In this document: positions 1 to 64,000 of the stretch, piece after piece
Layout of the letters: each line of letters opens with the position of its first letter
Numbering within the stretch: the first letter of the stretch is position 1
NCBI GenBank assembly: GCA_016887485.1
Contig: CP069394.1
Span: 2,480,001-2,544,000 of the forward strand
Length of the DNA: 64,000 nucleotides
Origin: Chloroflexota bacterium
Lineage (GTDB): Bacteria > Chloroflexota > Anaerolineae > Anaerolineales > Anaerolineaceae
Direction of reading: 5' to 3'
Translations under genes and position numbers: made by a program
The notes under the pieces: model-generated
Databases searched by the model: none
The model's input: only the letters and a program-made list of their open reading frames with translations
Told to the model about the DNA's origin: nothing

Positions 1-373
1 GGGGGACAGTGACCGCCTCTGATGAGGCCCGGTTCCAAAGGGACGACCAGTAGCCGCCGGTCTGAACTTCGTTCAGTGCAGTTTGGACGAGAGAGAAAGC
101 ATCCATCTCAAATCCCAGGTCAGCGGGGTTAGCTGCAATGGTGTGATCTGCGATAACCAGGTCCAAAGGCAGGCTGTAGACTTCTTCCACTCGGGTGACC
201 GCCGTGGCGGCATCCAACCCGCCCACCGGCACTCCGGCAATGGTGCTGCCGGTTGGGAAGTTGGAGGATTGGCCCTTGAAGCGGGAATATTCAACGATGG
301 TGATGGTCAGGCTGCTGATGAAGAAAAAGATCCCCACCGCGCCCAAAATCCACCATAAGGTTTTGGATTTCAT
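1..373 (-). CDS. Membrane-anchored cell-wall protein, partial (PG_binding_4-like)
   Basis: This gene reads from an ATG at 373 leftwards and leaves the window still open, so only its first 124 codons are seen. An AGGAG ribosome site lies just upstream of the ATG. Residues 7-27 form one hydrophobic segment after a short basic start, so it is a signal anchor or signal peptide. From about residue 40 the text PTGSTIAGVPVGGLDAATA resembles the start of the PG_binding_4 domain that precedes VanW or L,D-transpeptidase (YkuD) domains in Gram-positive and Chloroflexota wall proteins. The catalytic part is outside the window, so the choice between VanW-like and L,D-transpeptidase is open. It is divergent from the hydrolase at 532. 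Confidence 0.75.
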   Translation of the reverse strand, partial: MKSKTLWWILGAVGIFFFISSLTITIVEYSRFKGQSSNFPTGSTIAGVPVGGLDAATAVTRVEEVYSLPLDLVIADHTIAANPADLGFEMDAFSLVQTALNEVQTGGYWSSLWNRASSEAVTVP

Positions 374-531
374 GGATGCTCCTGATTTTCAATCTTGCCC
401 TGATTCTACCATTTAGTCCTGTAGAGGTCAGTAAGGGTGAGAATTTCCCCTTCCCCCTGAAATGTGCTAAATTTAACACTGTGGCTTTGCGCTCCACCTG
501 ACATTCAATGCAAGGCCGGGAGGAAAAAATA

Positions 532-1539
532 ATGGATAACACAATTAAGAAAGTTGGAAAAGGACTCCTCTGGGGATTGGGCGGGACGGCTGCGGCCCTC
601 CTGACCTCCATTGCCGGATGGATTGTCTACAGCAAGAAATACATCAATCATCATCAAGGCATAACCGGCGCACTCGACGCGGACCTTTTTGAAGTGACGA
701 CCCAAAACGCCGGAAGGCTGGGTTATTATGCTGACCTGAGCGGGAAGGGGACTCCCCTGGTCCTGCTGCACAGCATCAACGCTGCCCCCAGCGCGCTGGA
801 GATGAAGCCGATTTTCGACCATTACCGTGGCAAGCGGCCGATCTATGCGCTGGACCTGCCCGGGTTTGGCTTCTCTGATCGCTCCGATCGTCTCTACAGT
901 GCCCGACTCTATCAGGATGCCATTGTGGAATTCATCCGCGAGGTGGTGGGGAAGTCGGCGGATGTTGTGGCGCTCTCCTTATCGTGTGAATTTGCCGCTC
1001 TGGCTGCCGTCTACTCACCGGAATGGATCCGATCCCTGGTGATGATCTCACCTACCGGTTTCAAGCAGCCCCGCACGGATAAGATCAGCCAGCGGGCACG
1101 TCAACATGGCGCTCAAAGCCAGGTTTATGCCGGATTGGCCGTTCCGCTTTGGAATCGACCGTTCTATGATCTCGTTTCCAGCCGGCCCAGTATTCAACAT
1201 TTCCTCAATCTGAGTTTTGAGGGTTATGTGCCGCCCAGTTTTGTGGATTATGCCTATGTGACTGCTCACCAACTGGGCGCGCAATATGCACCGACTTACT
1301 TCCTGAGCGGGAAACTGTTCACTCCCGCGGTCCGGGAAACGGTTTACAAGGTTTTGGAACAACCCGTGTTGGTAATCTATGATCAGGACCCCTATACCAA
1401 CTTTGAGATGCTGCCGGGCATGCTGCAGGAAAAGGAAAATTGGCGGGCGGAGCGGATTCCACCCACCCGAGGGCTCCCGCATTGGGAACAGCCCGAAAAG
1501 ACCTTCAGTGCTCTGGAAGCGTTCTGGAAAGAACTGTAA
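532..1539 (+). CDS. Alpha/beta-fold hydrolase, membrane-anchored
   Basis: A 335-residue alpha/beta hydrolase. I place the start at the ATG at 532, which has GGGAGG at the right distance; an in-frame ATG at 508 lacks a ribosome site. Residues about 11-33 are a hydrophobic N-terminal segment, so it is probably anchored in the membrane with the catalytic domain outside or at the membrane face. The oxyanion region is LLHSINAAPS (78-87), the nucleophile elbow is A147-L-S149-L-S151, the likely acid is D284 or D286 and the histidine is H317 in LPHWEQPE. The elbow has Ala and Ser where the family usually has Gly. Substrate is unknown. DUF1638 follows 15 bp later and may be co-transcribed. Confidence 0.85.
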   Translation: MDNTIKKVGKGLLWGLGGTAAALLTSIAGWIVYSKKYINHHQGITGALDADLFEVTTQNAGRLGYYADLSGKGTPLVLLHSINAAPSALEMKPIFDHYRGKRPIYALDLPGFGFSDRSDRLYSARLYQDAIVEFIREVVGKSADVVALSLSCEFAALAAVYSPEWIRSLVMISPTGFKQPRTDKISQRARQHGAQSQVYAGLAVPLWNRPFYDLVSSRPSIQHFLNLSFEGYVPPSFVDYAYVTAHQLGAQYAPTYFLSGKLFTPAVRETVYKVLEQPVLVIYDQDPYTNFEMLPGMLQEKENWRAERIPPTRGLPHWEQPEKTFSALEAFWKEL

Positions 1540-1554
1540 TTCAGATTGAGTGAT

Positions 1555-2301
1555 ATGAAACCGCTGCGTTTGAAGTGCCTTGCCTGTGACGTGCTGGCTC
1601 GCCCGGTTTATTTGGCAGCTGCACGGTCACCGCAGATCGTGGACGTTTCCCTGCGCCATTACGGCCTGCACCGGACGCCCGCGAAACTGCGCCGGTCGCT
1701 CCAGGAGGAGATTGACCGGACCACGGCAGGGGAGGGCTATGACGCCATTGTGCTGGCCTATGGGCTGTGCGGCAAGGCAACCGATGGCCTGCGGGCTGGT
1801 GAGCTTCCCCTGGTGCTGCCAAGGGCGCATGACTGCATTACGCTCTTTTTAGGCTCCCGGGGCCGCTATGACGCTCAGTTCCAGTCCTGCCCAGGCACCT
1901 ACTGGTATGTGCAGGATTTTGTTGAACGGGCGGATAGCGAGTCGGGGGTGCTCTCAATTGGCGCAATGAGCAGCGCAGACACGGACACGATCTATGCGGA
2001 ATATGTCGAGAAATACGGTCAGGATAACGCTGATTACCTGATGGAGACGATGTCCGCGTGGCAGGCGCATTATGAACGGGCGGGATATATTGAGATGGGC
2101 GCTCCGGATGAGCGCCTGGCCCTGGCCAAGGCTCAGCAGGACGCGGCCGAGAATGGCTGGCGGTTTGAGAAGCTGGCAGGGGATTTGGTGTTGATCCGGA
2201 AACTGTTGAATGGCGAGTGGGATGAGGATTTTTTGTCTCTGAAGCCCGGTCAGCAAATTCAGATGGTCGGTGGGGATGAGATCATTTCAGCGATAAATTA
2301 G
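1555..2301 (+). CDS. DUF1638 domain-containing protein
   Basis: A protein of about 248 residues that matches the DUF1638 pattern as I know it: ACDVLARP near the N-terminus, YGLCG in the first third, then PRAHDCITLFLGS and PGTYWYVQDF. The conserved Cys residues (ACD, GLC, HDC) suggest a metal or cofactor site. DUF1638 genes are often found in anaerobes near corrinoid or methyltransferase genes, but no such gene is visible here. The ATG at 1555 is preferred; a TTG at 1546 is also in frame and neither has a strong ribosome site. It follows the hydrolase closely and ends just before a strong palindromic terminator. Biochemical role unknown. Confidence 0.82.
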   Translation: MKPLRLKCLACDVLARPVYLAAARSPQIVDVSLRHYGLHRTPAKLRRSLQEEIDRTTAGEGYDAIVLAYGLCGKATDGLRAGELPLVLPRAHDCITLFLGSRGRYDAQFQSCPGTYWYVQDFVERADSESGVLSIGAMSSADTDTIYAEYVEKYGQDNADYLMETMSAWQAHYERAGYIEMGAPDERLALAKAQQDAAENGWRFEKLAGDLVLIRKLLNGEWDEDFLSLKPGQQIQMVGGDEIISAIN

Positions 2302-2326
2302 CCCGGTCAATCACTAAGGTAACTAA

Positions 2327-2353
2327 AAACAGCCCGCATCATGCGGGCTGTTT
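2327..2353. terminator. Bidirectional intrinsic terminator
   Basis: A perfect 13-bp inverted repeat (AAACAGCCCGCAT, one-base loop, then its complement) with A-rich sequence on the left and T-rich on the right. It sits between the converging DUF1638 and thioredoxin-fold genes and can serve both. Confidence 0.85.
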
Positions 2354-2371
2354 CTCTTTGGATAAATTGGT

Positions 2372-2815
2372 TTACTCAAACATCTTTTCGAGGATCGGTT
2401 CCAGCATGGAGAGACCGGCATTCCCGGCCGCCCGACGCTTGAGCAGACCTTCACTGTCGAAGATGAAATAAGCCGGCCAAAGGTCGTTGTCGAACGCTTT
2501 CTTGACCAGGTGCTTATTATCTATTCCACAGGGTTCCACGATTCCGTATTCTTTGAGCGCTTCTTTGACCTTTTCCACATCCGTGTCGGATTTCATCCGG
2601 GGGCAGTGGATGGCGATCATGTTCAACCCCTTGGGGCCGAATTTCTCTCGCCAGGCCTGAAGCTTGGGCATATTATCATGGCAGATATGGCAGCTGACGG
2701 CCCAGAAGTAAACCAGCAAGGGCTTCCCCTTGAGGGCTTCCAGATCCGGCTCACTATTCAGCCATTCCGTGACCCCTTCAAGTGGGGGCATCGGTGTTTT
2801 TAGGCGCATCGGCAT
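2372..2815 (-). CDS. Thioredoxin-fold TlpA/ResA-like protein
   Basis: A 147-residue thioredoxin-like protein without signal peptide, so probably cytoplasmic. The redox centre is C42-H-I-C45 in SCHICHDNMP, and WPAYFIFD carries the cis-proline stretch. The order LLVYFWAVSC, then IAIHCP, then the cis-Pro loop follows the TlpA/AlkylHP family. GGAG precedes the ATG. It lies 14 bp after the peroxiredoxin gene on the same strand, so it may be the reductant for that peroxiredoxin; this pairing is inference from the operon. An extra Cys is present in AIHCP and another in EPCGI. Confidence 0.88.
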   Translation of the reverse strand: MPMRLKTPMPPLEGVTEWLNSEPDLEALKGKPLLVYFWAVSCHICHDNMPKLQAWREKFGPKGLNMIAIHCPRMKSDTDVEKVKEALKEYGIVEPCGIDNKHLVKKAFDNDLWPAYFIFDSEGLLKRRAAGNAGLSMLEPILEKMFE

Positions 2816-2829
2816 GATTTGGCTCCGTT

Positions 2830-3378
2830 CTACAGCAGATCGTCGCCGGGTTCCCAGTCAGCGCCGCAAAGCCCACCGGCTTGCAGGCCTTCCAGGACGC
2901 GAAGGGTTTCATCGACACTGCGGCCGATATTAAGGTTATGGACCACGGAATATTGCAGCACGCCTTCGGGGTCAATGATGAAGAGACCGCGCAGTGCGAT
3001 GCCTTCTTCTTCCACCAGCACACCGTAGGCTTCAGCTACTTCGTGGGTGCGATCGGCAGCGAGGGGATACTTGGTGCCCATGATGCCGTTCTTGTCCAGC
3101 GGGGTGTTCAACCAGGCTTTGTGCGAGTGCACGGAGTCGGTGGAGACGCCGAGGATATCAGCGCCAACCTCGAGAAATTCTTCATAGCGATCGGAGAGCG
3201 CCAGGATTTCGGTGGGGCAGACGAAGGTGAAGTCTTCAGGGTAGAAGAAGAGGATCAGCCATTTTCCCTTGTAGTCATCCAGGGTAGCGACCTCATCCAG
3301 AGTGTCTATGTTTTTGGTGGTGCGCATCTCGAAATAAGGAGCGGGTTTGCCAACTTTTGCATAATCAAATAGTTCCAT
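2830..3378 (-). CDS. Typical 2-Cys peroxiredoxin (AhpC/Prx1-like)
   Basis: Reduces hydrogen peroxide and alkyl hydroperoxides in the cytoplasm. The peroxidatic cysteine is C54 in FTFVCPTEI and the resolving cysteine is C171 in GGLCGADW near the C-terminus, as in typical 2-Cys enzymes. The start at 3378 has GGAGG eight bases upstream; an ATG at 3393 is in frame but its ribosome site is poor. The protein is then 182 residues, normal for the family. A TATAAT -10 box and TTACAA -35 box lie upstream at 3432-3460. First gene of a two-gene operon with the thioredoxin-fold protein. Confidence 0.95.
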   Translation of the reverse strand: MELFDYAKVGKPAPYFEMRTTKNIDTLDEVATLDDYKGKWLILFFYPEDFTFVCPTEILALSDRYEEFLEVGADILGVSTDSVHSHKAWLNTPLDKNGIMGTKYPLAADRTHEVAEAYGVLVEEEGIALRGLFIIDPEGVLQYSVVHNLNIGRSVDETLRVLEGLQAGGLCGADWEPGDDLL

Positions 3379-3431
3379 CGGGTATTCCTCCATTTTTGCA
3401 AATAACCTTTCTTATTTATATTGGTTATAAG

Positions 3432-3460
3432 ATTATACCCAAATTAGACCTTAATTGTAA
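3432..3460 (-). promoter_or_regulatory. Predicted sigma-70 promoter for peroxiredoxin
   Basis: On the minus strand TTACAA (3455-3460) is followed after 17 bp by TATAAT (3432-3437), about 55 bp before the start codon. The -10 is perfect, the -35 matches only 3 of 6. The -35 overlaps the last codons of the upstream zinc-ribbon gene. Confidence 0.45.
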
Positions 3461-4488
3461 GGTTCAGCGCTTCTCACATTGCCCATTTGATTCACACTGA
3501 TGGTCCAGGTGCTACCGAGTTCGGCTTGGAGGAAGAGATCCACGTCATCGGTATAGTAGGTGTATTCTTCACCATCAGCTCTGAAGGTGATGGCGTAGTC
3601 TTCGCTATTCCCTGCTTCACGAACGCCATCATCGAGAGAAACGCTGGGCCAATAAGGAACCAGGTCTCGCCCGGAGATCGTTACTGGGTCGAGCGCCACC
3701 CAGGCCCAGGCTTGATATTCGCAATATTCGTCATAGACTTCATAGACACAGTCCTGAACCACTTCGCCCACACCTGTGCCGGTATCGACCACATATTCAT
3801 CACCGCAGACCTCGGTGGCATTAACAACCGGGTCTTCGGAGATATAGCGATAATTCTGAGAGGTTGCTGTCACAACGGCATCACTGGGGAGTTCGTCGCA
3901 CCAGTCACTGTCGATGACTTCCTGGTAGGACTCAACCTGGATGCTGCGTTCCCAATAGAGGTCCGAAACGGTTGCTGTGGTGGCATCGGTTTTATTGAGC
4001 CAGCTTAGGATCAGGATTCCGGCCAAACAGAGCACTGCGATGACAACCACCGCAATGATGATACCTTTCTTATTCATGGGTTTAGCAGGCTGCTTGAATC
4101 CACTGGCAGTGGAAGGACGGGAAGCTGGCACGGGCTGCGGCTTTTCAGCTTCGGCCTTGGCCTCACTTGCGGTTTGAACTTTCCCGCCGGTCGCCCGCAG
4201 TTTGCCGCCCTGGCCCAGTTCGCCGCCGCAGTTGCTGCAGAGGGTGGCTGTGCCGGGGTTGCGAGTGCCGCACCAGGGGCAGTGGATGTCCGGCCCGGCC
4301 TTGGCCATCCGGATCAGGGCTTCATCCTTGATGAAGTTGAATTGTTCTTCATCTACCCGCAGGAATTTCACATCTTCCGGCTGGGGAGCGCCGCACGCAG
4401 TACAGGATTTGATGGGGCCGGGATTTTGAGTACCGCAGGATGGGCAGTCCCAAATTAAGGGGACAAAACCAAGTGATTTTCGGGCCAT
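3451..4488 (-). CDS. Double zinc-ribbon, single-pass membrane protein
   Basis: A 345-residue protein with two N-terminal zinc ribbons: C15/C18/C29/C32 and C70/C73/C84/C87, each CxxC-N-CxxC. A Pro/Ala-rich linker leads to one transmembrane helix at about 142-164, followed by an external domain of about 180 residues rich in acidic and aromatic residues. The topology suggests ribbons inside and the C-terminal domain outside. The outer part contains several Cys (DWCDELP, VCGDEY, QDCVYE, EYCEY) that could form disulfides. The overall type (zinc ribbon plus TM plus unknown sensor) is common in Chloroflexota and Firmicutes. No function can be assigned. Its downstream end overlaps the peroxiredoxin promoter. 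Confidence 0.85.
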   Translation of the reverse strand: MARKSLGFVPLIWDCPSCGTQNPGPIKSCTACGAPQPEDVKFLRVDEEQFNFIKDEALIRMAKAGPDIHCPWCGTRNPGTATLCSNCGGELGQGGKLRATGGKVQTASEAKAEAEKPQPVPASRPSTASGFKQPAKPMNKKGIIIAVVVIAVLCLAGILILSWLNKTDATTATVSDLYWERSIQVESYQEVIDSDWCDELPSDAVVTATSQNYRYISEDPVVNATEVCGDEYVVDTGTGVGEVVQDCVYEVYDEYCEYQAWAWVALDPVTISGRDLVPYWPSVSLDDGVREAGNSEDYAITFRADGEEYTYYTDDVDLFLQAELGSTWTISVNQMGNVRSAEPYN

Positions 4489-4632
4489 GATTCCTCCAAA
4501 GGCTCAATGTTTTTATTATGACGAGTTCCCTTTTATTATAGGGAAAGTCCGGATAAAAATCTACCAAGATTATCTCATTAATGCGTCAAAAATCCGTGGG
4601 TGGACTTCACCCGCGCATGATAACATTAGTTC

Positions 4633-6282
4633 ATGATTCGAATTCGTCTTGATAAAGTGACTTTTTCTTATCCCGCCAAGCCGATCTTCCGGGAAGCGTC
4701 CTGCGAGCTTCAGGAAGGCTGTTATGGCGTGATCGGCCCGAATGGCAGCGGCAAAACGACCTTGTTGAAGCTGATCCTGGGCGAATTAAAACCGGATTCG
4801 GGTTTTCTCCTGCGGGATAAGGGTCTGACGGTGGCCTACATGGCTCAGGATCTTGACCTTGACCCGGCCCTGACGGCTTATGAGGCGGCGCGGGAGGGGG
4901 CGCATCAGGTATTGGCGCTTGAAGAGGAACTGGCCGCGCTGGAAAAACAGTTTGCTGATCCGGTAGTCTATGGCAGTGAGAAACGCCTGGCAAAGTTAAT
5001 TGACCGGCAGGAAGCTCTCCTGGCACGTTTCGCTGAACTGGGCGGCCCAGGTTTGGAAGGTCGGATTCGCACGCTGCTGGCTTCGATTGGTTTTGAAGCG
5101 CATGAATTGGAACTGCCGGTTGCCAACTTGAGCGGCGGGCAGAAGAAGCTCCTCGGGTTGGCCAAGATCATCATCGGGCGGCCGGATATCCTCCTGCTGG
5201 ATGAGCCGGATAACCACCTGGACCTGGATGGTAAGGCGATGCTCCAGCGGCTGATCGAGGACTTCTCCGGGACGGTTGTGATCGTTTCGCATGACAGATA
5301 CTTCCTCGATATGGTCGTTGATGCCATTCTCGAGGTTGATTTGGGGAGAATCGCGCAGTTCCCGGGAAATTATTCGGAATATATGTTTGATAAGCAAATC
5401 CGGCTAGCCAAACAGGCGGAGCGCTTCCAGGCCCAACAAAAGGAAATCTCCCGGCTGGAACAGGCGGCCAAGCGGCTCCTGATGTGGGGCAAGGTCTATG
5501 ACAATGTCAAATTCTCCAACCGGGGAAAGGCGATTCTCAAACGGCTGGATAAGATGGACCGGATTGAGAAGCCAATTTTGGAACGAGACCAGATGGAGAT
5601 CAGCCTGGGTGGCTGGCGCGGCAGTGAGAAGGTGCTGGAAGTTAGCGAGTTGAGCAAGGGCTTCCCATCACCCGAAAGTACTCACCAGGCTGTGCTGGAG
5701 GCTATCAACCTTTTGCTGCGCTATGGTGACCGGGTGGGGATGATCGGCCCGAATGGGGTGGGGAAATCGCTGCTGGTCAGGATCATTCTCGGCCAGGAGC
5801 AACCCGATTCCGGTGAAGTTGTTTTGGGGCCCAGTATCAAGGCGGGTTATTACGCCCAGGAATTCGAAACTCTTGACCCCAAGCTCAGCCTGCTGGAAAC
5901 CATCTGCAAAGCCGGCAATTTTTCAGAATCGCGCGGGATTGCGTTCTTGAAGAAATATCTCTTTGACTATGACCAGCGGGACACAGCAGTGGGCTCGCTA
6001 TCGGGTGGGGAACGGGCCAGGTTGCAGATTGCCCTGATCACCCTGACCGGGTCAAACTTCCTGCTGTTGGATGAGCCGACCAATCACCTGGATATCCCCT
6101 CTTGTGAGGTGCTGGAAGATGCTTTATTAGCTTTTGACGGCACGATTTTAGCCATCTCACATGACCGCTACTTTTTGGATCGGATTGCCAACCGAATTGT
6201 GGCCTTGCAGGGGGATGGCGTGGAAGAATATTTTGGAAATTATTCGGACTACGAATCTTATCGCCGGCACGCGGGAGAATAG
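4633..6282 (+). CDS. ABC-F family ATP-binding protein
   Basis: A 549-residue soluble protein with two fused ABC ATPase domains and no membrane segment, the hallmark of ABC-F ribosome-associated ATPases. Domain 1 has Walker A GPNGSGKTT (35-43), signature LSGGQ and LLLDEPDNHLD; domain 2 has GPNGVGKS (about 373), signature LSGGERARLQIA and LLLDEPTNHLD. Both halves end in SHDRYFLD. Between them is the charged linker that in this family contacts tRNA at the ribosomal E site. In domain 1 the usual DEPTNHLD is DEPDNHLD. Family roles are translation rescue or ribosome protection; which one applies here cannot be told. Single gene, divergent from the zinc-ribbon protein. Confidence 0.93.
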   Translation: MIRIRLDKVTFSYPAKPIFREASCELQEGCYGVIGPNGSGKTTLLKLILGELKPDSGFLLRDKGLTVAYMAQDLDLDPALTAYEAAREGAHQVLALEEELAALEKQFADPVVYGSEKRLAKLIDRQEALLARFAELGGPGLEGRIRTLLASIGFEAHELELPVANLSGGQKKLLGLAKIIIGRPDILLLDEPDNHLDLDGKAMLQRLIEDFSGTVVIVSHDRYFLDMVVDAILEVDLGRIAQFPGNYSEYMFDKQIRLAKQAERFQAQQKEISRLEQAAKRLLMWGKVYDNVKFSNRGKAILKRLDKMDRIEKPILERDQMEISLGGWRGSEKVLEVSELSKGFPSPESTHQAVLEAINLLLRYGDRVGMIGPNGVGKSLLVRIILGQEQPDSGEVVLGPSIKAGYYAQEFETLDPKLSLLETICKAGNFSESRGIAFLKKYLFDYDQRDTAVGSLSGGERARLQIALITLTGSNFLLLDEPTNHLDIPSCEVLEDALLAFDGTILAISHDRYFLDRIANRIVALQGDGVEEYFGNYSDYESYRRHAGE

Positions 6283-6325
6283 TCTCCCTTTGGCGAAAGA
6301 CCTTCTCTGTGTTAATTAAAATGGG

Positions 6326-6354
6326 GACCGCCAGGGACGCCGACCCTGGCGGTC
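6326..6354. repeat. Inverted repeat, possible terminator after ABC-F gene
   Basis: An 11-bp perfect stem (GACCGCCAGGG) with a 7-base loop lies 44 bp after the ABC-F stop. There is no T-run on the plus strand; a T-rich stretch follows on the minus strand, so its terminator role for the ABC-F gene is uncertain. Confidence 0.5.
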
Positions 6355-6464
6355 ATCAGAAGGAGAAGAAAAGTGTCTTAGCTACCTGTATATTACCAAA
6401 TAACCGGCATAATTACTTGACGCTTACCCTACGATCGCCCTACAAATGATCTGTGTTCCAGAAG

Positions 6465-6499
6465 AACAAAAAACGCCAGGCTCTAACTTCAGCCTGGCG
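6465..6499 (-). terminator. Intrinsic terminator of the MacAB-like operon
   Basis: A 9-bp GC-rich stem (CGCCAGGCT and its complement, 6474-6482 with 6491-6499) is followed on the minus strand by TTTTTTGTTC. It lies just after the permease stop codon. Confidence 0.85.
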
Positions 6500-6522
6500 C
6501 TTGTGATATTGGTGAATCTACG

Positions 6523-7755
6523 TTATTCGTAGCGCAGGGCCTCCACCGGGGCCAGGGAAGCCGCCCTGTTGGCGGGGTAATAGCCAAAGAAGATGCCCAC
6601 CGCCGCCGAGAAGAGGGTGGCCAGCAGAATGGAATTTAGAGTAACGTTGATATCCAGAATTGTGCCGGATTGAACGGCGATCTGGCTGACAACCAGGGAG
6701 ATTCCCCAGCCCAGGGCAATCCCTAAAAGGCCGCCGATCATACTCAGCAGCACCGATTCGGTCAGGAATTGAGTCAGGATATCGATCTTGCGAGCTCCCA
6801 GCGCTTTGCGTAGCCCGATTTCACGGGTGCGTTCGGTGACGGAGACCAGCATGATGTTCATGATTCCAATGCCGCCCACCAGGAGGGAGATTGCACCGAT
6901 CCCACCCAGGAAGATTGTCAGGACGTTGGTGATTGACGCTGCCACGGCCAGAAAGTCCTGCTGGTTCAGGATGGTGAAATCGTTTGGACTACGAGGTGGG
7001 ATCCGATGGGTGGAACGCAGCACCGTTGTGATCTGGTCAATGGCTGCGTCGGCATCTTCTGCCTGAGCCACCGAGATCAGGATATATTGCACTGAGTTGG
7101 ATGAACCGCTGCGGGGGAGCCGGGTTTGGGCGGTGGAAATGGGGATATAGATATTGTTATCCGGATTATTAAAAGCGCTGCCACCTTTGGCCTCGGTCAC
7201 GCCTACCACCCGGTATGGGTAGCCGCCGATTCGCACGGTTTGCCCGACCACGCCACTGCTGCGACCGATCAGGGTTTCCGCAATTTGTGGTCCCAGAACC
7301 ACGACCGCGCTGCGGCCTTCAACCTGGGATTCGGTGATAAATTCACCCTCCGCCATGGTGATGTTCTGGACGAATTGATAGTCCGGGGTGATGCCGGAGA
7401 TGGAAGACTCAACACCCACATCGCTGTAGGAGATCTCACTGGCGCCGGAGACCACTGGTGCAACGTAAGCGATCTTGGATGTCCGAGAAGAACTCGCCAG
7501 CGCTTCTGCGTCCCGCAGGGTCAGGTCTTCAGGATTGGTCACGTCCTCTTCGTCGTTGCCTTTGAGGATGTAGATGACGTTGGTGCCAATGCTTTCAATC
7601 TCACCAGTGATCGAATCCCCGGCGCTCTGGCCGATTGACAGCAGGGCGATCACGGATGCGACACCGATTACGATGCCCAGTATGGTCAGCAGGGAACGCA
7701 TTTTATTGGAGCTGAGGCTTTGCATGGCCTCTTTGAGGTTGAGGAAGAAATTCAT
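6523..7755 (-). CDS. MacB-type ABC transporter permease (FtsX/MacB fold)
   Basis: A 410-residue permease with the MacB topology: one TM helix at about 18-40 in an N-terminal [17 protein letters not shown] stretch, a large external MacB_PCD domain (about 45-270), then three TM helices near 275-300, 325-355 and 370-400. The conserved cytoplasmic [13 protein letters not shown] motif follows the second helix. Works as a dimer with the ATPase at 7752 and the adaptor at 8456, driving export of a peptide, lipid or drug; the substrate cannot be read from sequence. The gene overlaps the ATPase gene by 4 bp, so the two are translationally coupled. A terminator follows. Confidence 0.95.
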
Positions 7756-8447
7756 GCCAGAACCTCCTCTTTTTCAATCAGGCCGTCTCGCAGGTGGATC
7801 ACCCGTTGGGCGATTTGGGCGACTTCCGGATCGTGAGTCACGATTATCAGGGTTGTCCCTTTGTTTTGGTTCAAATCCAGCAGGAGCTTTTTAATCTCGT
7901 CGCCAGAGGTGGAATCCAGGTTGCCGGTGGGTTCGTCCGCCAGGATGATGGCCGGGTTGTTGACCAGTGCCCGGGCAATTGCCACGCGCTGCTGCTGGCC
8001 GCCGGAAAGCTCGTTGGGTTGGTGGGTGATTCGGTCGCCCAGTCCCACGGCTTCAAGCGCTTCTCGGGCCAGTTCGGAGCGTTCAGTGGTGATGCCGGCA
8101 TAGCGCAGGGGAAGTTCTACATTCGCCAGAGCGGTGGCCCGGGCAAGCAGATTGAACTTTTGGAAAACGAAACCGATCTTCTGATTGCGGACCAGGGCCA
8201 ACTGGTCATCCTTCAGAGTGGAGACCAGCTCGCCTTCCAGGAAATAGTTTCCGTCTGTGGGATTATCCAAGCAGCCGATCATGTTCATCAACGTGGATTT
8301 TCCCGAACCGGAGGGACCCATGATGGCGAGCACTTCACCGCGCTGAACGGAGAAGCTCACGCCCCGCAGGGCATGGACTTCGATTTCGCCCATCTGGTAG
8401 ACCTTGGTCAGATCTTCGACTCGGATGACTTCATCTTGCTTCGTCAT
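7752..8447 (-). CDS. MacB/LolD-type ABC transporter ATPase
   Basis: A 231-residue ATPase with Walker [10 protein letters not shown] (44-52), Q-loop in FVFQKFNLL, signature [15 protein letters not shown], Walker [14 protein letters not shown] and the switch histidine in [10 protein letters not shown]. The spacing [22 protein letters not shown] is characteristic of the MacB/LolD/FtsE subgroup that partners FtsX-like permeases. It starts 8 bp after the adaptor stop and overlaps the permease start by 4 bp. It powers the tripartite-style exporter from the cytoplasmic face. Confidence 0.96.
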
Positions 8448-8455
8448 ATGAATCT

Positions 8456-9850
8456 CTAATCTCCAAAGCCCTGGAATCGACTGCCAGGGCCGAAAGGCAT
8501 ATTCCCGGTCAGTTCATCGGGGGGATTGATCACGATCAATTCGCCTTCTTCGATATCGGCACTGAGGACTTCGCTGTAGTTGTCGGAATAGCCGCCGAGG
8601 GTGACGGGTACTGCTACATACGTGCCATCCCGTTTGACAAAGACGCTTTCCTGGTTATCAACGATCACAATGGCGTCATTGGGGATGACAAAAACATCGT
8701 CTTTTTCTTCCACGATGATATTCACGGCTGCTGTCATGCCGGGTTTAATCCGGCCGTCGGTGTCGCCATTCATTTGGATGCGGACGTTATATTCCACCAC
8801 GCCCTGCACGGAGCTGCCAACCGGTGAAATTTGAATCACATGTCCGGAGAAAGTTTCGTCATAATAGGCATCAAAGACCAATTCGGCGGGTTGATCAACA
8901 GCCACCAGGGGGATATCCACCTCGGAAATCTGGACATCCAGATAGAGGTTGGAAAGGTCATCCAACTGAGCTGCCTTGGTGCCGGCCTGGACGAGGTCGC
9001 CTTCCTGAACGGGCAGGGCTGTGATCACGCCGTCAAAGGGTGCTTTCACCAGCAGGCTGTCGGCGCGGTTTTGTGCCATAGCCAGCTGCGTTTCCATAAT
9101 GGTAACCCGATCGGGATCGGGACCTTCAGTCAGGATATCCACCTGCTCCTGCAGGTCGGCCACTTTGGCCTCAGCTAGCTGGATTTTTAATTCGGCTTCG
9201 GCAATTTCTGTTTCGGTATATCCGGCATTGCAGTAATCGAGATTTGCCTGGGCAGTATTCACGGCCTGGAGGGTATCCGCATTTTGGCGGTATTTATAAA
9301 TGGTTTCGGCCTGATCGAGGTCGTCTTCAAGGTCCTGAATGCGCTCATCGGTGCAGCGCTGATAGTTCATGATCTCGCGATCGGTTGAGAGGTCATCCAG
9401 ATCCTCTTGGGCGTTGAGCAGGTCCAGCTTGGCCTGGGCCAGGTCGGATTGCCAGTTCTCGTTGAGGTTGTCCAGGTTATTCTGGGCGTTGATCACGTCA
9501 ATTTGGGCCTGGAGGACATCCACTGAAACAGATTCCGGATCAAGGCTCATCAGGATGTCATCTTTTTGCACTTCCTGGCCCAGGGAGACATAAACCTCAC
9601 CGATTATTCCGCTGGTGGACCAGGTCAAAACGGCTGATTGGGAAGGTTCAACGGTTCCCGTTCCGTAAATATTGGCATCTAGATTCTGGCGTTGATATGG
9701 TTCGGTTTCCAATCCAGCGAAAAGTTCGGTCGCGGCCTGCTGGGCCCGCCAGATGCTAATTCCAGCAATGATGATCACAACTGCGATAACAACCAGTGCG
9801 ATCCACAGTCCACGACGGCGTTTTTTATTTTTATTTTGAGTTTCAGACAC
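8456..9850 (-). CDS. MacA/HlyD-family membrane fusion (adaptor) protein
   Basis: A 464-residue adaptor. The likely start is a GTG at 9850 with GGAGG six bases upstream; a TTG at 9865 is in frame without a ribosome site. A basic N-terminus and TM helix (about 14-34) anchor it. A lipoyl/barrel-sandwich half begins at about 60 ([10 protein letters not shown]), a coiled-coil hairpin runs about 110-255, and the second lipoyl half resumes at [18 protein letters not shown], followed by beta-barrel and MP domains. C166 and C207 lie in the hairpin's two arms and could form a disulfide. In a monoderm cell there is no outer-membrane partner, so it probably gates the permease or binds substrate. First gene of the operon. 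Confidence 0.93.
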
Positions 9851-9928
9851 GTTCTGCCTCCACAATATGCAAGAAAAATTAAATCTTTATTTTGTCCAAC
9901 AAGAATAATATTTTAAAAACAGATCATT

Positions 9929-9957
9929 ATTATATTGATTGAGTATAAGAATTGTAA
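9929..9957 (-). promoter_or_regulatory. Predicted sigma-70 promoter of the MacAB-like operon
   Basis: On the minus strand TTACAA (9952-9957), 17-bp spacer, TATAAT (9929-9934), about 79 bp before the adaptor's GTG. Same -35/-10/spacing as the peroxiredoxin promoter in this window. Confidence 0.55.
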
Positions 9958-9991
9958 CAGCGCGTACAAGGTTTCTGTAAATGTTTTGTAA
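9953..9991. promoter_or_regulatory. Phased TGTAA direct repeats, candidate operator
   Basis: On the plus strand TGTAA occurs at 9953, 9976 and 9987, with a degenerate GTACA at 9964, giving an about 11-bp period. The row begins in the predicted -35 box of the MacAB-like promoter and extends upstream. Repeats spaced one helical turn apart are typical of PhoB/OmpR-family response-regulator sites. No regulator gene is adjacent, so this is a candidate only. Confidence 0.4.
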
Positions 9992-10114
9992 AAGACGATT
10001 GGAAATTGATTAACCTTATACTGTTGATGCGATGATGGAAAATTTCCAGCAGTTGTTCATCCATGGTGCGCTAAACTCAATCATTATTGAGCCATCCCCA
10101 GATGGATAAACAAA

Positions 10115-10795
10115 TTAGTGTAATTGCGCTTTGGCGTTTTCCCAGACGGTATCAAACATCGCTTCGGTCAGCCGCCCTGTGAGGGTGTTTTGCTGGCTGG
10201 GGTGATAGGAACTCAGCAGCCAGGGCAGTCCTTCACCGAGCTGGTTGAGGGTGTTATGCCCGAAGTCCATTTTCGGCAGCTCTACGCCCTGCATCTTGTA
10301 CATCCTGCGAATGCCATCAAATGCGATCCGTCCCAGGGCGACATATCCCTGAAGATATGGTAGGCGCTCTACCTCATCTGCCATCCAGGGCAGGCAGGTT
10401 TTGATTTCAGTTATGTTGGGCTTGTTCTTGGGCGGCACGCAGCGGCAAATAGCGGTGATGAAAAGGTCTTTGAGCACCAGGCCATCTTCCGGATCATCAC
10501 CGTTTGGCTGGTTCGCCAAACCAGCACGAAAGAGGGCTGGATAGAGGAACTTTCCGCTGGCATCTCCGGTGAACATCCGCCCGGTTCGATTGGAGCCATG
10601 TGCGCCGGGTGCCAGGCCTACGACCACCATCCGTGCGTTGGAGTCGCCAAATCCCGGGACCGGTTTCCCCCAATAAGGCTCGTTGATAAAGGCTTTGCGC
10701 TTGGTTTGGGCGACTTCCTCCCGCCAGGCGACCAGACGGGGGCACTGACGGCAGGTGATGATCTCATTTTCCAGTTCTTGCAGGGTGGTGGTCAT
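10115..10795 (-). CDS. Family 5 (UDGb-type) uracil-DNA glycosylase, Fe-S
   Basis: A 226-residue DNA repair glycosylase that removes uracil and other deaminated bases. Motif 1 is GLAPGAHGSNRTGRMF (60-75) and motif 2 is HPSQQNTLTGRLT near residue 197; the Gly-rich motif 1 without the catalytic Asp/Asn of families 1 and 4, and the RTGRMFTGD extension, point to family 5 (UDGb). Iron-sulfur ligands are probably C15 and C18 (CRQCPRL), C117 or C119 and C134. No strong ribosome site precedes the ATG. It stands alone between the MacAB-like promoter and a lipoprotein. Confidence 0.92.
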   Translation of the reverse strand: MTTTLQELENEIITCRQCPRLVAWREEVAQTKRKAFINEPYWGKPVPGFGDSNARMVVVGLAPGAHGSNRTGRMFTGDASGKFLYPALFRAGLANQPNGDDPEDGLVLKDLFITAICRCVPPKNKPNITEIKTCLPWMADEVERLPYLQGYVALGRIAFDGIRRMYKMQGVELPKMDFGHNTLNQLGEGLPWLLSSYHPSQQNTLTGRLTEAMFDTVWENAKAQLH

Positions 10796-10844
10796 GGAGT
10801 TAATTCTACTGGAGAATTTACTGAGAAGAACTGGATTCGGGCTG

Positions 10845-10871
10845 AAAAAAGGCGTCCCATTGGGACGCCTT
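10845..10871 (-). terminator. Intrinsic terminator after lipoprotein gene
   Basis: A perfect 11-bp stem (AAGGCGTCCCA, one-base loop) followed on the minus strand by TTTTTTCAG. It ends the gene at 10902. Confidence 0.85.
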
Positions 10872-10901
10872 GATGTTAATTAATGGGGGCTCAAACCAGA
10901 T

Positions 10902-11792
10902 TTAGGGGATGGCTCCGACTGGCACCAGGAAGGATTCCATCATTGCGTCCAGCGCGGCCAGATCCGGTGTGAAGGCGTTGGTGGGTTGGCCGGCGAGGGT
11001 GGTTTCCAGATTGGTGATGTAGGTTTCATAATTGTTGGAAAACACCTCCCAACCTTCTGCGGGTTCGATCATGTTGTCCACGGCGAAATTGGGGTGGGTG
11101 ATCGGGAAGGTGGCCGAGATGAAATACTGGCCGTCTTCTGTTAGGCCGCTGAAGGCATAAAAAGCGCTGACATTGTTGATCGGCATGACAGCCTGCCCGT
11201 ATTGAGTGACGAAGCGGACGCCCTGGCCATTTCTGAAGGTCAGGTAACTCACCTGGGCTTGCATCATTTGAGCGGCGTTGAATTTGGGCAGGAAGGGGAT
11301 GCTGGTGGGGTTCGGGTCCTGGTTGGCCAGCAGCGTCTGGAGGTTGGTGATCGTGGTTTGGGTGTTGGGTTCCAGGGCTATGTAGTCCGCCACGGGATAG
11401 ATCCAAATGGTGGGTGTATGGTAATCATTGGGGACGGGATAGCCGTTGAAGTTCAGCTCAATCATGTCGGGGTTAAAGTCCCAGGGCGCCAGGTTTGGGT
11501 CTGGGACCACTTCAGCGATGAGGGCCTGGTTGAAACCGGTAGCATAGGCACTGGGATAGCAGAACTCGACTGTGAAAGCGTAACCGGGCAGCATGCCGGG
11601 TGCGCAAGTGTAGACCTCTTCGGTGGGCGCTTCGGTGGGTGCTTCGGTCACTTCTTCGGTGATGGCTTCGGTTGGGGCATCAGTGGGGACGTTGGGTTCA
11701 GGCGTCTCCGTTGTGTTCTGTCCCGGCAGGCTACAGGCCAGCGCTGCCAGTAACAGTGCGCCAATCACAAGCATGAGGTTCAAACGTTTCAT
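10902..11792 (-). CDS. Secreted lipoprotein with TEAPTE linker, unknown function
   Basis: A 296-residue predicted lipoprotein: signal peptide with lipobox LAALAC, lipidated C20, then a flexible Thr/Glu/Pro/Ala linker with repeated EAPTE units (about 28-60) that holds the folded domain off the membrane. The mature domain (about 62-296) has paired Cys (YTCAPGM and VEFCYP) and mixed beta content with no catalytic motif I recognise. Similar linker-bearing lipoproteins are frequent in Anaerolineae. Monocistronic, ending in a strong terminator. Confidence 0.85.
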   Translation of the reverse strand: MKRLNLMLVIGALLLAALACSLPGQNTTETPEPNVPTDAPTEAITEEVTEAPTEAPTEEVYTCAPGMLPGYAFTVEFCYPSAYATGFNQALIAEVVPDPNLAPWDFNPDMIELNFNGYPVPNDYHTPTIWIYPVADYIALEPNTQTTITNLQTLLANQDPNPTSIPFLPKFNAAQMMQAQVSYLTFRNGQGVRFVTQYGQAVMPINNVSAFYAFSGLTEDGQYFISATFPITHPNFAVDNMIEPAEGWEVFSNNYETYITNLETTLAGQPTNAFTPDLAALDAMMESFLVPVGAIP

Positions 11793-12184
11793 TATTCTCT
11801 CCTTAGGGTGAACTTTTTCATTAAATTACTAATTTGATGCTTCCATTATGCATCTGAAATCAAAACGCTGTCAACAGATAAGCGTTAAGGGAAGATTAGG
11901 ATTATTAAACTGGTGCGCTCATGGGCGGAGCGCACCCTCCGAGTTATGTATTCACACTCTTCCCCTTTTGAGGGAGGGGCAGGGGATAGGGTGTGTCGTT
12001 GGTAATTGTTATTGTAGGATGTGTTTTTTCTTCGAACACCCCAATGGGAATGGTGTGGACTAGAGCAGGCCTTACTTAGCTTATTGTTTGGTAATCAATT
12101 TTCAACAGGAACGCACCCTACCTATACAAAGCGACCTCCAGAGGAAGAAAGTTCCGGAGGTCGCTCGTAATTTGCTTCGAAAAT
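11793..12184. other. Intergenic region with inverted repeats, possible decayed repeat element
   Basis: No convincing gene. It contains a perfect 9-bp inverted repeat (GGTGCGCTC, 11912-11920 with 11928-11936) without T-run, a C-rich/G-rich self-complementary stretch near 11960-11985, and similar GCGCACCCTCC and ACGCACCCTACC blocks at about 11930 and 12113 that could be ends of a degenerate miniature element. The right end carries the enolase terminator. Confidence 0.4.
12128..12164 (-). terminator. Terminator of enolase
   Basis: A 9-bp stem GCGACCTCC (12131-12139) pairs with 12156-12164, with a short T-rich tail (TTTGTA) on the minus strand, 21 bp beyond the enolase stop codon. Confidence 0.65.
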
Positions 12185-13501
<1,317 letters not shown>

Positions 13502-13549
13502 TCATAGTTCTTAAGATCATACTTATTATAAACAAGAATCAACCTTTGG

Positions 13550-14002
13550 TTAGTTCGCAGGTTGGTACTGTTCTTCAATTATGGCGCCATCCTGGTCAAT
13601 TTTTAGGACCATGCTATCGGTTGTCAGGGTGACGATCTCATAGCTCAGGTCTTGTTCGGCGCCGGTGATCAGGACAAGCATGGGGCTGGAAATGGTATTG
13701 ATGTACCAATTGCCTTCTTCCTTGCCGCTGTCAGTAGTGATTGTATAAGCGCCATCTGCCAGGAAGGTGAAGGTCTTGCCGCCGTGTGCGGTTTCCTGGT
13801 TATTGACCAGATATGTGGTCAATGTCCAGGCTGGGACCTCAGTCAGTTGGGTGGCATCAATGGCGTAAACGGGATAGGCCTCATCGACCGGATAGGCACT
13901 ATCCTCGGAGCTGTCCGTTGTTTTCGGTTGAGCGCTCTTACATCCCGTGAGCAATATACTCATCACAACGAAAAGGATGGTAATGACCTTGATCGATTTC
14001 AT
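13550..14002 (-). CDS. Small secreted lipoprotein, unknown function
   Basis: A 150-residue lipoprotein starting at the ATG at 14002, which has AGGAG six bases upstream; a longer in-frame start at 14035 would overlap pyrG. Signal peptide then lipobox LLTGC with lipidated C21. The mature protein begins with Ser/Asp-rich sequence and two YPV units (AYPVDEAYPVYAID), followed by a compact beta-rich domain with TFTFLADGAYTITTDSG and GNWYI, resembling small lipocalin-like or META/HslJ-like barrels. No activity predicted. It follows pyrG by 17 bp and may be co-transcribed with it. Confidence 0.8.
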   Translation of the reverse strand: MKSIKVITILFVVMSILLTGCKSAQPKTTDSSEDSAYPVDEAYPVYAIDATQLTEVPAWTLTTYLVNNQETAHGGKTFTFLADGAYTITTDSGKEEGNWYINTISSPMLVLITGAEQDLSYEIVTLTTDSMVLKIDQDGAIIEEQYQPAN

Positions 14003-14019
14003 CGCAACTCCTGTCAGTC

Positions 14020-15681
<1,662 letters not shown>

Positions 15682-15713
15682 TCAGATCGATAAAGGTATC
15701 TCTATAATCCATT

Positions 15714-15751
15714 AAAAGAAAAAGGGAGGGCCGATTATTCCGGCACCTCCC
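15714..15751 (-). terminator. Intrinsic terminator after S1-domain gene
   Basis: A GC-rich hairpin at 15724-15751 (GGGAGG-GCCG pairing with CGGC-CCTCCC) followed on the minus strand by TTTTTCTTTT. It separates the S1-domain gene from pyrG. Confidence 0.8.
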
Positions 15752-15804
15752 CGGTGTCTCTAATTCAGATATTGGTCCTCATCTCGGAGGATGAGGGTCG
15801 CTTA

Positions 15805-16536
15805 TCAGGATTCTTGACCAACTTTATTCTCCAGTGTGCGTGAAAGAAGATCTTCCTGCTCTGAATCCGCATCTTTGTTCTTGCGGGACTTCTTCTTGGC
15901 ATTCTTTTCTTCGTTTTCCGCTTTTTCCATGGCCGACCGTAAAGCAATTTCCATTGCGGTCAGATCAGGTTCTTTGGTTTCTTCTTCGACAACGTTGCTG
16001 GCTTGCTGATGGGCCTGCATGGTCTCAGGAAGTTCCTGGAGTGCTTTAATGCTGAGCTTGATCTGTTTCTTACGGCGATTGACTTCCAACACTTTGGCTT
16101 CCACTTCGTCGCCTTCCCGGACAACCTCGCCAGGGGTGCGGACGTAACTGTGTGAAAGCTCGCTGATATGGATCAGGCCGGGGCGTTCTGCACCAATTTC
16201 AACAAAGGCACCAAAGGTTTCCAAACGAACGACATTACCTTTTACGGTCATGCCTGGTTTGATCTCACGCCATTCCATCGCCAAAGGCTCTTTCATGGTC
16301 AGTTCGATCCGGTCTTTGCGGACCCGTTTGACCCAGAAATCCAATGAATCTCCAACCTTCAGCACTTCTTCAATGCTGTTGATCTGAGCTTTTGGATCGC
16401 CGTCTTTAACTGCCTGAGAAATGTGGATAAAAGCAGGTTTGTCAACACCAATGTTGACCAACGCGCCCTGAAGCGTCGTTTTAAGCACTGTCCCCGTATA
16501 GCGCTCTTTTGCTTTAATATCTTGTTCTTGTTCCAT
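15805..16536 (-). CDS. Two-S1-domain RNA-binding protein (RpsA-like)
   Basis: A 243-residue protein with two S1 OB-fold RNA-binding domains at about 10-82 and 93-165; the second has the classic GNVVRLETFGAFVEIGAERPGLIHISEL text. The C-terminal 75 residues are highly charged (Glu/Lys-rich) and probably disordered. It is much shorter than Escherichia coli S1 but like the short S1-like proteins of Gram-positive bacteria and Chloroflexota, which bind mRNA or ribosome. GGGAGAG precedes the ATG. Monocistronic with its own terminator. Confidence 0.9.
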   Translation of the reverse strand: MEQEQDIKAKERYTGTVLKTTLQGALVNIGVDKPAFIHISQAVKDGDPKAQINSIEEVLKVGDSLDFWVKRVRKDRIELTMKEPLAMEWREIKPGMTVKGNVVRLETFGAFVEIGAERPGLIHISELSHSYVRTPGEVVREGDEVEAKVLEVNRRKKQIKLSIKALQELPETMQAHQQASNVVEEETKEPDLTAMEIALRSAMEKAENEEKNAKKKSRKNKDADSEQEDLLSRTLENKVGQES

Positions 16537-16768
16537 AGCGCTTCTCTCCCGTTCACAACTTACAAAAATTCACGAAAGCTGATTATACCGTGCGGTGGGG
16601 TATGTGTCAAACCGAGCCTGTGTCAGAATGAAGTGAATCGTGGGTGAGTAATGTCACCTTTTATAACTGGATTCGTAACTGGCTAGTGTTTTTAATTATA
16701 GGGGATTTGAAGAAGAAATAACAGTGGTGTTTTGTTCCAGCGTGAGGTCAGATCTGAGCAGGAGCGCC

Positions 16769-17590
16769 CTAAGATTTCTTTTTGACGACTAAAAGGATCC
16801 CCCCAGCCACGACAACCACGGCCAGTCCGATCTCAGCCCAGCGCAGGGGTGTGAGATCAGCCAACCAGTTTGTGGATGTTTTTGCAGGAGGTTGTTCGCT
16901 GAGTGAAACGACTTCACCGGCCTGGTCCATGTTGATCCCCAGGATCAGGTCTCCTTCTTCGCCGTTATCCATCACCCGTGTGGTCATTGTTTCCTCAGTT
17001 GGTGCGGTATCAATGGGGTAACCACCGCCGCCGGAAGGCTCGATTGGGATAGACTCTTCATAGATATAGGGCTCAGCGCCACCCCCGATTCCTTCAGCAA
17101 TATCGCCACCGCCGCCACCTGAACCTGAAGCAGGTACACCCCAAATGATCAGTGGTTCTGCGACTTTTGCCTCCGGTTCTTCCTCCGCCAGTATGGCCTC
17201 ATCCTGCACATAAACCGATTCAAGCATGGGCGCCACGGCTCTTTCCGATTGGGTGCTGGAAAAACCACCCAGAATGTATTCCGCGCCGAACATCACCACC
17301 AGCAGGATCGCTGCGAGTGAGGTTGCCCAGCGTACGCTGGAGAAGAAGGGCTGCTTTTGTTTGCGAACCTTGACCATATCAGGAGTCAGGGTAAAGGATC
17401 GTGGGGCGCGGACTCGGCGCAGGCGGCTGAATAGCAACTTGGTATTACGCAAGCCTTCATACATTTCCTGCAATTCGGGTTCGCTGGCCAGACGCGACTC
17501 GATCTGCCGCTGTTCGGTCTCATCGAGTTGACCGTCCAGATAGGCAGAAAGCTGCTCCAGTTCTTTGACCCTTTGTCTTTCGTTCATCAT
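16769..17590 (-). CDS. Anti-sigma factor, two predicted TM helices, no zinc ligands
   Basis: A 273-residue membrane protein that overlaps the ECF sigma gene by 4 bp (ATGA), the usual arrangement for a cognate anti-sigma factor. The N-terminal about 60 residues (ELEQLSAYLDGQLDETE... RRV) are an anti-sigma domain in which the HxxxCxxC zinc ligands are absent. A TM helix lies at about 87-109, then a long external region rich in Gly and Glu (about 110-245), and a second TM at about 250-269 ending in KKKS. The middle region would therefore be outside and could sense envelope conditions. Confidence 0.85.
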   Translation of the reverse strand: MMNERQRVKELEQLSAYLDGQLDETEQRQIESRLASEPELQEMYEGLRNTKLLFSRLRRVRAPRSFTLTPDMVKVRKQKQPFFSSVRWATSLAAILLVVMFGAEYILGGFSSTQSERAVAPMLESVYVQDEAILAEEEPEAKVAEPLIIWGVPASGSGGGGGDIAEGIGGGAEPYIYEESIPIEPSGGGGYPIDTAPTEETMTTRVMDNGEEGDLILGINMDQAGEVVSLSEQPPAKTSTNWLADLTPLRWAEIGLAVVVVAGGILLVVKKKS

Positions 17591-18195
17591 TCTGTTTCCT
17601 CGTTCTTTAGACGAAAGATTTCAGGCAAAAGTTCCCAAAACCCCTGAAGGCAGTCTTGCACCCGAGACCTGGCCCTTGCCAGTCGGCTTTTCACTGTGCC
17701 GAGGGGGGTATCGGCAATTTCGGAGGCCGCCTCGTAATCCATACCCTCAACATCCACCAGAACGATGATAGTACGGAATTTTTCTTCCAATTCGCTGATG
17801 CAATGCTGGATGGCTTTTTCCAGCGCTGCCTGTTCCATTTGTTCTTCTGGGGAGGCCTGGTCATCTTCGATCCAATAAGGATCTTCCAGCGTTTCTCCAT
17901 CGTCTAGTTCAGGCGTCAGAGGCGTCACCGGGCGGCGTTGGCGGCGGCGGAGCTCATCATAACAGGCGTTGGTGACGATCCGCAGCAGCCAGGACTTGAA
18001 CGAACCTCCCCGGTATTGATGCAATTTCTGGTAGGCAGAGATGAATGCTTCCTGACAAGCATCGCCGGCAGCGCCATGTTCGCCCATCACGCGATAGGCA
18101 ACGTTATAGGCCATGTCCTGATAATGCAAGACCAGGCCATTGAAGGCATCTAGATTGCCATTGAGTGCGTCTTGGATCAGTTCTTGTTCGTCCAT
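17587..18195 (-). CDS. ECF sigma factor (RpoE/SigW-like)
   Basis: A 202-residue sigma-70 family factor with regions 2 and 4 only. Region 2 spans about 12-80, including YNVAYRVMGEHGAAGDACQEAFISAYQ and SFKSWLLRIVTNACYDELRRR; region 4 (about 130-190) has the helix-turn-helix in MDYEAASEIADTPLGTVKSRLARARSRVQ. The linker carries an acidic stretch (DDGETLEDPYWIEDDQ). Its cognate regulator is the overlapping downstream anti-sigma gene. lysS lies 58 bp upstream with no terminator visible between, so read-through is possible. Target promoters are not evident. Confidence 0.95.
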   Translation of the reverse strand: MDEQELIQDALNGNLDAFNGLVLHYQDMAYNVAYRVMGEHGAAGDACQEAFISAYQKLHQYRGGSFKSWLLRIVTNACYDELRRRQRRPVTPLTPELDDGETLEDPYWIEDDQASPEEQMEQAALEKAIQHCISELEEKFRTIIVLVDVEGMDYEAASEIADTPLGTVKSRLARARSRVQDCLQGFWELLPEIFRLKNEETE

Positions 18196-18253
18196 ACCAA
18201 CCGGTTTGTCTTTGACGTGCCTTTCAGGTGGATGAAGGTAAAAATGTCAGATG

Positions 18254-19792
18254 TTATTCGTCGGTGTCCTCATCGCCCACGCTGCGCAGGTGGGGGAACA
18301 GGATCACTTCCCGGATACTGCGCCGGCCCGTGAGCAGCATGACCAGCCGGTCCACGCCGATCCCAAAACCGCCGGCAGGGGGCATCCCATAGCTGAGGGC
18401 GTTCAAATAATCGTCATCCATTGGATGGCGTTCTTCGTCATCGCTTTCATAATCACGGCCCATTTCGAGGAAACGTTGTTCCTGATCCAGCGGGTCGTTC
18501 AATTCGGTGAAAGCATTGCAGAGTTCCATCCCACCAACAAAGCCTTCAAAGCGTTCCACAATTGCCGGATTGCCGGGTTGATTCTTCGCCAGAGGGGAGA
18601 TGTCCCTTGGATAATTATAAAGGAAGGTTGGCTGGATGAAGTTCGGCTCTAGAAAGTCGCCAAGCAGGGCGTCGATCAGCTTCCCGCGGGCAGCACCCGG
18701 TTTGACCTTGAGGCCTTTGGCTTTCATCGCGGCTTCCAGTGATTCAGCGGTGGGGTGTTCTTCGATATCAATGCCGGTGGCTTCAATCAGACCCTGCCGC
18801 AGTTCCACCCGGTTCCAGGGTGGTGTGAGGTCGATCTCTTTGCCATCGAAAGTAATCTTAGTGGTGCCCAGGACCTTCTCGGCGACAAAGGCGATCATTT
18901 GCTCGGTGAATTCCATCACCTGCAGATAGTCGGCATAAGCCCAGTAATACTCCAACTGGGTGAATTCCGGGTTGTGCTTGAAGGAGACGCCTTCGTTGCG
19001 GAAATCGCGCCCAATCTCATATACCCTTTCCAGGCCGCCCACAAGCAGCCGTTTCAGATAGAGCTCGAAGGAAATCCGCAGGAAGAGGTCTTGATGAAGT
19101 TGGTTGTGATGGGTGACGAAGGGCCTCGCAGCTGCGCCACCATAGATGGGTTGAAGAATGGGCGTTTCAACTTCGATGAAGTCGTGCTCATCCAGGAACT
19201 GACGGAGGAAGCGGACAGTCGCTGCCCGGATTTTGAAGATTTCCTGTACTTCAGGGTTCACGGCCAGGTCGACATAGCGCTGGCGGAAACGGGTTTCCGG
19301 GTCACTCAGCGTGGCATGCCGGACGACTTCACCGTTGACGACTTCGTCTTTGGCAGCCGGCAGGGGACGCAGGGCCTTGGCCAGCAATTTGTAATCTTCC
19401 ACATAAAGTGAAATTTCGCCGCGTTTGGTCCGGAACATATAGCCGCCGGCCTGAATGAAATCGCCCAAGTCGAAATATTTATCCAGCTCCGCCATTTTTT
19501 CTTCACCGAGGTCATTGATCCGGAAGAAAAGCTGGATGCGGCCGGCACGGTCGTCAATGTGGGCGAAGGCGATCTTGCCCATGGTCCGCAGTGACCGCAG
19601 ACGTCCTGCCAGGGTGACCTTGATAGGAGTCTCATCACCAGCTTCTTCAGCCTTGGTGAAAGCATCTATGGCTGCCTGGCTGGTGTGGGTTTGTTCTGCA
19701 CGGGTGGGGTAGGGTTCCAGCCCATCCGCCTGGACATCATGGAGTTTATCCAAGCGGTTGCGTTCAAGTTCCGTGAATGAATCTTCGAGCAT
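18254..19792 (-). CDS. lysS: Lysyl-tRNA synthetase, class II
   Basis: Charges tRNA-Lys with lysine; 512 residues. The N-terminal OB anticodon-binding domain is at about 55-160 (VTLAGRLRSLRTMGKIAFAHIDD), followed by the class II core: motif 1 in RFLRQFLDEHDFIEVETPILQP, motif 2 in YEIGRDFRNEGVSFKHNPEFTQLE, and motif 3 in PPAGGFGIGVDRLVMLLTG. The protein is complete. It follows the greA terminator. Confidence 0.98.
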   Translation of the reverse strand: MLEDSFTELERNRLDKLHDVQADGLEPYPTRAEQTHTSQAAIDAFTKAEEAGDETPIKVTLAGRLRSLRTMGKIAFAHIDDRAGRIQLFFRINDLGEEKMAELDKYFDLGDFIQAGGYMFRTKRGEISLYVEDYKLLAKALRPLPAAKDEVVNGEVVRHATLSDPETRFRQRYVDLAVNPEVQEIFKIRAATVRFLRQFLDEHDFIEVETPILQPIYGGAAARPFVTHHNQLHQDLFLRISFELYLKRLLVGGLERVYEIGRDFRNEGVSFKHNPEFTQLEYYWAYADYLQVMEFTEQMIAFVAEKVLGTTKITFDGKEIDLTPPWNRVELRQGLIEATGIDIEEHPTAESLEAAMKAKGLKVKPGAARGKLIDALLGDFLEPNFIQPTFLYNYPRDISPLAKNQPGNPAIVERFEGFVGGMELCNAFTELNDPLDQEQRFLEMGRDYESDDEERHPMDDDYLNALSYGMPPAGGFGIGVDRLVMLLTGRRSIREVILFPHLRSVGDEDTDE

Positions 19793-19812
19793 AATACCTT
19801 CCTAATTTGATG

Positions 19813-19847
19813 AAATAAAAGCCCCGTCCAGGTTTCCCGGGCGGGGC
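19813..19847 (-). terminator. Terminator of greA
   Basis: A strong hairpin (GCCCCGTCCAGG with CCCGGGCGGGGC, 19821-19847) followed on the minus strand by TTTTATTT, between greA and lysS. Confidence 0.85.
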
Positions 19848-19868
19848 ATTTGAGCGGATTTTTGTGGG

Positions 19869-20330
19869 CTAGCCTACAGCCAGGATATCAATCTCAAAAG
19901 CACCGCCAGGGGCTTCGACCTTAACTTTATCACCAGCCTTATGATTTAGCAACGCTTTGCCCAAAGGGGACTCATTTGAGATGCGTCCCAGCCGAGGATC
20001 AGCCTCGGCATGACCAACGATCACGTATTCTTCCGGGTCAAATCCGTCCTCTTTCACCTTGACCTTGGAACCGACCTGGATGGTGTCGTTATTCGCGTTT
20101 TCTTCAATCAATTTAGCGTTGGCAAGCAGGATCTCCAATTCCTTGATCCGGCCTTCAACGAAAGATTGTTCATTTTTTGCGGCTTCGAGTTCTGCGTTTT
20201 CGATCAGTTCGCCATCTTCCATCGCATTCCGCAGGCGGTCTGCGACCTCTGTGCGTTTATCCGTACGAAGATAGTCCAGCTCTTTCAGCAGCCGATCATA
20301 ACCTTCTTGTGTTAAATACGAACTGGGCAT
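19869..20330 (-). CDS. greA: Transcription elongation factor GreA
   Basis: Stimulates transcript cleavage by backtracked RNA polymerase. 153 residues with the N-terminal antiparallel coiled coil (about 1-75, LTQEGYDRLLKELDYLRT then AELEAAKNEQSFVEGRIKELE) whose tip carries the acidic pair in MEDGELIENAE, and the C-terminal FKBP-like domain (YVIVGHAEADPRLGRISNESPLGKALLNHKAGD). Standard length. Monocistronic, ending in a strong terminator. Confidence 0.98.
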   Translation of the reverse strand: MPSSYLTQEGYDRLLKELDYLRTDKRTEVADRLRNAMEDGELIENAELEAAKNEQSFVEGRIKELEILLANAKLIEENANNDTIQVGSKVKVKEDGFDPEEYVIVGHAEADPRLGRISNESPLGKALLNHKAGDKVKVEAPGGAFEIDILAVG

Positions 20331-20809
20331 GACAAATTCCTTCCGATTTTGCTCTGTTCATTGCCGGGGAAGAATTATCCCCTTAGATTAAACAAAAAAA
20401 TTCGCTATTTTCAAGATTTAACCGTACATTACTCTGGAAAACAGTGATTATCGTCAATTGGATGCTATATTATCATATTTTTGATTCAAAATCAAGCAGG
20501 TTATGTGGATATAATCAAATAATTTTGAATAAACACCAAATATAATTAAGTCACTAATAGGCATAGTAATGCTCGAATTATCTGTCATTATCATTTGATC
20601 TATAAATATTTCTTCCACCGAGCTGATCGGGATTGGAACGTTTATTGCATCCCTAAACCTGACAATTTTATTCAATGGTTCAGGACGGAAGAATCATTCC
20701 GGCCTGGCATGAATGTTGCACATGTAGGGGTAGGTTTATTCTGAAACATTATCAAAAAAATACCCCGGTGCCTGGCCAGGGTCAGGTGATATTGCAAAGG
20801 GAGCTTAAT
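20331..20809. other. AT-rich intergenic region between greA and the M23 gene
   Basis: Divergent intergenic region. A GGGGA/TCCCC inverted repeat lies near 20365-20385 in the greA leader. The rest is AT-rich and shows no RNA gene I can name. A 73-codon minus-strand frame (20454-20675) has no ribosome site or recognisable product. The last 135 bp could extend the M23 gene from an ATG at 20675, but the ribosome site and membrane segment favour a GTG at 20810. Confidence 0.4.
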
Positions 20810-22825
20810 GTGAGTAAAACATTGAAATTCGGGATTATTATTTTAGCCATTTTATGCCTGGCTTTACTGGCATTGACTCTGCTTGAACTACCCGGAAAAT
20901 CGAACGAGGATCAGGTTGTCGCCCAGACCGATTCCACCCCGCAGGATTGGGGTGATTCGGATCTGGCTGAGGTAGTGCTTACTGCGATTGATCAATCTGA
21001 AGGTTGGTTGCCGGCGGAGTCTTATGTTATTGACATGATCCAATATCAGGATGATGGGCAGGTCGCGGCTGTTTGGTTGGCAGCGATTGACCCGGAGACT
21101 GGTGAATTAATTGGCCGCGAACCTGATTTGGTGATGGCTGAGCAGGATGCTGAAGGCAAATGGATTTTGATGGTCAGCGGGGAAGAGAAATTTGATGACG
21201 TCCTGACAGAATTTCAATATGTTTCCAAAACGATTCAGGGAGATGTGGATGCGGAGCAGGTTGCAATTTCCAAAGACGCTAAGGTGTATGGTGGTTACTA
21301 TCTCCCCTGGGCGGAGAACCTGACCAAACGTCTGACCTGGTCTGTGGGACATACCTCCTGTTATCCCACCTATTACTGCACCCATGCTTTTGACTTTGCA
21401 GATGGCACCATGTTCCCCATGGTGGCTGCCAAGGGTGGGACGGTTTACCATTGGAAGGACAACTGTGCGAATGGAGATTCTTCTTGCACCAACAGCATAA
21501 CTATTCAGGACCGTTCCACCACACCCTGGACATACCAGATCTACCTGCATATTGCGCAGGGTTCAGTCCCAGCTAACCTGAAACAGGTCGGCGCGCCCGT
21601 GATGCAGGGGCAGTATATAGCAGATGTGGATGATACCGGCTACAGCACCGGACACCATGTTCACTTCATGGTTGTTTCGGACGAAACGAAATACCTTTCT
21701 GTCAGTGGTTATATCTGGGGTGTTGCGCTGGATATCACCTTTAAAGATGTCTCAATAAACTGGGATGCCGCAACCCAGGGCGGTCGCCCGCGGCTCGAGT
21801 ATGAAGCCGCAACCTACGGCGGCGAAGGACAGGCATACTACACCTCGGGTAATGCCCCGGCGAATCCGCCGACTGGCGCTCTGACGGCACCGCTTACAAA
21901 GACATATCAAACTGATCCCCTGATGACCGTTTCAGGGTGGGGCCAGGACGATATCGCTGTTACCAAATTGGAAATTCTGGCGAGATATGATGATGGCGAC
22001 TGGATGACGATTGACGAACAGACTGCGACGCCCTTCACGGCTCAGGTGAATTTGTGCGAAACGGAAGTGCCTGATGGTCCCTTTGATTTGGCCCTGCGGG
22101 TCTGGGATTATGAGGGCAATCCCTCCTCGATTGTTTCCATACGGGAAGTGGTCAAGGGTGTGGAGTGTTCAGCAGGGGTGGACCCTGACGTTTCGTTGAA
22201 TAAGATCAATGGCACAGTCCTGCTGCCCAACAGCGGCCAGGTCAGTGCAACTGTAATTAAGGGCAGTACCAACAGCAATATCGTCTCCGTGGACTTTTGG
22301 TTCCACGGTATGAATTGGAATGGCGATGAATGGGTTCTGCTCGGTACGGACACTAACGGTGCTGATGGATGGCAGGCCCCCTTTGAAGCCGGCAGCCTGG
22401 GCGAATCAACGACTTATTCCGTCCTCGCTGTGGCGACCGATGCCCTGGGCAATCAGGGTACGGACCTGACCTTCAATGCAACTTTGGATAAGACTAATCC
22501 ATGGGTGAATTTTGGTTCGATCAATTCGCCTATATTGACCGGACAGTTTACTATCACCTGGACTGCTGGTGATCAGTTAACCGGGATAAGTCATTATGCT
22601 CTCGATATGAAAGTTAACAATGGTGAGTGGCAACCTTTGGACAGTAAGCTCGCCAAAGAGGCTTCTTCCTATATAATCAATGTAAACGAAACGGAGCTGA
22701 TTATTATCCGGCTGATCGTAACGGATAATGCCGGGAATGTTACTATTGGAAAAACAGCGCTATACTCAGAAGGTTATGTGTTCCCTGAAGGTTTAATATT
22801 CCCGATATTTTTTAATAATCATTAG
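20810..22825 (+). CDS. Secreted M23 (LytM) metallopeptidase with C-terminal Ig-like domains
   Basis: About 671 residues from a GTG at 20810 with AGGGAG upstream. A signal anchor (about 5-27) exports it. The LytM core lies at about 165-300: first zinc ligands in THAFDFADG (about residue 195), later HHVHF (about 281) giving the HxH pair. This domain cuts peptide bridges in peptidoglycan or similar. The C-terminal half (about 350-650) looks like two or three Ig/bacterial cadherin-like modules (KTYQTDPLMTVSGWGQDD, TNPWVNFGSINSPI). The protein ends in GLIFPIFFNNH, resembling the hydrophobic-Pro-hydrophobic C-termini of other secreted proteins of this group. An in-frame ATG at 20675 would add 45 residues with a Cys-rich leader. 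Confidence 0.88.
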   Translation: MSKTLKFGIIILAILCLALLALTLLELPGKSNEDQVVAQTDSTPQDWGDSDLAEVVLTAIDQSEGWLPAESYVIDMIQYQDDGQVAAVWLAAIDPETGELIGREPDLVMAEQDAEGKWILMVSGEEKFDDVLTEFQYVSKTIQGDVDAEQVAISKDAKVYGGYYLPWAENLTKRLTWSVGHTSCYPTYYCTHAFDFADGTMFPMVAAKGGTVYHWKDNCANGDSSCTNSITIQDRSTTPWTYQIYLHIAQGSVPANLKQVGAPVMQGQYIADVDDTGYSTGHHVHFMVVSDETKYLSVSGYIWGVALDITFKDVSINWDAATQGGRPRLEYEAATYGGEGQAYYTSGNAPANPPTGALTAPLTKTYQTDPLMTVSGWGQDDIAVTKLEILARYDDGDWMTIDEQTATPFTAQVNLCETEVPDGPFDLALRVWDYEGNPSSIVSIREVVKGVECSAGVDPDVSLNKINGTVLLPNSGQVSATVIKGSTNSNIVSVDFWFHGMNWNGDEWVLLGTDTNGADGWQAPFEAGSLGESTTYSVLAVATDALGNQGTDLTFNATLDKTNPWVNFGSINSPILTGQFTITWTAGDQLTGISHYALDMKVNNGEWQPLDSKLAKEASSYIINVNETELIIIRLIVTDNAGNVTIGKTALYSEGYVFPEGLIFPIFFNNH

Positions 22826-22920
22826 GGAAGAAAAAGGAAGACAGAAATATCAAAAACCCATAATTGCCAACTTGGTATAATGGAAAAGGATATTGAGTAA
22901 CCGATTTAGGAGAAACCAAT

Positions 22921-23880
22921 TTGGCAGTTGCTTTGATCACCGGGATTACCGGACAAGATGGCTCTTACCTGGCAGAATTTTTGCTGGCTAAGGGCTATCG
23001 TGTTGTCGGCATGGTTCGCCGGTCAAGCACGGTGGATTTCGAGCGGATTGCTCATATTCAGGATCAAATTGAAATAACCCACGGCGATCTGGCGGATCAG
23101 GGATCTCTTTATGAGATTTTTGAAACCTATAAGCCGGATGAGGTTTATAACCTGGGCGGTCAGTCGGATGTTCAGCTTTCCTGGACCCAGTCCGTTTTGA
23201 CCGCCGATTCCACGGCTTTAGGCGTGGCCCGGATATTGGATTGTTTGCGTCAGGTGACGCCTCGGTCAAAATTCTATCAAGCCTCCACCAGTGAGATGTT
23301 CGGTGACGCTGGAACTTCCCCTCAGAATGAACAAACGCCTTTGAATCCCCGGAATCCCTATGGGATAGCCAAGGTCTATGCCCACCTTTTGACGCAAAAT
23401 TACCGCAAACATTATGGATTGTTTGCGGTTGCAGGTATCCTTTACAATCATGAAAGCCCCCGGCGTGGGAAGGAATTTGTCACCCGCAAAATCACGCACA
23501 CCGTTGCCCGGATTGTGAACGGTCAGGCCGATGAATTGCGCCTGGGCAACCTGGATTGCCAACGGGATTGGGGTTTTGCCGGCGATTATGTCCGAGCGAT
23601 GTGGTTGATGCTCCAGCAGGATGACCCTGATGATTATGTGATCGGCTCTGGTCACCTGCATACCGTGCGGGACTTCTGCCGGGTTGCTTTTGAAGTCGTT
23701 GGATTGGATTATCAGGAATATGTAGCTCAGGATCCCCAGTTCTTCCGGCCTGTGGAGGAATACCCATTGTTGGCCGATCCATCTTATGCTCACGATCAGC
23801 TGGGATGGGAGCCAGAGGTTGGCTTTGAGGATTTGGTTCGATTGATGGTCGAAGCTGACCTGAAAGCTTTGGAAAAGTAA
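22921..23880 (+). CDS. gmd: GDP-mannose 4,6-dehydratase
   Basis: Converts GDP-D-mannose to GDP-4-keto-6-deoxy-D-mannose, the first step to GDP-fucose, rhamnose or perosamine-type sugars for surface polysaccharides. 319 residues, extended SDR fold: NADP-binding TGITGQDGSYLAEFLL at the start, the catalytic Y-x-x-x-K as NPYGIAKVYAH, catalytic Ser/Thr in QASTSEMFG and the hallmark LYNHESPRRGKEFVTRKIT. The start is a TTG with AGGAG eight bases upstream. The partner reductase is not adjacent. The glycan cluster at 27-36 kb may use its product. Confidence 0.95.
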   Translation: MAVALITGITGQDGSYLAEFLLAKGYRVVGMVRRSSTVDFERIAHIQDQIEITHGDLADQGSLYEIFETYKPDEVYNLGGQSDVQLSWTQSVLTADSTALGVARILDCLRQVTPRSKFYQASTSEMFGDAGTSPQNEQTPLNPRNPYGIAKVYAHLLTQNYRKHYGLFAVAGILYNHESPRRGKEFVTRKITHTVARIVNGQADELRLGNLDCQRDWGFAGDYVRAMWLMLQQDDPDDYVIGSGHLHTVRDFCRVAFEVVGLDYQEYVAQDPQFFRPVEEYPLLADPSYAHDQLGWEPEVGFEDLVRLMVEADLKALEK

Positions 23881-23893
23881 CAGGATTGATGGA

Positions 23894-25165
23894 ATGAGTG
23901 GCGAAAATTTGCTTAGTGACCGCGAACAAGAAATCCTCCGGCTGGTGGCCGAAGGGTTGACCAATCGCGAAATCGCCCAGCAGCTCTCCATCAGTCATAA
24001 TACGGTAAAAGTCCATCTCTCAAACATTTTTGAGAAAGCAGGCGTTTCCTCTCGCACTGAGGCGACTCTTTATGCCATTGAACAACGCATCGTGGACGTA
24101 CCCGGTGGCGAGGATGACACTCAGACGGAGCAAACGAATACACCTGGCTTAGTGGCCCGTTTCCGCTGGATCTGGTTGGTAGCCGTTTTAGTAATTATAT
24201 TTCTTGGCGTCTTACTTGGAACGAACCTTTTTACGGCAGAGGAAACGCCGGTTACAATGGTCCCCACCGCAGATGTGGCGGAACGCTGGCAGGCATTGGC
24301 GTCATTGCCCCAGCCTGAAACCGGTATGGCATTCGTAACGTATTCCAATGAAATATTCAGCATCGGTGGGCAGAGTTCGGAAGGCGGCGTTGGTGATGTT
24401 TATCGGTTTGATCTGGCAACCGGCATTTGGTCCGCCGCAGCGGTCAAACCCACACCGGTCTCGGAGGTTGAGGCGGTTTTGATTGGCGAGAAGATATATG
24501 TCCCCGGCGGTTTTGATTCAAGCGGCTCTCCAACCGCAGCGTTGGAAATTTATGATCCCCGGCAGGATATTTGGACAACAGGCGCAGCACTGCCTGAACC
24601 GCTTGCCAATTATGCTTTGGCGGATTATGAAGGCCTGCTTTATTTATTCGGTGGGTCAGATGGTGACAAAACCAACGATATCGTCTGGATCTATGACCCG
24701 GTGCAGGATACCTGGCAGCCGGGTGCCCCTATGAAGACCGCTCGGGAAGGTGCGGCAGCTGTGGCGCTCACTGACCGGATTGTTATTCTGGGTGGGCGAA
24801 ACGAGACTGGATTACTACAGTCCACGCAATCTTATTTCCCATCCCGTGATGCCAATGGGGAGGATCCCTGGGAGGAATTTGTTGATATGCCGCAGGGCCG
24901 CGCTGAGTTTGGCGCCGCCAGCATATATGACTTGATCTATCTCTTGGGCGGTGAGGTGGACGCCGCAGGGGAAACAGGGTTGATCCTGGTGGAAGGGAAT
25001 TGGGTCTCACTGCCTGTGGAGCAGGATTACACCACCAGCCACACCCGGCTGCTCTCCATTGGCCAGCTGCTCTATGTCCTGGCAACGTCACCCGAGATGA
25101 CCGAAACGGAATTCTGGTCCTACCAGGCCTTTTATTACAGCATCTATATCCCGATTGTGCCTTAG
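23894..25165 (+). CDS. Membrane-bound LuxR-type HTH regulator with extracellular Kelch propeller
   Basis: A 423-residue fusion. Residues about 5-68 are a LuxR/FixJ helix-turn-helix (LSDREQEILRLVAEGLTNREIAQQLSISHNTVKVHLSNIF pattern, split here as SDREQEIL, AEGLTNREIA, ISHNTVKVHL). One TM helix is at about 94-117 (WIWLVAVLVIIFLGVLL). The rest (about 128-423) is a Kelch-type beta-propeller with repeated GG motifs: IFSIGGQ, IYVPGGF, LYLFGGS, IVILGGR, IYLLGGE, each followed by a Tyr/Trp-containing strand such as DVYRFDLATGIWS. It would put DNA-binding inside and the propeller outside. It ends in SIYIPIVP. It begins 13 bp after gmd and may be co-transcribed. Confidence 0.9.
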   Translation: MSGENLLSDREQEILRLVAEGLTNREIAQQLSISHNTVKVHLSNIFEKAGVSSRTEATLYAIEQRIVDVPGGEDDTQTEQTNTPGLVARFRWIWLVAVLVIIFLGVLLGTNLFTAEETPVTMVPTADVAERWQALASLPQPETGMAFVTYSNEIFSIGGQSSEGGVGDVYRFDLATGIWSAAAVKPTPVSEVEAVLIGEKIYVPGGFDSSGSPTAALEIYDPRQDIWTTGAALPEPLANYALADYEGLLYLFGGSDGDKTNDIVWIYDPVQDTWQPGAPMKTAREGAAAVALTDRIVILGGRNETGLLQSTQSYFPSRDANGEDPWEEFVDMPQGRAEFGAASIYDLIYLLGGEVDAAGETGLILVEGNWVSLPVEQDYTTSHTRLLSIGQLLYVLATSPEMTETEFWSYQAFYYSIYIPIVP

Positions 25166-25191
25166 TGAAGGAATTTGAAATTTAACGACAA

Positions 25192-25216
25192 AGTGGGCGA
25201 TATTCCATCGCCCACT
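25192..25216. terminator. Bidirectional terminator
   Basis: A perfect 10-bp stem (AGTGGGCGAT) with a 5-base loop between the converging LuxR-Kelch and lipoprotein genes. T-content of both tails is modest. Confidence 0.65.
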
Positions 25217-25239
25217 GTTGATTTCCAACAGAATTAAGA

Positions 25240-25731
25240 TTAGTTTTCCACGAGGGCCATATCAAACATGATTCCAATTAATGGCCGGACGTAGTAATTG
25301 TCGTTATAGACAAAGTCATTTGCGTTAAGGTCTGTTCCGGTCAGGTCTCCAAGTTGAATGCCAATCTGATGCTGTTCGGGCAGGCCGTTGGCTAAATCAA
25401 TTTGGAATGTTCCATCGTCACTAATGACCGTTGTACCCAGTAATTCTCCAACATCCGTTGCGTCAATTAGAATAATCGGAACGCCAGCAGGACCTGTGCC
25501 AGTGACAACTAAATCGCCGGTTTTCAGTGGGGTGTCAATTGAAAAGTCTGGACCCATAACATAAGTGATTTCATATTCTCCGACAGGGTAACCATCAGAA
25601 ATGGGATATCCACTTTCTGATGCCTCAGTTGAATTGACATCAACTTGAGCAGGCTCCGTACTTGGGGTGGATTGGCAACCGACCAAAATCAGGGTTGCAA
25701 TAATGAAGATGAGAGGCAATGTTTTTCTCAT
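25240..25731 (-). CDS. Secreted lipoprotein with single Ig-like domain
   Basis: A 163-residue lipoprotein: signal peptide with lipobox LILVGC, lipidated C19, then a Ser/Thr/Glu linker carrying two YP units (GYPISDGYPVGEYEITY). The mature domain (about 60-163) reads like a small Ig/CnaB-like beta sandwich (KTGDLVVTGTGPAGVPIILID, TTVISDDGTFQIDL). The YP-rich linker is similar to that of the lipoprotein at 13550. No enzymatic motif. An A/T-rich upstream region contains TATAAT. Confidence 0.82.
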   Translation of the reverse strand: MRKTLPLIFIIATLILVGCQSTPSTEPAQVDVNSTEASESGYPISDGYPVGEYEITYVMGPDFSIDTPLKTGDLVVTGTGPAGVPIILIDATDVGELLGTTVISDDGTFQIDLANGLPEQHQIGIQLGDLTGTDLNANDFVYNDNYYVRPLIGIMFDMALVEN

Positions 25732-25764
25732 GGCAGTCCTTTCAATTTATGATAATTATAACCC

Positions 25765-25799
25765 TATAAAAACAGGAGCCACTATTGAAGTGACTCCTG
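25765..25799 (-). terminator. Terminator of the secreted-protein gene
   Basis: Hairpin CAGGAG-C-CACT pairing with AGTG-A-CTCCTG (25773-25799) followed on the minus strand by TTTTTAT, 27 bp beyond the stop codon of the gene at 25826. Confidence 0.8.
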
Positions 25800-25825
25800 C
25801 TTGATTTATGTAATACGCTGATCGT

Positions 25826-27391
25826 TTACGGAACGTAGTTGATCATTTCGTAGTTGCACATATCTCGAGTTTTAGTGGGGGAGTTCTCAGCAACCAGACC
25901 AATGATGGCTTGGTCAGCATGGACGATCACACTGAAGGTTTTACCATCTAATTCGCTGAAACTAGTGAAGCCGCTTATGATTGTGAAGACGGATTCATCA
26001 GTTTGATTTGAGATGCCGTAGGTGTTGATCGCAGCATCCGGGGCTAAAGGAGTGGTAGTTTCGAAAACATAGACATTGTCCGTGCCATATTCGTAATATG
26101 AGAACTGAACTGTCGCAGCGGAGCCACCAACATTTTGAACGGTGACGGCACCGGTAATATTGCCGACAAATTCAATCAGGTTTGGACCAGCGAGATCGGT
26201 TGAGGCGTTATTGGCTGGGTAGCCAGCATAGAGGTTGATCCCGTAATTGCCGGGGACATATGACCGTTTCTTGTCATTGGTTGAAGAGATGAGTGGCTGA
26301 GGATCGTAATCGTCGTTATCAATTGATTCAATGACCGCCGAGGCATAGGTGCCAGCAGGCATACCACCAAGGTTGTTGGAGTAGCTATCAAACACTTGAG
26401 CTTCGCCAGGAGCGAGGATCATGAAATCGGTGAACTGTTGGCCGATATAAGCGGAGTGGCGGCTGTCAACATTGGTCACGGTCAGGGTGATCTGCACGTA
26501 AGCATCAGCTAAGCCGACATTCATCACAGCGGCGCTTGCATTCATGGTGCCGTAGTAATCGTTCTTGACGGCAGGATGGTAGAGGACGGTGTCCTGATCT
26601 GCAGCGCTTTGCATTCTCGTGGAGAGGGCATAGCCAGCAGGTGAGCCGGTGTGGGGATGCTCGGTGATGACAGCAGCAATTGGGGTGGTTGCGGAAAGTG
26701 TCAGGGAACCGTAGCATGGGGATGTCGCTGAGCCAGTGCCGCAATCTTCAGTTGGAACGCCAGCTGAGGCGGGATCAAGCATATACATCTTATTGGCATC
26801 AATTGAGATGGTGTCGGTATAGATCGAGCCATCATTCATCTGGAAGGTGTAAACCACATCTGAATCAGCACCGGCGGCCTGGATATAGAAGGTTGTGGTG
26901 TGATTGAAGTAGTTGCTCTTGACTTTCGGCATCATTAATTCGGTGGAGGCCATATCCTGGCTGATGCCCTGATAACGGGCGCAGGCTGTACCGCCGTTGG
27001 TTCCAACGGAACCATTCGGGAAGTTAGCGATTTCCGAGACGGAAGCAACGGGAACGCTGGCTGAAATCACGACGGAACCCTCGAACCCACTGGGGAGGGA
27101 GGAGTCGAAGCCAATGTATGAACCGCCGGAACCGTAGTTTGGTGTGACGCCGGGATCATAGGCAAGCGCCTGGCCAAAATCAAAGGCGTAGGATTCGCTG
27201 CCATAGACATCTGTGCTGGAGCCGCCAGCGTAAGCGGTCATCTGGATTGTCCCATCAACGCTGCCTGTCGCCAGGTTTTGGACGTAAAGGGAAGACCACC
27301 AGCCACTGCCTGGAAGATCAGCAAAGACCGATGTCACGGTCAAGAGGCCGATGAGCAGAACAAATGCAAAAGCGATGAGAAACCGTTTCAT
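25826..27391 (-). CDS. Large secreted beta-rich protein, unknown function
   Basis: A 521-residue secreted protein with a clear signal peptide (about 1-24, cleavage after SVFA). The mature protein is rich in Gly, Ser, Thr, Tyr and Asp and poor in charge, with two related halves, each with a Trp/Tyr-containing strand start such as SLYVQNLATGSVDGTIQMTAYA and AVTVQNVGGSAATVQFSYYE, suggesting repeated Ig-like sandwiches. Three or four Cys are spaced far apart. It ends CNYEMINYVP. Such proteins are plausible surface-layer or adhesin components, but no family is recognised. It has GGAGAAG upstream and its own terminator, so may be strongly expressed. Confidence 0.82.
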   Translation of the reverse strand: MKRFLIAFAFVLLIGLLTVTSVFADLPGSGWWSSLYVQNLATGSVDGTIQMTAYAGGSSTDVYGSESYAFDFGQALAYDPGVTPNYGSGGSYIGFDSSLPSGFEGSVVISASVPVASVSEIANFPNGSVGTNGGTACARYQGISQDMASTELMMPKVKSNYFNHTTTFYIQAAGADSDVVYTFQMNDGSIYTDTISIDANKMYMLDPASAGVPTEDCGTGSATSPCYGSLTLSATTPIAAVITEHPHTGSPAGYALSTRMQSAADQDTVLYHPAVKNDYYGTMNASAAVMNVGLADAYVQITLTVTNVDSRHSAYIGQQFTDFMILAPGEAQVFDSYSNNLGGMPAGTYASAVIESIDNDDYDPQPLISSTNDKKRSYVPGNYGINLYAGYPANNASTDLAGPNLIEFVGNITGAVTVQNVGGSAATVQFSYYEYGTDNVYVFETTTPLAPDAAINTYGISNQTDESVFTIISGFTSFSELDGKTFSVIVHADQAIIGLVAENSPTKTRDMCNYEMINYVP

Positions 27392-27521
27392 TTTTCTTCT
27401 CCTAAGTAACTAAGGATTGATTAACACAATTGTTAGTATGAGTATATGAATTACTGGCTCAAATTACCATAATACCTATGGGTTATTCTGATGTGGGGAG
27501 AGGTTGGTATGCTTTGAAGTG

Positions 27522-28874
27522 CTACTTTACCTTGCCAAAAATGTGGCTGACGATACCGATTCGTTTGCGTACGATGATGTACATCCAAATTTGAGAAACT
27601 GCCATGGATGCTGAAGCAGCAATTGCTCCTGCAACCATGCCGGTGAGAGGGGCTAGAACAAGGGTGAATACGATATTGAGAATGCTGGTAATAATTATGA
27701 TTTTCATGACATCTTTTTCATGGCCGGTCATGTTCAACAGGATGTTTACCGATCCCAGGAAGGAATTGATCACCTGGCCGATCAATAGGACGACCAGGGC
27801 AGGGTAGGCAGCGATCAATTTGGTGCCAAAGACCAGGGTAAGTAGATTCTTACCAAAGATGATGAAAAGGGCTGAGATAAGTAAATTAAGCACAAAGACG
27901 AACCGAGCGCTGAGAACCGTCAGGCGCTGCAGCTTATTCTTGTCACCATTCGTATGCAGAGAAGTGAACTGTGGCGCAATGATGGAATTAATGGCGGTTA
28001 GCACCACAGAGGCCAGGGTTGCAGTGCTGAGTGCAACCTGAAAACTTCCAATTGCTGCCGAGTCTACGAAGAAGCCTAATACGATTATGTTGGTTCGGCT
28101 TCTTACTAGATTGATTCCGCTTGAGAAGATCAACGGGATAACGCTGGATAACCAGATTTTTGAATGATAAATAGGCTTTGCCTGCAAGATGGCTTTTGGC
28201 GTGTACTTGAATAAAAAGAATACACTGGCCACGACAGCCACAAAGGTTGAAACAACACGTAAAGCCATTGCGACAGGTGGGGTGAAATCCAGTTTTGAAA
28301 GATACCCAATACCTATAATGAGGACGGTGAAAAGTCCAGGCGTAATCCATAGATCAGGAATCTGCCCAATAATTACTTTTTTAAGCCCGCGCAGCGCAGC
28401 GTTGATCAGAATGACCAAAGATTGTAATGGGAGTAGGAGAAGGCCCCAGAAGAAAGTGGAAGTTTCCACAGAACCAAAGAACTGCTTCCCGATCATGCCG
28501 CTGGCAGCACCCACAAGCAACAAGATGAAGCTGACCAATAGGGTGGCTCTAAATGACCATCGCCAACTGCCTGAGATGGTGTCGTTATCTTCTTTGACTT
28601 GGCCTTTAGAGGTTTCGCGTAAAAGCAGCGTTGAAATACCAAACTCCGCTGGAATGATTAAGATATAGGCAAGCGAAAAAACATAGCTGTAGACACCATA
28701 GCCGTCATCTCCAAGGAGCCGCACTAAAAAAGTGCCAATCAGGAAGGAGAGAATCTTACTGCCACCATTCAAGAACACACTGCGAATGCTATTATTAATC
28801 AACTGGCCGCGAAGGTCTTCCCCCTTTAGCATGTTGACATATTGGGCGATCGTGTCCTTAATCCGTTTGATCAT
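27522..28874 (-). CDS. Polysaccharide flippase (Wzx/MurJ-like, MVF/MATE fold)
   Basis: A 450-residue integral membrane protein with about 12-14 TM helices. The N-terminus SIRSVFLNGGSKILSFLIGTFLVRLLGDDGYGVYSYVFS is the standard Polysacc_synt signature: lipid-linked oligosaccharide flippase. It probably moves an undecaprenyl-linked repeat unit across the membrane for the polysaccharide made by the neighbouring glycosyltransferases. It overlaps the beta-propeller gene by 4 bp, the last gene of the cluster. Confidence 0.93.
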   Translation of the reverse strand: MIKRIKDTIAQYVNMLKGEDLRGQLINNSIRSVFLNGGSKILSFLIGTFLVRLLGDDGYGVYSYVFSLAYILIIPAEFGISTLLLRETSKGQVKEDNDTISGSWRWSFRATLLVSFILLLVGAASGMIGKQFFGSVETSTFFWGLLLLPLQSLVILINAALRGLKKVIIGQIPDLWITPGLFTVLIIGIGYLSKLDFTPPVAMALRVVSTFVAVVASVFFLFKYTPKAILQAKPIYHSKIWLSSVIPLIFSSGINLVRSRTNIIVLGFFVDSAAIGSFQVALSTATLASVVLTAINSIIAPQFTSLHTNGDKNKLQRLTVLSARFVFVLNLLISALFIIFGKNLLTLVFGTKLIAAYPALVVLLIGQVINSFLGSVNILLNMTGHEKDVMKIIIITSILNIVFTLVLAPLTGMVAGAIAASASMAVSQIWMYIIVRKRIGIVSHIFGKVK

Positions 28875-30055
28875 TTTTCCTTTTCACGACTCGTTTGGTG
28901 AACAGGATACTTTGTTTCGTGCAGCTTGACAAATGAATTGGGCGGCAAAGAGAAATTGTCCGGTAGCAGTTTGATATCAAACACACCTTCGGTAGGGTCT
29001 TCAGAGAATTCGACCTTGGAGAGAACGGTGAGGGTGGAGAGGTCAAAGTGGATCAGGATATTATTATCACCGATCAGTAAAGTGCCATCCGGCAATTGGC
29101 AGGCGCCACGCAGAAAATGCTCTCCAATTTTAGTTCTGGAAAAAACCTTGTTGGTGAAGGGATCAAAATGAAGAATTTCCCCAGAACTGGTATCCAGATA
29201 GATCGCTGTTTTGTCCTGCAGGATTCGGATGCTGTGACTGGGTACGACGCAATGATCCAGAATGAGGCTCTCTGTGAGTGGACCGTCTGGGGGGAAGCGT
29301 AGAATCAGGCTGTAGGATTCTTCTTTGGTGATTTTGGTGGCTTCAAATTTATTATTCTCTTTAACGAAGAGCTTTTGATAGGTGTCATAGAGCCAGGGCA
29401 GAAGCCCGGAGAAGATTGTATTTTTGAGTTGATTGTTCCACTTGTGGAAATGATAACGGGAGATGACCCTAACCAAACCACAGGAGATCAGGAGGTCTCC
29501 GTTTTCAAGAAAGGCGAAGCTGTTTACATGCAGGGAATCGGTGATGGCACTGTCATGAGATAAGGGGTTGCGATAGTCATATTTCCCCTTGCGGATGGCG
29601 CGGTCACTCAGGATAGGCTGAATAGGTGTTTTCGCATATTGGTTGATCAGGTCATTGGAACGGAGATCGAAGTATTTTATGATTTCCCCATTAAAATCCA
29701 ACAGTGCGAGGATGTCCGTGCGTGCACTTGTCACCCATACCCCTTCATCGGTCAGCAGAATATCATGGAAGCCTGCACATGTAGGGTGAAAAAAGTAATT
29801 TATCGGTTGCCAGGTCTCATCATAGATGAAAATAGTACTGGCATTTGCAACTGTAACACGATTTCCAAGAAAACTGATTCCCTTTAACCCACGATAGCCG
29901 CCGCGTGGGTTGGGATCAACATTCCGATATGGAGGTTCAATAATTTCTGTCCGCTGGATGATTTCATGCTTGTCTGTGTCATAAACGACAAGATATCCAG
30001 AAGGCTCAAAGGCTTTTGATTTTCGTAAAGCAGTTGGAATAAGAACAATTGACAT
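28871..30055 (-). CDS. TIGR03032/DUF4915-like beta-propeller protein
   Basis: A 394-residue protein without signal peptide. It has repeating propeller strands and the family landmarks I associate with TIGR03032/DUF4915: GFHDILLTDEGVWVTSARTD, LHVNSFAFLENGDLLIS, VPSHSIRILQDKTAIYLDTS and LRGACQLPDGTLLIGDN. The conserved His in FHD, HVN and SHS could form a central site, as in NHL-like or arylsulfotransferase-like propellers. It lies between a sulfotransferase and a flippase and overlaps the flippase gene by 4 bp. Similar proteins often sit near sulfotransferases and glycosyltransferases, so a role in sulfated-glycan assembly is inferred. GGAG precedes the ATG. Confidence 0.7.
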   Translation of the reverse strand: MSIVLIPTALRKSKAFEPSGYLVVYDTDKHEIIQRTEIIEPPYRNVDPNPRGGYRGLKGISFLGNRVTVANASTIFIYDETWQPINYFFHPTCAGFHDILLTDEGVWVTSARTDILALLDFNGEIIKYFDLRSNDLINQYAKTPIQPILSDRAIRKGKYDYRNPLSHDSAITDSLHVNSFAFLENGDLLISCGLVRVISRYHFHKWNNQLKNTIFSGLLPWLYDTYQKLFVKENNKFEATKITKEESYSLILRFPPDGPLTESLILDHCVVPSHSIRILQDKTAIYLDTSSGEILHFDPFTNKVFSRTKIGEHFLRGACQLPDGTLLIGDNNILIHFDLSTLTVLSKVEFSEDPTEGVFDIKLLPDNFSLPPNSFVKLHETKYPVHQTSREKEK

Positions 30056-30104
30056 ACATCAACTCCATATGGGATGGCGCGTTTGGCCTATCCTCATTAA
30101 TTTC

Positions 30105-31010
30105 CTAAGATAGCCAGGAGGAGAGATCACGATTGATCATAGTCTCCAACTGTAAAATTTCGTCCCGATAGGCATCGACCAACTGTTCACGGACCTTATT
30201 GGGAATCTCACGTCGTTTGAGGTTCTTGAAACGAACCCAGGCAGCGAACTTCATCCGCCAGTTTCTTGGCAACACTTTGCGCGAGACCCACCGGATGGGG
30301 TTGGGGCTGGAAAAGAGCCATTTTGAAGCTTTTTGGACGGTTTCACTTTTGACATTACCGGATGCGTTATAGCGCATCAGACTTCCCGGCACGAAGGTGG
30401 GGTCCACATCGAGAAACTCGTAAATTTCTGCCAGCAGGTTATCCAGGTCATTGACAAGGTCTTCATATAGATAAACCCGAATCTGTTCTTTTGGAAAGAG
30501 GGAATAATACCGTTTTAATTGTTCATAATAATGTCCAACATTGGTGAAGTGCCAGATGGGTTCCCAACCGGCAGCCTTCCGGCTTTCTTCTTTTGTTAAG
30601 GCTTCAGCAAAATCATTAGATGTCTCACGTTTATCCCGGACAACATGCATATAGGCAGAAAAAGCTCGATCGGCAGGATTGCGCAGAATCGCGATCAATT
30701 TCGCATCCGGAAGCATCGTATGGATACGCCCGGCTGCCTCAGGACGATAAAGATAAGAAGTGGATGCCTCGCCAATCGCCTTTTCATCCGTCACGCCATC
30801 AAACAGGGCTTGGTAGGTGTCAAAATCCGTGATGGCTTCATGGATTGGATCGCCCGGTCCTGTGGTCATTTTCGATTGGTCATCGAAGGAGAAAAAATGG
30901 GGCTCCTTGGAGGGGCTCATAAAGATCTCGGGGTGCTGCATCAGGTACATATATAAGGAACTGGTACCGGATTTGGCAGCGCCAATGATCAGGAAGTTCG
31001 GTAATGTCAT
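30105..31010 (-). CDS. Sulfotransferase family protein (PAPS-dependent)
   Basis: A 301-residue P-loop sulfotransferase. The 5'-phosphosulfate loop is GAAKSGTSSLY (about 10-20), and the 3'-phosphate region is in AILRNPADRAFSAYMH. It resembles heparan-sulfate N/O-sulfotransferases (LYMYLMQHPEIFMSPSKEPHFF). It transfers sulfate from PAPS to a sugar or similar acceptor in the cytoplasm. It overlaps the glycosyltransferase at 31007 by 4 bp, and the beta-propeller gene follows 49 bp later. The evidence points to a sulfated surface polysaccharide. Confidence 0.92.
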   Translation of the reverse strand: MTLPNFLIIGAAKSGTSSLYMYLMQHPEIFMSPSKEPHFFSFDDQSKMTTGPGDPIHEAITDFDTYQALFDGVTDEKAIGEASTSYLYRPEAAGRIHTMLPDAKLIAILRNPADRAFSAYMHVVRDKRETSNDFAEALTKEESRKAAGWEPIWHFTNVGHYYEQLKRYYSLFPKEQIRVYLYEDLVNDLDNLLAEIYEFLDVDPTFVPGSLMRYNASGNVKSETVQKASKWLFSSPNPIRWVSRKVLPRNWRMKFAAWVRFKNLKRREIPNKVREQLVDAYRDEILQLETMINRDLSSWLS

Positions 31011-31939
31011 TTCTTCTCCCGGGGTTCAGTGAGGGAAATGGTCAGTCCGTTCCATAGCCCGCGAAGGGTGTCTTTGAACGGCCCGCGATTGCCCATTCTC
31101 TCACGAAGTTTCAAAGCATGAATTGCGGCATCAGCGAAAGCATAAGCGAAGGCATAGAGGATGAAATAGAGCTTGGAGAAGATGTTCGGCGCATGTTTGC
31201 GAATGAAGATCATCTTACTTTTATTCCAGTTATAAGCCGTAAAGGCTGTATAGGAGATGGAGCCCACTTTATGCCAGATCTTTGCCTCGGGGACATACAT
31301 GATCTTATAACCGAGAGCCTGGGCGCGGTCACAAAAGTCAAATTCTTCATAATATACAAAGAAGTCTGTGTCAAAACCGCCCGTTTTCTCCAACACCACC
31401 CGGCTGATCAACATAGTGGCCCCCCAAGTGTAATCGACCTGCCGGATATGGCTGTTTTCAGGCGAGTCAGTTTGACCGCGGAAGCCATCCGTTATTTTGA
31501 AGAACCGACCTTTTGAATCCACGCCGCCATACCAAATGACGTCATGGGGATTATAGAAGTAGATCTTAGGGCTGATGATGCCAATGGATGGATCGGAATT
31601 GGCGACTTCGATCAGAGGAGCCAGGAAATTAGGATCGACTTCAATGTCTGAGTCCATCCGGATCACATACTCTGCGCCGTGAGCCAGGGCATAGTTGAAT
31701 CCGGCATTGGAGCCGCCTGTGGCGCCAATGTTGTTTTCCAGGGCCAGCAGGTGCACCTTAGGATAATTGGCTTTCATCTTTTCAACTGTGTCGTCTTTTG
31801 AGCCATTATCCACCACGATGACCTGCTCCATGTTCACTTCGGATTTTGCGAGTGAATCGAGGGTGGCGATCAGGTCATCGGCCCGGTTAAAGGTGGGGAT
31901 GACGGCCCAAAAGGAATCGCGAGTCAATTTTTCAGTCAA
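31007..31939 (-). CDS. Glycosyltransferase family 2 (rhamnosyltransferase-like)
   Basis: About 310 residues. The probable start is a TTG at 31939 with AAGGAAAG upstream, overlapping the end of the previous GT2 by 8 bp; a longer GTG start at 31975 is inside that gene. GT-A features: AVIPTFNRADDL, VVDNGSKDDT, the DxD equivalent in IRMDSDIEVDP, and WGATMLISR in the acceptor part. The VVDNGSxD and FDTDFFVYYEEFDFCDRA pattern matches WbbL-like rhamnosyltransferases. The C-terminus has an amphipathic segment. Adds one sugar to the repeat unit. Confidence 0.9.
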   Translation of the reverse strand: MTEKLTRDSFWAVIPTFNRADDLIATLDSLAKSEVNMEQVIVVDNGSKDDTVEKMKANYPKVHLLALENNIGATGGSNAGFNYALAHGAEYVIRMDSDIEVDPNFLAPLIEVANSDPSIGIISPKIYFYNPHDVIWYGGVDSKGRFFKITDGFRGQTDSPENSHIRQVDYTWGATMLISRVVLEKTGGFDTDFFVYYEEFDFCDRAQALGYKIMYVPEAKIWHKVGSISYTAFTAYNWNKSKMIFIRKHAPNIFSKLYFILYAFAYAFADAAIHALKLRERMGNRGPFKDTLRGLWNGLTISLTEPREKK

Positions 31940-32831
31940 CAGTCTTTCCTTCCAAACGATCAGCAGCACCGGCACACCAGGCTGCTTTCAATCGGTAAAC
32001 GTATGGGATGATTTTCGCGTTTTTACGAACCTCTTTGGTCCGGGCCACAATCTTCAGTGTGGTCCAGGCGGCGATCAAGGGCTTGAAGATTCGCCAGACC
32101 GCGGCGGATTTCAACAAGGCGGGCATGTGAAAGATTTCAGGATGCTCATAGCGGACATCAATCATGTAATATCCTGAGCGGTAATTGTCTCTCCTGAGTG
32201 CCTCAAAATCATGCCGTGGTGGGTGATGTTCCACAATCGCGGCTGGTTCGAAGAGTAAGTGGATCCCGGCGTGGGTCATGCGGGAAGTCCATTCTATGTC
32301 CTGACCGCGCATCAGGGCCTCGTTTAAGGGGCCAACCTTTTCGACCACTTCACGCTTCATGGCCAGGTTGAGGGTTGGCAGGTAGTGATGTTCCTCGCGG
32401 GGCTGGGATGCAAGCTGTTCGTGGAACATCGAGAGATTATAAACGAGCAGCCAGAAATTATCCGTGGGGGATTGGACGCCGCCGCCAACCACCTGCCAGC
32501 CTTCGGCGAAATCAGCAAAGAAAGTGTCAATCCAGCCGGGCAGAGCGATGCAGTCGGCATCAATGAAGATCAGCGAATCGGAAGCGGCTTCGCGGATGCC
32601 AATGTTGCGGGCTTCCGCCGCACCAACCGGTGCGGGTGTCTTGATGAATTTGACCTCAGAGAAATTTTCCACCAGCCCAAATTTATCCATCCCCACTACG
32701 ATGATCTCAAAGCTGCGGTCGGTTTCCTGGGATAGGATGGACTGGATCGTCCGGTCGATAACTGGCGAGTGCAGGTTGGGGATGATGATCGAACAATCGA
32801 GTTTAGTCTGAGCTTGTGGTTCCTGGGTCAT
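31932..32831 (-). CDS. Glycosyltransferase family 2
   Basis: A 299-residue GT-A enzyme: CSIIIPNLHSPVIDRTIQSIL, then EIIVVGMDKFG, the DxD as FIDADCIALPGWID, and the acceptor/catalytic region ALMRGQDIEWTSRMTHAG. The D-A-D triplet binds the metal and nucleotide sugar. Substrate not predictable. It is followed by an overlapping GT2 gene, 56 bp after the upstream GT4 gene. Confidence 0.9.
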   Translation of the reverse strand: MTQEPQAQTKLDCSIIIPNLHSPVIDRTIQSILSQETDRSFEIIVVGMDKFGLVENFSEVKFIKTPAPVGAAEARNIGIREAASDSLIFIDADCIALPGWIDTFFADFAEGWQVVGGGVQSPTDNFWLLVYNLSMFHEQLASQPREEHHYLPTLNLAMKREVVEKVGPLNEALMRGQDIEWTSRMTHAGIHLLFEPAAIVEHHPPRHDFEALRRDNYRSGYYMIDVRYEHPEIFHMPALLKSAAVWRIFKPLIAAWTTLKIVARTKEVRKNAKIIPYVYRLKAAWCAGAADRLEGKTVD

Positions 32832-32887
32832 AAGCCGCGTTTATTTTCCATATTCATCAAGTAAATATCAAGCCCGTAGTTGGCGGG

Positions 32888-34054
32888 TCAGTTTTGCTGC
32901 AATACGTTATTGTAGATGGCTATTATACTCTCCGCCAGCACGTTCCAGTCATAATGGGCCTTGGCGCGTTCCCTGCCCTGAAGGGCTGCGCTCTGCCAGA
33001 AGGATTTATCTTCCAGCAGGGTCGTAACCGCCTGGGCAAGTTCGTCGCTGTTGCCTGGCTCAAAGGTGAGTCCGGTTTCCGGCGTGATGACAGTGGGGAT
33101 GCCGCCGGCGCGGCTGCCAATGCAGGGTGTGCCGCTGGCCATCGCTTCCACCAACACAGCGCCCTGGCCTTCTTCGGTGGAGGGGAGGATGAAGATTTTG
33201 GCTTCCCGCATCAATCGGGCGACATCAGCCTGGGATTGGGTACCCAGGAACTGGACGCGATCTCGCAGGGCATGCTGGTCGGTGTAGACTTCCAGTGACT
33301 GCCGCAGGTCACCTTCTCCAACGATCTGTAATTGCAGGGTTGGGAATTGATCCCGGAGTTTCTCCATGGCCTGCAGCAGGGTGATAACGCTCTTACGTTT
33401 GATCAGCGAGCCGACATAGATCAGGGTGTCTTTCCGGTCTTCCGGCGCGCCTACAGGGAACTTGCTGATATCAATCCCGGTGGGGATCACCTGGATCTTC
33501 TCTGGTGAAATGCCAACACTTTCAGCACCCTCAGCCAGCGCCTGGCTGACGGCGATGATGTGGCTGGCATGTTCTAATGCAGTTTTGACCGGAATCTTAA
33601 GCAGTGGCTTATCAACGGTTTTGAAAATATCGCTGCCGTGGATTGTGACCACATAGGGCAGGTGATGGAAGGGGCGGGTGATTGCGGAGGCAAACCCGGC
33701 CAGGCTGAAATTCGCGTGGATGATGTCGCAGCCTTTAGCGTGCCGGGCGACAGCATCGGTTAGCGCAGCGACATATGGGATCATCGCTAATTTGTAGATA
33801 AAACCGCGCTTCCAGGCAGCCGGCAAGCCCGCCGAATCCTTTTGGAGGACCTCCGCTTTTTCCGGCAGGTATTTTGCCCGGAAGACTTCCATTCCCTCGA
33901 AAATTTCGTGCTGTTTGGTGCCAGGTTGATGGGGCGTGATGATCCGGACTGTGTGGCCTTTGGCCTGAATGGCCCGGGCGACATCAATGATGAACGGCAC
34001 TCGGAAATCGCCTTCCCACCGAGGAAAATTCGTTGTGACAATCGCAATTTTCAT
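32888..34054 (-). CDS. Glycosyltransferase family 4 (GT-B)
   Basis: A 388-residue GT-B enzyme. The acceptor half begins KIAIVTTNFPRWEGDFRVPFI and has the Gly/His-rich loop near ANFSLAGFASAI; the donor half has IYVGSLIKRKSVITLLQA, LQIVGEGDLRQSLE, and the EX7E motif in STEEGQGAVLVEAMASGTPCIGS, then GIPTVI. Retaining transferase for a nucleotide sugar such as GDP-mannose. It follows the GT-C membrane protein by 112 bp. Confidence 0.95.
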   Translation of the reverse strand: MKIAIVTTNFPRWEGDFRVPFIIDVARAIQAKGHTVRIITPHQPGTKQHEIFEGMEVFRAKYLPEKAEVLQKDSAGLPAAWKRGFIYKLAMIPYVAALTDAVARHAKGCDIIHANFSLAGFASAITRPFHHLPYVVTIHGSDIFKTVDKPLLKIPVKTALEHASHIIAVSQALAEGAESVGISPEKIQVIPTGIDISKFPVGAPEDRKDTLIYVGSLIKRKSVITLLQAMEKLRDQFPTLQLQIVGEGDLRQSLEVYTDQHALRDRVQFLGTQSQADVARLMREAKIFILPSTEEGQGAVLVEAMASGTPCIGSRAGGIPTVITPETGLTFEPGNSDELAQAVTTLLEDKSFWQSAALQGRERAKAHYDWNVLAESIIAIYNNVLQQN

Positions 34055-34166
34055 AAGGTCTCAGTCATTGAACAAGGGTTGAGCGTGGCATCAAGCCATT
34101 TTGGTAACATCTCAATCTTACCATTGCTGCCCTGATAAATCTCAGGGATTTTGGGTTTCCCACGTT

Positions 34167-35996
34167 TCAATAATGAAGGATTTGGAAAATCTCCACCTGG
34201 TCATTTTGATAGATTTCAGATATGCCTTCACATCCCGCGAGACCTTCGGCTTGCAGGCTGCCCGTTCCTTCCCGGATGTAAATCCAATTCAGATTGGCTT
34301 CATTCACCAGTTTCCAAAACGCTGGGTCACAGGTTGTGAGGGTGCTGGCGACCTTTCCCCATTTGATCAACTGCCGCACATTGTCTTTATCGGGCGAGAA
34401 ACCATAGAACACGGTTGGCACCAGGGACCAGCGGCCGGTATAAGGTAACAGCCACCCCCCGCCATCCACGCCGCGGTAATTGTTGTTTTGCCAGTAGGAG
34501 GTATTGATCAGGAACCGGGCATCGGTGGGGGTGTTCTCCGTCACCCAATCCAGTGCTTCAATGTCGGGTTCGGTGACCAGCACGGTCACCGAATTGACGA
34601 TATGCGAGCTGAGGTCGTAGCCCCAGATGCCCCAGCCAGCCACAAACAGGGCAGGGATCAGGAGGGTAATCCAGCTTCGCTTGAGCCATTTTGACAACAA
34701 AACGCCCGCTTGCCAGAAAGCCCACCCCGCGAAAAGTGAGAGAGGCAGGAAAAAGGTGATGGCAAAATGGTCCGGCCTGAAGGGCTTGAGTGCCAGGCTC
34801 CACGGCAGGGCCAGGACCGCGCAGACAACCGTCCAAACCCCAAAAACGATTCGCTGGCGTTTGATGAAGGCCCAGATCAAGCCAATCCCGGCCGGGATCA
34901 ACAGCCAATGGTTGCTTGCTGGGCCAAGCAATTTCCAGATATAGGAGGCTGTGTCCGTAGCGGCCTGGAAGCTATCCAGTGCGTCGGGCAGGTTAGATTC
35001 GATGCCTGTACTTAGTGCGGAAAGGTTCAGCACGCGTAACACCCAGGGCAAAGCCAGCAGGAATCCCAACCCCGCACCGATCAACACTCCGCGGGCATTG
35101 AATAATGCGGTCAGCAGGGTCTTCAGGCGGGGCAGGAAAACGGCCAAGATGAGAATAATAAGGAAGAAGGCCAAAAGTAGTGCTGTGAAGTAGTGGGCCA
35201 ACAGCACACTACCGGTGAGGAGGCCCAGGAGGGCGATCTCGCGTTTATTGCCGGGCTTTTGTTTTAGTCTGAGCGCCGCGGCCATCGCCAGGGGGAGCAG
35301 GACCAGCCCGGCGGTCAGGGGATAGCGCCCCCAGGTTAGGAAATAGGCCGGCATGCGGGTGACGAAGCTCACCAGGATAGCCGCTGCCAGGGCAGGCCGC
35401 CAATCCTTCCAAAGGGTTTTCCCCAGGGCATAGATGGAAAGAGAAACCGAAGCATTCAGTAACTGCCCAAAGGTCAGGATTGACTGGTCGATGGATAGAC
35501 CGCTGAGGCTTGTGAAGAGGGCTGTGGCGGCATGAAAGCTAAAATGGTAATAGAAAGGCTGGTTGAGGTAGGGTGTGAGGTTTTCCGGCAGGCCGCGTTG
35601 TTCCAGTATGGCGCGGATGATGAGGTAGTGATGCTGAGAATCAACCCAATTCGGTAAGAGCAGGCCATCAGCCTGATAGAGCCGCCAGGCGATCAGCCCG
35701 CCAAACAAGGCCAGGCCGATTAAAGCGGCCCATAGTTGGCTTTTGTGAAATTGGGGTTTGCACCGGATGAAACCAAAGATTGCAAGGCCCGCAAATCCTG
35801 CCATAAGCAAGCTTATCCCAAGCGGCGAGAAGCGGACGCTAAGGGTGAAGGCCCACTCTGCCAGCAGCCCGATGGTGGCCAGGCTGATGCCGATGATTTG
35901 TGCCAGAGCGACCATTGGGTCACGGCCGCGCCGACCCAGCCAGGCCCATCCCGCCAGTCCGGGCAGCAGTATCAAGCCCAGCGCAAGGATGCTCAC
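34167..35996 (-). CDS. GT-C-fold multi-pass membrane protein, putative glycosyltransferase
   Basis: A 609-residue membrane protein with about 11-13 TM helices. It starts at a GTG that overlaps the folK stop by 4 bp (GTGA). After two helices an external loop has WVDSQHHYLIIRAIL and FYYHFSFHA, typical of GT-C/PMT-like enzymes in which an Asp in the first external loop is catalytic. The C-terminal about 110 residues form a soluble external domain (VTENTPTDARFLIN, WLLPYTGRWSL). It would use a polyprenyl-phosphate sugar at the outer face. Similar proteins are annotated DUF6541-like or ArnT-like. Confidence 0.75.
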   Translation of the reverse strand: MSILALGLILLPGLAGWAWLGRRGRDPMVALAQIIGISLATIGLLAEWAFTLSVRFSPLGISLLMAGFAGLAIFGFIRCKPQFHKSQLWAALIGLALFGGLIAWRLYQADGLLLPNWVDSQHHYLIIRAILEQRGLPENLTPYLNQPFYYHFSFHAATALFTSLSGLSIDQSILTFGQLLNASVSLSIYALGKTLWKDWRPALAAAILVSFVTRMPAYFLTWGRYPLTAGLVLLPLAMAAALRLKQKPGNKREIALLGLLTGSVLLAHYFTALLLAFFLIILILAVFLPRLKTLLTALFNARGVLIGAGLGFLLALPWVLRVLNLSALSTGIESNLPDALDSFQAATDTASYIWKLLGPASNHWLLIPAGIGLIWAFIKRQRIVFGVWTVVCAVLALPWSLALKPFRPDHFAITFFLPLSLFAGWAFWQAGVLLSKWLKRSWITLLIPALFVAGWGIWGYDLSSHIVNSVTVLVTEPDIEALDWVTENTPTDARFLINTSYWQNNNYRGVDGGGWLLPYTGRWSLVPTVFYGFSPDKDNVRQLIKWGKVASTLTTCDPAFWKLVNEANLNWIYIREGTGSLQAEGLAGCEGISEIYQNDQVEIFQILHY

Positions 35997-36469
35997 AGCT
36001 TGCGTACGCCTTCCGGATCGACCTTGGCGAGCAGATCATGGATGGATTCGTTCAGAACCGGATGAACAAAATCCGGTGCAATTTCATCCAGCGGCACAAG
36101 CACGAAGGCCCGATCCTGCAGCCGGGGATGCGGAATGGTGATGATTTCGCCTTCAACAACCTCCGAACCGTAGAACAGGATATCGAGGTCAATCAGCCTT
36201 GGGCCATTACGGAAAGTTTCTTCCCGACCCATCTCTGCTTCAATGGATTTGAGCAAGTGAAGCAGGGGCAGCGGCTGAAGGGTGGTGTCGACCTCAATTA
36301 CCTGATTGAGGAATTCGGGTTGGTCGGTATAACCCCAGGGCGGGGTGGCGTAAATTGAGGATTTGCGAATCACGCGCACTTTGGGCGCCAGGGACTCGAT
36401 TGCTTTTTGCAGGTTGGTTTCCCGCTCACCGAGATTGGTGCCAAGCGCCAGGTAGATGGGTGAGGCCAT
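35993..36469 (-). CDS. folK: 6-hydroxymethyl-7,8-dihydropterin pyrophosphokinase
   Basis: Folate biosynthesis enzyme transferring pyrophosphate from ATP to hydroxymethyl-dihydropterin. 158 residues from the ATG at 36469; a 40-residue upstream extension in the same frame overlaps hom and has no sense as a leader. Family motifs: YLALGTNLGERETNL at the start, SSIYATPPWGYTDQPEFLNQVIEV, and GPRLIDLDILFYG followed by IPHPRLQDRAFVLVPL. GGAGG is 10 bases before the ATG. It follows hom by 2 bp and overlaps the GT-C gene by 4 bp. Confidence 0.96.
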   Translation of the reverse strand: MASPIYLALGTNLGERETNLQKAIESLAPKVRVIRKSSIYATPPWGYTDQPEFLNQVIEVDTTLQPLPLLHLLKSIEAEMGREETFRNGPRLIDLDILFYGSEVVEGEIITIPHPRLQDRAFVLVPLDEIAPDFVHPVLNESIHDLLAKVDPEGVRKL

Positions 36470-36471
36470 GA

Positions 36472-37503
36472 CTAGACTACCTCCAGAATATTGAGCATAT
36501 CCGCCAGCAGGCCATACGCGGTGGTTTCGGGGCCGGGGTCGCTTTCGAGCACGCCCAGGCCGGGGAGCACATCCAACTGGAATTGGCAATAGGAGCTGGT
36601 GCCGTTGACGCTGAAGAGAGGTGAATCAGGACCGACCCGCTGCGGGGCGACCTTGGTAATGATCCGGTCATCCTGCCGCTTTGCTGAACAAACCAACTTC
36701 CAGCGTTCCCCGTCGGCTTTGGCCTCTGCGATCATCTCGGGGGTCACGCCGCGAATACCGGTGCGGTCCACCTGTTGGGTTGTGAGGGGGGTGCCCATCA
36801 GCACGGTGACCAGGGCGGCCACCTTGATGGAGGCATCCCAGCCGTCAATATCATTGCTGGGGTCGGTCTCGGTGATGCCGATCGAGCGGCCGAAATCCAC
36901 GGCCTCATCGAGGCTCTTCCCCTGTTCCATCATTTCCAGCAGCAGGTTAGTGCAGGAATTGAGGATGCCGTGAAAAGAGATCAGGTTTGCGCCGACCAGC
37001 GGTTCACGGAAGAGCGCAAAGATCGGTGCGCCATCCATCACTGCCGATTCGAACAGGAAACGCTTATCCATTTTTACCGCCAGAGAGGTCAGGTGTTGGT
37101 ACCCATGCACCACCGGACCCTTATTGGCGGTCACGGCGTGCATGCCCGACTCGAGTGCTTTTTCGATGTGGCTGATTGCCGGTTGACCGGTTTGAGGGTT
37201 CACCGGGGTAGTCTCGAACATGAAATCCGCCGGGCATTGCTGGATTAAGGCAAGTGCCTCCGCAGGGGCATCCATCGTGCTGAGCGAATCCAGAGAGCTG
37301 CCGCTTTCGACAAGAGAAAGTGCCTGCTCAAGGTCCAGCCCAGCGGGATTGACCGCCCGGCCGTGTGAACCGGTGATGATGCCGGTGACGGAAACGGATA
37401 AGTCATATTTATCAGCCAGTTCGACCTTTTTCTTCAACAGTAAACGGGCAAAGGCTTTGCCAACGTTTCCAAAGCCCACCAGGCAGAGGCGGTATTTTTT
37501 CAT
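36472..37503 (-). CDS. hom: Homoserine dehydrogenase (no ACT domain)
   Basis: Reduces aspartate semialdehyde to homoserine for threonine and methionine. 343 residues: NAD(P)-binding LVGFGNVGKAFARLL at the start, TANKGPVVHG in the cofactor region, catalytic LFESAVMDGAPIFALFREPL and NDIDGWDASIKVAAL. The C-terminal ACT regulatory domain is missing, as in several short archaeal-type enzymes, so feedback inhibition by threonine is not expected through ACT. First gene of the hom-folK-GT-C overlap series. Confidence 0.95.
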   Translation of the reverse strand: MKKYRLCLVGFGNVGKAFARLLLKKKVELADKYDLSVSVTGIITGSHGRAVNPAGLDLEQALSLVESGSSLDSLSTMDAPAEALALIQQCPADFMFETTPVNPQTGQPAISHIEKALESGMHAVTANKGPVVHGYQHLTSLAVKMDKRFLFESAVMDGAPIFALFREPLVGANLISFHGILNSCTNLLLEMMEQGKSLDEAVDFGRSIGITETDPSNDIDGWDASIKVAALVTVLMGTPLTTQQVDRTGIRGVTPEMIAEAKADGERWKLVCSAKRQDDRIITKVAPQRVGPDSPLFSVNGTSSYCQFQLDVLPGLGVLESDPGPETTAYGLLADMLNILEVV

Positions 37504-37622
37504 GGTTGGTCATCCTCTCAACAATATTGATTTCATTAATTTAACCACAGAAATGAGGCTTTGCGGTGGATTAATAGCCGGAAGCTTGTTGATTGGCCCC
37601 GGATGCGATTAGAATTGGGGGC

Positions 37623-38327
37623 ATGGCAAACAACGAACCCCGCGTATTACTTTTTGACATTGACGGCACCCTGCTCAACCCAGCCAAAGAAGGGCGAATC
37701 TGCCTTTCACAGGCGTTGACGGAGGTTTTTGGCACGACAGGCCCAATTGTGGATTTCCCTATGGCGGGCAAGACCGATTGGCAGATCGTGACCGAACTGA
37801 TGACTGAGGCTGGGCTCCCAGCGGATCAAATTGATACCGGACGCGAGGCGGCATTTGACGCCTATGTCCGCGCAGTCGCAGAGGCCGCGCCGACCTTGCA
37901 GATGCTGCTGCTACCCGGGGTGGAGGTGCTTCTGGCGGCGCTTACCGGACAGGCGGACTATGCTCTGGGTTTGGTGACCGGGAACGTTCGGGACTCCGTC
38001 CCGCATAAATTGCGCGCGGTGGGGATTAACCCGGCGCTGTTCACCTTTGGCGCTTATGGCAGTGAACGGCTGCACCGTAATGACCTGCCGGGGTTGGCGA
38101 TTTCCCGGTTGGAGGATCAATGGGGTCGGTCGATTGACCGGGATCAGGTCCTCGTGATCGGAGATACCTCCCGCGATATTGAATGCGCCCGACATGCCGG
38201 GGTCAAGGTCCTGGCTGTGGCGACCGGGCATACTTCAGCGGAAGAATTGGTTGAACACCAGCCGGACTATGTCCTGAATGACCTAACGGATACTGATGAA
38301 GTAATGAAGATATTTCAGACTTTCTAA
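37623..38327 (+). CDS. HAD-superfamily hydrolase (phosphoglycolate phosphatase-like)
   Basis: A 234-residue HAD phosphatase. Motif I is LLFDIDGTLLNP with the nucleophile Asp and general acid Asp; motif II Thr in LGLVTGN; motif III Lys region near AVGINPALFTFGAYGSE; motif IV in VLVIGDTSRDIECARHAGV. The helical cap sits between motifs I and II. I use the ATG at 37623; an in-frame TTG at 37593 is less likely. Resembles Gph-like enzymes; substrate unknown. Single gene, divergent from hom. Confidence 0.9.
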   Translation: MANNEPRVLLFDIDGTLLNPAKEGRICLSQALTEVFGTTGPIVDFPMAGKTDWQIVTELMTEAGLPADQIDTGREAAFDAYVRAVAEAAPTLQMLLLPGVEVLLAALTGQADYALGLVTGNVRDSVPHKLRAVGINPALFTFGAYGSERLHRNDLPGLAISRLEDQWGRSIDRDQVLVIGDTSRDIECARHAGVKVLAVATGHTSAEELVEHQPDYVLNDLTDTDEVMKIFQTF

Positions 38328-38347
38328 GGCTGGGAAACTATCAAAAA

Positions 38348-38812
38348 TCAGGGGGATTCGGCGATGAAACCAAATGAGTAAAACAGCGAATGTCCGGTCA
38401 GTTCCTGACGGATGGGCGTGGTTGGCAGATAGCCCTCTGGGGGGATAACTTCAACGTGGGATCCCTCCCAACAATAGCAGGCACATCCCGCTTTGAATTC
38501 AACTGTGTCAACTCGACCGCGTTTATCGGTGATGTAATCGTCGTCGCAAGGATAGCGGATTTCAACGCGAGGGAACGGCGGCTCACCGGAATCGATCATT
38601 CCGTTGCCATTGAGGTCATGCCAGGTGTAAACGCTGGCTTCAGCCCCGCCATCAACCATCACACCTGGAGGGACTCGGCATTCCGGGTCAATGGGATGGT
38701 AAATATTTAAGAAGAGGAAAAGTCCCCCAACCAAGGCACTGAAGATGATGAGTGCAATGACGAAAATATCTTCGCCACCGAAATCCTCGTTGTAGTTGTT
38801 CTCCTCATTCAT
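38348..38812 (-). CDS. Single-pass membrane protein with SdrD_B/CnaB-like domain
   Basis: A 154-residue protein: acidic N-terminus, TM helix at about 15-38 (IFVIALIIFSALVGGLFLFLNIY), then an external domain. WHDLNGNGMIDSGEPPFPRVEI is the typical SdrD_B/DUF11-type calcium-binding-like start, and TDKRGRVDT plus FKAGCACYCWEG follow. The Cys cluster (ECR, CDDD, CACYC) could be disulfide-bonded. No enzyme predicted. It is followed on the same strand by nothing within the operon; HAD gene converges. Confidence 0.8.
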   Translation of the reverse strand: MNEENNYNEDFGGEDIFVIALIIFSALVGGLFLFLNIYHPIDPECRVPPGVMVDGGAEASVYTWHDLNGNGMIDSGEPPFPRVEIRYPCDDDYITDKRGRVDTVEFKAGCACYCWEGSHVEVIPPEGYLPTTPIRQELTGHSLFYSFGFIAESP

Positions 38813-38849
38813 TATGACCTTCTCCCTGCTTCAAATTTAACCGAATCAC

Positions 38850-40163
38850 TCACGAAAAATAAATTGGATTGCTGATCAGCGCCGGCAGGGGTGGAATCCC
38901 CGGCAAGAAGCTGCGATAGATCTCCACCCGCAGGAACCCGGGACCCGGCACCTGTGTTGTCAGCTCTGCATCGCCATCGGTGGGTGCCTGGAACAGGTCA
39001 AATTGTTTTGCCGCACTAACCAGCCGGATGACATCACCCGCTTTCAGCCCCTTGGCGCTGACCTGAGCCATCAAGCCCTCCTGCCAGGGTGTTGTGCCGC
39101 CCAAGGTCGCTTTACCAGAGGAGAAATCTACCGTGGGGCCATTGGGAGCGAAGGTGATAAAGCTTTGTCCTGCTCGCAGCGCAGCCAGGATGTCATTGGA
39201 TGCATCCGACCCGGCATAAACGCCCATGCAGGGGCCGCCGAGGATCTGGAAGAGGTTCTCCCGATGGAAATCGCTGCCGCCCACAGCGGGGATCTTCTGC
39301 CCCGCAATTAGCATTTGGTGCCAGAGGCCAACTGCGCGCAGGTTGCTTTCCCGCATCGGGCCATTCCAAATCTCGATGGCATCAAACGGCAATTTTGTCA
39401 TGTCAAACTGAAAACCACAGGAATCATCCTGAGGGTGGTTGATCACAATCAACGCCCCGCGGTCATGCGCACTTTGAAATCGCGCCTGCATGTCCTCGTT
39501 GGTTTTGGTGAAGAAAGGCTCATCGTAGGGTTTTTCGAGGCCCAGGAAGTTGGCATGGCCGCAATAATGGGTCCATTCCACGCCGGGGATCAAGGTGATG
39601 CCCGGAATGCGGGCCAGGACGGCGGGACTGACCATCTGGTTGTGATCGGTGATCGCTAAAAAGTCCAGCCCGTGTTTTTGGGCCAGAGACGCCAGCTCAT
39701 CCAGGGTGAGTACGCCATCCGATCCAACTGTGTGGGTATGGATATCGCCCAATAACAGACGGCGCTGTTTGGGGATGAAGGTCAGCTCGTAGGTGACGGT
39801 CACGCCCTCCGGCGCGATCCTGTAGGCCCCGGCCAGGATTTGCCATTCGCCAGGGGTCAGCGGCTGGGGGAAGTAGCCCGGAGTGGCCGTTTTGCCATTG
39901 ATGAAGAAGCTGGCCTTGTCCGAGCCGGAAGCGCCTGCCTGTCTGCCATCCGGTGCGATCAGACCCAGATCAATGATGTTGATTGAATCACGCGGGGTGA
40001 ACTGTCCATTTGGCAGGACTTGCGCCTCATCCCGGAACCGGGGATAGCGATAAGTCAGCCGGAATTCAGCGATGTCCTCCGCCATGGTGAAGGGCACGGT
40101 CAGATATTGCCCCTGCTGCTCGGGTGTGATGCTGAAGGTGAGGGTTTGGGTGATCTCGTTCAT
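38850..40163 (-). CDS. PHP-domain metallohydrolase (CehA/McbA family)
   Basis: About 437 residues. An N-terminal beta-rich domain (about 1-150) is followed by a PHP domain with GDIHTHTVGSDG, AITDHNQMVS, GVEWTH and VGGSDFHRE, which supply His and Asp ligands for two or three metals. The CehA/McbA family name implies phosphoesterase or carboxylesterase-like activity on small substrates. The start at 40163 overlaps the esterase stop by 4 bp (ATGA), so translation is coupled. A C-terminal beta-domain (about 345-437) completes the protein. Third gene of the symporter-esterase-PHP operon. Confidence 0.88.
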   Translation of the reverse strand: MNEITQTLTFSITPEQQGQYLTVPFTMAEDIAEFRLTYRYPRFRDEAQVLPNGQFTPRDSINIIDLGLIAPDGRQAGASGSDKASFFINGKTATPGYFPQPLTPGEWQILAGAYRIAPEGVTVTYELTFIPKQRRLLLGDIHTHTVGSDGVLTLDELASLAQKHGLDFLAITDHNQMVSPAVLARIPGITLIPGVEWTHYCGHANFLGLEKPYDEPFFTKTNEDMQARFQSAHDRGALIVINHPQDDSCGFQFDMTKLPFDAIEIWNGPMRESNLRAVGLWHQMLIAGQKIPAVGGSDFHRENLFQILGGPCMGVYAGSDASNDILAALRAGQSFITFAPNGPTVDFSSGKATLGGTTPWQEGLMAQVSAKGLKAGDVIRLVSAAKQFDLFQAPTDGDAELTTQVPGPGFLRVEIYRSFLPGIPPLPALISNPIYFS

Positions 40164-40948
40164 TCGCCCCAACTGTTCTTTTTGGGTTCGCCCAGGGCAT
40201 AGACCAGGAAACGCTGGATGAATTTCTCCCAGAAGGGCCAGACATGACCGCCATCTTCCATGTCATATTGGATCGGCACGCCCATCTTCTGGGCTGCGCC
40301 ATAGAACATCTCGTTGAGCGGGAAGAGGTCATCCTGCTGTCCACAGGCCATGTAGAGCTTGGGCAGGTCCTGGGGGTGTTGGGCGGCCTTTTGCAACCAG
40401 ACCATCGTGTCATGAGACGTGCCGGCGAGCTTGGTCAGGTCGCCAAAGATATAGGTGAACTCGTGATAGCGGGGATCGTCCGGGTTCAGCTTGAGGATCT
40501 CCAGCGATAACACGCCGGAGAGACTGGCCGCGGCGGCGAAGCGTTCGGGATAATTCAGTGCGGCTTTGAAAGCGCCAAACCCGCCCATTGAGTTCCCGGC
40601 GATCAGGGTATCCTCCCGCTTTGGGGACAGGCCAAAGACATCCTTGAGGTATTTGGGGAGCTCTTCCATCAGGAAGGTGAAATACTGTTGACCGTTGGGA
40701 TGATCGGTATAGAAGCTGCGGCCGATGGAGGGCATGACGACAACAAGGCCAAACTGGCGGGCGATGGTTTCGATGTTGGTATAGCGCTGCCAGGCGCTGC
40801 CGTTATCGCTCAGACCGTGCAATAAATAGAGGACCTTGCGCTCTTGCAGCGACTGGTCGCTCAGGTTTTTTGGGTCGGGGACGATCATATAAAGCGGCAG
40901 GCAAACTTTGACGGTTTCGGGGGTGAAGTCGAGTTGGATCAGGGCCAT
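40160..40948 (-). CDS. Esterase (PF00756, S-formylglutathione hydrolase-like)
   Basis: A 262-residue alpha/beta hydrolase of the esterase D/feruloyl esterase type without signal peptide. The nucleophile elbow is GNSMGGFGA (family GxSxG), the oxyanion text is YLLHGLSDNGSAW, and the final His is in GGHVWPFWEKFI with the Asp near QDDLF. It probably removes acyl groups from an imported sugar or similar, judged from the adjacent symporter and PHP enzyme. It lies 3 bp after the symporter gene. Confidence 0.88.
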   Translation of the reverse strand: MALIQLDFTPETVKVCLPLYMIVPDPKNLSDQSLQERKVLYLLHGLSDNGSAWQRYTNIETIARQFGLVVVMPSIGRSFYTDHPNGQQYFTFLMEELPKYLKDVFGLSPKREDTLIAGNSMGGFGAFKAALNYPERFAAAASLSGVLSLEILKLNPDDPRYHEFTYIFGDLTKLAGTSHDTMVWLQKAAQHPQDLPKLYMACGQQDDLFPLNEMFYGAAQKMGVPIQYDMEDGGHVWPFWEKFIQRFLVYALGEPKKNSWGE

Positions 40949-40951
40949 GGT

Positions 40952-42277
40952 TTACTCTTCTGCTACGTCCAGGTCGGTCATGACTTCAAGGTCGTCCGGC
41001 TCATCCGGTCCGCGGGTATCCATTTTGAGGAACAGGGAGAAACCCAGACTGATCACCATCAGAACGGCGGGGAAGACGGTCAGCAGGAAGCGGGAAGCCA
41101 TACCAGGCTGGGGACCGGGGACCTCTCCGCTTTTGAACCCGAAAAGGACGCTGAGCAGCAGGAAGGCCAGGCTGGTGAAAAGTCCACTCAGGCGGTTCAT
41201 GAAGCCGAGGGCGTTAGCGATGATGCCCTCGCGCCGTACGTTGTGTTTGCGGGTGTCCTCATCCATGATCCGGGCGCCGATCAGATCCATCGTGGTGATC
41301 ACGCCAGCAAAGCCAAAGCCAACCAGTGCGCTGCTGATAATAGCAGTGATCAAACTGTTGGCGAAGAACAGAGGAACGAAAGCCACAGCCAGGGAGGCCA
41401 GAGCGATCCGCCAGATAGGGATCAGTTTTTGTTTGCGGACCAGCAAGGCCCAAACAGCCACACAACCGATGGCGATCAAGAGTACGGAGGCGAAGAGGAT
41501 GGTGGATTGAGAATCCGGAATTTGAAGGGTGTATTTGACGAAGAAAGGCAGCCCCGCCAGGACCAGGGACATGGCCGCGCTATAGAAGGCGTTGGTCAGC
41601 CCGGCGATCCAGAAATTCTTGTTGGTGACGAGGTCTTTAATGCTGTTCCAGAGCTTGGGTGGGTTTTCATCCTCATCAATCTGCCTTTCTTTGGAGGTCA
41701 GGCTCATATAGAGGATCACCACACCGCCCAGGATGCCGTAAACGATTGACGTATTGCTGAAGCCGATGGCGCCGGTGACGATCGGCGTCAGGGCGATGCT
41801 GATGATCATGGCGACCAACTGGAAAGCCTGGCGCAAGGCGTTGGCCTTGGCCCGGCTGGCGTCGTCTTCGAAGATCTCGGGGAAGAGGGCGGCATAGTTG
41901 GCATTGATCACCGAATCGAGGGTGCCGGTGAAGATATAGAACAGCATGGCCCAGGCCAGGAGGGAATTCCCGGCGAGAAAAGCGGGGGTGCTGTAGAAGG
42001 CGATCAGCCCCAGGATCAACAATGGGGTGCCAATCACCAGCCAGGGACGGCGCCGGCCCCACTTGGTGCGGGTGCGATCTGAAAGAAAACCGTAGACCGG
42101 GTTGTCAATCACATCAATAAAGGTATAGATAAATAATATTAGGGCAAAATTCTCAGTGGTCAGTCCCATCCGGTCCACGTAGAAAATGGCGGCATAGGTC
42201 TTGAGGAGGTTGATTGGGATGGAGGTGCCGAACATCCCAATGGCATAATTGAACGTTTTCATTTTGCTGGATTTCAT
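40952..42277 (-). CDS. MFS transporter, GPH (MelB-like) cation symporter family
   Basis: A 441-residue protein with about 12 TM helices. The region VIDNPVYGFLSDRTRTKWGRRRPWLVIGTPLLILGL is the GPH signature, including an Asp in helix 2 (DVIDNPV) typical of cation coupling. It imports a sugar, glucuronide or similar with Na+ or H+. It is first in the symporter-esterase-PHP set and its likely upstream promoter region (42278-42471) is shared with a divergent GT2 gene. Confidence 0.92.
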   Translation of the reverse strand: MKSSKMKTFNYAIGMFGTSIPINLLKTYAAIFYVDRMGLTTENFALILFIYTFIDVIDNPVYGFLSDRTRTKWGRRRPWLVIGTPLLILGLIAFYSTPAFLAGNSLLAWAMLFYIFTGTLDSVINANYAALFPEIFEDDASRAKANALRQAFQLVAMIISIALTPIVTGAIGFSNTSIVYGILGGVVILYMSLTSKERQIDEDENPPKLWNSIKDLVTNKNFWIAGLTNAFYSAAMSLVLAGLPFFVKYTLQIPDSQSTILFASVLLIAIGCVAVWALLVRKQKLIPIWRIALASLAVAFVPLFFANSLITAIISSALVGFGFAGVITTMDLIGARIMDEDTRKHNVRREGIIANALGFMNRLSGLFTSLAFLLLSVLFGFKSGEVPGPQPGMASRFLLTVFPAVLMVISLGFSLFLKMDTRGPDEPDDLEVMTDLDVAEE

Positions 42278-42471
42278 GGGAAAGTCCTTTGGTGAGTTAG
42301 GGTAGAACGGTGGTTATATCTCAATGTACCCATTTTATACGATTAGGAGAGGGGCTTCAACTTATTGAGGAAAAGGTTGGATCAACCAGATGCAATCCAC
42401 AAATGTTTTGCAATTCTCCGAAACCTATCCCATGTTATACTAATTCCAGCATTCAATACCTGAGAAAAAAC

Positions 42472-43446
42472 ATGAAACTGATCATTCAAATCCCCTGTTA
42501 TAACGAGGCCGACACCCTTCCGGAAACCCTGGCTCAACTGCCGCGGGCGATCCGGGGCTTCTCTTCCGTTGAGATATTGATCATTGATGACGGCAGCGTA
42601 GACGATACAGTGAACGTTGCTATGCAGAACGGCGCAGACCATGTCGTCGAGATGGACCGGCATTCGGGTCTGGCTCGGGCCTATACCCGCGGTTTGGACG
42701 CGGCTTTGGGCTTGGGTGCGGATGTGATTGTCAATACCGACGCGGATAACCAGTACCCCGGCAGTGAGATCGCCAAGCTTGTTGGTCCCATTGTTGAGGG
42801 TAAGGCTGAAATGGTGATCGGTGACCGCGGGGTGGGGACGCTGGCGTATTTTTCACCGACCAAGCGTTTCTTGCAGAAATTAGGTTCGAAAGTCGTGTCA
42901 GTTTCAGCCGGCTTTAAAATCCCCGATGCTACGAGCGGTTTTCGGGCGATCACCCGCGAGGTGGCGCTGCAGACCCTGGTGCTCAGCAATTATTCGTATA
43001 CATTGGAAACATTGATCCAGGCCGGAGCGAAACAAGTTAAAGTGGTCTTTGTCCCCGTGCGAACCAATGCACCGACGCGACCCTCACGGCTTTTCCGCAG
43101 CGTGCGCAATTATGTGGTGAATTCCACCAAGACCATCATCCGATCCTTTGCCATGTATCGGGCGCTGAAGGTCTTTACCTGGCTGAGCCTTCTTCTGCTG
43201 GTTCCCGGGTTAGCTTTGGGCATTCGTTTTCTTTATTTCTATTTCCAGGGCATGGGCGGGGGACATGTTCAATCGCTGATCCTGACGGCTGTGCTGCTCA
43301 TCATCGGTTTTCTTACTTTCCTGATCGGTCTAATGGCCGATTTGGTGAGTTTCAATCGCAAAATTTTGGAAGAGATCCTCTACCGTGAACGCCGACGGGA
43401 TGTAGATGGACCGGAAGAGTCGGATTGGTCTGACCTGGATTTTTAA
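42472..43446 (+). CDS. Glycosyltransferase family 2, polyprenyl-phosphate type (DPM1/GtrB-like)
   Basis: About 324 residues from the ATG at 42472; 54 additional in-frame upstream codons are not conserved in style. GT-A motifs: [47 protein letters not shown] (D-A-D) and [14 protein letters not shown]-terminal two TM helices (about 235-260 and 270-295) anchor it. Such enzymes place sugars on polyprenyl phosphate for use by GT-C transferases like the one at 34167. Monocistronic. Confidence 0.93.
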
Positions 43447-43538
43447 AATTGCGTTAAATACCAATTTAATACCCGATTTTCCTTTAAAACGATGTAAAAT
43501 GTCTGAACAACTACGATCCTCAGGGATGGAGGCTTTTT

Positions 43539-44117
43539 TTGTTTGAACCATTAATGAACCGAATTGCAGAAGAAGGTAAGAACCTTGGAAACGGGATTTT
43601 AAAAGTTGATCCCTTCATTAATCATCAGGTTGACCCTGTTTTGATGGATGCCTGCGGCCAAGAATTGGCCGCTCGTTTTAAATATACCAATCCTACCAAA
43701 GTATTGACGGCGGAAATTTCCGGGATAGCCCCGGCTTTGATGACCGCCAAGTATCTGGATGTGCCTGTGGTTTATGCCCGCAAGCATAAACCCGTGACCA
43801 TGCCCGACACGGTTTATTTGACAGTGGCCCCTTCGCATACCAAAGGGCATATGGTCGAACTGATCGTCTCCCCGGAGTATCTGGCAAATGGCGAACGGGT
43901 TCTGATCATTGATGATTTCCTGGCCTCCGGTGCAACCATTGCCGGTCTGGTCCGCCTGGCCGAGACAGCCGGCGCCACCCTGGTGGGCATCGGTACCCTG
44001 ATTGAAAAGACTTTTGAAGGCGGTCGTGAGATGCTCTCTGCCGCGGGCGTGCCTGTGGAATCACTGGTGGGCATTTCTTCTTTAGATGATGGCCGGATCG
44101 AGTTCGCTGAAGACTAG
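43539..44117 (+). CDS. xpt: Xanthine phosphoribosyltransferase
   Basis: Salvages xanthine (and guanine) to XMP using PRPP. 192 residues. The start is a TTG at 43539 with GGAGG six bases upstream; an ATG at 43554 lacks this. Family text: NRIAEEGKNLGNGILKVDPFINHQVDPVLM, KVLTAEISGIAPALM, and the PRPP loop VLIIDDFLASGATI. XMP would be aminated to GMP by guaA downstream. I see no purine riboswitch in the 92-bp leader. Confidence 0.97.
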   Translation: MFEPLMNRIAEEGKNLGNGILKVDPFINHQVDPVLMDACGQELAARFKYTNPTKVLTAEISGIAPALMTAKYLDVPVVYARKHKPVTMPDTVYLTVAPSHTKGHMVELIVSPEYLANGERVLIIDDFLASGATIAGLVRLAETAGATLVGIGTLIEKTFEGGREMLSAAGVPVESLVGISSLDDGRIEFAED

Positions 44118-44499
44118 GATCCTGGCGCTGGGTCTGAAGGCTGCCCGTTGGCCGATAATTCAACCCCTTGTGAGGTTAGCTTTTAATCATATGGACCAAT
44201 TGCTTCCGGTTGCGCGATTTGCAGAAAATGACCATTGGGTCGCTTTTCAACACCCTCAGCCGGATTATGCATTACATATTTTGATCGTTTCTAAAAAAGC
44301 TGTCCCCACTTTGGCGGCAGCTTATTTCGATACTGGGGAGCCATACGGTGCCCTTTTTGATCTCGTGCAATCCCTGATTAGTAAATTTGACCTTGAAAGG
44401 GTTGGCTACCGTCTGATCACCAACGGTGGTCCCAACCAGACTATCCCACAATGGCATTGGCATCTGGTCAGCGCTGACTGGGAGGAGGCCCATGACTGA
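44086..44499 (+). CDS. HIT-family protein, first motif His replaced by Gln
   Basis: A 137-residue protein with the HIT fold: [13 protein letters not shown] then [22 protein letters not shown]. In HxHxH the first His is Gln here (Q-W-H-W-H); the middle His, the catalytic one, is kept. HIT proteins hydrolyse or transfer nucleoside phosphates. The gene overlaps xpt by 32 bp if the ATG at 44086 is right; a GTG at 44170 or ATG at 44191 are in-frame alternatives that avoid overlap. Its end overlaps guaA by 8 bp. So it is embedded in a purine salvage operon. Confidence 0.82.
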
Positions 44500-46048
44500 G
44501 ACCATCGTCATCCTTGATTACGGTTCGCAATATACCCAATTGATCGCCCGGCGTGTGCGGGAAGCCCAGGTCTACAGCGAATTGCTGCCATGGGATGCGC
44601 CGGAAACTACCGTGATGGCAATGGCGCCTAAAGGGTTTATTCTCTCCGGTGGGCCCCGTTCTGTATATGACGTGGGTGCTCCGACCTTGCCGGACTATGT
44701 GATTCGATCGGGGCTGCCTGTCTTGGGGATTTGTTATGGTATGCAGCTGCTCACACTCGCCCTTGGCGGCAAGGTGGCGCCATCGGGCCAGCGGGAATAT
44801 GGCCCCGCCACGATTGAGGTGTTGGATGAATCGGATTTGTTACGGCAGGACGATAATCCCTCGGTCTGGATGTCTCACGGAGATCGGATCGAACAGCCGC
44901 CGGTGGGATTCACCGTCTTAGCAAAGAGCGGTAACAGCCCGATTGCGGCGATCAGTGACACGAGCCGAGGCTATTTTGGCCTGCAGTTCCATCCCGAGGT
45001 GCGTCATACCCCTGCCGGATCGGCCATCCTGAGCCGATTTGTGCATGAAATTTGTGGCTGCCGGGGGGATTGGACGCCGCAGTCGATCATTTCCCAGGCA
45101 GTGGAGCGGATAAGGGCGCAGGTGGGGTCATCCCGTGTGTTGGCAGCGGTCAGCGGCGGCGTGGATTCCAGCGTTGCCACCGCCCTGGTGCAAAAAGCAG
45201 TGGGTGATCAGCTTTCGGCGGTTTTTGTGGATACCGGCCTGATGCGCAAGGATGAGGGCTTGTGGGTTGAAAAGGCCTTTCGTGAGAACCTGGGTGCGAA
45301 TTTGCTGACCCTTTACGCGATAGAGGATTTCTTCGACAAGCTGGAAGGCGTCACCGCGCCGGAACAGAAACGCCGGATCATTGGTGAGACCTTTATCCGC
45401 TTGTTTGAGCAGGCCGCGCACGATCTGGGCGATCCGCATTTCCTCGTGCAGGGAACGATCTATCCGGATGTGGTCGAATCACGTGCGCCGGAGCGCGCCA
45501 ATGCCCACCGGATCAAGACACACCATAATGTCGGTGGCTTACCGGAGGACATGCAGTTTGAACTGGTGGAACCGCTGCGCTATCTCTTCAAGGATGAAGT
45601 GCGGGTGGTAGGTGAGGCGCTTGGCCTGCCGCGGGAGCTGGTTTGGCGGCAGCCCTTCCCCGGGCCGGGGCTGGCTGTGCGCTGTCTCGGTGAATTGACC
45701 ATTGAGCGGGTAGAGAAGCTGCGCGCCGCAGATGCGATCTTCACTGAAGAATTGAATTCAGAGGGGCTGCTCCATTTGCAGGATGATGGCGAAGTGGGCA
45801 CATCCCAGGCTTTTGCTGTGCTGCTCCCGGTGAAAGCGGTGGGCGTGATGGGGGACCAGCGGACCTATGAGGAAGTGATTGCACTGCGGGCGGTGACCAC
45901 AGAGGATTTTATGACCGCCGATTGGGCAAGGCTGCCTTATGATGTGCTGGGCCGGGTCGCCAACCGGATAGTGAACGAGGTCAGGGGGGTGAACCGGGTG
46001 GTGTATGACATCACCAGCAAACCGCCTGGAACGATTGAGTGGGAATAA
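44492..46048 (+). CDS. guaA: GMP synthase (glutamine hydrolysing)
   Basis: Converts XMP to GMP. 518 residues from the ATG at 44492, which has GGGAGGAGG upstream; a 22-residue longer frame start at 44426 is inside the HIT gene. The class I amidotransferase domain has GICYGMQLL (catalytic Cys) and FHPEV; the ATP-pyrophosphatase domain has [15 protein letters not shown]; the C-terminal dimerisation domain includes [21 protein letters not shown] and ends PPGTIEWE. Complete. Last gene of xpt-HIT-guaA. Confidence 0.99.
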
Positions 46049-46076
46049 ATCGCTTGGCACATACCAGATTTAGCTT

Positions 46077-46386
46077 GTAGGTCACATGCCGCGAAGCGCA
46101 TGTGATACTTACCCCTCATCCGGCACTACGTGCCACCTTCCCCAAAAAGTGGGGAAGGCCAGGAACAGAATCCGTAGGTTCCGCTTCCAGCGTGACTTTT
46201 TCTTTTATGCAGGTGTGATCATTCGATCTCACCATGCATGACCTACATTTTATAGAACCGGCTTTTGAGTTTGCTTCGTGCATCACTTCGTGACGCCTCG
46301 CAATGATAATATTTGGGAGCCCACAGAGGGGCCCCCCTACGAATAATGTTCTTCTTTGGTACCGAAATGAAATGGCGGGGTCTGGC
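46077..46386. repeat. Intergenic tandem repeat, copy A (about 310 bp)
   Basis: Begins GTAGGTCACATGCCGCGAAG and ends TGGCGGGGTCTGGC. Inside are several inverted repeats (for example GGGAGCCCacagaGGGGCCCCC-like at about 46316-46339). It is followed directly by copy B, which agrees along nearly its whole length apart from a divergent stretch near 46120-46185. No gene. Confidence 0.8.
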
Positions 46387-46517
46387 GTAGGTCACGTGCC
46401 GCGAAGCCCACGTGACATCTTCCACCCTCATCTGGCACTACATGCCACCTTCCCTTTCGCGATTGGGAATGTGTAAATCAAAATTTGTAGGTCACGCTTC
46501 CAGCGTGACTTTTTCTT
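46387..46517. repeat. Intergenic tandem repeat, copy B left part
   Basis: Matches the first part of copy A (GTAGGTCAC... to CAGCGTGACTTTTTCTT), then stops abruptly at the IS200-like element. The rest of the copy resumes at about 47220. Confidence 0.75.
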
Positions 46518-46559
46518 AACCCTTTAGGGAGTTGAGGGCGGAACGCCCGAAACAGAAAA

Positions 46560-46578
46560 CCACCGGCTAAGCCGGTGG
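46560..46578. repeat. IS200-like left-end hairpin
   Basis: Perfect 9-bp stem CCACCGGCT with a 1-base loop, about 42 bp from the left boundary; candidate TnpA recognition hairpin. A second small hairpin (GGGCG-GAA-CGCCC, 46536-46548) precedes it. Confidence 0.7.
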
Positions 46579-46658
46579 AAGCCAAAGGCTTATAGGAAAG
46601 AAATCACTCCGGTAGAATGGCAGATGTTCAAGCCGCCAAACGGAAAGGAGTGATTTCT

Positions 46659-47108
46659 ATGGTTAAGAGTCTAGCACACACAAAATGGATGTGTAAATAT
46701 CATATAGTATTTACGCCAAAATATAGAAGGAAGATTGTGTAAGCCAAGTACAAAGAGAGCATAGTGGAGATAATAAGAGATCTATGCAAATGGAAAGGTG
46801 TAGAGATCATAGAGGGGACAGCGATGATAGATCATATTCATCTGCTCGTATCAATTCCCCCGAAGTACAGTGTATCAAGCTTCATGGGGTACCTGAAAGG
46901 GAAGAGTGCTCTGATGATATTTGATCGACATGGGAATCTGAAGTACAAGTATGGGAATCGGCATTTCTGGTCGAGAGGATACTATGTGAGCACGGTGGGG
47001 TTGAACGAAGCGACCATAGCGAAGTATGTGAGGGAGCAAGAGAAACACGACCAGATGACGGATAAGATCACAACGAAAGAAGCAGAAGACCCCTTTAGGG
47101 GTAGCTAG
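46659..47108 (+). pseudogene. tnpA: IS200-type transposase TnpA with in-frame stop at codon 28
   Basis: The intact reading frame would start at the ATG at 46659 (GGAAAGGAG upstream) and encode about 149 residues. Residues 1-27 (KYHIVFTPKYRRKIV) are followed by TAA at 46740-46742, where relatives usually have Tyr, then the frame continues AKYKESIVEIIRDLCKWKG to the stop at 47108. The HUH motif (DHIHLL) and the probable nucleophile Tyr in AKYVREQEKHD are intact. So a single nonsense change disables it, unless read through or a sequencing error. Translation could restart at a GTG at 46764 but would lack the first strand of the fold. Confidence 0.85.
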
Positions 47109-47192
47109 GTAATCGGTGCACCAGGCTTGAACGAAGTGAAAGCGGCACCTTGAGGTGCTGCAAGTAAAAGACCCTTATAGGGTCAGGTCAAG

Positions 47193-47211
47193 CCACCCGC
47201 TATGCGGGTGG
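47193..47211. repeat. IS200-like right-end hairpin
   Basis: Perfect 8-bp stem CCACCCGC with loop TAT, ending about 8 bp before the right boundary. Upstream, three more small hairpins lie at 47089-47102, 47142-47161 and 47170-47184. Confidence 0.7.
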
Positions 47212-47219
47212 TCTTGACT

Positions 47220-47401
47220 TTATGCAAGTGTGATCATCCGATCTCACCATGTATGACCTACATTTTATAGATCCGGCTTTTGAGACTGCTTCGTGCATCA
47301 CTTCGTGACGCCTCGCAATGACAATATTGGGGAGCCCACAGAGGGGCTCCCCTACGAATAATATTCTTCTTTGGTACCGAAATGAAATGGCGGGGTCTGG
47401 C
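47220..47401. repeat. Intergenic tandem repeat, copy B right part
   Basis: Resumes copy A's sequence at TTATGCA and runs to TGGCGGGGTCTGGC. A third partial copy (GTAGGTCACGTGCGC..., about 40 bp) follows at 47402-47441. Up to the kinase stop codon at 47478 there is nothing else. Confidence 0.75.
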
Positions 47402-47477
47402 GTAGGTCACGTGCGCTTCGCGGCACGTGACATCTCCCTAATGTAAGTTAGTTCTGAATGAACGGGGACTGTGAAAC

Positions 47478-48272
47478 TCAATACCCCTTCTTCCTTAACC
47501 AAGCCAGAATTTGTTCCTTTTCACCGGAGACATTTTCGCTTAACCTGGCGGCAAAAATGGGGGGCATCCAGGCCTCCACGGCAGCTTTTGAAATTTCCGG
47601 ATTAAATTTACACATAAGACGGGGGTAATACCAGCAATACCATTGAATAAATAAATTGAGCACCAGGCGTTTAAAGAGACTTTCCGCAGGTGCAGTGAAA
47701 AATTTAATCGTTGCAATCGAACGCGCCACGTCAGCGGCGGGGTCACCCTGGCCGGCAGTAATCCAATCAATGACAACAGGGCCATCTGGAGCATCGATAA
47801 TCTGGCCGGGGTGGAAGTCAAAATGCAAGAGGTTCTGTTTGTCAGGCAGGCTGTCCAACTGCTTCAAAAATTTTGATTTTTGATCCTGGCTCAGGATTTC
47901 AACCTGCCCAATATCTCGTCTGAGTCGTTTTTTTACTGGGTTAAGTTCAGGAATCTCGGATTGGTGTATTGCTTTATGCAATTCAACAAAGGCTCGAACC
48001 ATTTTCGGAGCTTTGAGGAGTTGACAAAGCATCTCATCGCGCATATTTGGGCCCTGGATCCGTTCGAAAATTAATCCTTTTCGCCCATCCATATCATGTT
48101 GTCCTAAGAGCTTAGGTATGACAGGGAAGTGTTCCTGAACGATGCTGTGGATTTTCATTTCGTACGCAATACTATCGTCTGATACCCAATCATAAAAGAG
48201 CTTGAGGACAGTGTTATTTTCCCAGGCATAAATTTCTGCGGTGCGACCTAAGGCGATGGGTTGTTCTTGCAT
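47478..48272 (-). CDS. APH-fold phosphotransferase (aminoglycoside/choline kinase-like)
   Basis: A 264-residue kinase-like protein. The catalytic loop is LLHFDFHPGQI, the APH version of HxDxxxxN with Gln in place of the Asn, and the metal-binding Asp is in VVIDWITAGQGDP. The N-lobe has a degenerate glycine loop (LGRTAEIYAW) and Lys in VLKLFYDW. Substrate could be a small alcohol, sugar or antibiotic; nothing nearby decides. It sits 29 bp after the ABC transporter gene on the same strand reading toward the repeat region. Confidence 0.85.
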   Translation of the reverse strand: MQEQPIALGRTAEIYAWENNTVLKLFYDWVSDDSIAYEMKIHSIVQEHFPVIPKLLGQHDMDGRKGLIFERIQGPNMRDEMLCQLLKAPKMVRAFVELHKAIHQSEIPELNPVKKRLRRDIGQVEILSQDQKSKFLKQLDSLPDKQNLLHFDFHPGQIIDAPDGPVVIDWITAGQGDPAADVARSIATIKFFTAPAESLFKRLVLNLFIQWYCWYYPRLMCKFNPEISKAAVEAWMPPIFAARLSENVSGEKEQILAWLRKKGY

Positions 48273-48301
48273 AAGAGGTAATTCCTTCTTATTAGGCTGG
48301 C

Positions 48302-50068
48302 TTAAAGATAATACTGGGCCTGCTTCGCATACATCCTCGAATACAATCCACCCTCGATGATCAGGTCGGCATGCGTACCCAGTTCCACGATGCGACCGTC
48401 CTTAAAAACCGCAATTCTGTCGGTGAAGCGGGTGCTGGACAACCGATGAGAAATGTAAATAGCGGTCTTCCCATGGGCGAGCTTGTCGAAGTTGCGATAG
48501 ACCTCATATTCACTGCGTGGGTCCAGGGCGGAGGTGGGTTCATCAAGGATGGTCACCGGCGCATCCCGATAGAGGGCGCGGGCGATGGCGAATTTCTGCA
48601 TCTGACCGCCTGAGAAGTTCACGCCTTCCTTATCCACCACCCGATTTACGGAAGTTTCCAGTCCCTTGGGCAGCTTTTCCAGAATTTGTTCAATCCCAAA
48701 GAAATCGATCACATGGTCCAGCCGGTTATTGTCTGGCTTCGATGAGGCTGCGATGTTATTCGCGACCGAATAGCCTAAGAATTGGAAATCCTGAAAGACC
48801 ACCGACAAGGCCAGCAGGTATTCCTCCAAGGGGATATTGTTGATATCCACACCGTTCAAAGTGATCGTGCCCTGGGTGGGTTGGTAAAGGCGGCAAAGGA
48901 GCTTGATGAAGGTGGTTTTTCCTGCACCGTTCAGCCCGACAATCGAGAGACGCTCATTACGCAGAAATTCGATGTTGATGTCCTTGAGGACGTCCCGGTC
49001 GGTATCAGGATAGCGGAACCAGACTTGATTAAAGCGGAATGTCAATGGGCCATCTGCTGAAATAGCAAATTCTGTGTTGGTAATGTTGTTTTTCGCTGCT
49101 TCTGGCAGTTCTATGAAATCCCGGTAGGGCTCAATATGCATGGTTAAACCGTTGATGCTGATCAGGCTGTCAATCAGGCTGGTGAGGGCTTGCGTGAACT
49201 GACGGGCAGCGCTGCCATACATGGTGAGGTCACCGATGGTGATCAGGCTGCGGAACGCCTGCCAGGCCAGCCATCCATAGACCAGGAAGGCCTGAAACTG
49301 CATATTGATGTTGGTGATTCCCTGTAATTTGGCAATCTCATCATATTGTCGGCTGTAGATATCGACGATTTCCTGTAAATAAACAGAAGCCTTGTGCAGT
49401 AGGAATTTTGCACAGTGGGAGAGGCGGATGTCCTTCCCAAAAGAAAAATCGCTAGCCAGTTGGCCATAATAGGAGAACGCCCGGTTTGATGGGATTGAGA
49501 TCACCGAGTCCTGATAGCGGAGATTGGCGATGCGTTTATAGACGATGCTATTCAACAAAGTCAGCACGGTCAGGATTGGGATCAGCCAGCCATTGAAGGT
49601 GAACAAAAGGACGAACAGACTGGTGAGGGAGATCAGTGAACTTGCTGTAACACCGATCTGCTCCACCAATCCATAGAAGTTGTAAGTGCCTTGCAGGGCT
49701 CTTTCCTTGAGGTCCAGAACCGATTTCTTTTCAATATCTTCATAAGGCAGATGGAGGCTTTTATCAGCGAGGGCTTCGGAAACTTTTAACTGGATTTTCT
49801 CCAATTCAATGGATTTGATCCGGGTCAGGACGGTCTCGATCAGTTTCAATAAAAGGTTCGCACCGGCCAAAAGGGCGACAAGTCGGATGAGCCGGTGAAT
49901 ATCTTGCGCTCCCAGTAGTTCATCAATGATCAATTTGGGGACGATGATATTGATCAGAGGGGAAACGCCCTGCACAAGCGCCATCACAAATGAGACCGGC
50001 AGGAATGTTTTTGAGAACCTTTGGAGGACCTTCAGGAAGAAGATCAGCAGCTTAGCATTTTTACGCAT
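48302..50068 (-). CDS. ABC exporter, fused TM domain and ATPase (second of a pair)
   Basis: 588 residues from the ATG at 50068 with AAGGAGG upstream; a longer frame start at 50176 lies inside the upstream gene. The type IV exporter TM domain (about 1-320, six helices) is followed by an ATPase with Walker A GLNGAGKTT, signature NFSGGQMQKFAIARAL, Walker B VTILDEPTSALDP and the switch His in ISHRLSS. It overlaps the previous ABC gene by 8 bp, implying a heterodimer. Substrate unknown; lipids, peptides or drugs are possible. Confidence 0.93.
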   Translation of the reverse strand: MRKNAKLLIFFLKVLQRFSKTFLPVSFVMALVQGVSPLINIIVPKLIIDELLGAQDIHRLIRLVALLAGANLLLKLIETVLTRIKSIELEKIQLKVSEALADKSLHLPYEDIEKKSVLDLKERALQGTYNFYGLVEQIGVTASSLISLTSLFVLLFTFNGWLIPILTVLTLLNSIVYKRIANLRYQDSVISIPSNRAFSYYGQLASDFSFGKDIRLSHCAKFLLHKASVYLQEIVDIYSRQYDEIAKLQGITNINMQFQAFLVYGWLAWQAFRSLITIGDLTMYGSAARQFTQALTSLIDSLISINGLTMHIEPYRDFIELPEAAKNNITNTEFAISADGPLTFRFNQVWFRYPDTDRDVLKDINIEFLRNERLSIVGLNGAGKTTFIKLLCRLYQPTQGTITLNGVDINNIPLEEYLLALSVVFQDFQFLGYSVANNIAASSKPDNNRLDHVIDFFGIEQILEKLPKGLETSVNRVVDKEGVNFSGGQMQKFAIARALYRDAPVTILDEPTSALDPRSEYEVYRNFDKLAHGKTAIYISHRLSSTRFTDRIAVFKDGRIVELGTHADLIIEGGLYSRMYAKQAQYYL

Positions 50069-51872
50069 CACATCCTCCTTCCTCAGCTTTCTCGTTTTCC
50101 CGGTAATACTGGGCCTGGATCTCGAAAAGTTCGGCATAGGGACCGTCCTTTTGGAGCAGGGATTGGTGGGTGCCAAATTCCGTTATCCGTCCGTTTTCCA
50201 GGAAGGCGATGTGATCGCAAAATTGGGTGCTGGATAACCTGTGTGAGATATAAATGGCCGATCTGTCTTCGATGGTCTGATCAAAAGACTGATACATCTC
50301 ATATTCAGCCAGCGGGTCCAGCGCGGCGGTGGGCTCATCCAGTATGATGAAGGGGCGGTTTTCGTAAAGGGCACGAGCCAGGAAGAGTCTCTGCTGCTGT
50401 CCACCTGAAAGGTCAATGCCGTTTTCATTGAGGATCTTGAGGAGCCAGGTCTCCGAGCCGTCCGGAAGGGAATCGACCATCGACTGGAGGCCGGAATGCT
50501 CAATAGCATTGGACAGGCGCTCTGGATCAATATTCGTCTCAAGGGCGATGTTCTCAGCCAGTGTGAAGGGGAAGATCTTGGCATCCTGCAGGATCGTGGA
50601 GAACAGGTCCTGATAGCTTGTGTAGTCATAGTCCTGAATATTACGTCCATTCAGTAGGATTTGGCCGGAGGCGACTTCGTATAGGCGAGTGAGCAGCTTG
50701 ACGATCGTGGTCTTGCCGGCGCCGTTTTCGCCCACCAGGGCCAGCCGCTCGCCATATGGGATCTTGAGGTTCAGATGGTCCAGGATCAATTTATCGGAGC
50801 CTGGATATTTAAAGGAGACATCCCGAAATTCGATATCGAAGCCGACCTGATGAGCCGTCACTGGCAGGCCGCTGTCGGCTGGAATCCGAGTTTCCCGGAT
50901 GAAATCCTGATAGTTACGAACATAGTTGCTTTGGACCTGGATAAAACCGAGATCACGCATGGTCTCACTGAGCCAGAAGACAACTGTGGTTGCAGCACCG
51001 GAATAGAGGAAGAAATCACCGGCGCTGATGTCACCCTGCAGCAAACTATAAGTGATATAGCCATAGATGAGCAGATCACGCAGCAGGCCAATTGTAGCAA
51101 TGGCTAATTCACTGTTGAATCTTTTGTTGGCAACGGCCTTGCTCAGAACCATTACATTTTTAGCGGCTTCCTCCCGTTTTGCCCTCAGCAGACCGCCCAG
51201 TTGGTACATGCGGATATCTTTCCCAAAGCGGAAATCCGCGGAGGTCTCGGTTGTGTAATAGTGTCTCCGATAGGCGCCATGATAGGCGTCCCTGTTTTGC
51301 TGCTCAAATTGACCTGCACGAAGACTGAGGTAGTAGGTTGCGAAAATGGTGACCAAAAGGGCCAGGAGCACCCAGATATTCAGCGTGGAGATGATGGCAA
51401 CCAGACCCACAACACCCACGATGCTGCCAAAGATCGAGAGCAGTTTCTCCATGATCCCACCGGCCCCGGCATGGGGGTTGAGCAGCGTCTGGGAGACGGT
51501 GCGGAGTTGATCCAGAATGTCGGCATCTTCCGTCAGGGGGTAAGCCATTGTCATCGTGGTGAGGTTCAACTGCTCGATCAGCTTATAGCGGACGGCATTG
51601 AACCGCATTCTGTAATTACCCCTAAGGAATTCAGTCATAAAGGCGCAGGAAGCCGAGAGGATAAATCCGCCAATGATGATGATCAGGATCCGCTGCCAAT
51701 TCTGTGATTGGAGGGAATCGATGATCAGCTTGGGGACGTAAATGGCGATCATGGGGATGAGGCTGAAGAAAATGGTATAGAGGGTCATGGAAAGAACCAT
51801 GCCCTTGTCGTATTTCCAGATCTGTTTGAAAAGGAAAATCATTTCAGCTTCGTGTTTGGGTTCATCCTTCAA
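50061..51872 (-). CDS. ABC exporter, fused TM domain and ATPase (first of a pair)
   Basis: About 603 residues from a TTG at 51872 with AAGGA upstream; the first ATG in frame is 30 bp later and has no ribosome site. TM domain about 20-320, then ATPase with Walker A GENGAGKTT, signature [17 protein letters not shown], Walker B FIILDEPTAALDP and ISHRLSSTQ. It forms the likely partner of the gene at 48302. The two ATPases keep Glu after the Walker B Asp, so both sites may be active. Confidence 0.93.
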   Translation of the reverse strand: MKDEPKHEAEMIFLFKQIWKYDKGMVLSMTLYTIFFSLIPMIAIYVPKLIIDSLQSQNWQRILIIIIGGFILSASCAFMTEFLRGNYRMRFNAVRYKLIEQLNLTTMTMAYPLTEDADILDQLRTVSQTLLNPHAGAGGIMEKLLSIFGSIVGVVGLVAIISTLNIWVLLALLVTIFATYYLSLRAGQFEQQNRDAYHGAYRRHYYTTETSADFRFGKDIRMYQLGGLLRAKREEAAKNVMVLSKAVANKRFNSELAIATIGLLRDLLIYGYITYSLLQGDISAGDFFLYSGAATTVVFWLSETMRDLGFIQVQSNYVRNYQDFIRETRIPADSGLPVTAHQVGFDIEFRDVSFKYPGSDKLILDHLNLKIPYGERLALVGENGAGKTTIVKLLTRLYEVASGQILLNGRNIQDYDYTSYQDLFSTILQDAKIFPFTLAENIALETNIDPERLSNAIEHSGLQSMVDSLPDGSETWLLKILNENGIDLSGGQQQRLFLARALYENRPFIILDEPTAALDPLAEYEMYQSFDQTIEDRSAIYISHRLSSTQFCDHIAFLENGRITEFGTHQSLLQKDGPYAELFEIQAQYYRENEKAEEGGCDA

Positions 51873-52175
51873 AACGCAGGTCCTTAATGAAGGCGCAGGG
51901 TTGATTTACCGTAGATTGAGCGGTTTTGAGGATACCAGTAAATGGCTCTTGAAATGAATTACGGAAAAACAGTCAGTTACAAGTTCTAATACTATCAAAA
52001 CCGTCGGGATGAGTCAATTATTGCTGCCGTTGAGATATTTGATAGTCCTTTGATAGGATATCGTCAGCTTAATTCCCTAGATTTTATTGGGTTTGAAAAA
52101 TGAATCCCACTATAATTAAATTATGATTGGAATTATCTTGGAAATTAATCATTTAGAAAATTAAAGGAGATCGTT
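51873..52175. other. Divergent intergenic region
   Basis: About 300 bp without gene between the ABC exporter pair and the membrane-protein gene. It is AT-rich and carries a candidate promoter for the plus-strand gene. I see no RNA gene or repeat. Confidence 0.5.
52087..52116 (+). promoter_or_regulatory. Candidate sigma-70 promoter
   Basis: A perfect TATAAT at 52111-52116, with a poor -35 (TTGGGT) 18 bp upstream, about 60 bp before the ATG at 52176. Confidence 0.35.
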
Positions 52176-53150
52176 ATGAAATTCGGAGAAATTTTATCAA
52201 AAGCCTGGAAAACGATTTGGAAGCATAAGATCCTCTGGCTGTTCGGCATTCTGGCCGGCTGCAGCGCGAGTGGCTCTGGACGGGCAAGCAGCAATGTTAA
52301 TTATTCTACGAGCAGCAATGGTTATCAGGATATGCCTTCCTTCCTGGGACCTGAGGCTCAGCATTCGGCTGAACAATTTTTTCGTTCATTAGCTGATGTT
52401 CAGGCTGGTGTCTGGGTGCTGGTTGGCGTCAGTATATTTATCCTGATCCTGGCGATCTCATTCCTTTCCCTGATGGCAAGCACATTGGGTACCACTGGTG
52501 TGATCAAAGGGACATCAATGGCTGACCAGGCAGCTGAGGATGATAAGCCGCTTTCCTTTGGGATGATCTTCAAAGGCCTCAAGCCGCATTTCTGGAAAGT
52601 GCTGCTCATGACGTTGATTGTCAATATCGGCGGATTCATTCTGGGCGTGATCCTGGTGATCCCGATCCTGATCCTGACCGTTTGCACTTTCTTCCTGGCG
52701 GGCATCTTGATGATCCCGTTAGGCTGGTTCATCACCACATTGGTCCGGTTCACCACCATTGCCATTGTTGAAGAGAACCTGGGCATCATAGACGCTGTCA
52801 AACGGGCCTGGAACCTTTTAATCAAGAATCTTGGAAATGTCGCTATTATGTTCCTGATCCTTGGCGTTGGCGGCACTTTGTTGAGTATGTTCTTAGCTAT
52901 TCCAATCATCCTGAGTCTGCTCCCGGTGATAATTAACATCACATCAAACGGCATTGAGGCTGTTAGGGGAGGCGTAACTCTGACCTTAATCTTCTTTGCA
53001 ATCGCTCTTCCGATTGTCATTTTCCTGGGCGGGGTATTAAAGGCCTATGTGCTTTCTGCCTGGACTTTGACCTATCGTGAGATTACGGCTGAAACGCCTT
53101 TGGATCCTGAAGTCATCTCCCTGCCCAAGGAGAAAAAAGAAAAATCGTAA
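52176..53150 (+). CDS. Multi-pass membrane protein, unknown function
   Basis: A 324-residue membrane protein with AAAGGAG before the ATG. It begins KAWKTIWKHKILWLFGILAG, followed by a Ser/Asn-rich loop, and has about five or six TM helices (about 18-35, 78-102, 138-165, 165-190, 220-245, 265-295). The pattern recalls the glycerophosphodiesterase membrane-domain or DUF975-like proteins, in which MKRAWxLxxxN-like repeats occur (here VKRAWNLLIKNLG). No enzymatic residues seen. It precedes the VWA gene by 12 bp and may be in the same operon. Confidence 0.8.
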   Translation: MKFGEILSKAWKTIWKHKILWLFGILAGCSASGSGRASSNVNYSTSSNGYQDMPSFLGPEAQHSAEQFFRSLADVQAGVWVLVGVSIFILILAISFLSLMASTLGTTGVIKGTSMADQAAEDDKPLSFGMIFKGLKPHFWKVLLMTLIVNIGGFILGVILVIPILILTVCTFFLAGILMIPLGWFITTLVRFTTIAIVEENLGIIDAVKRAWNLLIKNLGNVAIMFLILGVGGTLLSMFLAIPIILSLLPVIINITSNGIEAVRGGVTLTLIFFAIALPIVIFLGGVLKAYVLSAWTLTYREITAETPLDPEVISLPKEKKEKS

Positions 53151-53162
53151 TAAAATAGGACT

Positions 53163-55076
53163 ATGAAGAAAACAGCATCGCTGCCAGATTCATTGAAGGT
53201 AAATAATCGCCAGGGGCATCGGTTTGTCCCTGGCGTTTTCCTATCCCAGCAGCGATCAATTCTCTTAATTGTCGGGCTGCTATTCGCCCTCCTGACCGGC
53301 TGGGTATGTCCGGTTGTGCGGGCCCAATCGGCCGCAGCTGTCGTGGTGCATCCCCCTGATCTGAGCACTTTCCCCGTTATCGAATTCGAATTTAAGGCTT
53401 TGGATGCCAACAGCCAGCCACTAGGTGGCTTTGGCGCAGATCAGGTGCAGGTGATCGAGAATGGGAAAGCGCTGCCGGTGGATGCCCTGATTGAGGAGTA
53501 TCGGGGTGTGCATTTTACCCTGGCGATCAATGGCAACCGGGAGATGGATTTGCGGGATGATTCCGGGATTTCACGCTTTGAAAAATTGAGTGCCGCTCTA
53601 TCGGATTGGGCACGCAGCAGTTCCTTGAAGGGAGATGATGCCTGGTCGATCGTGACCAATGAGGGCACTCAGGTGGATTGGACGACAACTCCCCGGACGT
53701 GGATGAACGGCCTGGCGACCTATCAACCCAATTTCAGGCTGATGGAACCGGATCTGGCGAGTTTACAGCTTGCGATTCAGACTATGCTGGATGAGCACAT
53801 TGATTTTGGCGTCAATCAGACGATCCTGTATATCACGCCGCCACCGGAACCAGCCCAAATTGAGTCACTCAATGCGTTGACGCAGCAAGCCCGAAACCAG
53901 GGCATCCGGGTGGATGTCTGGATGGTGGGTGACAGCTATTATTTGAGTAATGATCAGGGTGGGGCCTTGGTGGCCCTGGCCGCAAACACGGGTGGTGATT
54001 TCCTCCAATTTGACAGATTGCAGGGCATCCCGGATTTGAACGGTTTGCATGCCGCGCTGGGCCGGGTAGAAAGTGCGACCTATACATCGAATATCGCTGA
54101 GTCTGGAACATTCACGTTGGGTGTATCGGTGGACCTCGGTGACCTGGTTGTTGAAGGGGAAGGGCAGCCATTTACGATTAATGTGTTGGCGCCTAATCCG
54201 ATGCTGCTCTCACCACCGATCCTTGTGGAACGAACCTGGGGGACTGCTGGAGATACGCAAACTCTGGAACCTGACACTCAGACAATTGAGATCCTGGTTC
54301 AATTCCCGGATGGCTATCCTCGTGCGCTGGAATCCAGTCGGCTGCGGGTGGATGGCGTCGTGATGGACATTAATACCAATGAACCTTTTGATAGTTTCAA
54401 ATGGGACCTGGGAGCATATGAGGAATCGGGTGAACATTTCATCCAGGTGGAAATTACTGATCAGTTGGGGCTGACTGCCGAGACGATCTCTTCGCCAGTT
54501 GAGGTGCGGATCGTGACACCTGAAATTGCACCAGGCTTTGATTGGTTGAAAGCGGGCGGCATCGCGGCTGGTGTGATTGCCGGCGCGGCAGTCCTTCTGT
54601 TGATCTATTGGCAAGTGCGCCAGGCAGTAAACAGCTATAAAGCAGCCCATCCACGGGCAGTTACGGGAAGTGAAGACAGCCAGACGCCAAGGCCGCTGCC
54701 CTTGCTCGAAAAGGCTCCTTTGGCATATTTTGTCCCAGCGCAATCTCTGCTGGGATTGGAAGACCCGGGCGTCATTCCCGTAACACGTCCCCGGTTTGTC
54801 CTGCCAGATGATTTGGCAGTCGAATCGCCTTATCTGACTGAGGATAAATGGACGGTGGAAAGGGCCTGGCTGAATAAATTGGACAACCACTTCTGGCTGC
54901 ACAGCGTGGGTGGCAATGCCGATGTATGGTTGAATGCCCAACAGGTGGGGATGGAATCGGTAGAAGTTAAGCCGGGTGACCTGGTTTATTTTGGCGAACT
55001 GGGCTTTAGGTTTACAATAAAAACGGATGAAGACTCCAGAAAAGCCTCTGTTGAAAAATATGAGCCATTTCTATGA
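53163..55076 (+). CDS. VWA-like extracellular domain, TM helix, FHA-like cytoplasmic domain
   Basis: A 637-residue protein. A late signal segment (about 33-50, cleavage near VRAQ) exports it. The external part has a VWA-like fold at about 110-300 (VHFTLAINGNREMDLRDDSG in place of DxSxS, ILYITPPP, VDVWMVGDSYY), then an Ig-like module. A TM helix is at about 463-485. The C-terminal 80 residues (VWLNAQQVGMESVEVKPGDLVYFGELGFRF) resemble the second half of an FHA phosphopeptide-binding domain, but the usual SxxH is missing. It overlaps the PP2C gene by 4 bp. A terminator-like hairpin lies in its first 25 codons (53208-53239), so its expression may be uncoupled from the preceding gene. Confidence 0.8.
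   Translation: MKKTASLPDSLKVNNRQGHRFVPGVFLSQQRSILLIVGLLFALLTGWVCPVVRAQSAAAVVVHPPDLSTFPVIEFEFKALDANSQPLGGFGADQVQVIENGKALPVDALIEEYRGVHFTLAINGNREMDLRDDSGISRFEKLSAALSDWARSSSLKGDDAWSIVTNEGTQVDWTTTPRTWMNGLATYQPNFRLMEPDLASLQLAIQTMLDEHIDFGVNQTILYITPPPEPAQIESLNALTQQARNQGIRVDVWMVGDSYYLSNDQGGALVALAANTGGDFLQFDRLQGIPDLNGLHAALGRVESATYTSNIAESGTFTLGVSVDLGDLVVEGEGQPFTINVLAPNPMLLSPPILVERTWGTAGDTQTLEPDTQTIEILVQFPDGYPRALESSRLRVDGVVMDINTNEPFDSFKWDLGAYEESGEHFIQVEITDQLGLTAETISSPVEVRIVTPEIAPGFDWLKAGGIAAGVIAGAAVLLLIYWQVRQAVNSYKAAHPRAVTGSEDSQTPRPLPLLEKAPLAYFVPAQSLLGLEDPGVIPVTRPRFVLPDDLAVESPYLTEDKWTVERAWLNKLDNHFWLHSVGGNADVWLNAQQVGMESVEVKPGDLVYFGELGFRFTIKTDEDSRKASVEKYEPFL
53208..53239 (+). terminator. Terminator-like hairpin inside the 5' end of the VWA gene
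   Basis: CGCCAGGG (53208-53215) pairs with CCCTGGCG (53228-53235), followed by TTTTC. It is 58 bp after the upstream gene's stop codon, where a terminator would be expected, yet inside the predicted VWA reading frame. Confidence 0.5.
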
Positions 55077-56194
55077 TTGAAACTGAGAATGCGCACCTCC
55101 GCTTTGCAGCGGAAAGCCATCCCGGGATGACCGGGAAACAAAATGAGGACCGTTATGGCGTGACCGCCTTTGAAGATGCGGGGGAAGCACAGGAGCGGTC
55201 CGTGCTGGCTGTGCTGTGTGATGGGATAGGGGGGCACCGGGCCGGGGAAGTGGCCGCAGAGATGGGTGTTCGGTTGATTACGGACACCGTGACCGCCGGT
55301 GATGGCAGCCAACCAGTAGAAACGCTCTCCGAAGCGATCATTCATGCCAGTCAGGCAATTTATCAGGCCAGCAAGGCGGATAATGGCCGGGCTGGGATGG
55401 GGGCGACCTGCGCATGTGCCTGGGTGATTGGGAACAGGCTTTATACAGCAAACCTTGGCGATTCCCGAATTTATTTATTACGAAAGCGACACTTCTTTCA
55501 ACTTACCACCGACCACACCTGGATCCAGGAGGCGATGGACGCCGGAATAATTGATGCCGAGAGCGGCAACGGCCACCCTAATGCCCACATCATCCGCCGA
55601 TATTTAGGCTCGAAGACACCCCCGGAACCGGATTTCAGGTTATGGTTCTTTGAAGGAGAGGACGATGAGGCAGCCCGCGCCAATCAGGGGTTGCAGCTTC
55701 AGCCAAAGGACCTGATCCTGCTCTGCAGCGACGGGCTCACGGACCTGGTGGATGATAATGCGATCCGGGAAATCTTGATGCATAAAAAGCTGGACAAGGT
55801 GCCGGATATTTTGATTGGCATGGCGAATGAACAAGGCGGGCATGATAATATCACGGTCGTTCTGCTGGAGGCCCCAAAAAAGAAATTCAAACCGAAGCGG
55901 CCCCGTAAACGGAAATGGATGGTGGGCTGCATAATTATTTTGGCCGTAGTTAGCTTTTTACTCGCCAGCACTGTGGTTGGCTTCCGCTGGTGGAAAGACA
56001 GACAAGAGACAACACTTACGCCGACCATCACTGAGCAGGTTACAGAGGAGACCGTGACAGAGCTGCCTGGCGAACCGATGGCTTTGCCAACTCAGACGGC
56101 CACGGTTGCTGATGAGGACCAGTCTACAAGCGGGGAAGAGACTTCGCAGCCGACGATTACGCCCTGGCCAACCGATACTCAGGCAGTACCTTAG
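55073..56194 (+). CDS. Membrane-anchored PP2C-type Ser/Thr phosphatase
   Basis: A 373-residue protein. PP2C motifs are present: NEDRYGV, LCDGIGGHRAGEVAAEMG with the metal Asp, GMGATCACAW, LGDSRIYLLR, LILCSDGLTDLVDD and GGHDNITVVLLEAP. The catalytic domain is about 1-260 in the cytoplasm, then a Lys/Arg-rich stop (KPKRPRKRK) and a TM helix at about 281-302. A Thr/Glu-rich tail of about 70 residues points outward. It overlaps the VWA-FHA gene by 4 bp, so the FHA domain could bind phosphoproteins that this enzyme dephosphorylates. No kinase gene is adjacent. Confidence 0.92.
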   Translation: MIETENAHLRFAAESHPGMTGKQNEDRYGVTAFEDAGEAQERSVLAVLCDGIGGHRAGEVAAEMGVRLITDTVTAGDGSQPVETLSEAIIHASQAIYQASKADNGRAGMGATCACAWVIGNRLYTANLGDSRIYLLRKRHFFQLTTDHTWIQEAMDAGIIDAESGNGHPNAHIIRRYLGSKTPPEPDFRLWFFEGEDDEAARANQGLQLQPKDLILLCSDGLTDLVDDNAIREILMHKKLDKVPDILIGMANEQGGHDNITVVLLEAPKKKFKPKRPRKRKWMVGCIIILAVVSFLLASTVVGFRWWKDRQETTLTPTITEQVTEETVTELPGEPMALPTQTATVADEDQSTSGEETSQPTITPWPTDTQAVP

Positions 56195-56493
56195 CCAAAT
56201 GATCGAATTGCACCCAAAAGTTGGAATAAATCATTAATTTAGGATTAAATGATAGTCATTTGATTTATAATAATGTATAGACCTCAACTATCAGACCAAA
56301 ATGCCATTACTGCTTGATCGAGCAAGTTAGAGAATTATTTATCTCATATCAGCCAGTGACATTGACAAAGGGGTATATCGCGAAAGTGCATTTTGCAGGG
56401 ATCCATTGAAAAAATAGTAATAAGCAAGCGATCCCGATTATTGATCAGTGTATATTATATTCAGCGGCAATACCGGGAATTACGAGGATTATT
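56195..56493. other. AT-rich leader of the diguanylate cyclase gene
   Basis: A 299-bp intergenic region, AT-rich, with several TATAAT-like words (for example near 56265 and 56450). A stretch at about 56355-56410 contains a GAAA-capped mini-hairpin but lacks the conserved c-di-GMP riboswitch core. No RNA gene is called. Confidence 0.35.
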
Positions 56494-57486
56494 ATGAATT
56501 CAGTAAATGTTTCCACCTTTATCTGTGACCGCCGAAAAGACCTTGAATATGTCATGGCTGATGGGCTGCGGCTGTGTTCCTGGACTGAAATTAAGAACCT
56601 GCGGGATATCTTCAATGATAAATCGCTGGGGAAATTGCAGCTATTATTCGACACCTGCGATACTGACCGGGCTGCGATGAATTGGGAGCTTTGGCCGATG
56701 ATGCCAATCCCATACAGCAAGGTCTATTGTTCGGTGCTGGCCTGGCTAAGGCTGGTGATCGTCAGGATCTCAGATCAACCCCTCGAATCCTTTTTCTTTG
56801 ATTTAGAAGTCAATGAAAATAAGTCCGCTTCGATCTTTTTCCCTGTCCCGGAGGATGAGGCCACCGATGGCACTAATTTCTCCAGACTGAATAACGAATT
56901 GGCCAGCCTTCAGCGATCGCTGCAAAGGAAGAATATCAAGGTTGAAGAGTTGAATGAGCGGCTGGAGGTTCTGGCCACCATTGATTCTCTGACAGGGCTG
57001 TTTAACCGTCGGGCTGTTTTGGGGCGTGCTGAAAGTGAGTTATCTCGGGCAAAACGCACGAAGCTATATTTCGGCCTGGCCATTGTTGACATTGATGATA
57101 TGCAGAAGATCAACGAGCAATATGGTGAAGCGGTGGGGGACCAGTGTCTGATTGAACTGGCGCGGACCCTTAACATCACCACCCGGAGCTATGACGGCGC
57201 TGGCCGGATCGGTGGGGATGAATTCCTGATCTATTTTGCCTTGCCCTCCAAGATTCAATTCCGGCCCGTTTTAGAAAGGGTGCATGAACGGATCAGCAAG
57301 ATTGAAATTAAGGTGGCAGATGATAAGAACATTCCCATCAAGGCCTCAATCGGGGCCGTGGGGCTGGCAGCGGCGAAATATCCCAACATCAAGGTCTCAG
57401 AACTGTTGGTGCAAGCCTTCGAGGCAGTCTATCAGTCCAAGGAATTGGGAAAATTCCAGGTCATATTGAACGTCTATGAAGATTGA
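56494..57486 (+). CDS. Diguanylate cyclase (GGDEF domain) with unknown N-terminal domain
   Basis: A 330-residue cytoplasmic protein. The N-terminal about 120 residues (FICDRRKDLEYVMADGLRL, LLFDTCDTDRAAMNWELWPMM) match no domain I recognise. A coiled-coil linker (about 130-160, NNELASLQRSLQRKNIKVEELNERLEVLATIDSLTGLFNRR) leads to a GGDEF domain with active-site R-I-G-G-D-E-F intact. It makes cyclic di-GMP. An RxxD inhibitory site is not obvious. A strong terminator follows. Confidence 0.92.
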   Translation: MNSVNVSTFICDRRKDLEYVMADGLRLCSWTEIKNLRDIFNDKSLGKLQLLFDTCDTDRAAMNWELWPMMPIPYSKVYCSVLAWLRLVIVRISDQPLESFFFDLEVNENKSASIFFPVPEDEATDGTNFSRLNNELASLQRSLQRKNIKVEELNERLEVLATIDSLTGLFNRRAVLGRAESELSRAKRTKLYFGLAIVDIDDMQKINEQYGEAVGDQCLIELARTLNITTRSYDGAGRIGGDEFLIYFALPSKIQFRPVLERVHERISKIEIKVADDKNIPIKASIGAVGLAAAKYPNIKVSELLVQAFEAVYQSKELGKFQVILNVYED

Positions 57487-57516
57487 TCCTTAAGGTGAAA
57501 TTGGAAGGTGACATTC

Positions 57517-57549
57517 AGGGTGCATCCCGCCACGGGATGCACCCTTTTT
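57517..57549 (+). terminator. Intrinsic terminator after diguanylate cyclase gene
   Basis: A perfect 13-bp stem (AGGGTGCATCCCG, loop CCA) followed by TTTTTA. Confidence 0.9.
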
Positions 57550-57571
57550 AGATTCCACGCTCTCATCTACC

Positions 57572-57600
57572 TTGCCCGACCCCGTGATTAATGTTAGAAT
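57572..57600 (+). promoter_or_regulatory. Predicted sigma-70 promoter of tRNA-Ser(TGA)
   Basis: TTGCCC (57572-57577), 17-bp spacer, TAGAAT (57595-57600), ending 10 bp before the mature 5' end of the tRNA. Confidence 0.55.
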
Positions 57601-57610
57601 TCTACTCTCT

Positions 57611-57697
57611 GGAGGGATGGCCGAGTGGACTATGGCGCCTGTCTTGAAAACAGGTGTGGGTTTGCGCCCACCGTGGGTTCGAATCCCTCTCCCTCCG
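57611..57697 (+). tRNA. tRNA-Ser (anticodon TGA)
   Basis: An 87-nt class II tRNA. The acceptor stem GGAGGGA pairs with TCCCTCC (57690-57696), discriminator G. The anticodon loop in CCTGTCTTGAAAACAGG gives TGA. A long variable arm (GTGGGTTTGCGCCCAC) identifies tRNA-Ser, and GGTTCGAATC is the T-arm. CCA is not encoded. Confidence 0.95.
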
Positions 57698-57736
57698 CCT
57701 GGCTGTTTTGGAGGGGCATCACAGACACAATTGAAT

Positions 57737-57825
57737 GGGGAGGTGCCAGAGTGGTTGATTGGGGCCGCCTGCTAAGTGGTTGTTGGGTGAAAGCTCAACC
57801 GGGGGTTCGAATCCCCCCCTCCCCG
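57737..57825 (+). tRNA. tRNA-Ser (anticodon GCT)
   Basis: An 89-nt class II tRNA 39 bp after the previous one. GGGGAGG pairs with CCTCCCC (57818-57824), discriminator G. The anticodon stem GCCGC/GTGGT closes loop CTGCTAA, giving GCT. Long variable arm with GTTGGGTGAAAGCTCAAC and T-arm GGGTTCGAATCCC. CCA not encoded. Confidence 0.95.
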
Positions 57826-57840
57826 CCTTTGAAAGTAGAA

Positions 57841-57866
57841 ACCCGCACGCGAGTGCGGGTTTTTTG
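57841..57866 (+). terminator. Terminator of the tRNA-Ser pair
   Basis: ACCCGCAC stem with GCGA loop (57841-57860) followed by seven T residues. Confidence 0.9.
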
Positions 57867-57895
57867 TATTTTCATAGTGGATGTGGTTTTTTAAA

Positions 57896-57923
57896 TTCAC
57901 ACGGATGATATAATGGCTATAAT
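57896..57923 (+). promoter_or_regulatory. Predicted sigma-70 promoter of the restriction-modification gene
   Basis: TTCACA (57896-57901, 5 of 6) and TATAAT (57918-57923, 6 of 6) with a 16-bp spacer; a second TATAAT overlaps at 57909. About 45 bp before the start codon. Confidence 0.6.
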
Positions 57924-57967
57924 ATTGAAGTTGCTCTGGGGGAGACCCTGCCAGAAAAGGATCATCT

Positions 57968-60900
57968 ATGACTCACCCAATCACCACATACTTAAATTCA
58001 ATTCAAGATAGTTATGATACAAGAACTGCAACAGAGCATACCTATCGGTCGGCATTAGAAGATCTGATAGAAGCGTTGGGTGATGATATCCGGGCAATCA
58101 ATGAACCTGCGCATGTCCAATGCGGTGCCCCAGATCTGGCAATTTGGCGCGGTGATTTCATAATTGGTCATATAGAAGCGAAGGATGTTGATATTCCCTT
58201 GGACCGGGAGGAGAGGACGGAGCAACTTCAGCGGTATCGTCAGGCTTTGGAAAACCTGATCCTCACAAACTATCTTGAATTTCGCTGGTATGTGAAAGGT
58301 GAAATTCGACAAACCGTTCAAATTGCGCGTTTGGATTCCCGTGGAAATTTGCAGTTTGAGACTGGTAGCAGAGAGGCATTATCCAACCTGCTCACAGATT
58401 TTTTATTACACCAACCTCAGTCCATTAGCAGCCCACGGGAACTGGCTGAACGGATGGCCAGATTGACGCACTTGATCCGGGATGCAATTGTCTCTGCTTT
58501 TGATAGCGGAACCGCATCCGACACCCTTACCGGATGGCGGCAGGCATTTGCCAGTGTCCTGATTCCCGACCTGGACCAGCCTGAACACCTTGGACAGTTT
58601 GCGGATATGTTTGCCCAAACCTTGTCATATGGGCTCTTCACGGCGCGCATCATGCATCAGACCGGGGATTTCAACAGGCATACAGCCCAGGGATATATTC
58701 CCAAGACCAATCCATTTTTGCGTGATTTCTTTAGATATATCACCGGACCAGACCTTCCCCAAGAGCCTTATGGGGGTTATGTGGAGGACCTGATCCAGCT
58801 ATTAGCGCTTTCAGATATGCATGCTATTCTGGCTGATTTTGGACGGGGCAACCGGCAAGACGACCCGATGATGCACTTTTATGAAACCTTTTTGGCGGCG
58901 TATGACCCTCAATTACGAGAGAAACGCGGTGTATATTACACACCAATGCCCGTCGTCTCCTTCATTGTGCGTTCAGTGGATGAGCTTTTGAAGACTCGAT
59001 TTGATTTGCCGCGCGGTCTGGCGGATATCACCCGGCTGCCCGATGGCACGCCCAAGGTTTTGGTTCTGGACCCGGCTGTTGGAACCGCCACATTCCTCTA
59101 TGCTGTGATTGACCTGATCCGGGAAGAGTTCATGGCGCGCAATGATGCGGGGTCCTGGTCATCTTACGTGCGAGACCATTTGCTGGACCGGATCTTTGGG
59201 TTTGAAATCATGATGGCGCCTTATGCCGTGGCACATTTTAAATTGGCTTTGGAATTGGCGGCTTATGATTTGGATTTGCCGGAAGAACAACGCCAACGCT
59301 GGGCATATGATTTTCAGAGTGATGACCGAATCCAGATCTATTTGACCAATACTTTGGAGGTGCTGCCTGAGGAACCGCCCAGTTTGATCGGTCCGATGAA
59401 ATTTGTTACTAAGGAAGCTAAGGCAGCAGATGCGGTTAAACAGGAAAAACCCATTATGGTGGTATTGGGGAATCCACCCTATTCGGTGAGTTCTGCCAAT
59501 AAAGGCGAACATATTGAGGACCTAATGGATAGGTATAAAGAGGCTGTTAGGGGTGAAAGAAACATACAACCCCTTTCTGATGATTATATAAAGTTCATTC
59601 GCTTTGCTCATGATCGAATTGAGCGAAGCGGTTATGGCATTGTTGCGATGATCACCAATAATTCGTTTTTGTCTGGCTTGATTCATCGAGGAATGCGAAA
59701 AGAATTATCTAATTCTTTTAATGAGATTTTTATTGTGAACTTACATGGAAATTCACTTTTAGGAGAGATCAATCCAAAAGGTGGAATCGATGAAAATGTA
59801 TTTGATATTAGGCAAGGTGTGTCAGTAATATTGATGATAAAGAAAGAGGATGAACAAATCAGCAAAACCAAAATTAATTATGCTGATTTATGGGGAAGAC
59901 GAGAATATAAATATCGAAATTTATTAACAATGTCCCTTGAAAATGTAAAGTGGGAGAGTCTTAAAATTGATTCACCATATTTCTTTTTCACACCGAAAGA
60001 CTTTACATTTATTGATGAATATGACATGTATAGAAAACTAGAAAACATTTTTAATACTTATTCAAGTGGTATGAATACTTTACATGATAATTTTGTTATA
60101 AATTTCGAAAGAGATAAACTTGTTTCAATGATTGATGATGCTACTAATAAGACTATTCAAAATGGTTTATTTAGGAAAAAATATAACATCAATGATTCAA
60201 GGGATTGGAAATTAGAAGATCAAAGACGAATTATCCAAAATTCTACTAAGGCTGTATATAAAAAAGCCATAACGCAATGTGTCTATCGACCATTTGATTT
60301 CAGGTGGATTATATTACATGATGATTTTGTTGGATATCCAAGATGGGAAACCACTTACCAATTCTTGTTTCCTAACTCGCTTGGATTAATTACTTCAAAA
60401 CAATCAAATGGGACAGTATCTTGTTTATGCAGTAAGAAGGTTCTAGGCCAACATAAAATTGTTGATCCTTATAATCGGTCTTACATTTTCCCATTGTACC
60501 AATATCCAGAAAATTCTCGTAATACACTATTTGATCTTAATAATCTTTCTCAATGGACAGGAGATCCTTCTAACAATAATCGAATACCTAATTTAAATCC
60601 TGATTTTATATCAGAATTATCCCGAAGAATGGGCATAAATTTTGATTCAACACTTTCAGGATTATTCTACGAAATAAACGATAAGTTTGGTCCCGAAGAT
60701 GTCCTTGCTTATATATACTCAATCTTTCACAGTCCGTCCTATCGTGAACGTTACATGGAATTTCTCAAAATTGACTTCCCTCGCATACCAATAACCTCAG
60801 ATGTTGACCTCTTTAGGACTTTGGTCTATCTGGGCCGGGAACTGATAAACCTGCATTTGATGGAATCCCCCAAATTGGCTGATCCTGCTATTCGATACCC

Positions 60901-61204
60901 TGTACCAGGCGATAATGTTGTCGCCGCTCGGGGCGGGTATCCCAAGTACACCTCGCAAGAGGGCGATTCCGAAGGCAGGGTTTACATCAACCGGGAACAA
61001 TATTTTGAATCCATCCCTCAGGAGGTCTGGGAATTTGAGATTGGCGGTTATCAGGTTCTACACAAGTGGCTGAAGGATCGCCGCGGGCGAGCGTTGGATT
61101 ATGAGGACCAGCTTCATTATAAAAAAGTCGTGGTTGCGCTTTCTGAGACCATTCGGATCATGGGTGAGATTGATGAGGCTATCCCGGGTTGGCCTCTGGA
61201 ATAA
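57968..61204 (+). CDS. Single-polypeptide restriction-modification enzyme (ISP/Type IIG-like)
   Basis: A 1078-residue protein joining nuclease, adenine methyltransferase and target recognition. The N-terminal nuclease has a PD-(D/E)xK pattern: P55-D56 and E70-A-K72 in HIEAKD. The methyltransferase core has motif I DPAVGTATFLYAVIDL (about 370), NPPY in GNPPYSVSS (about 502), and helical region before it (about 250-360). Beyond about residue 518 is the specificity region, then a conserved C-terminal part (about 945-1078) ending in the Type_ISP_C-like VWEFEIGGYQVLHKWLKDRRGR. No helicase domain, unlike full Type ISP enzymes. Codons for about 520-940 are far more AT-rich than the flanks. AAAAGGA precedes the ATG. 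A small gene follows. Confidence 0.9.
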   Translation: MTHPITTYLNSIQDSYDTRTATEHTYRSALEDLIEALGDDIRAINEPAHVQCGAPDLAIWRGDFIIGHIEAKDVDIPLDREERTEQLQRYRQALENLILTNYLEFRWYVKGEIRQTVQIARLDSRGNLQFETGSREALSNLLTDFLLHQPQSISSPRELAERMARLTHLIRDAIVSAFDSGTASDTLTGWRQAFASVLIPDLDQPEHLGQFADMFAQTLSYGLFTARIMHQTGDFNRHTAQGYIPKTNPFLRDFFRYITGPDLPQEPYGGYVEDLIQLLALSDMHAILADFGRGNRQDDPMMHFYETFLAAYDPQLREKRGVYYTPMPVVSFIVRSVDELLKTRFDLPRGLADITRLPDGTPKVLVLDPAVGTATFLYAVIDLIREEFMARNDAGSWSSYVRDHLLDRIFGFEIMMAPYAVAHFKLALELAAYDLDLPEEQRQRWAYDFQSDDRIQIYLTNTLEVLPEEPPSLIGPMKFVTKEAKAADAVKQEKPIMVVLGNPPYSVSSANKGEHIEDLMDRYKEAVRGERNIQPLSDDYIKFIRFAHDRIERSGYGIVAMITNNSFLSGLIHRGMRKELSNSFNEIFIVNLHGNSLLGEINPKGGIDENVFDIRQGVSVILMIKKEDEQISKTKINYADLWGRREYKYRNLLTMSLENVKWESLKIDSPYFFFTPKDFTFIDEYDMYRKLENIFNTYSSGMNTLHDNFVINFERDKLVSMIDDATNKTIQNGLFRKKYNINDSRDWKLEDQRRIIQNSTKAVYKKAITQCVYRPFDFRWIILHDDFVGYPRWETTYQFLFPNSLGLITSKQSNGTVSCLCSKKVLGQHKIVDPYNRSYIFPLYQYPENSRNTLFDLNNLSQWTGDPSNNNRIPNLNPDFISELSRRMGINFDSTLSGLFYEINDKFGPEDVLAYIYSIFHSPSYRERYMEFLKIDFPRIPITSDVDLFRTLVYLGRELINLHLMESPKLADPAIRYPVPGDNVVAARGGYPKYTSQEGDSEGRVYINREQYFESIPQEVWEFEIGGYQVLHKWLKDRRGRALDYEDQLHYKKVVVALSETIRIMGEIDEAIPGWPLE

Positions 61205-61233
61205 GTAGTGAGATTGAGAAAGGAGGATAAAAA

Positions 61234-61545
61234 ATGATTGCTGTTTATATTAATTATCCACGCACACGATGTAGTATTCATGTAAATAGCTCGGTCGAAG
61301 AGAAGCAACGTCATGATAAAAAAGATCAACGCATTCTAAAAATTAATGTGTTTACAATTAGCAGTTATTTTGAGAAGTTCAAAAAGTTGGAATATAGGTT
61401 TGAACCCAGTCAAGAATACAATGATATGTGGCTGGAGGTCGATTTCGGGGATGAAGCCTTCGAGATAGCTGTTGCGAAATATGTTTTGGCCTTAATTGCT
61501 GAGAGATACCCAAAAATGGGAAATATACCTCCAGAAATGCATTGA
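61234..61545 (+). CDS. Small hypothetical protein downstream of the restriction-modification gene
   Basis: A 103-residue protein with AAAGGAGG before its ATG, starting 29 bp after the restriction-modification stop. It is rich in Lys, Glu and aromatic residues, with no signal peptide or TM segment. SSYFEKFKKLEYRFEPSQEY and FEIAVAKYVLALIAERYP look alpha/beta. No family recognised. Its base composition is AT-rich like the specificity region, and a bidirectional terminator follows, so it may be co-transcribed and functionally tied to the enzyme. Confidence 0.65.
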   Translation: MIAVYINYPRTRCSIHVNSSVEEKQRHDKKDQRILKINVFTISSYFEKFKKLEYRFEPSQEYNDMWLEVDFGDEAFEIAVAKYVLALIAERYPKMGNIPPEMH

Positions 61546-61561
61546 GAAAATAATCTAACCA

Positions 61562-61585
61562 AAAAACACCCGTATGGGTGTTTTT
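61562..61585. terminator. Bidirectional terminator
   Basis: AAAAACACCC stem, GTAT loop, GGGTGTTTTT (61562-61585). It can end the small gene on the plus strand and tRNA-Ser(CGA) on the minus strand. Confidence 0.85.
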
Positions 61586-61591
61586 CTTCAG

Positions 61592-61679
61592 CGGAGAGGG
61601 AGGGATTCGAACCCTCGGTAGCCCCAAGGGCTACAACGGTTTTCGAGACCGCCCCGATCGTCCACTCCGGCACCTCTCC
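61592..61679 (-). tRNA. tRNA-Ser (anticodon CGA)
   Basis: An 88-nt class II tRNA on the minus strand. GGAGAGG pairs with CCTCTCC, discriminator G; the anticodon loop CTCGAAA between GCGGT and ACCGT gives CGA; the long variable arm is GTAGCCCTTGGGGCTAC; T-arm GGGTTCGAATCCC. A TATAAT -10 box lies at 61694-61699. CCA not encoded. Confidence 0.95.
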
Positions 61680-61719
61680 ACAAGCAGGCATCCATTATAC
61701 TCGAAATTGCCGTGCAGAG

Positions 61720-63123
61720 TTATAGTTCAAAGCTCGTCAGCCGCTCGGGGAAAGCAATCTCCGGCATATTCGGCACGTTTTTCAGCTTTTCCTGCAAGGC
61801 TTCGGCGGCGACCGGCTCACCGTGGATCAGGATGATCCTTTGAGCCTCACCGGCCACGCTGGATGCGTATTGGATCAATCCGCCCTGGCCGGCATGCGCT
61901 GAGAACCCATTGATGGTCTCCACCTGCGCTTTGCGGTAATAGGTCTCGCCAAAGATGCGCACTTCCTTTTCCCGGTCGGCCAGGCGGCGGCCCAGGGTGT
62001 GGGGGGCTTGCCAGGAGACGATCAGGATCGTGTTGCGTTCATCGTCGATATTGTTCTTGATATGGTGCAGGATCCGCCCGGCTTCCGCCATACCCGAAGC
62101 GCTGATGATAATGATCGGGTCCTTGCGGAAGTTCAGCGCTTTGGATTCGTCCACCGAGTGGGTGTAGGTGAGTTGGTCAAAGTCCAGCGCCGGGTGACGG
62201 TGTTCGGAGATGAAAGCCCAGGTCTCGCTGTCATAGCATTCCGGATGACGGCGGTAGATCTCAGAGGCGGAGACTGCCAGGGGGCTATCCACAAAGACCG
62301 GCACTTTGGGGATTTCGCCTTTTGCCATGAGTTCATTGAGGTAATAGACCAGGGTCTGGGTACGGCCCACGGAAAACGAGGGGATGATGACCTTCCCGCC
62401 GCGTCCCACCGTGCGGTTGACGACTTCTTTGATTTCGGCGACGGCGTTCTCAATATTGTCATGCGGGCGGTCACCATAGGTACATTCCATCAACAGGGTA
62501 TCCACGCTCTTACCGCCGGGGAGGACAGGGTCCCGCAGCAGGGGCTTGTCTGCGCGGCCGATATCGCCGGCGAACCAAAGCCGGTGCGTTTGTCCGTTTT
62601 CGGCCAGATCCAGCACGACCGCGGCTGACCCCAGGATGTGCCCGGCTTCAACAAAATGGGCGCGCACGCCGGGGACGGGTTCGAAATCAGCGTCATAGGG
62701 GACTTGTTTGAAAAGGGGGATCGTTCGGGCTGCATCCGCCAGGGTGTAGAGCGGCTCCACCGGGGGCAGGCCTTTTTTCCGGCGTTTCTTATTGACATAT
62801 TTCACATCATATTCATGGATGTGCCCCGAATCCTTCAGCATGATATCCGCCAGGTCACGGGTGGCGTCAGTGGCATAAATTGGCCCACGATAACCCTGTT
62901 TGACCAGGTTGGGCAGGTTGCCGCTGTGGTCGATATGAGCATGGGATAGGATTACAGCGTCAATTGAGGCGGGGTCAAAGTCAAAGTTGAGGTTATAGTC
63001 ATAGGTCCTGGCGCGCTTGCCCTGAAACAAGCCGCATTCCAGCAGCAGGCGTTTGCCGTTGATCTCCAGCAGGTATTTCGAGCCGGTGACGGATTGAGCT
63101 GCGCCATAGATGGTTAATTTCAT
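61720..63123 (-). CDS. Metallo-beta-lactamase/beta-CASP RNA-processing nuclease
   Basis: About 467 residues from the ATG at 63123. Two zinc ions are bound by the HxHxDH motif in LSHAHIDHSGNLP and later ligands in GHILGS and FAGDIG. The beta-CASP domain and RMMBL segment follow: motif A-like acidic in DSPLAVSASEIY, motif B His in PIIIISASGMAEAGRILHH, and FSAHAGQGGLIQY plus LIHGEP at the end. The family (Ysh1/CPSF73-like) cleaves RNA in many bacteria and archaea. It stands on the minus strand between tRNA-Ser and a GT2 gene. Confidence 0.95.
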   Translation of the reverse strand: MKLTIYGAAQSVTGSKYLLEINGKRLLLECGLFQGKRARTYDYNLNFDFDPASIDAVILSHAHIDHSGNLPNLVKQGYRGPIYATDATRDLADIMLKDSGHIHEYDVKYVNKKRRKKGLPPVEPLYTLADAARTIPLFKQVPYDADFEPVPGVRAHFVEAGHILGSAAVVLDLAENGQTHRLWFAGDIGRADKPLLRDPVLPGGKSVDTLLMECTYGDRPHDNIENAVAEIKEVVNRTVGRGGKVIIPSFSVGRTQTLVYYLNELMAKGEIPKVPVFVDSPLAVSASEIYRRHPECYDSETWAFISEHRHPALDFDQLTYTHSVDESKALNFRKDPIIIISASGMAEAGRILHHIKNNIDDERNTILIVSWQAPHTLGRRLADREKEVRIFGETYYRKAQVETINGFSAHAGQGGLIQYASSVAGEAQRIILIHGEPVAAEALQEKLKNVPNMPEIAFPERLTSFEL

Positions 63124-63203
63124 GCCTGGTGACTCTTTCTGCATTGTGGAACAGGGCCGGATTATTGTGAGTCCCCTGTGCCGGATTGTGTTTTGCCTCA
63201 GCG

Positions 63204-64000
63204 TTAGGTGAGGATGCTAGGAGTTGTGAAGATCTTGGCGATTCTTCGGAAGAATTGCCTCAAGCTGAGGTAAACCCGGTTATCGCCGTAATAGCCAAAG
63301 AAGGGGAAGACCTTTTCCTTGTTCTGGGTATGATAGGCCCGGAAGATGGCTTTGAAGAATTTGAAGATATTCCCCGTGGACGTGCTGCCTTTATGGATGA
63401 TGAAGGCTGTATATTCATCGTTGACGATCAGGGGATCGTGCTCCCGGATCAGGTGAAGCCAGAGGGAATATTCAACCACGTCCCCTTTGGTTTCGTTGAA
63501 CCCGCCGTAGTTTTCAATTGCCTCACGGCGCATGAAGGTGTTCTCGTGTGAGATGAAGTTCATCAGCGAGAGCGCCATTTTTGGGTTCAGGCGGATGAGG
63601 CGGGTGTTGGGGATGGTGAATTGCTTCCCCTTGATTTCCACCAGGAAATTGCCGGTCATCCAGACCAGATTTGGCCGCTCACGGAATTTCAGAGCGACTT
63701 TTTCAAGCGAGGTTGGGGCTGAGTAATAATCATCGGAATGCAGATAGTGGATCAGATCACCCGTGGCTTCCTTGGTGGCGAAGTTGAGCGCGTTGCCAAC
63801 GCCTTTAGGCGTGGACTGGATCACTTTGATGGTGTATCTCTCCTGGTTCCTTTTTATATAGTCTTCAATGATTTTCAGGGAGGCATCGGTCGAGTAGGAA
63901 TCATTGATAATGTGCTCAATGTTCCTGTAAGTCTGCTGTTCAATGCTTTCAAGGGCGCGGCTCAGGAATTTCTCACTGTTATAGGTGCATGTGATTATAC
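63204..64000 (-). CDS. Glycosyltransferase family 2, partial at the window edge
   Basis: The frame is open to the right edge (reading from about 63998 as ITCTYNSEKFLSRALESI), so the N-terminus is beyond the window; the 266 residues seen include most of the GT-A fold. After the first strand are EQQTYRNIEHIINDSYSTDAS, STPKGVGNALNFATKEATGD and the HSDD equivalent of DxD. A variable C-terminal part ends in Arg-rich FFRRIAKIF. It belongs to the WcaA-like group with hydroxyl sugars. Probably continues in a polysaccharide cluster to the right. Confidence 0.88.
   Translation of the reverse strand, partial: IITCTYNSEKFLSRALESIEQQTYRNIEHIINDSYSTDASLKIIEDYIKRNQERYTIKVIQSTPKGVGNALNFATKEATGDLIHYLHSDDYYSAPTSLEKVALKFRERPNLVWMTGNFLVEIKGKQFTIPNTRLIRLNPKMALSLMNFISHENTFMRREAIENYGGFNETKGDVVEYSLWLHLIREHDPLIVNDEYTAFIIHKGSTSTGNIFKFFKAIFRAYHTQNKEKVFPFFGYYGDNRVYLSLRQFFRRIAKIFTTPSILT

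Follow-up and report, generated by a model that had tools for sequence, protein, structure and literature searches.

The stretch of DNA analysed here, referred to as the window, comprises 64,000 nucleotides of the forward strand of a Chloroflexota bacterium (assembly GCA_016887485.1, contig CP069394.1, positions 2,480,001-2,544,000). It holds the gene of a putative membrane-anchored regulator, a gene for a secreted surface protein that we call surf, and a predicted operator at the surf promoter, arranged as follows:

22921..23880, plus strand: gmd-like gene (GDP-mannose dehydratase), separated from the receptor gene downstream by 13 bp
23894..25165, plus strand: LuxR-TM-Kelch receptor gene, 423 aa (ORF list, Pfam)
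23909..24076, plus strand: GerE/LuxR helix-turn-helix (HTH), residues 6-61 (Pfam, AlphaFold2 model)
Within this HTH, plus strand: recognition helix, about residues 35-49 (V40, S43)
24164..24229, plus strand: single transmembrane (TM) helix, residues 91-112 (hydropathy, AlphaFold2 model)
24275..25126, plus strand: Kelch propeller of six blades, at about residues 128-411 and predicted to be extracytoplasmic (model, structure match, repeat count)
25103..25162, plus strand: conserved C-terminal tail of the receptor, residues 404-423, ending YQAFYYSIYIPIVP
25240..25731, minus strand: gene of a small Big_6 lipoprotein, on the strand of surf and downstream of it
25826..27391, minus strand: surf, secreted surface protein of 521 aa with a signal-peptide-like N-terminus and four beta-sandwich domains; proposed target
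27441..27446, minus strand: TATACT, the -10 hexamer, at a conserved offset and separated from the -35 hexamer by 17 bp
27464..27469, minus strand: weak -35 hexamer TGGTAA, overlapping the operator
27468..27487, no strand assigned: predicted operator, a palindrome of 20 bp that reads AATAACCCATAGGTATTATG on the minus strand and scores 21.0 bits

The receptor gene is a single, unbroken frame that starts with ATG. GerE (PF00196) is matched at residues 6-61 with 75.5 bits against a cut-off of 23.5, and Pfam, the AlphaFold2 model and structure matches all indicate the four-helix HTH of LuxR/NarL regulators. Kelch_1 (PF01344) is matched in four stretches with 114.5 bits against a cut-off of 20.1, several Kelch families score above their cut-offs, and Pfam, the model and the structure search together indicate that the repeats close into a propeller. 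The model, built from 77 sequences, has a mean pLDDT of 89.8, with 90-99 in the propeller blocks and disordered linkers at residues 73-86 and 120-125, and its propeller matches solved Kelch propellers (Keap1, KLHL12 and the designed SAKe) with Z of 34-35, mostly over some 255 residues at an rmsd of 1.7-1.8. The sequence-only reading had proposed a LuxR HTH, a TM helix and a Kelch propeller of five or more blades in one polypeptide. This architecture was borne out, and the blades can now be counted as six from the repeats that start at W132, W179, W227, W274, W326 and W370; the TM helix also stood, its proposed position at residues 94-117 being a few residues off the model helix. One dominant hydrophobic segment lies between the HTH and the Kelch repeats in 77/77 homologues (best 19-residue hydropathy mean at least 1.9, second-best at most 1.79 in each), and lysine and arginine predominate on the N-terminal side of this segment in 62 of these, are balanced in 12 and are fewer there in 3, a bias that favours an N-in/C-out topology. 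Given this bias, and since the HTH must sit in the cytosol, we infer that the propeller lies outside the cell, as had been proposed; the signals taken together do not favour the cytoplasmic propeller that would have counted against the proposal.

The surf protein is modelled as four beta-sandwich domains (pLDDT 85.4, pTM 0.86). Pfam gives nothing for the window copy of surf at 0.1, and matches across its homologues are scattered, with DUF5719 in 7/29 and weak NCBIfam matches to FxLYD in 5/29 and to 'putative S-layer protein' in 1/29. The fold search yielded no convincing full-length match among the structures listed, where a probability of 1.00 together with a TMt above 0.7 was reached only by the single-domain structure 1nc7 (TMt 0.73). 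Profile iteration over 80 receptor loci and the window placed surf in 32 of the 81 stretches (two fragments; many flanks are short), and it occurs in 29 of 61 related genomes, once in 27 of these. Among the matches listed, receptor and surf lie no more than 5.1 kb apart in 16 of the 22 relatives that have both. On the same basis, genomes outside the class have them within 10 kb in 10/25 cases, about 24 kb apart in 4, far apart in 3 and on different contigs in 8. The two genes are on different contigs in 72 of the 83 class genomes with both; 8 others have them within 1 kb (three of these also belong to the relatives), one has them 11 kb apart, and in two they share a contig at a large distance. 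As such, the linkage recurs in distant lineages and is not general, and the neighbourhood of the receptor suggests surf as its likely target.

The spacing of the lipoprotein gene indicates that it is probably co-transcribed with surf, and its family is often found beside surf (28 matches, some of them distant, in the final profile round, which had not converged). In this lipoprotein and another at 13550-14035 (minus strand), YPI/YPV motifs are repeated immediately behind the lipobox (SGYPISDGYPV and SAYPVDEAYPV), and at least two such motifs are present in 9/69 lipoprotein-like ORFs of the loci set compared with 11/1197 ORFs overall. The region upstream of surf, at 27522-34054 (minus strand), contains a polysaccharide flippase-like gene (Pfam) and, as we read the sequences, genes resembling glycosyltransferases; similar clusters are near the receptor in several other loci.

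An EM motif search in 37 surf upstream regions returned AATAAtCC.TA.GGaTTATT with a log-likelihood of 213, compared with 30-34 in three shuffles. The predicted operator is thus a 20-bp palindrome of consensus AATAAYCCnWWnGGRTTATT with NarL-like 7-2-7 geometry, overlapping the -35 box. With the refined matrix the window holds one site, that of surf, and the next best scores 8.9 bits, so that neither the gmd-like gene nor the rest of the window has a site above this value; the 16-bp core has one exact match in the 2.9-Mb genome, at the surf promoter. At a threshold of 12 bits, chosen after the training scores were seen, 34/37 training sequences carry the operator (the misses being L062 with 10.9 bits, L074 with 9.2 and L106 with none), compared with 15/2299 background windows of 501 bp. 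When aligned on the operator, the sequences have in common a G that follows the palindrome, and they share a -10 box, in that TAnnnT occurs at offset 41 in 30/50 and within one base of it in 38/50, compared with 1 to 8 at seven control offsets, and TTG and TTGA stand at -35 in 35/50 and 24/50, respectively. Of a second set of 20 sequences, 18 have TTG at -35 and 14 have TAnnnT at offset 41. With a 17-bp spacer and the start site assumed from the -10 box, which puts the predicted +1 of the window at about 27434, the operator is centred at about -43.5.

Together, these data make it probable that the receptor is a membrane-anchored one-component regulator whose HTH binds the surf palindrome and most likely activates that one promoter. 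The propeller would read the state outside the cytoplasm, most likely a cell-surface protein or glycan, and the signal would cross the single TM helix by altering dimerisation or orientation of the HTH, a dimer of which would bind the 20-bp palindrome upstream of surf. Given a site that is centred at about -43.5 and overlaps the -35 box, the bound receptor would most likely activate the surf promoter, a likely outcome by analogy with NarL, with repression as a possible one. The NarL sites described in PMC7419079 are 7-2-7 inverted repeats, and the activating site at ogt is centred at -44.5; a 20-bp palindrome is also described for DosR (PMC2275270). The opposite sign, in which the receptor binds the same operator and represses surf until the signal relieves it, appears somewhat unlikely to us: the overlap with the -35 box and the fair -35 and -10 boxes that many sites keep, according to the TTG and TTGA counts above, are consistent with it, whereas the resemblance to the ogt position and the poor -35 of the window argue for activation.

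Activation by the receptor would concern a single promoter. Allowing up to one mismatch, this genome has 9 sites compared with 28 for the reversed control, and in the 61 relatives exact sites number 34, of which 9 precede surf at a distance of up to 250 bp, compared with a reversed-control total of 41 (sums and distances worked out by hand). Since both counts lie below the reversed control, the remaining matches away from surf look like background, and the best reading of the sequences would be a receptor dedicated to one surface-protein gene. Upstream of the receptor itself (40/76 sequences sampled) the motif search gave no clear signal, three of four settings falling within the shuffles and one slightly above them (51.2 vs 37-46); autoregulation through the operator is unsupported and was dropped. 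The earlier suggestion that the receptor regulates envelope genes is supported by the predicted operator at surf. Its other clue, the neighbouring gmd, fared differently: the two genes are probably on the same transcript, and a gmd-like cluster lies upstream of the receptor on the same strand in 7/78 loci, with a second GDP-mannose-dehydratase-like cluster within 10 kb in 6/78 (many flanks are short in both counts). The gmd-like gene is a local neighbour, not a general partner, and was dropped as such. Upstream of it, the window encodes an M23-peptidase protein (20675-22825, plus strand), whose cluster lies upstream of the receptor on the same strand in 11/78 loci.

A further question is which protein binds the palindrome. 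The operator was found in 16/20 new receptor-bearing genomes of a first set and 16/17 of a second (originally 17/19, from which the match G055 and the miss G059 were removed as training duplicates), or 32/37 in total, compared with 7/21 surf loci from genomes without a detected receptor (6/20 in the first set, to which G041 is added; Fisher p=8e-5, kinship ignored). Seven near-related g167 genomes, several of which share sequence, are among the 14 operator-less loci of the latter group, and counting g167 once gives 32/37 vs 7/15 (p=0.005, kinship otherwise ignored). This correlation of palindrome and receptor suggests that the receptor binds the operator. Direct control is favoured by a receptor that is conserved and has mostly one match per genome; against it, those 7/21 loci also carry the operator, 5/37 new receptor-bearing genomes and 3/37 training sequences miss 12 bits, and in 72 class genomes receptor and surf are on different contigs. 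We consider it unlikely that surf is controlled by another response regulator of the LuxR/NarL type, bound at the operator, while the Kelch receptor regulates something else. Twelve GerE matches in this genome, the receptor among them, leave room for such a protein, as do the seven operator loci of genomes without a detected receptor, two of them in G250 (97% complete), one in G041 (94%) and four in MAGs that are 81-87% complete. Of ten loci holding the best matches in such genomes, four were inspected: those of G250, G342 and G182 encode ordinary response regulators, in keeping with this alternative, and that of G024 a different LuxR-TM protein; in G041 the match is a Kelch lipoprotein. The way in which the operator follows the presence of the receptor, the linkage of receptor and surf in distant lineages and the covariation at V40 described below argue instead for the Kelch receptor. 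The LuxR-TM protein of G024 (L238:1436-2980, 514 aa) has an N-terminal LuxR domain and an outer part without a Kelch match, and the surf gene tested in that genome is without operator. G250 has three surf matches on small contigs among the matches listed, with the operator in both of the two loci tested (L212 and L213); it belongs to family f12, whose other listed members are without receptor and surf, and its surf copies may reflect misbinning or lateral gain.

Covariation was scored over 65 receptor-operator pairs, including one duplicate (L066/G055), with sites down to 9.5 bits and without G085 and G119, in which the receptor HTH was not found. Six receptors have A or T in place of V40, and each is paired with an operator that carries C at position 3, whereas V40 is changed in 0/52 pairs without this C (p=2e-5, third of 630 tests); covariation is stronger at residue 52, outside the recognition helix (p=2e-6), and residue 62 (p=2e-5) is also among the best. 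V40 is retained in seven pairs whose operator has C in a single half, and the four operators with C in both halves all belong to the six V40-variant pairs. Since all six variants fall in family f50, the V40 change is possibly a single event. In addition, R43 is present in 28/28 pairs with C at position 4 and in 27/37 without it. The site forms relevant to a comparison of the V40 and V40T/A HTH are AATAACCC and AATCACCC. Receptor residues 5-66 align to a NarL stretch of equal length and place residues 39, 40 and 43 at K188, V189 and K192, which are base contacts in NarL. A look for these contacts in passages of PMC4549865 did not find them.

The HTH is the most conserved region of the receptor (3.47 bits per column), and within the propeller blades 2 and 3 are the most conserved (2.65 and 2.70 bits per column vs 1.65-2.13 in the other blades) and are a possible ligand area. 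In the tail, Y410 and P420 are strongly conserved and a strict pattern of it is present in 38/88 receptors; it occurs in 0/267 signal-peptide-like and 0/737 other neighbouring ORFs, and the tail was dropped as a general export tag. Three receptor homologues (L164:6129-7430, L165:1646-3076 and L172:2159-3394) keep the HTH and have degenerate propellers, and those of L164 and L172 directly adjoin surf. It is highly improbable that the propeller is an enzyme or structural domain of the NanM/YjhT kind attached to an HTH that no longer regulates: Pfam NANM does reach 54.1 bits on the receptor against a cut-off of 45, but the NCBIfam scores lie far below theirs (YjhT 33.2 of 256, NanM 33.9 of 416 bits), and the HTH is precisely the region that is best kept. 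Finally, the chance that the receptor is a fusion artefact of two genes is close to nil, as no support for it was found and GerE and Kelch_1 lie in a single ORF in 77/77 aligned homologues, the window protein among them, which already refutes it.

The search for this architecture across Chloroflexota, as the sequence-only reading had advised, revealed a conserved fusion. In the class sample, 216/298 genomes match the receptor alignment at 1e-30, a figure that is approximate either way, as five candidates were scored per genome (undercount) and weak matches may be Kelch-only (overcount); among the matches listed, for 148 class genomes, nearly all are full length; a single match per genome is usual, with two to five in some. 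Among the 61 relatives, 60 match somewhere at 1e-3, many in the HTH only, and 26 match in HTH and propeller among the matches listed. The phylum sample has matches in 70/301 genomes, many Kelch-only, with presence possibly undercounted at five candidates per genome. Outside the class, the matches listed comprise 28 receptor-bearing genomes, mainly of families f82 and f92, with G566 having the propeller part only, and full-length homologues also occur in other families of the phylum. In family f12, of the same order, the receptor is missing from the genomes listed, 13 in the class sample. A scan of named genomes gave 255 relatives, of which 80 loci were kept, all with Chloroflexota names and including the cultured Longilinea, Anaerolinea, Ornatilinea, Bellilinea and Thermanaerothrix; the receptor searches covered this phylum alone. 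In the genome studied here the receptor is the only Kelch_1 protein (3 matches, all in the receptor gene).

ToxR and CadC combine an N-terminal cytosolic DNA-binding domain, a single TM helix and a C-terminal extracytoplasmic sensor. The receptor shares this layout and differs in its domains: ToxR and CadC carry an OmpR-type winged helix, whereas the receptor has a LuxR/GerE HTH with a Kelch propeller as sensor, and at 1e-3 Trans_reg_C is found neither in the 15 families matched by the window protein nor in the 20 matched by the 77 homologues, in agreement with the distinction first proposed. Its HTH matches NarL, VraR and DosR/DevR structures over ranges of equal length, and the predicted operator resembles NarL/FixJ-LuxR sites in being palindromic, 7-2-7-like and near -43.5. 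Unlike NarL, VraR and DosR, the receptor is without a receiver domain and its HTH is N-terminal and membrane-tethered; no receiver, HisKA or HATPase_c was found among the families of the window protein and the 77 homologues at 1e-3. The propeller shares the Kelch fold with Keap1/KLHL12-type domains at 19-29% identity to Kelch structures among the matches listed, and differs from Keap1, KLHL12 and NanM in that a TM helix links it to a DNA-binding domain; with respect to NanM/YjhT, it passes the Pfam family and fails the NCBIfam subfamilies. The survey of transmembrane transcription regulators (TTRs) by Demey et al. 2023 (PMC10269533) covers more than a hundred DNA-binding domains, with single-pass proteins as the commonest kind; LuxR, GerE and Kelch do not occur in the main text, and members may well stand in the supplementary tables. 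The receptor resembles TTRs in joining a DNA-binding domain and a TM helix in one polypeptide, and is set apart by being one architecture, widespread in a class, with a predicted operator and target. A literature search by title and the start of the abstract, with supplementary files outside its reach, found no description of a LuxR-TM-Kelch architecture. The receptor would join the transmembrane transcription regulators in a form that is, as far as we searched, previously undescribed.

Here we also put forward, tentatively and as a possibility only, that the receptor, the single operator and surf form a closed circuit of coat homeostasis kept across distant Chloroflexota, in which the propeller would bind surf, the lipoprotein or a glycan on either and report the state of the coat through its one TM helix to the surf promoter. 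For one Chloroflexota envelope, a 2026 paper (PMC13319060) describes a multilayered surface; Kelch is not mentioned there.

For many membrane-bound transcription regulators, signals and targets are unknown. The conserved receptor presented here comes with a predicted operator, with promoter boxes spaced regularly from it, with a single predicted target and with a recognition-helix residue that varies with the site in one clade, so that a small protein domain and a short DNA would suffice to test the path from end to end. It shows a Kelch propeller as the outer part of a protein joined to a LuxR DNA-binding domain and offers a handle on the control of the unusual cell surface of Chloroflexota, whose state the receptor, acting through one dedicated operator, would read by simple means that are conserved widely.
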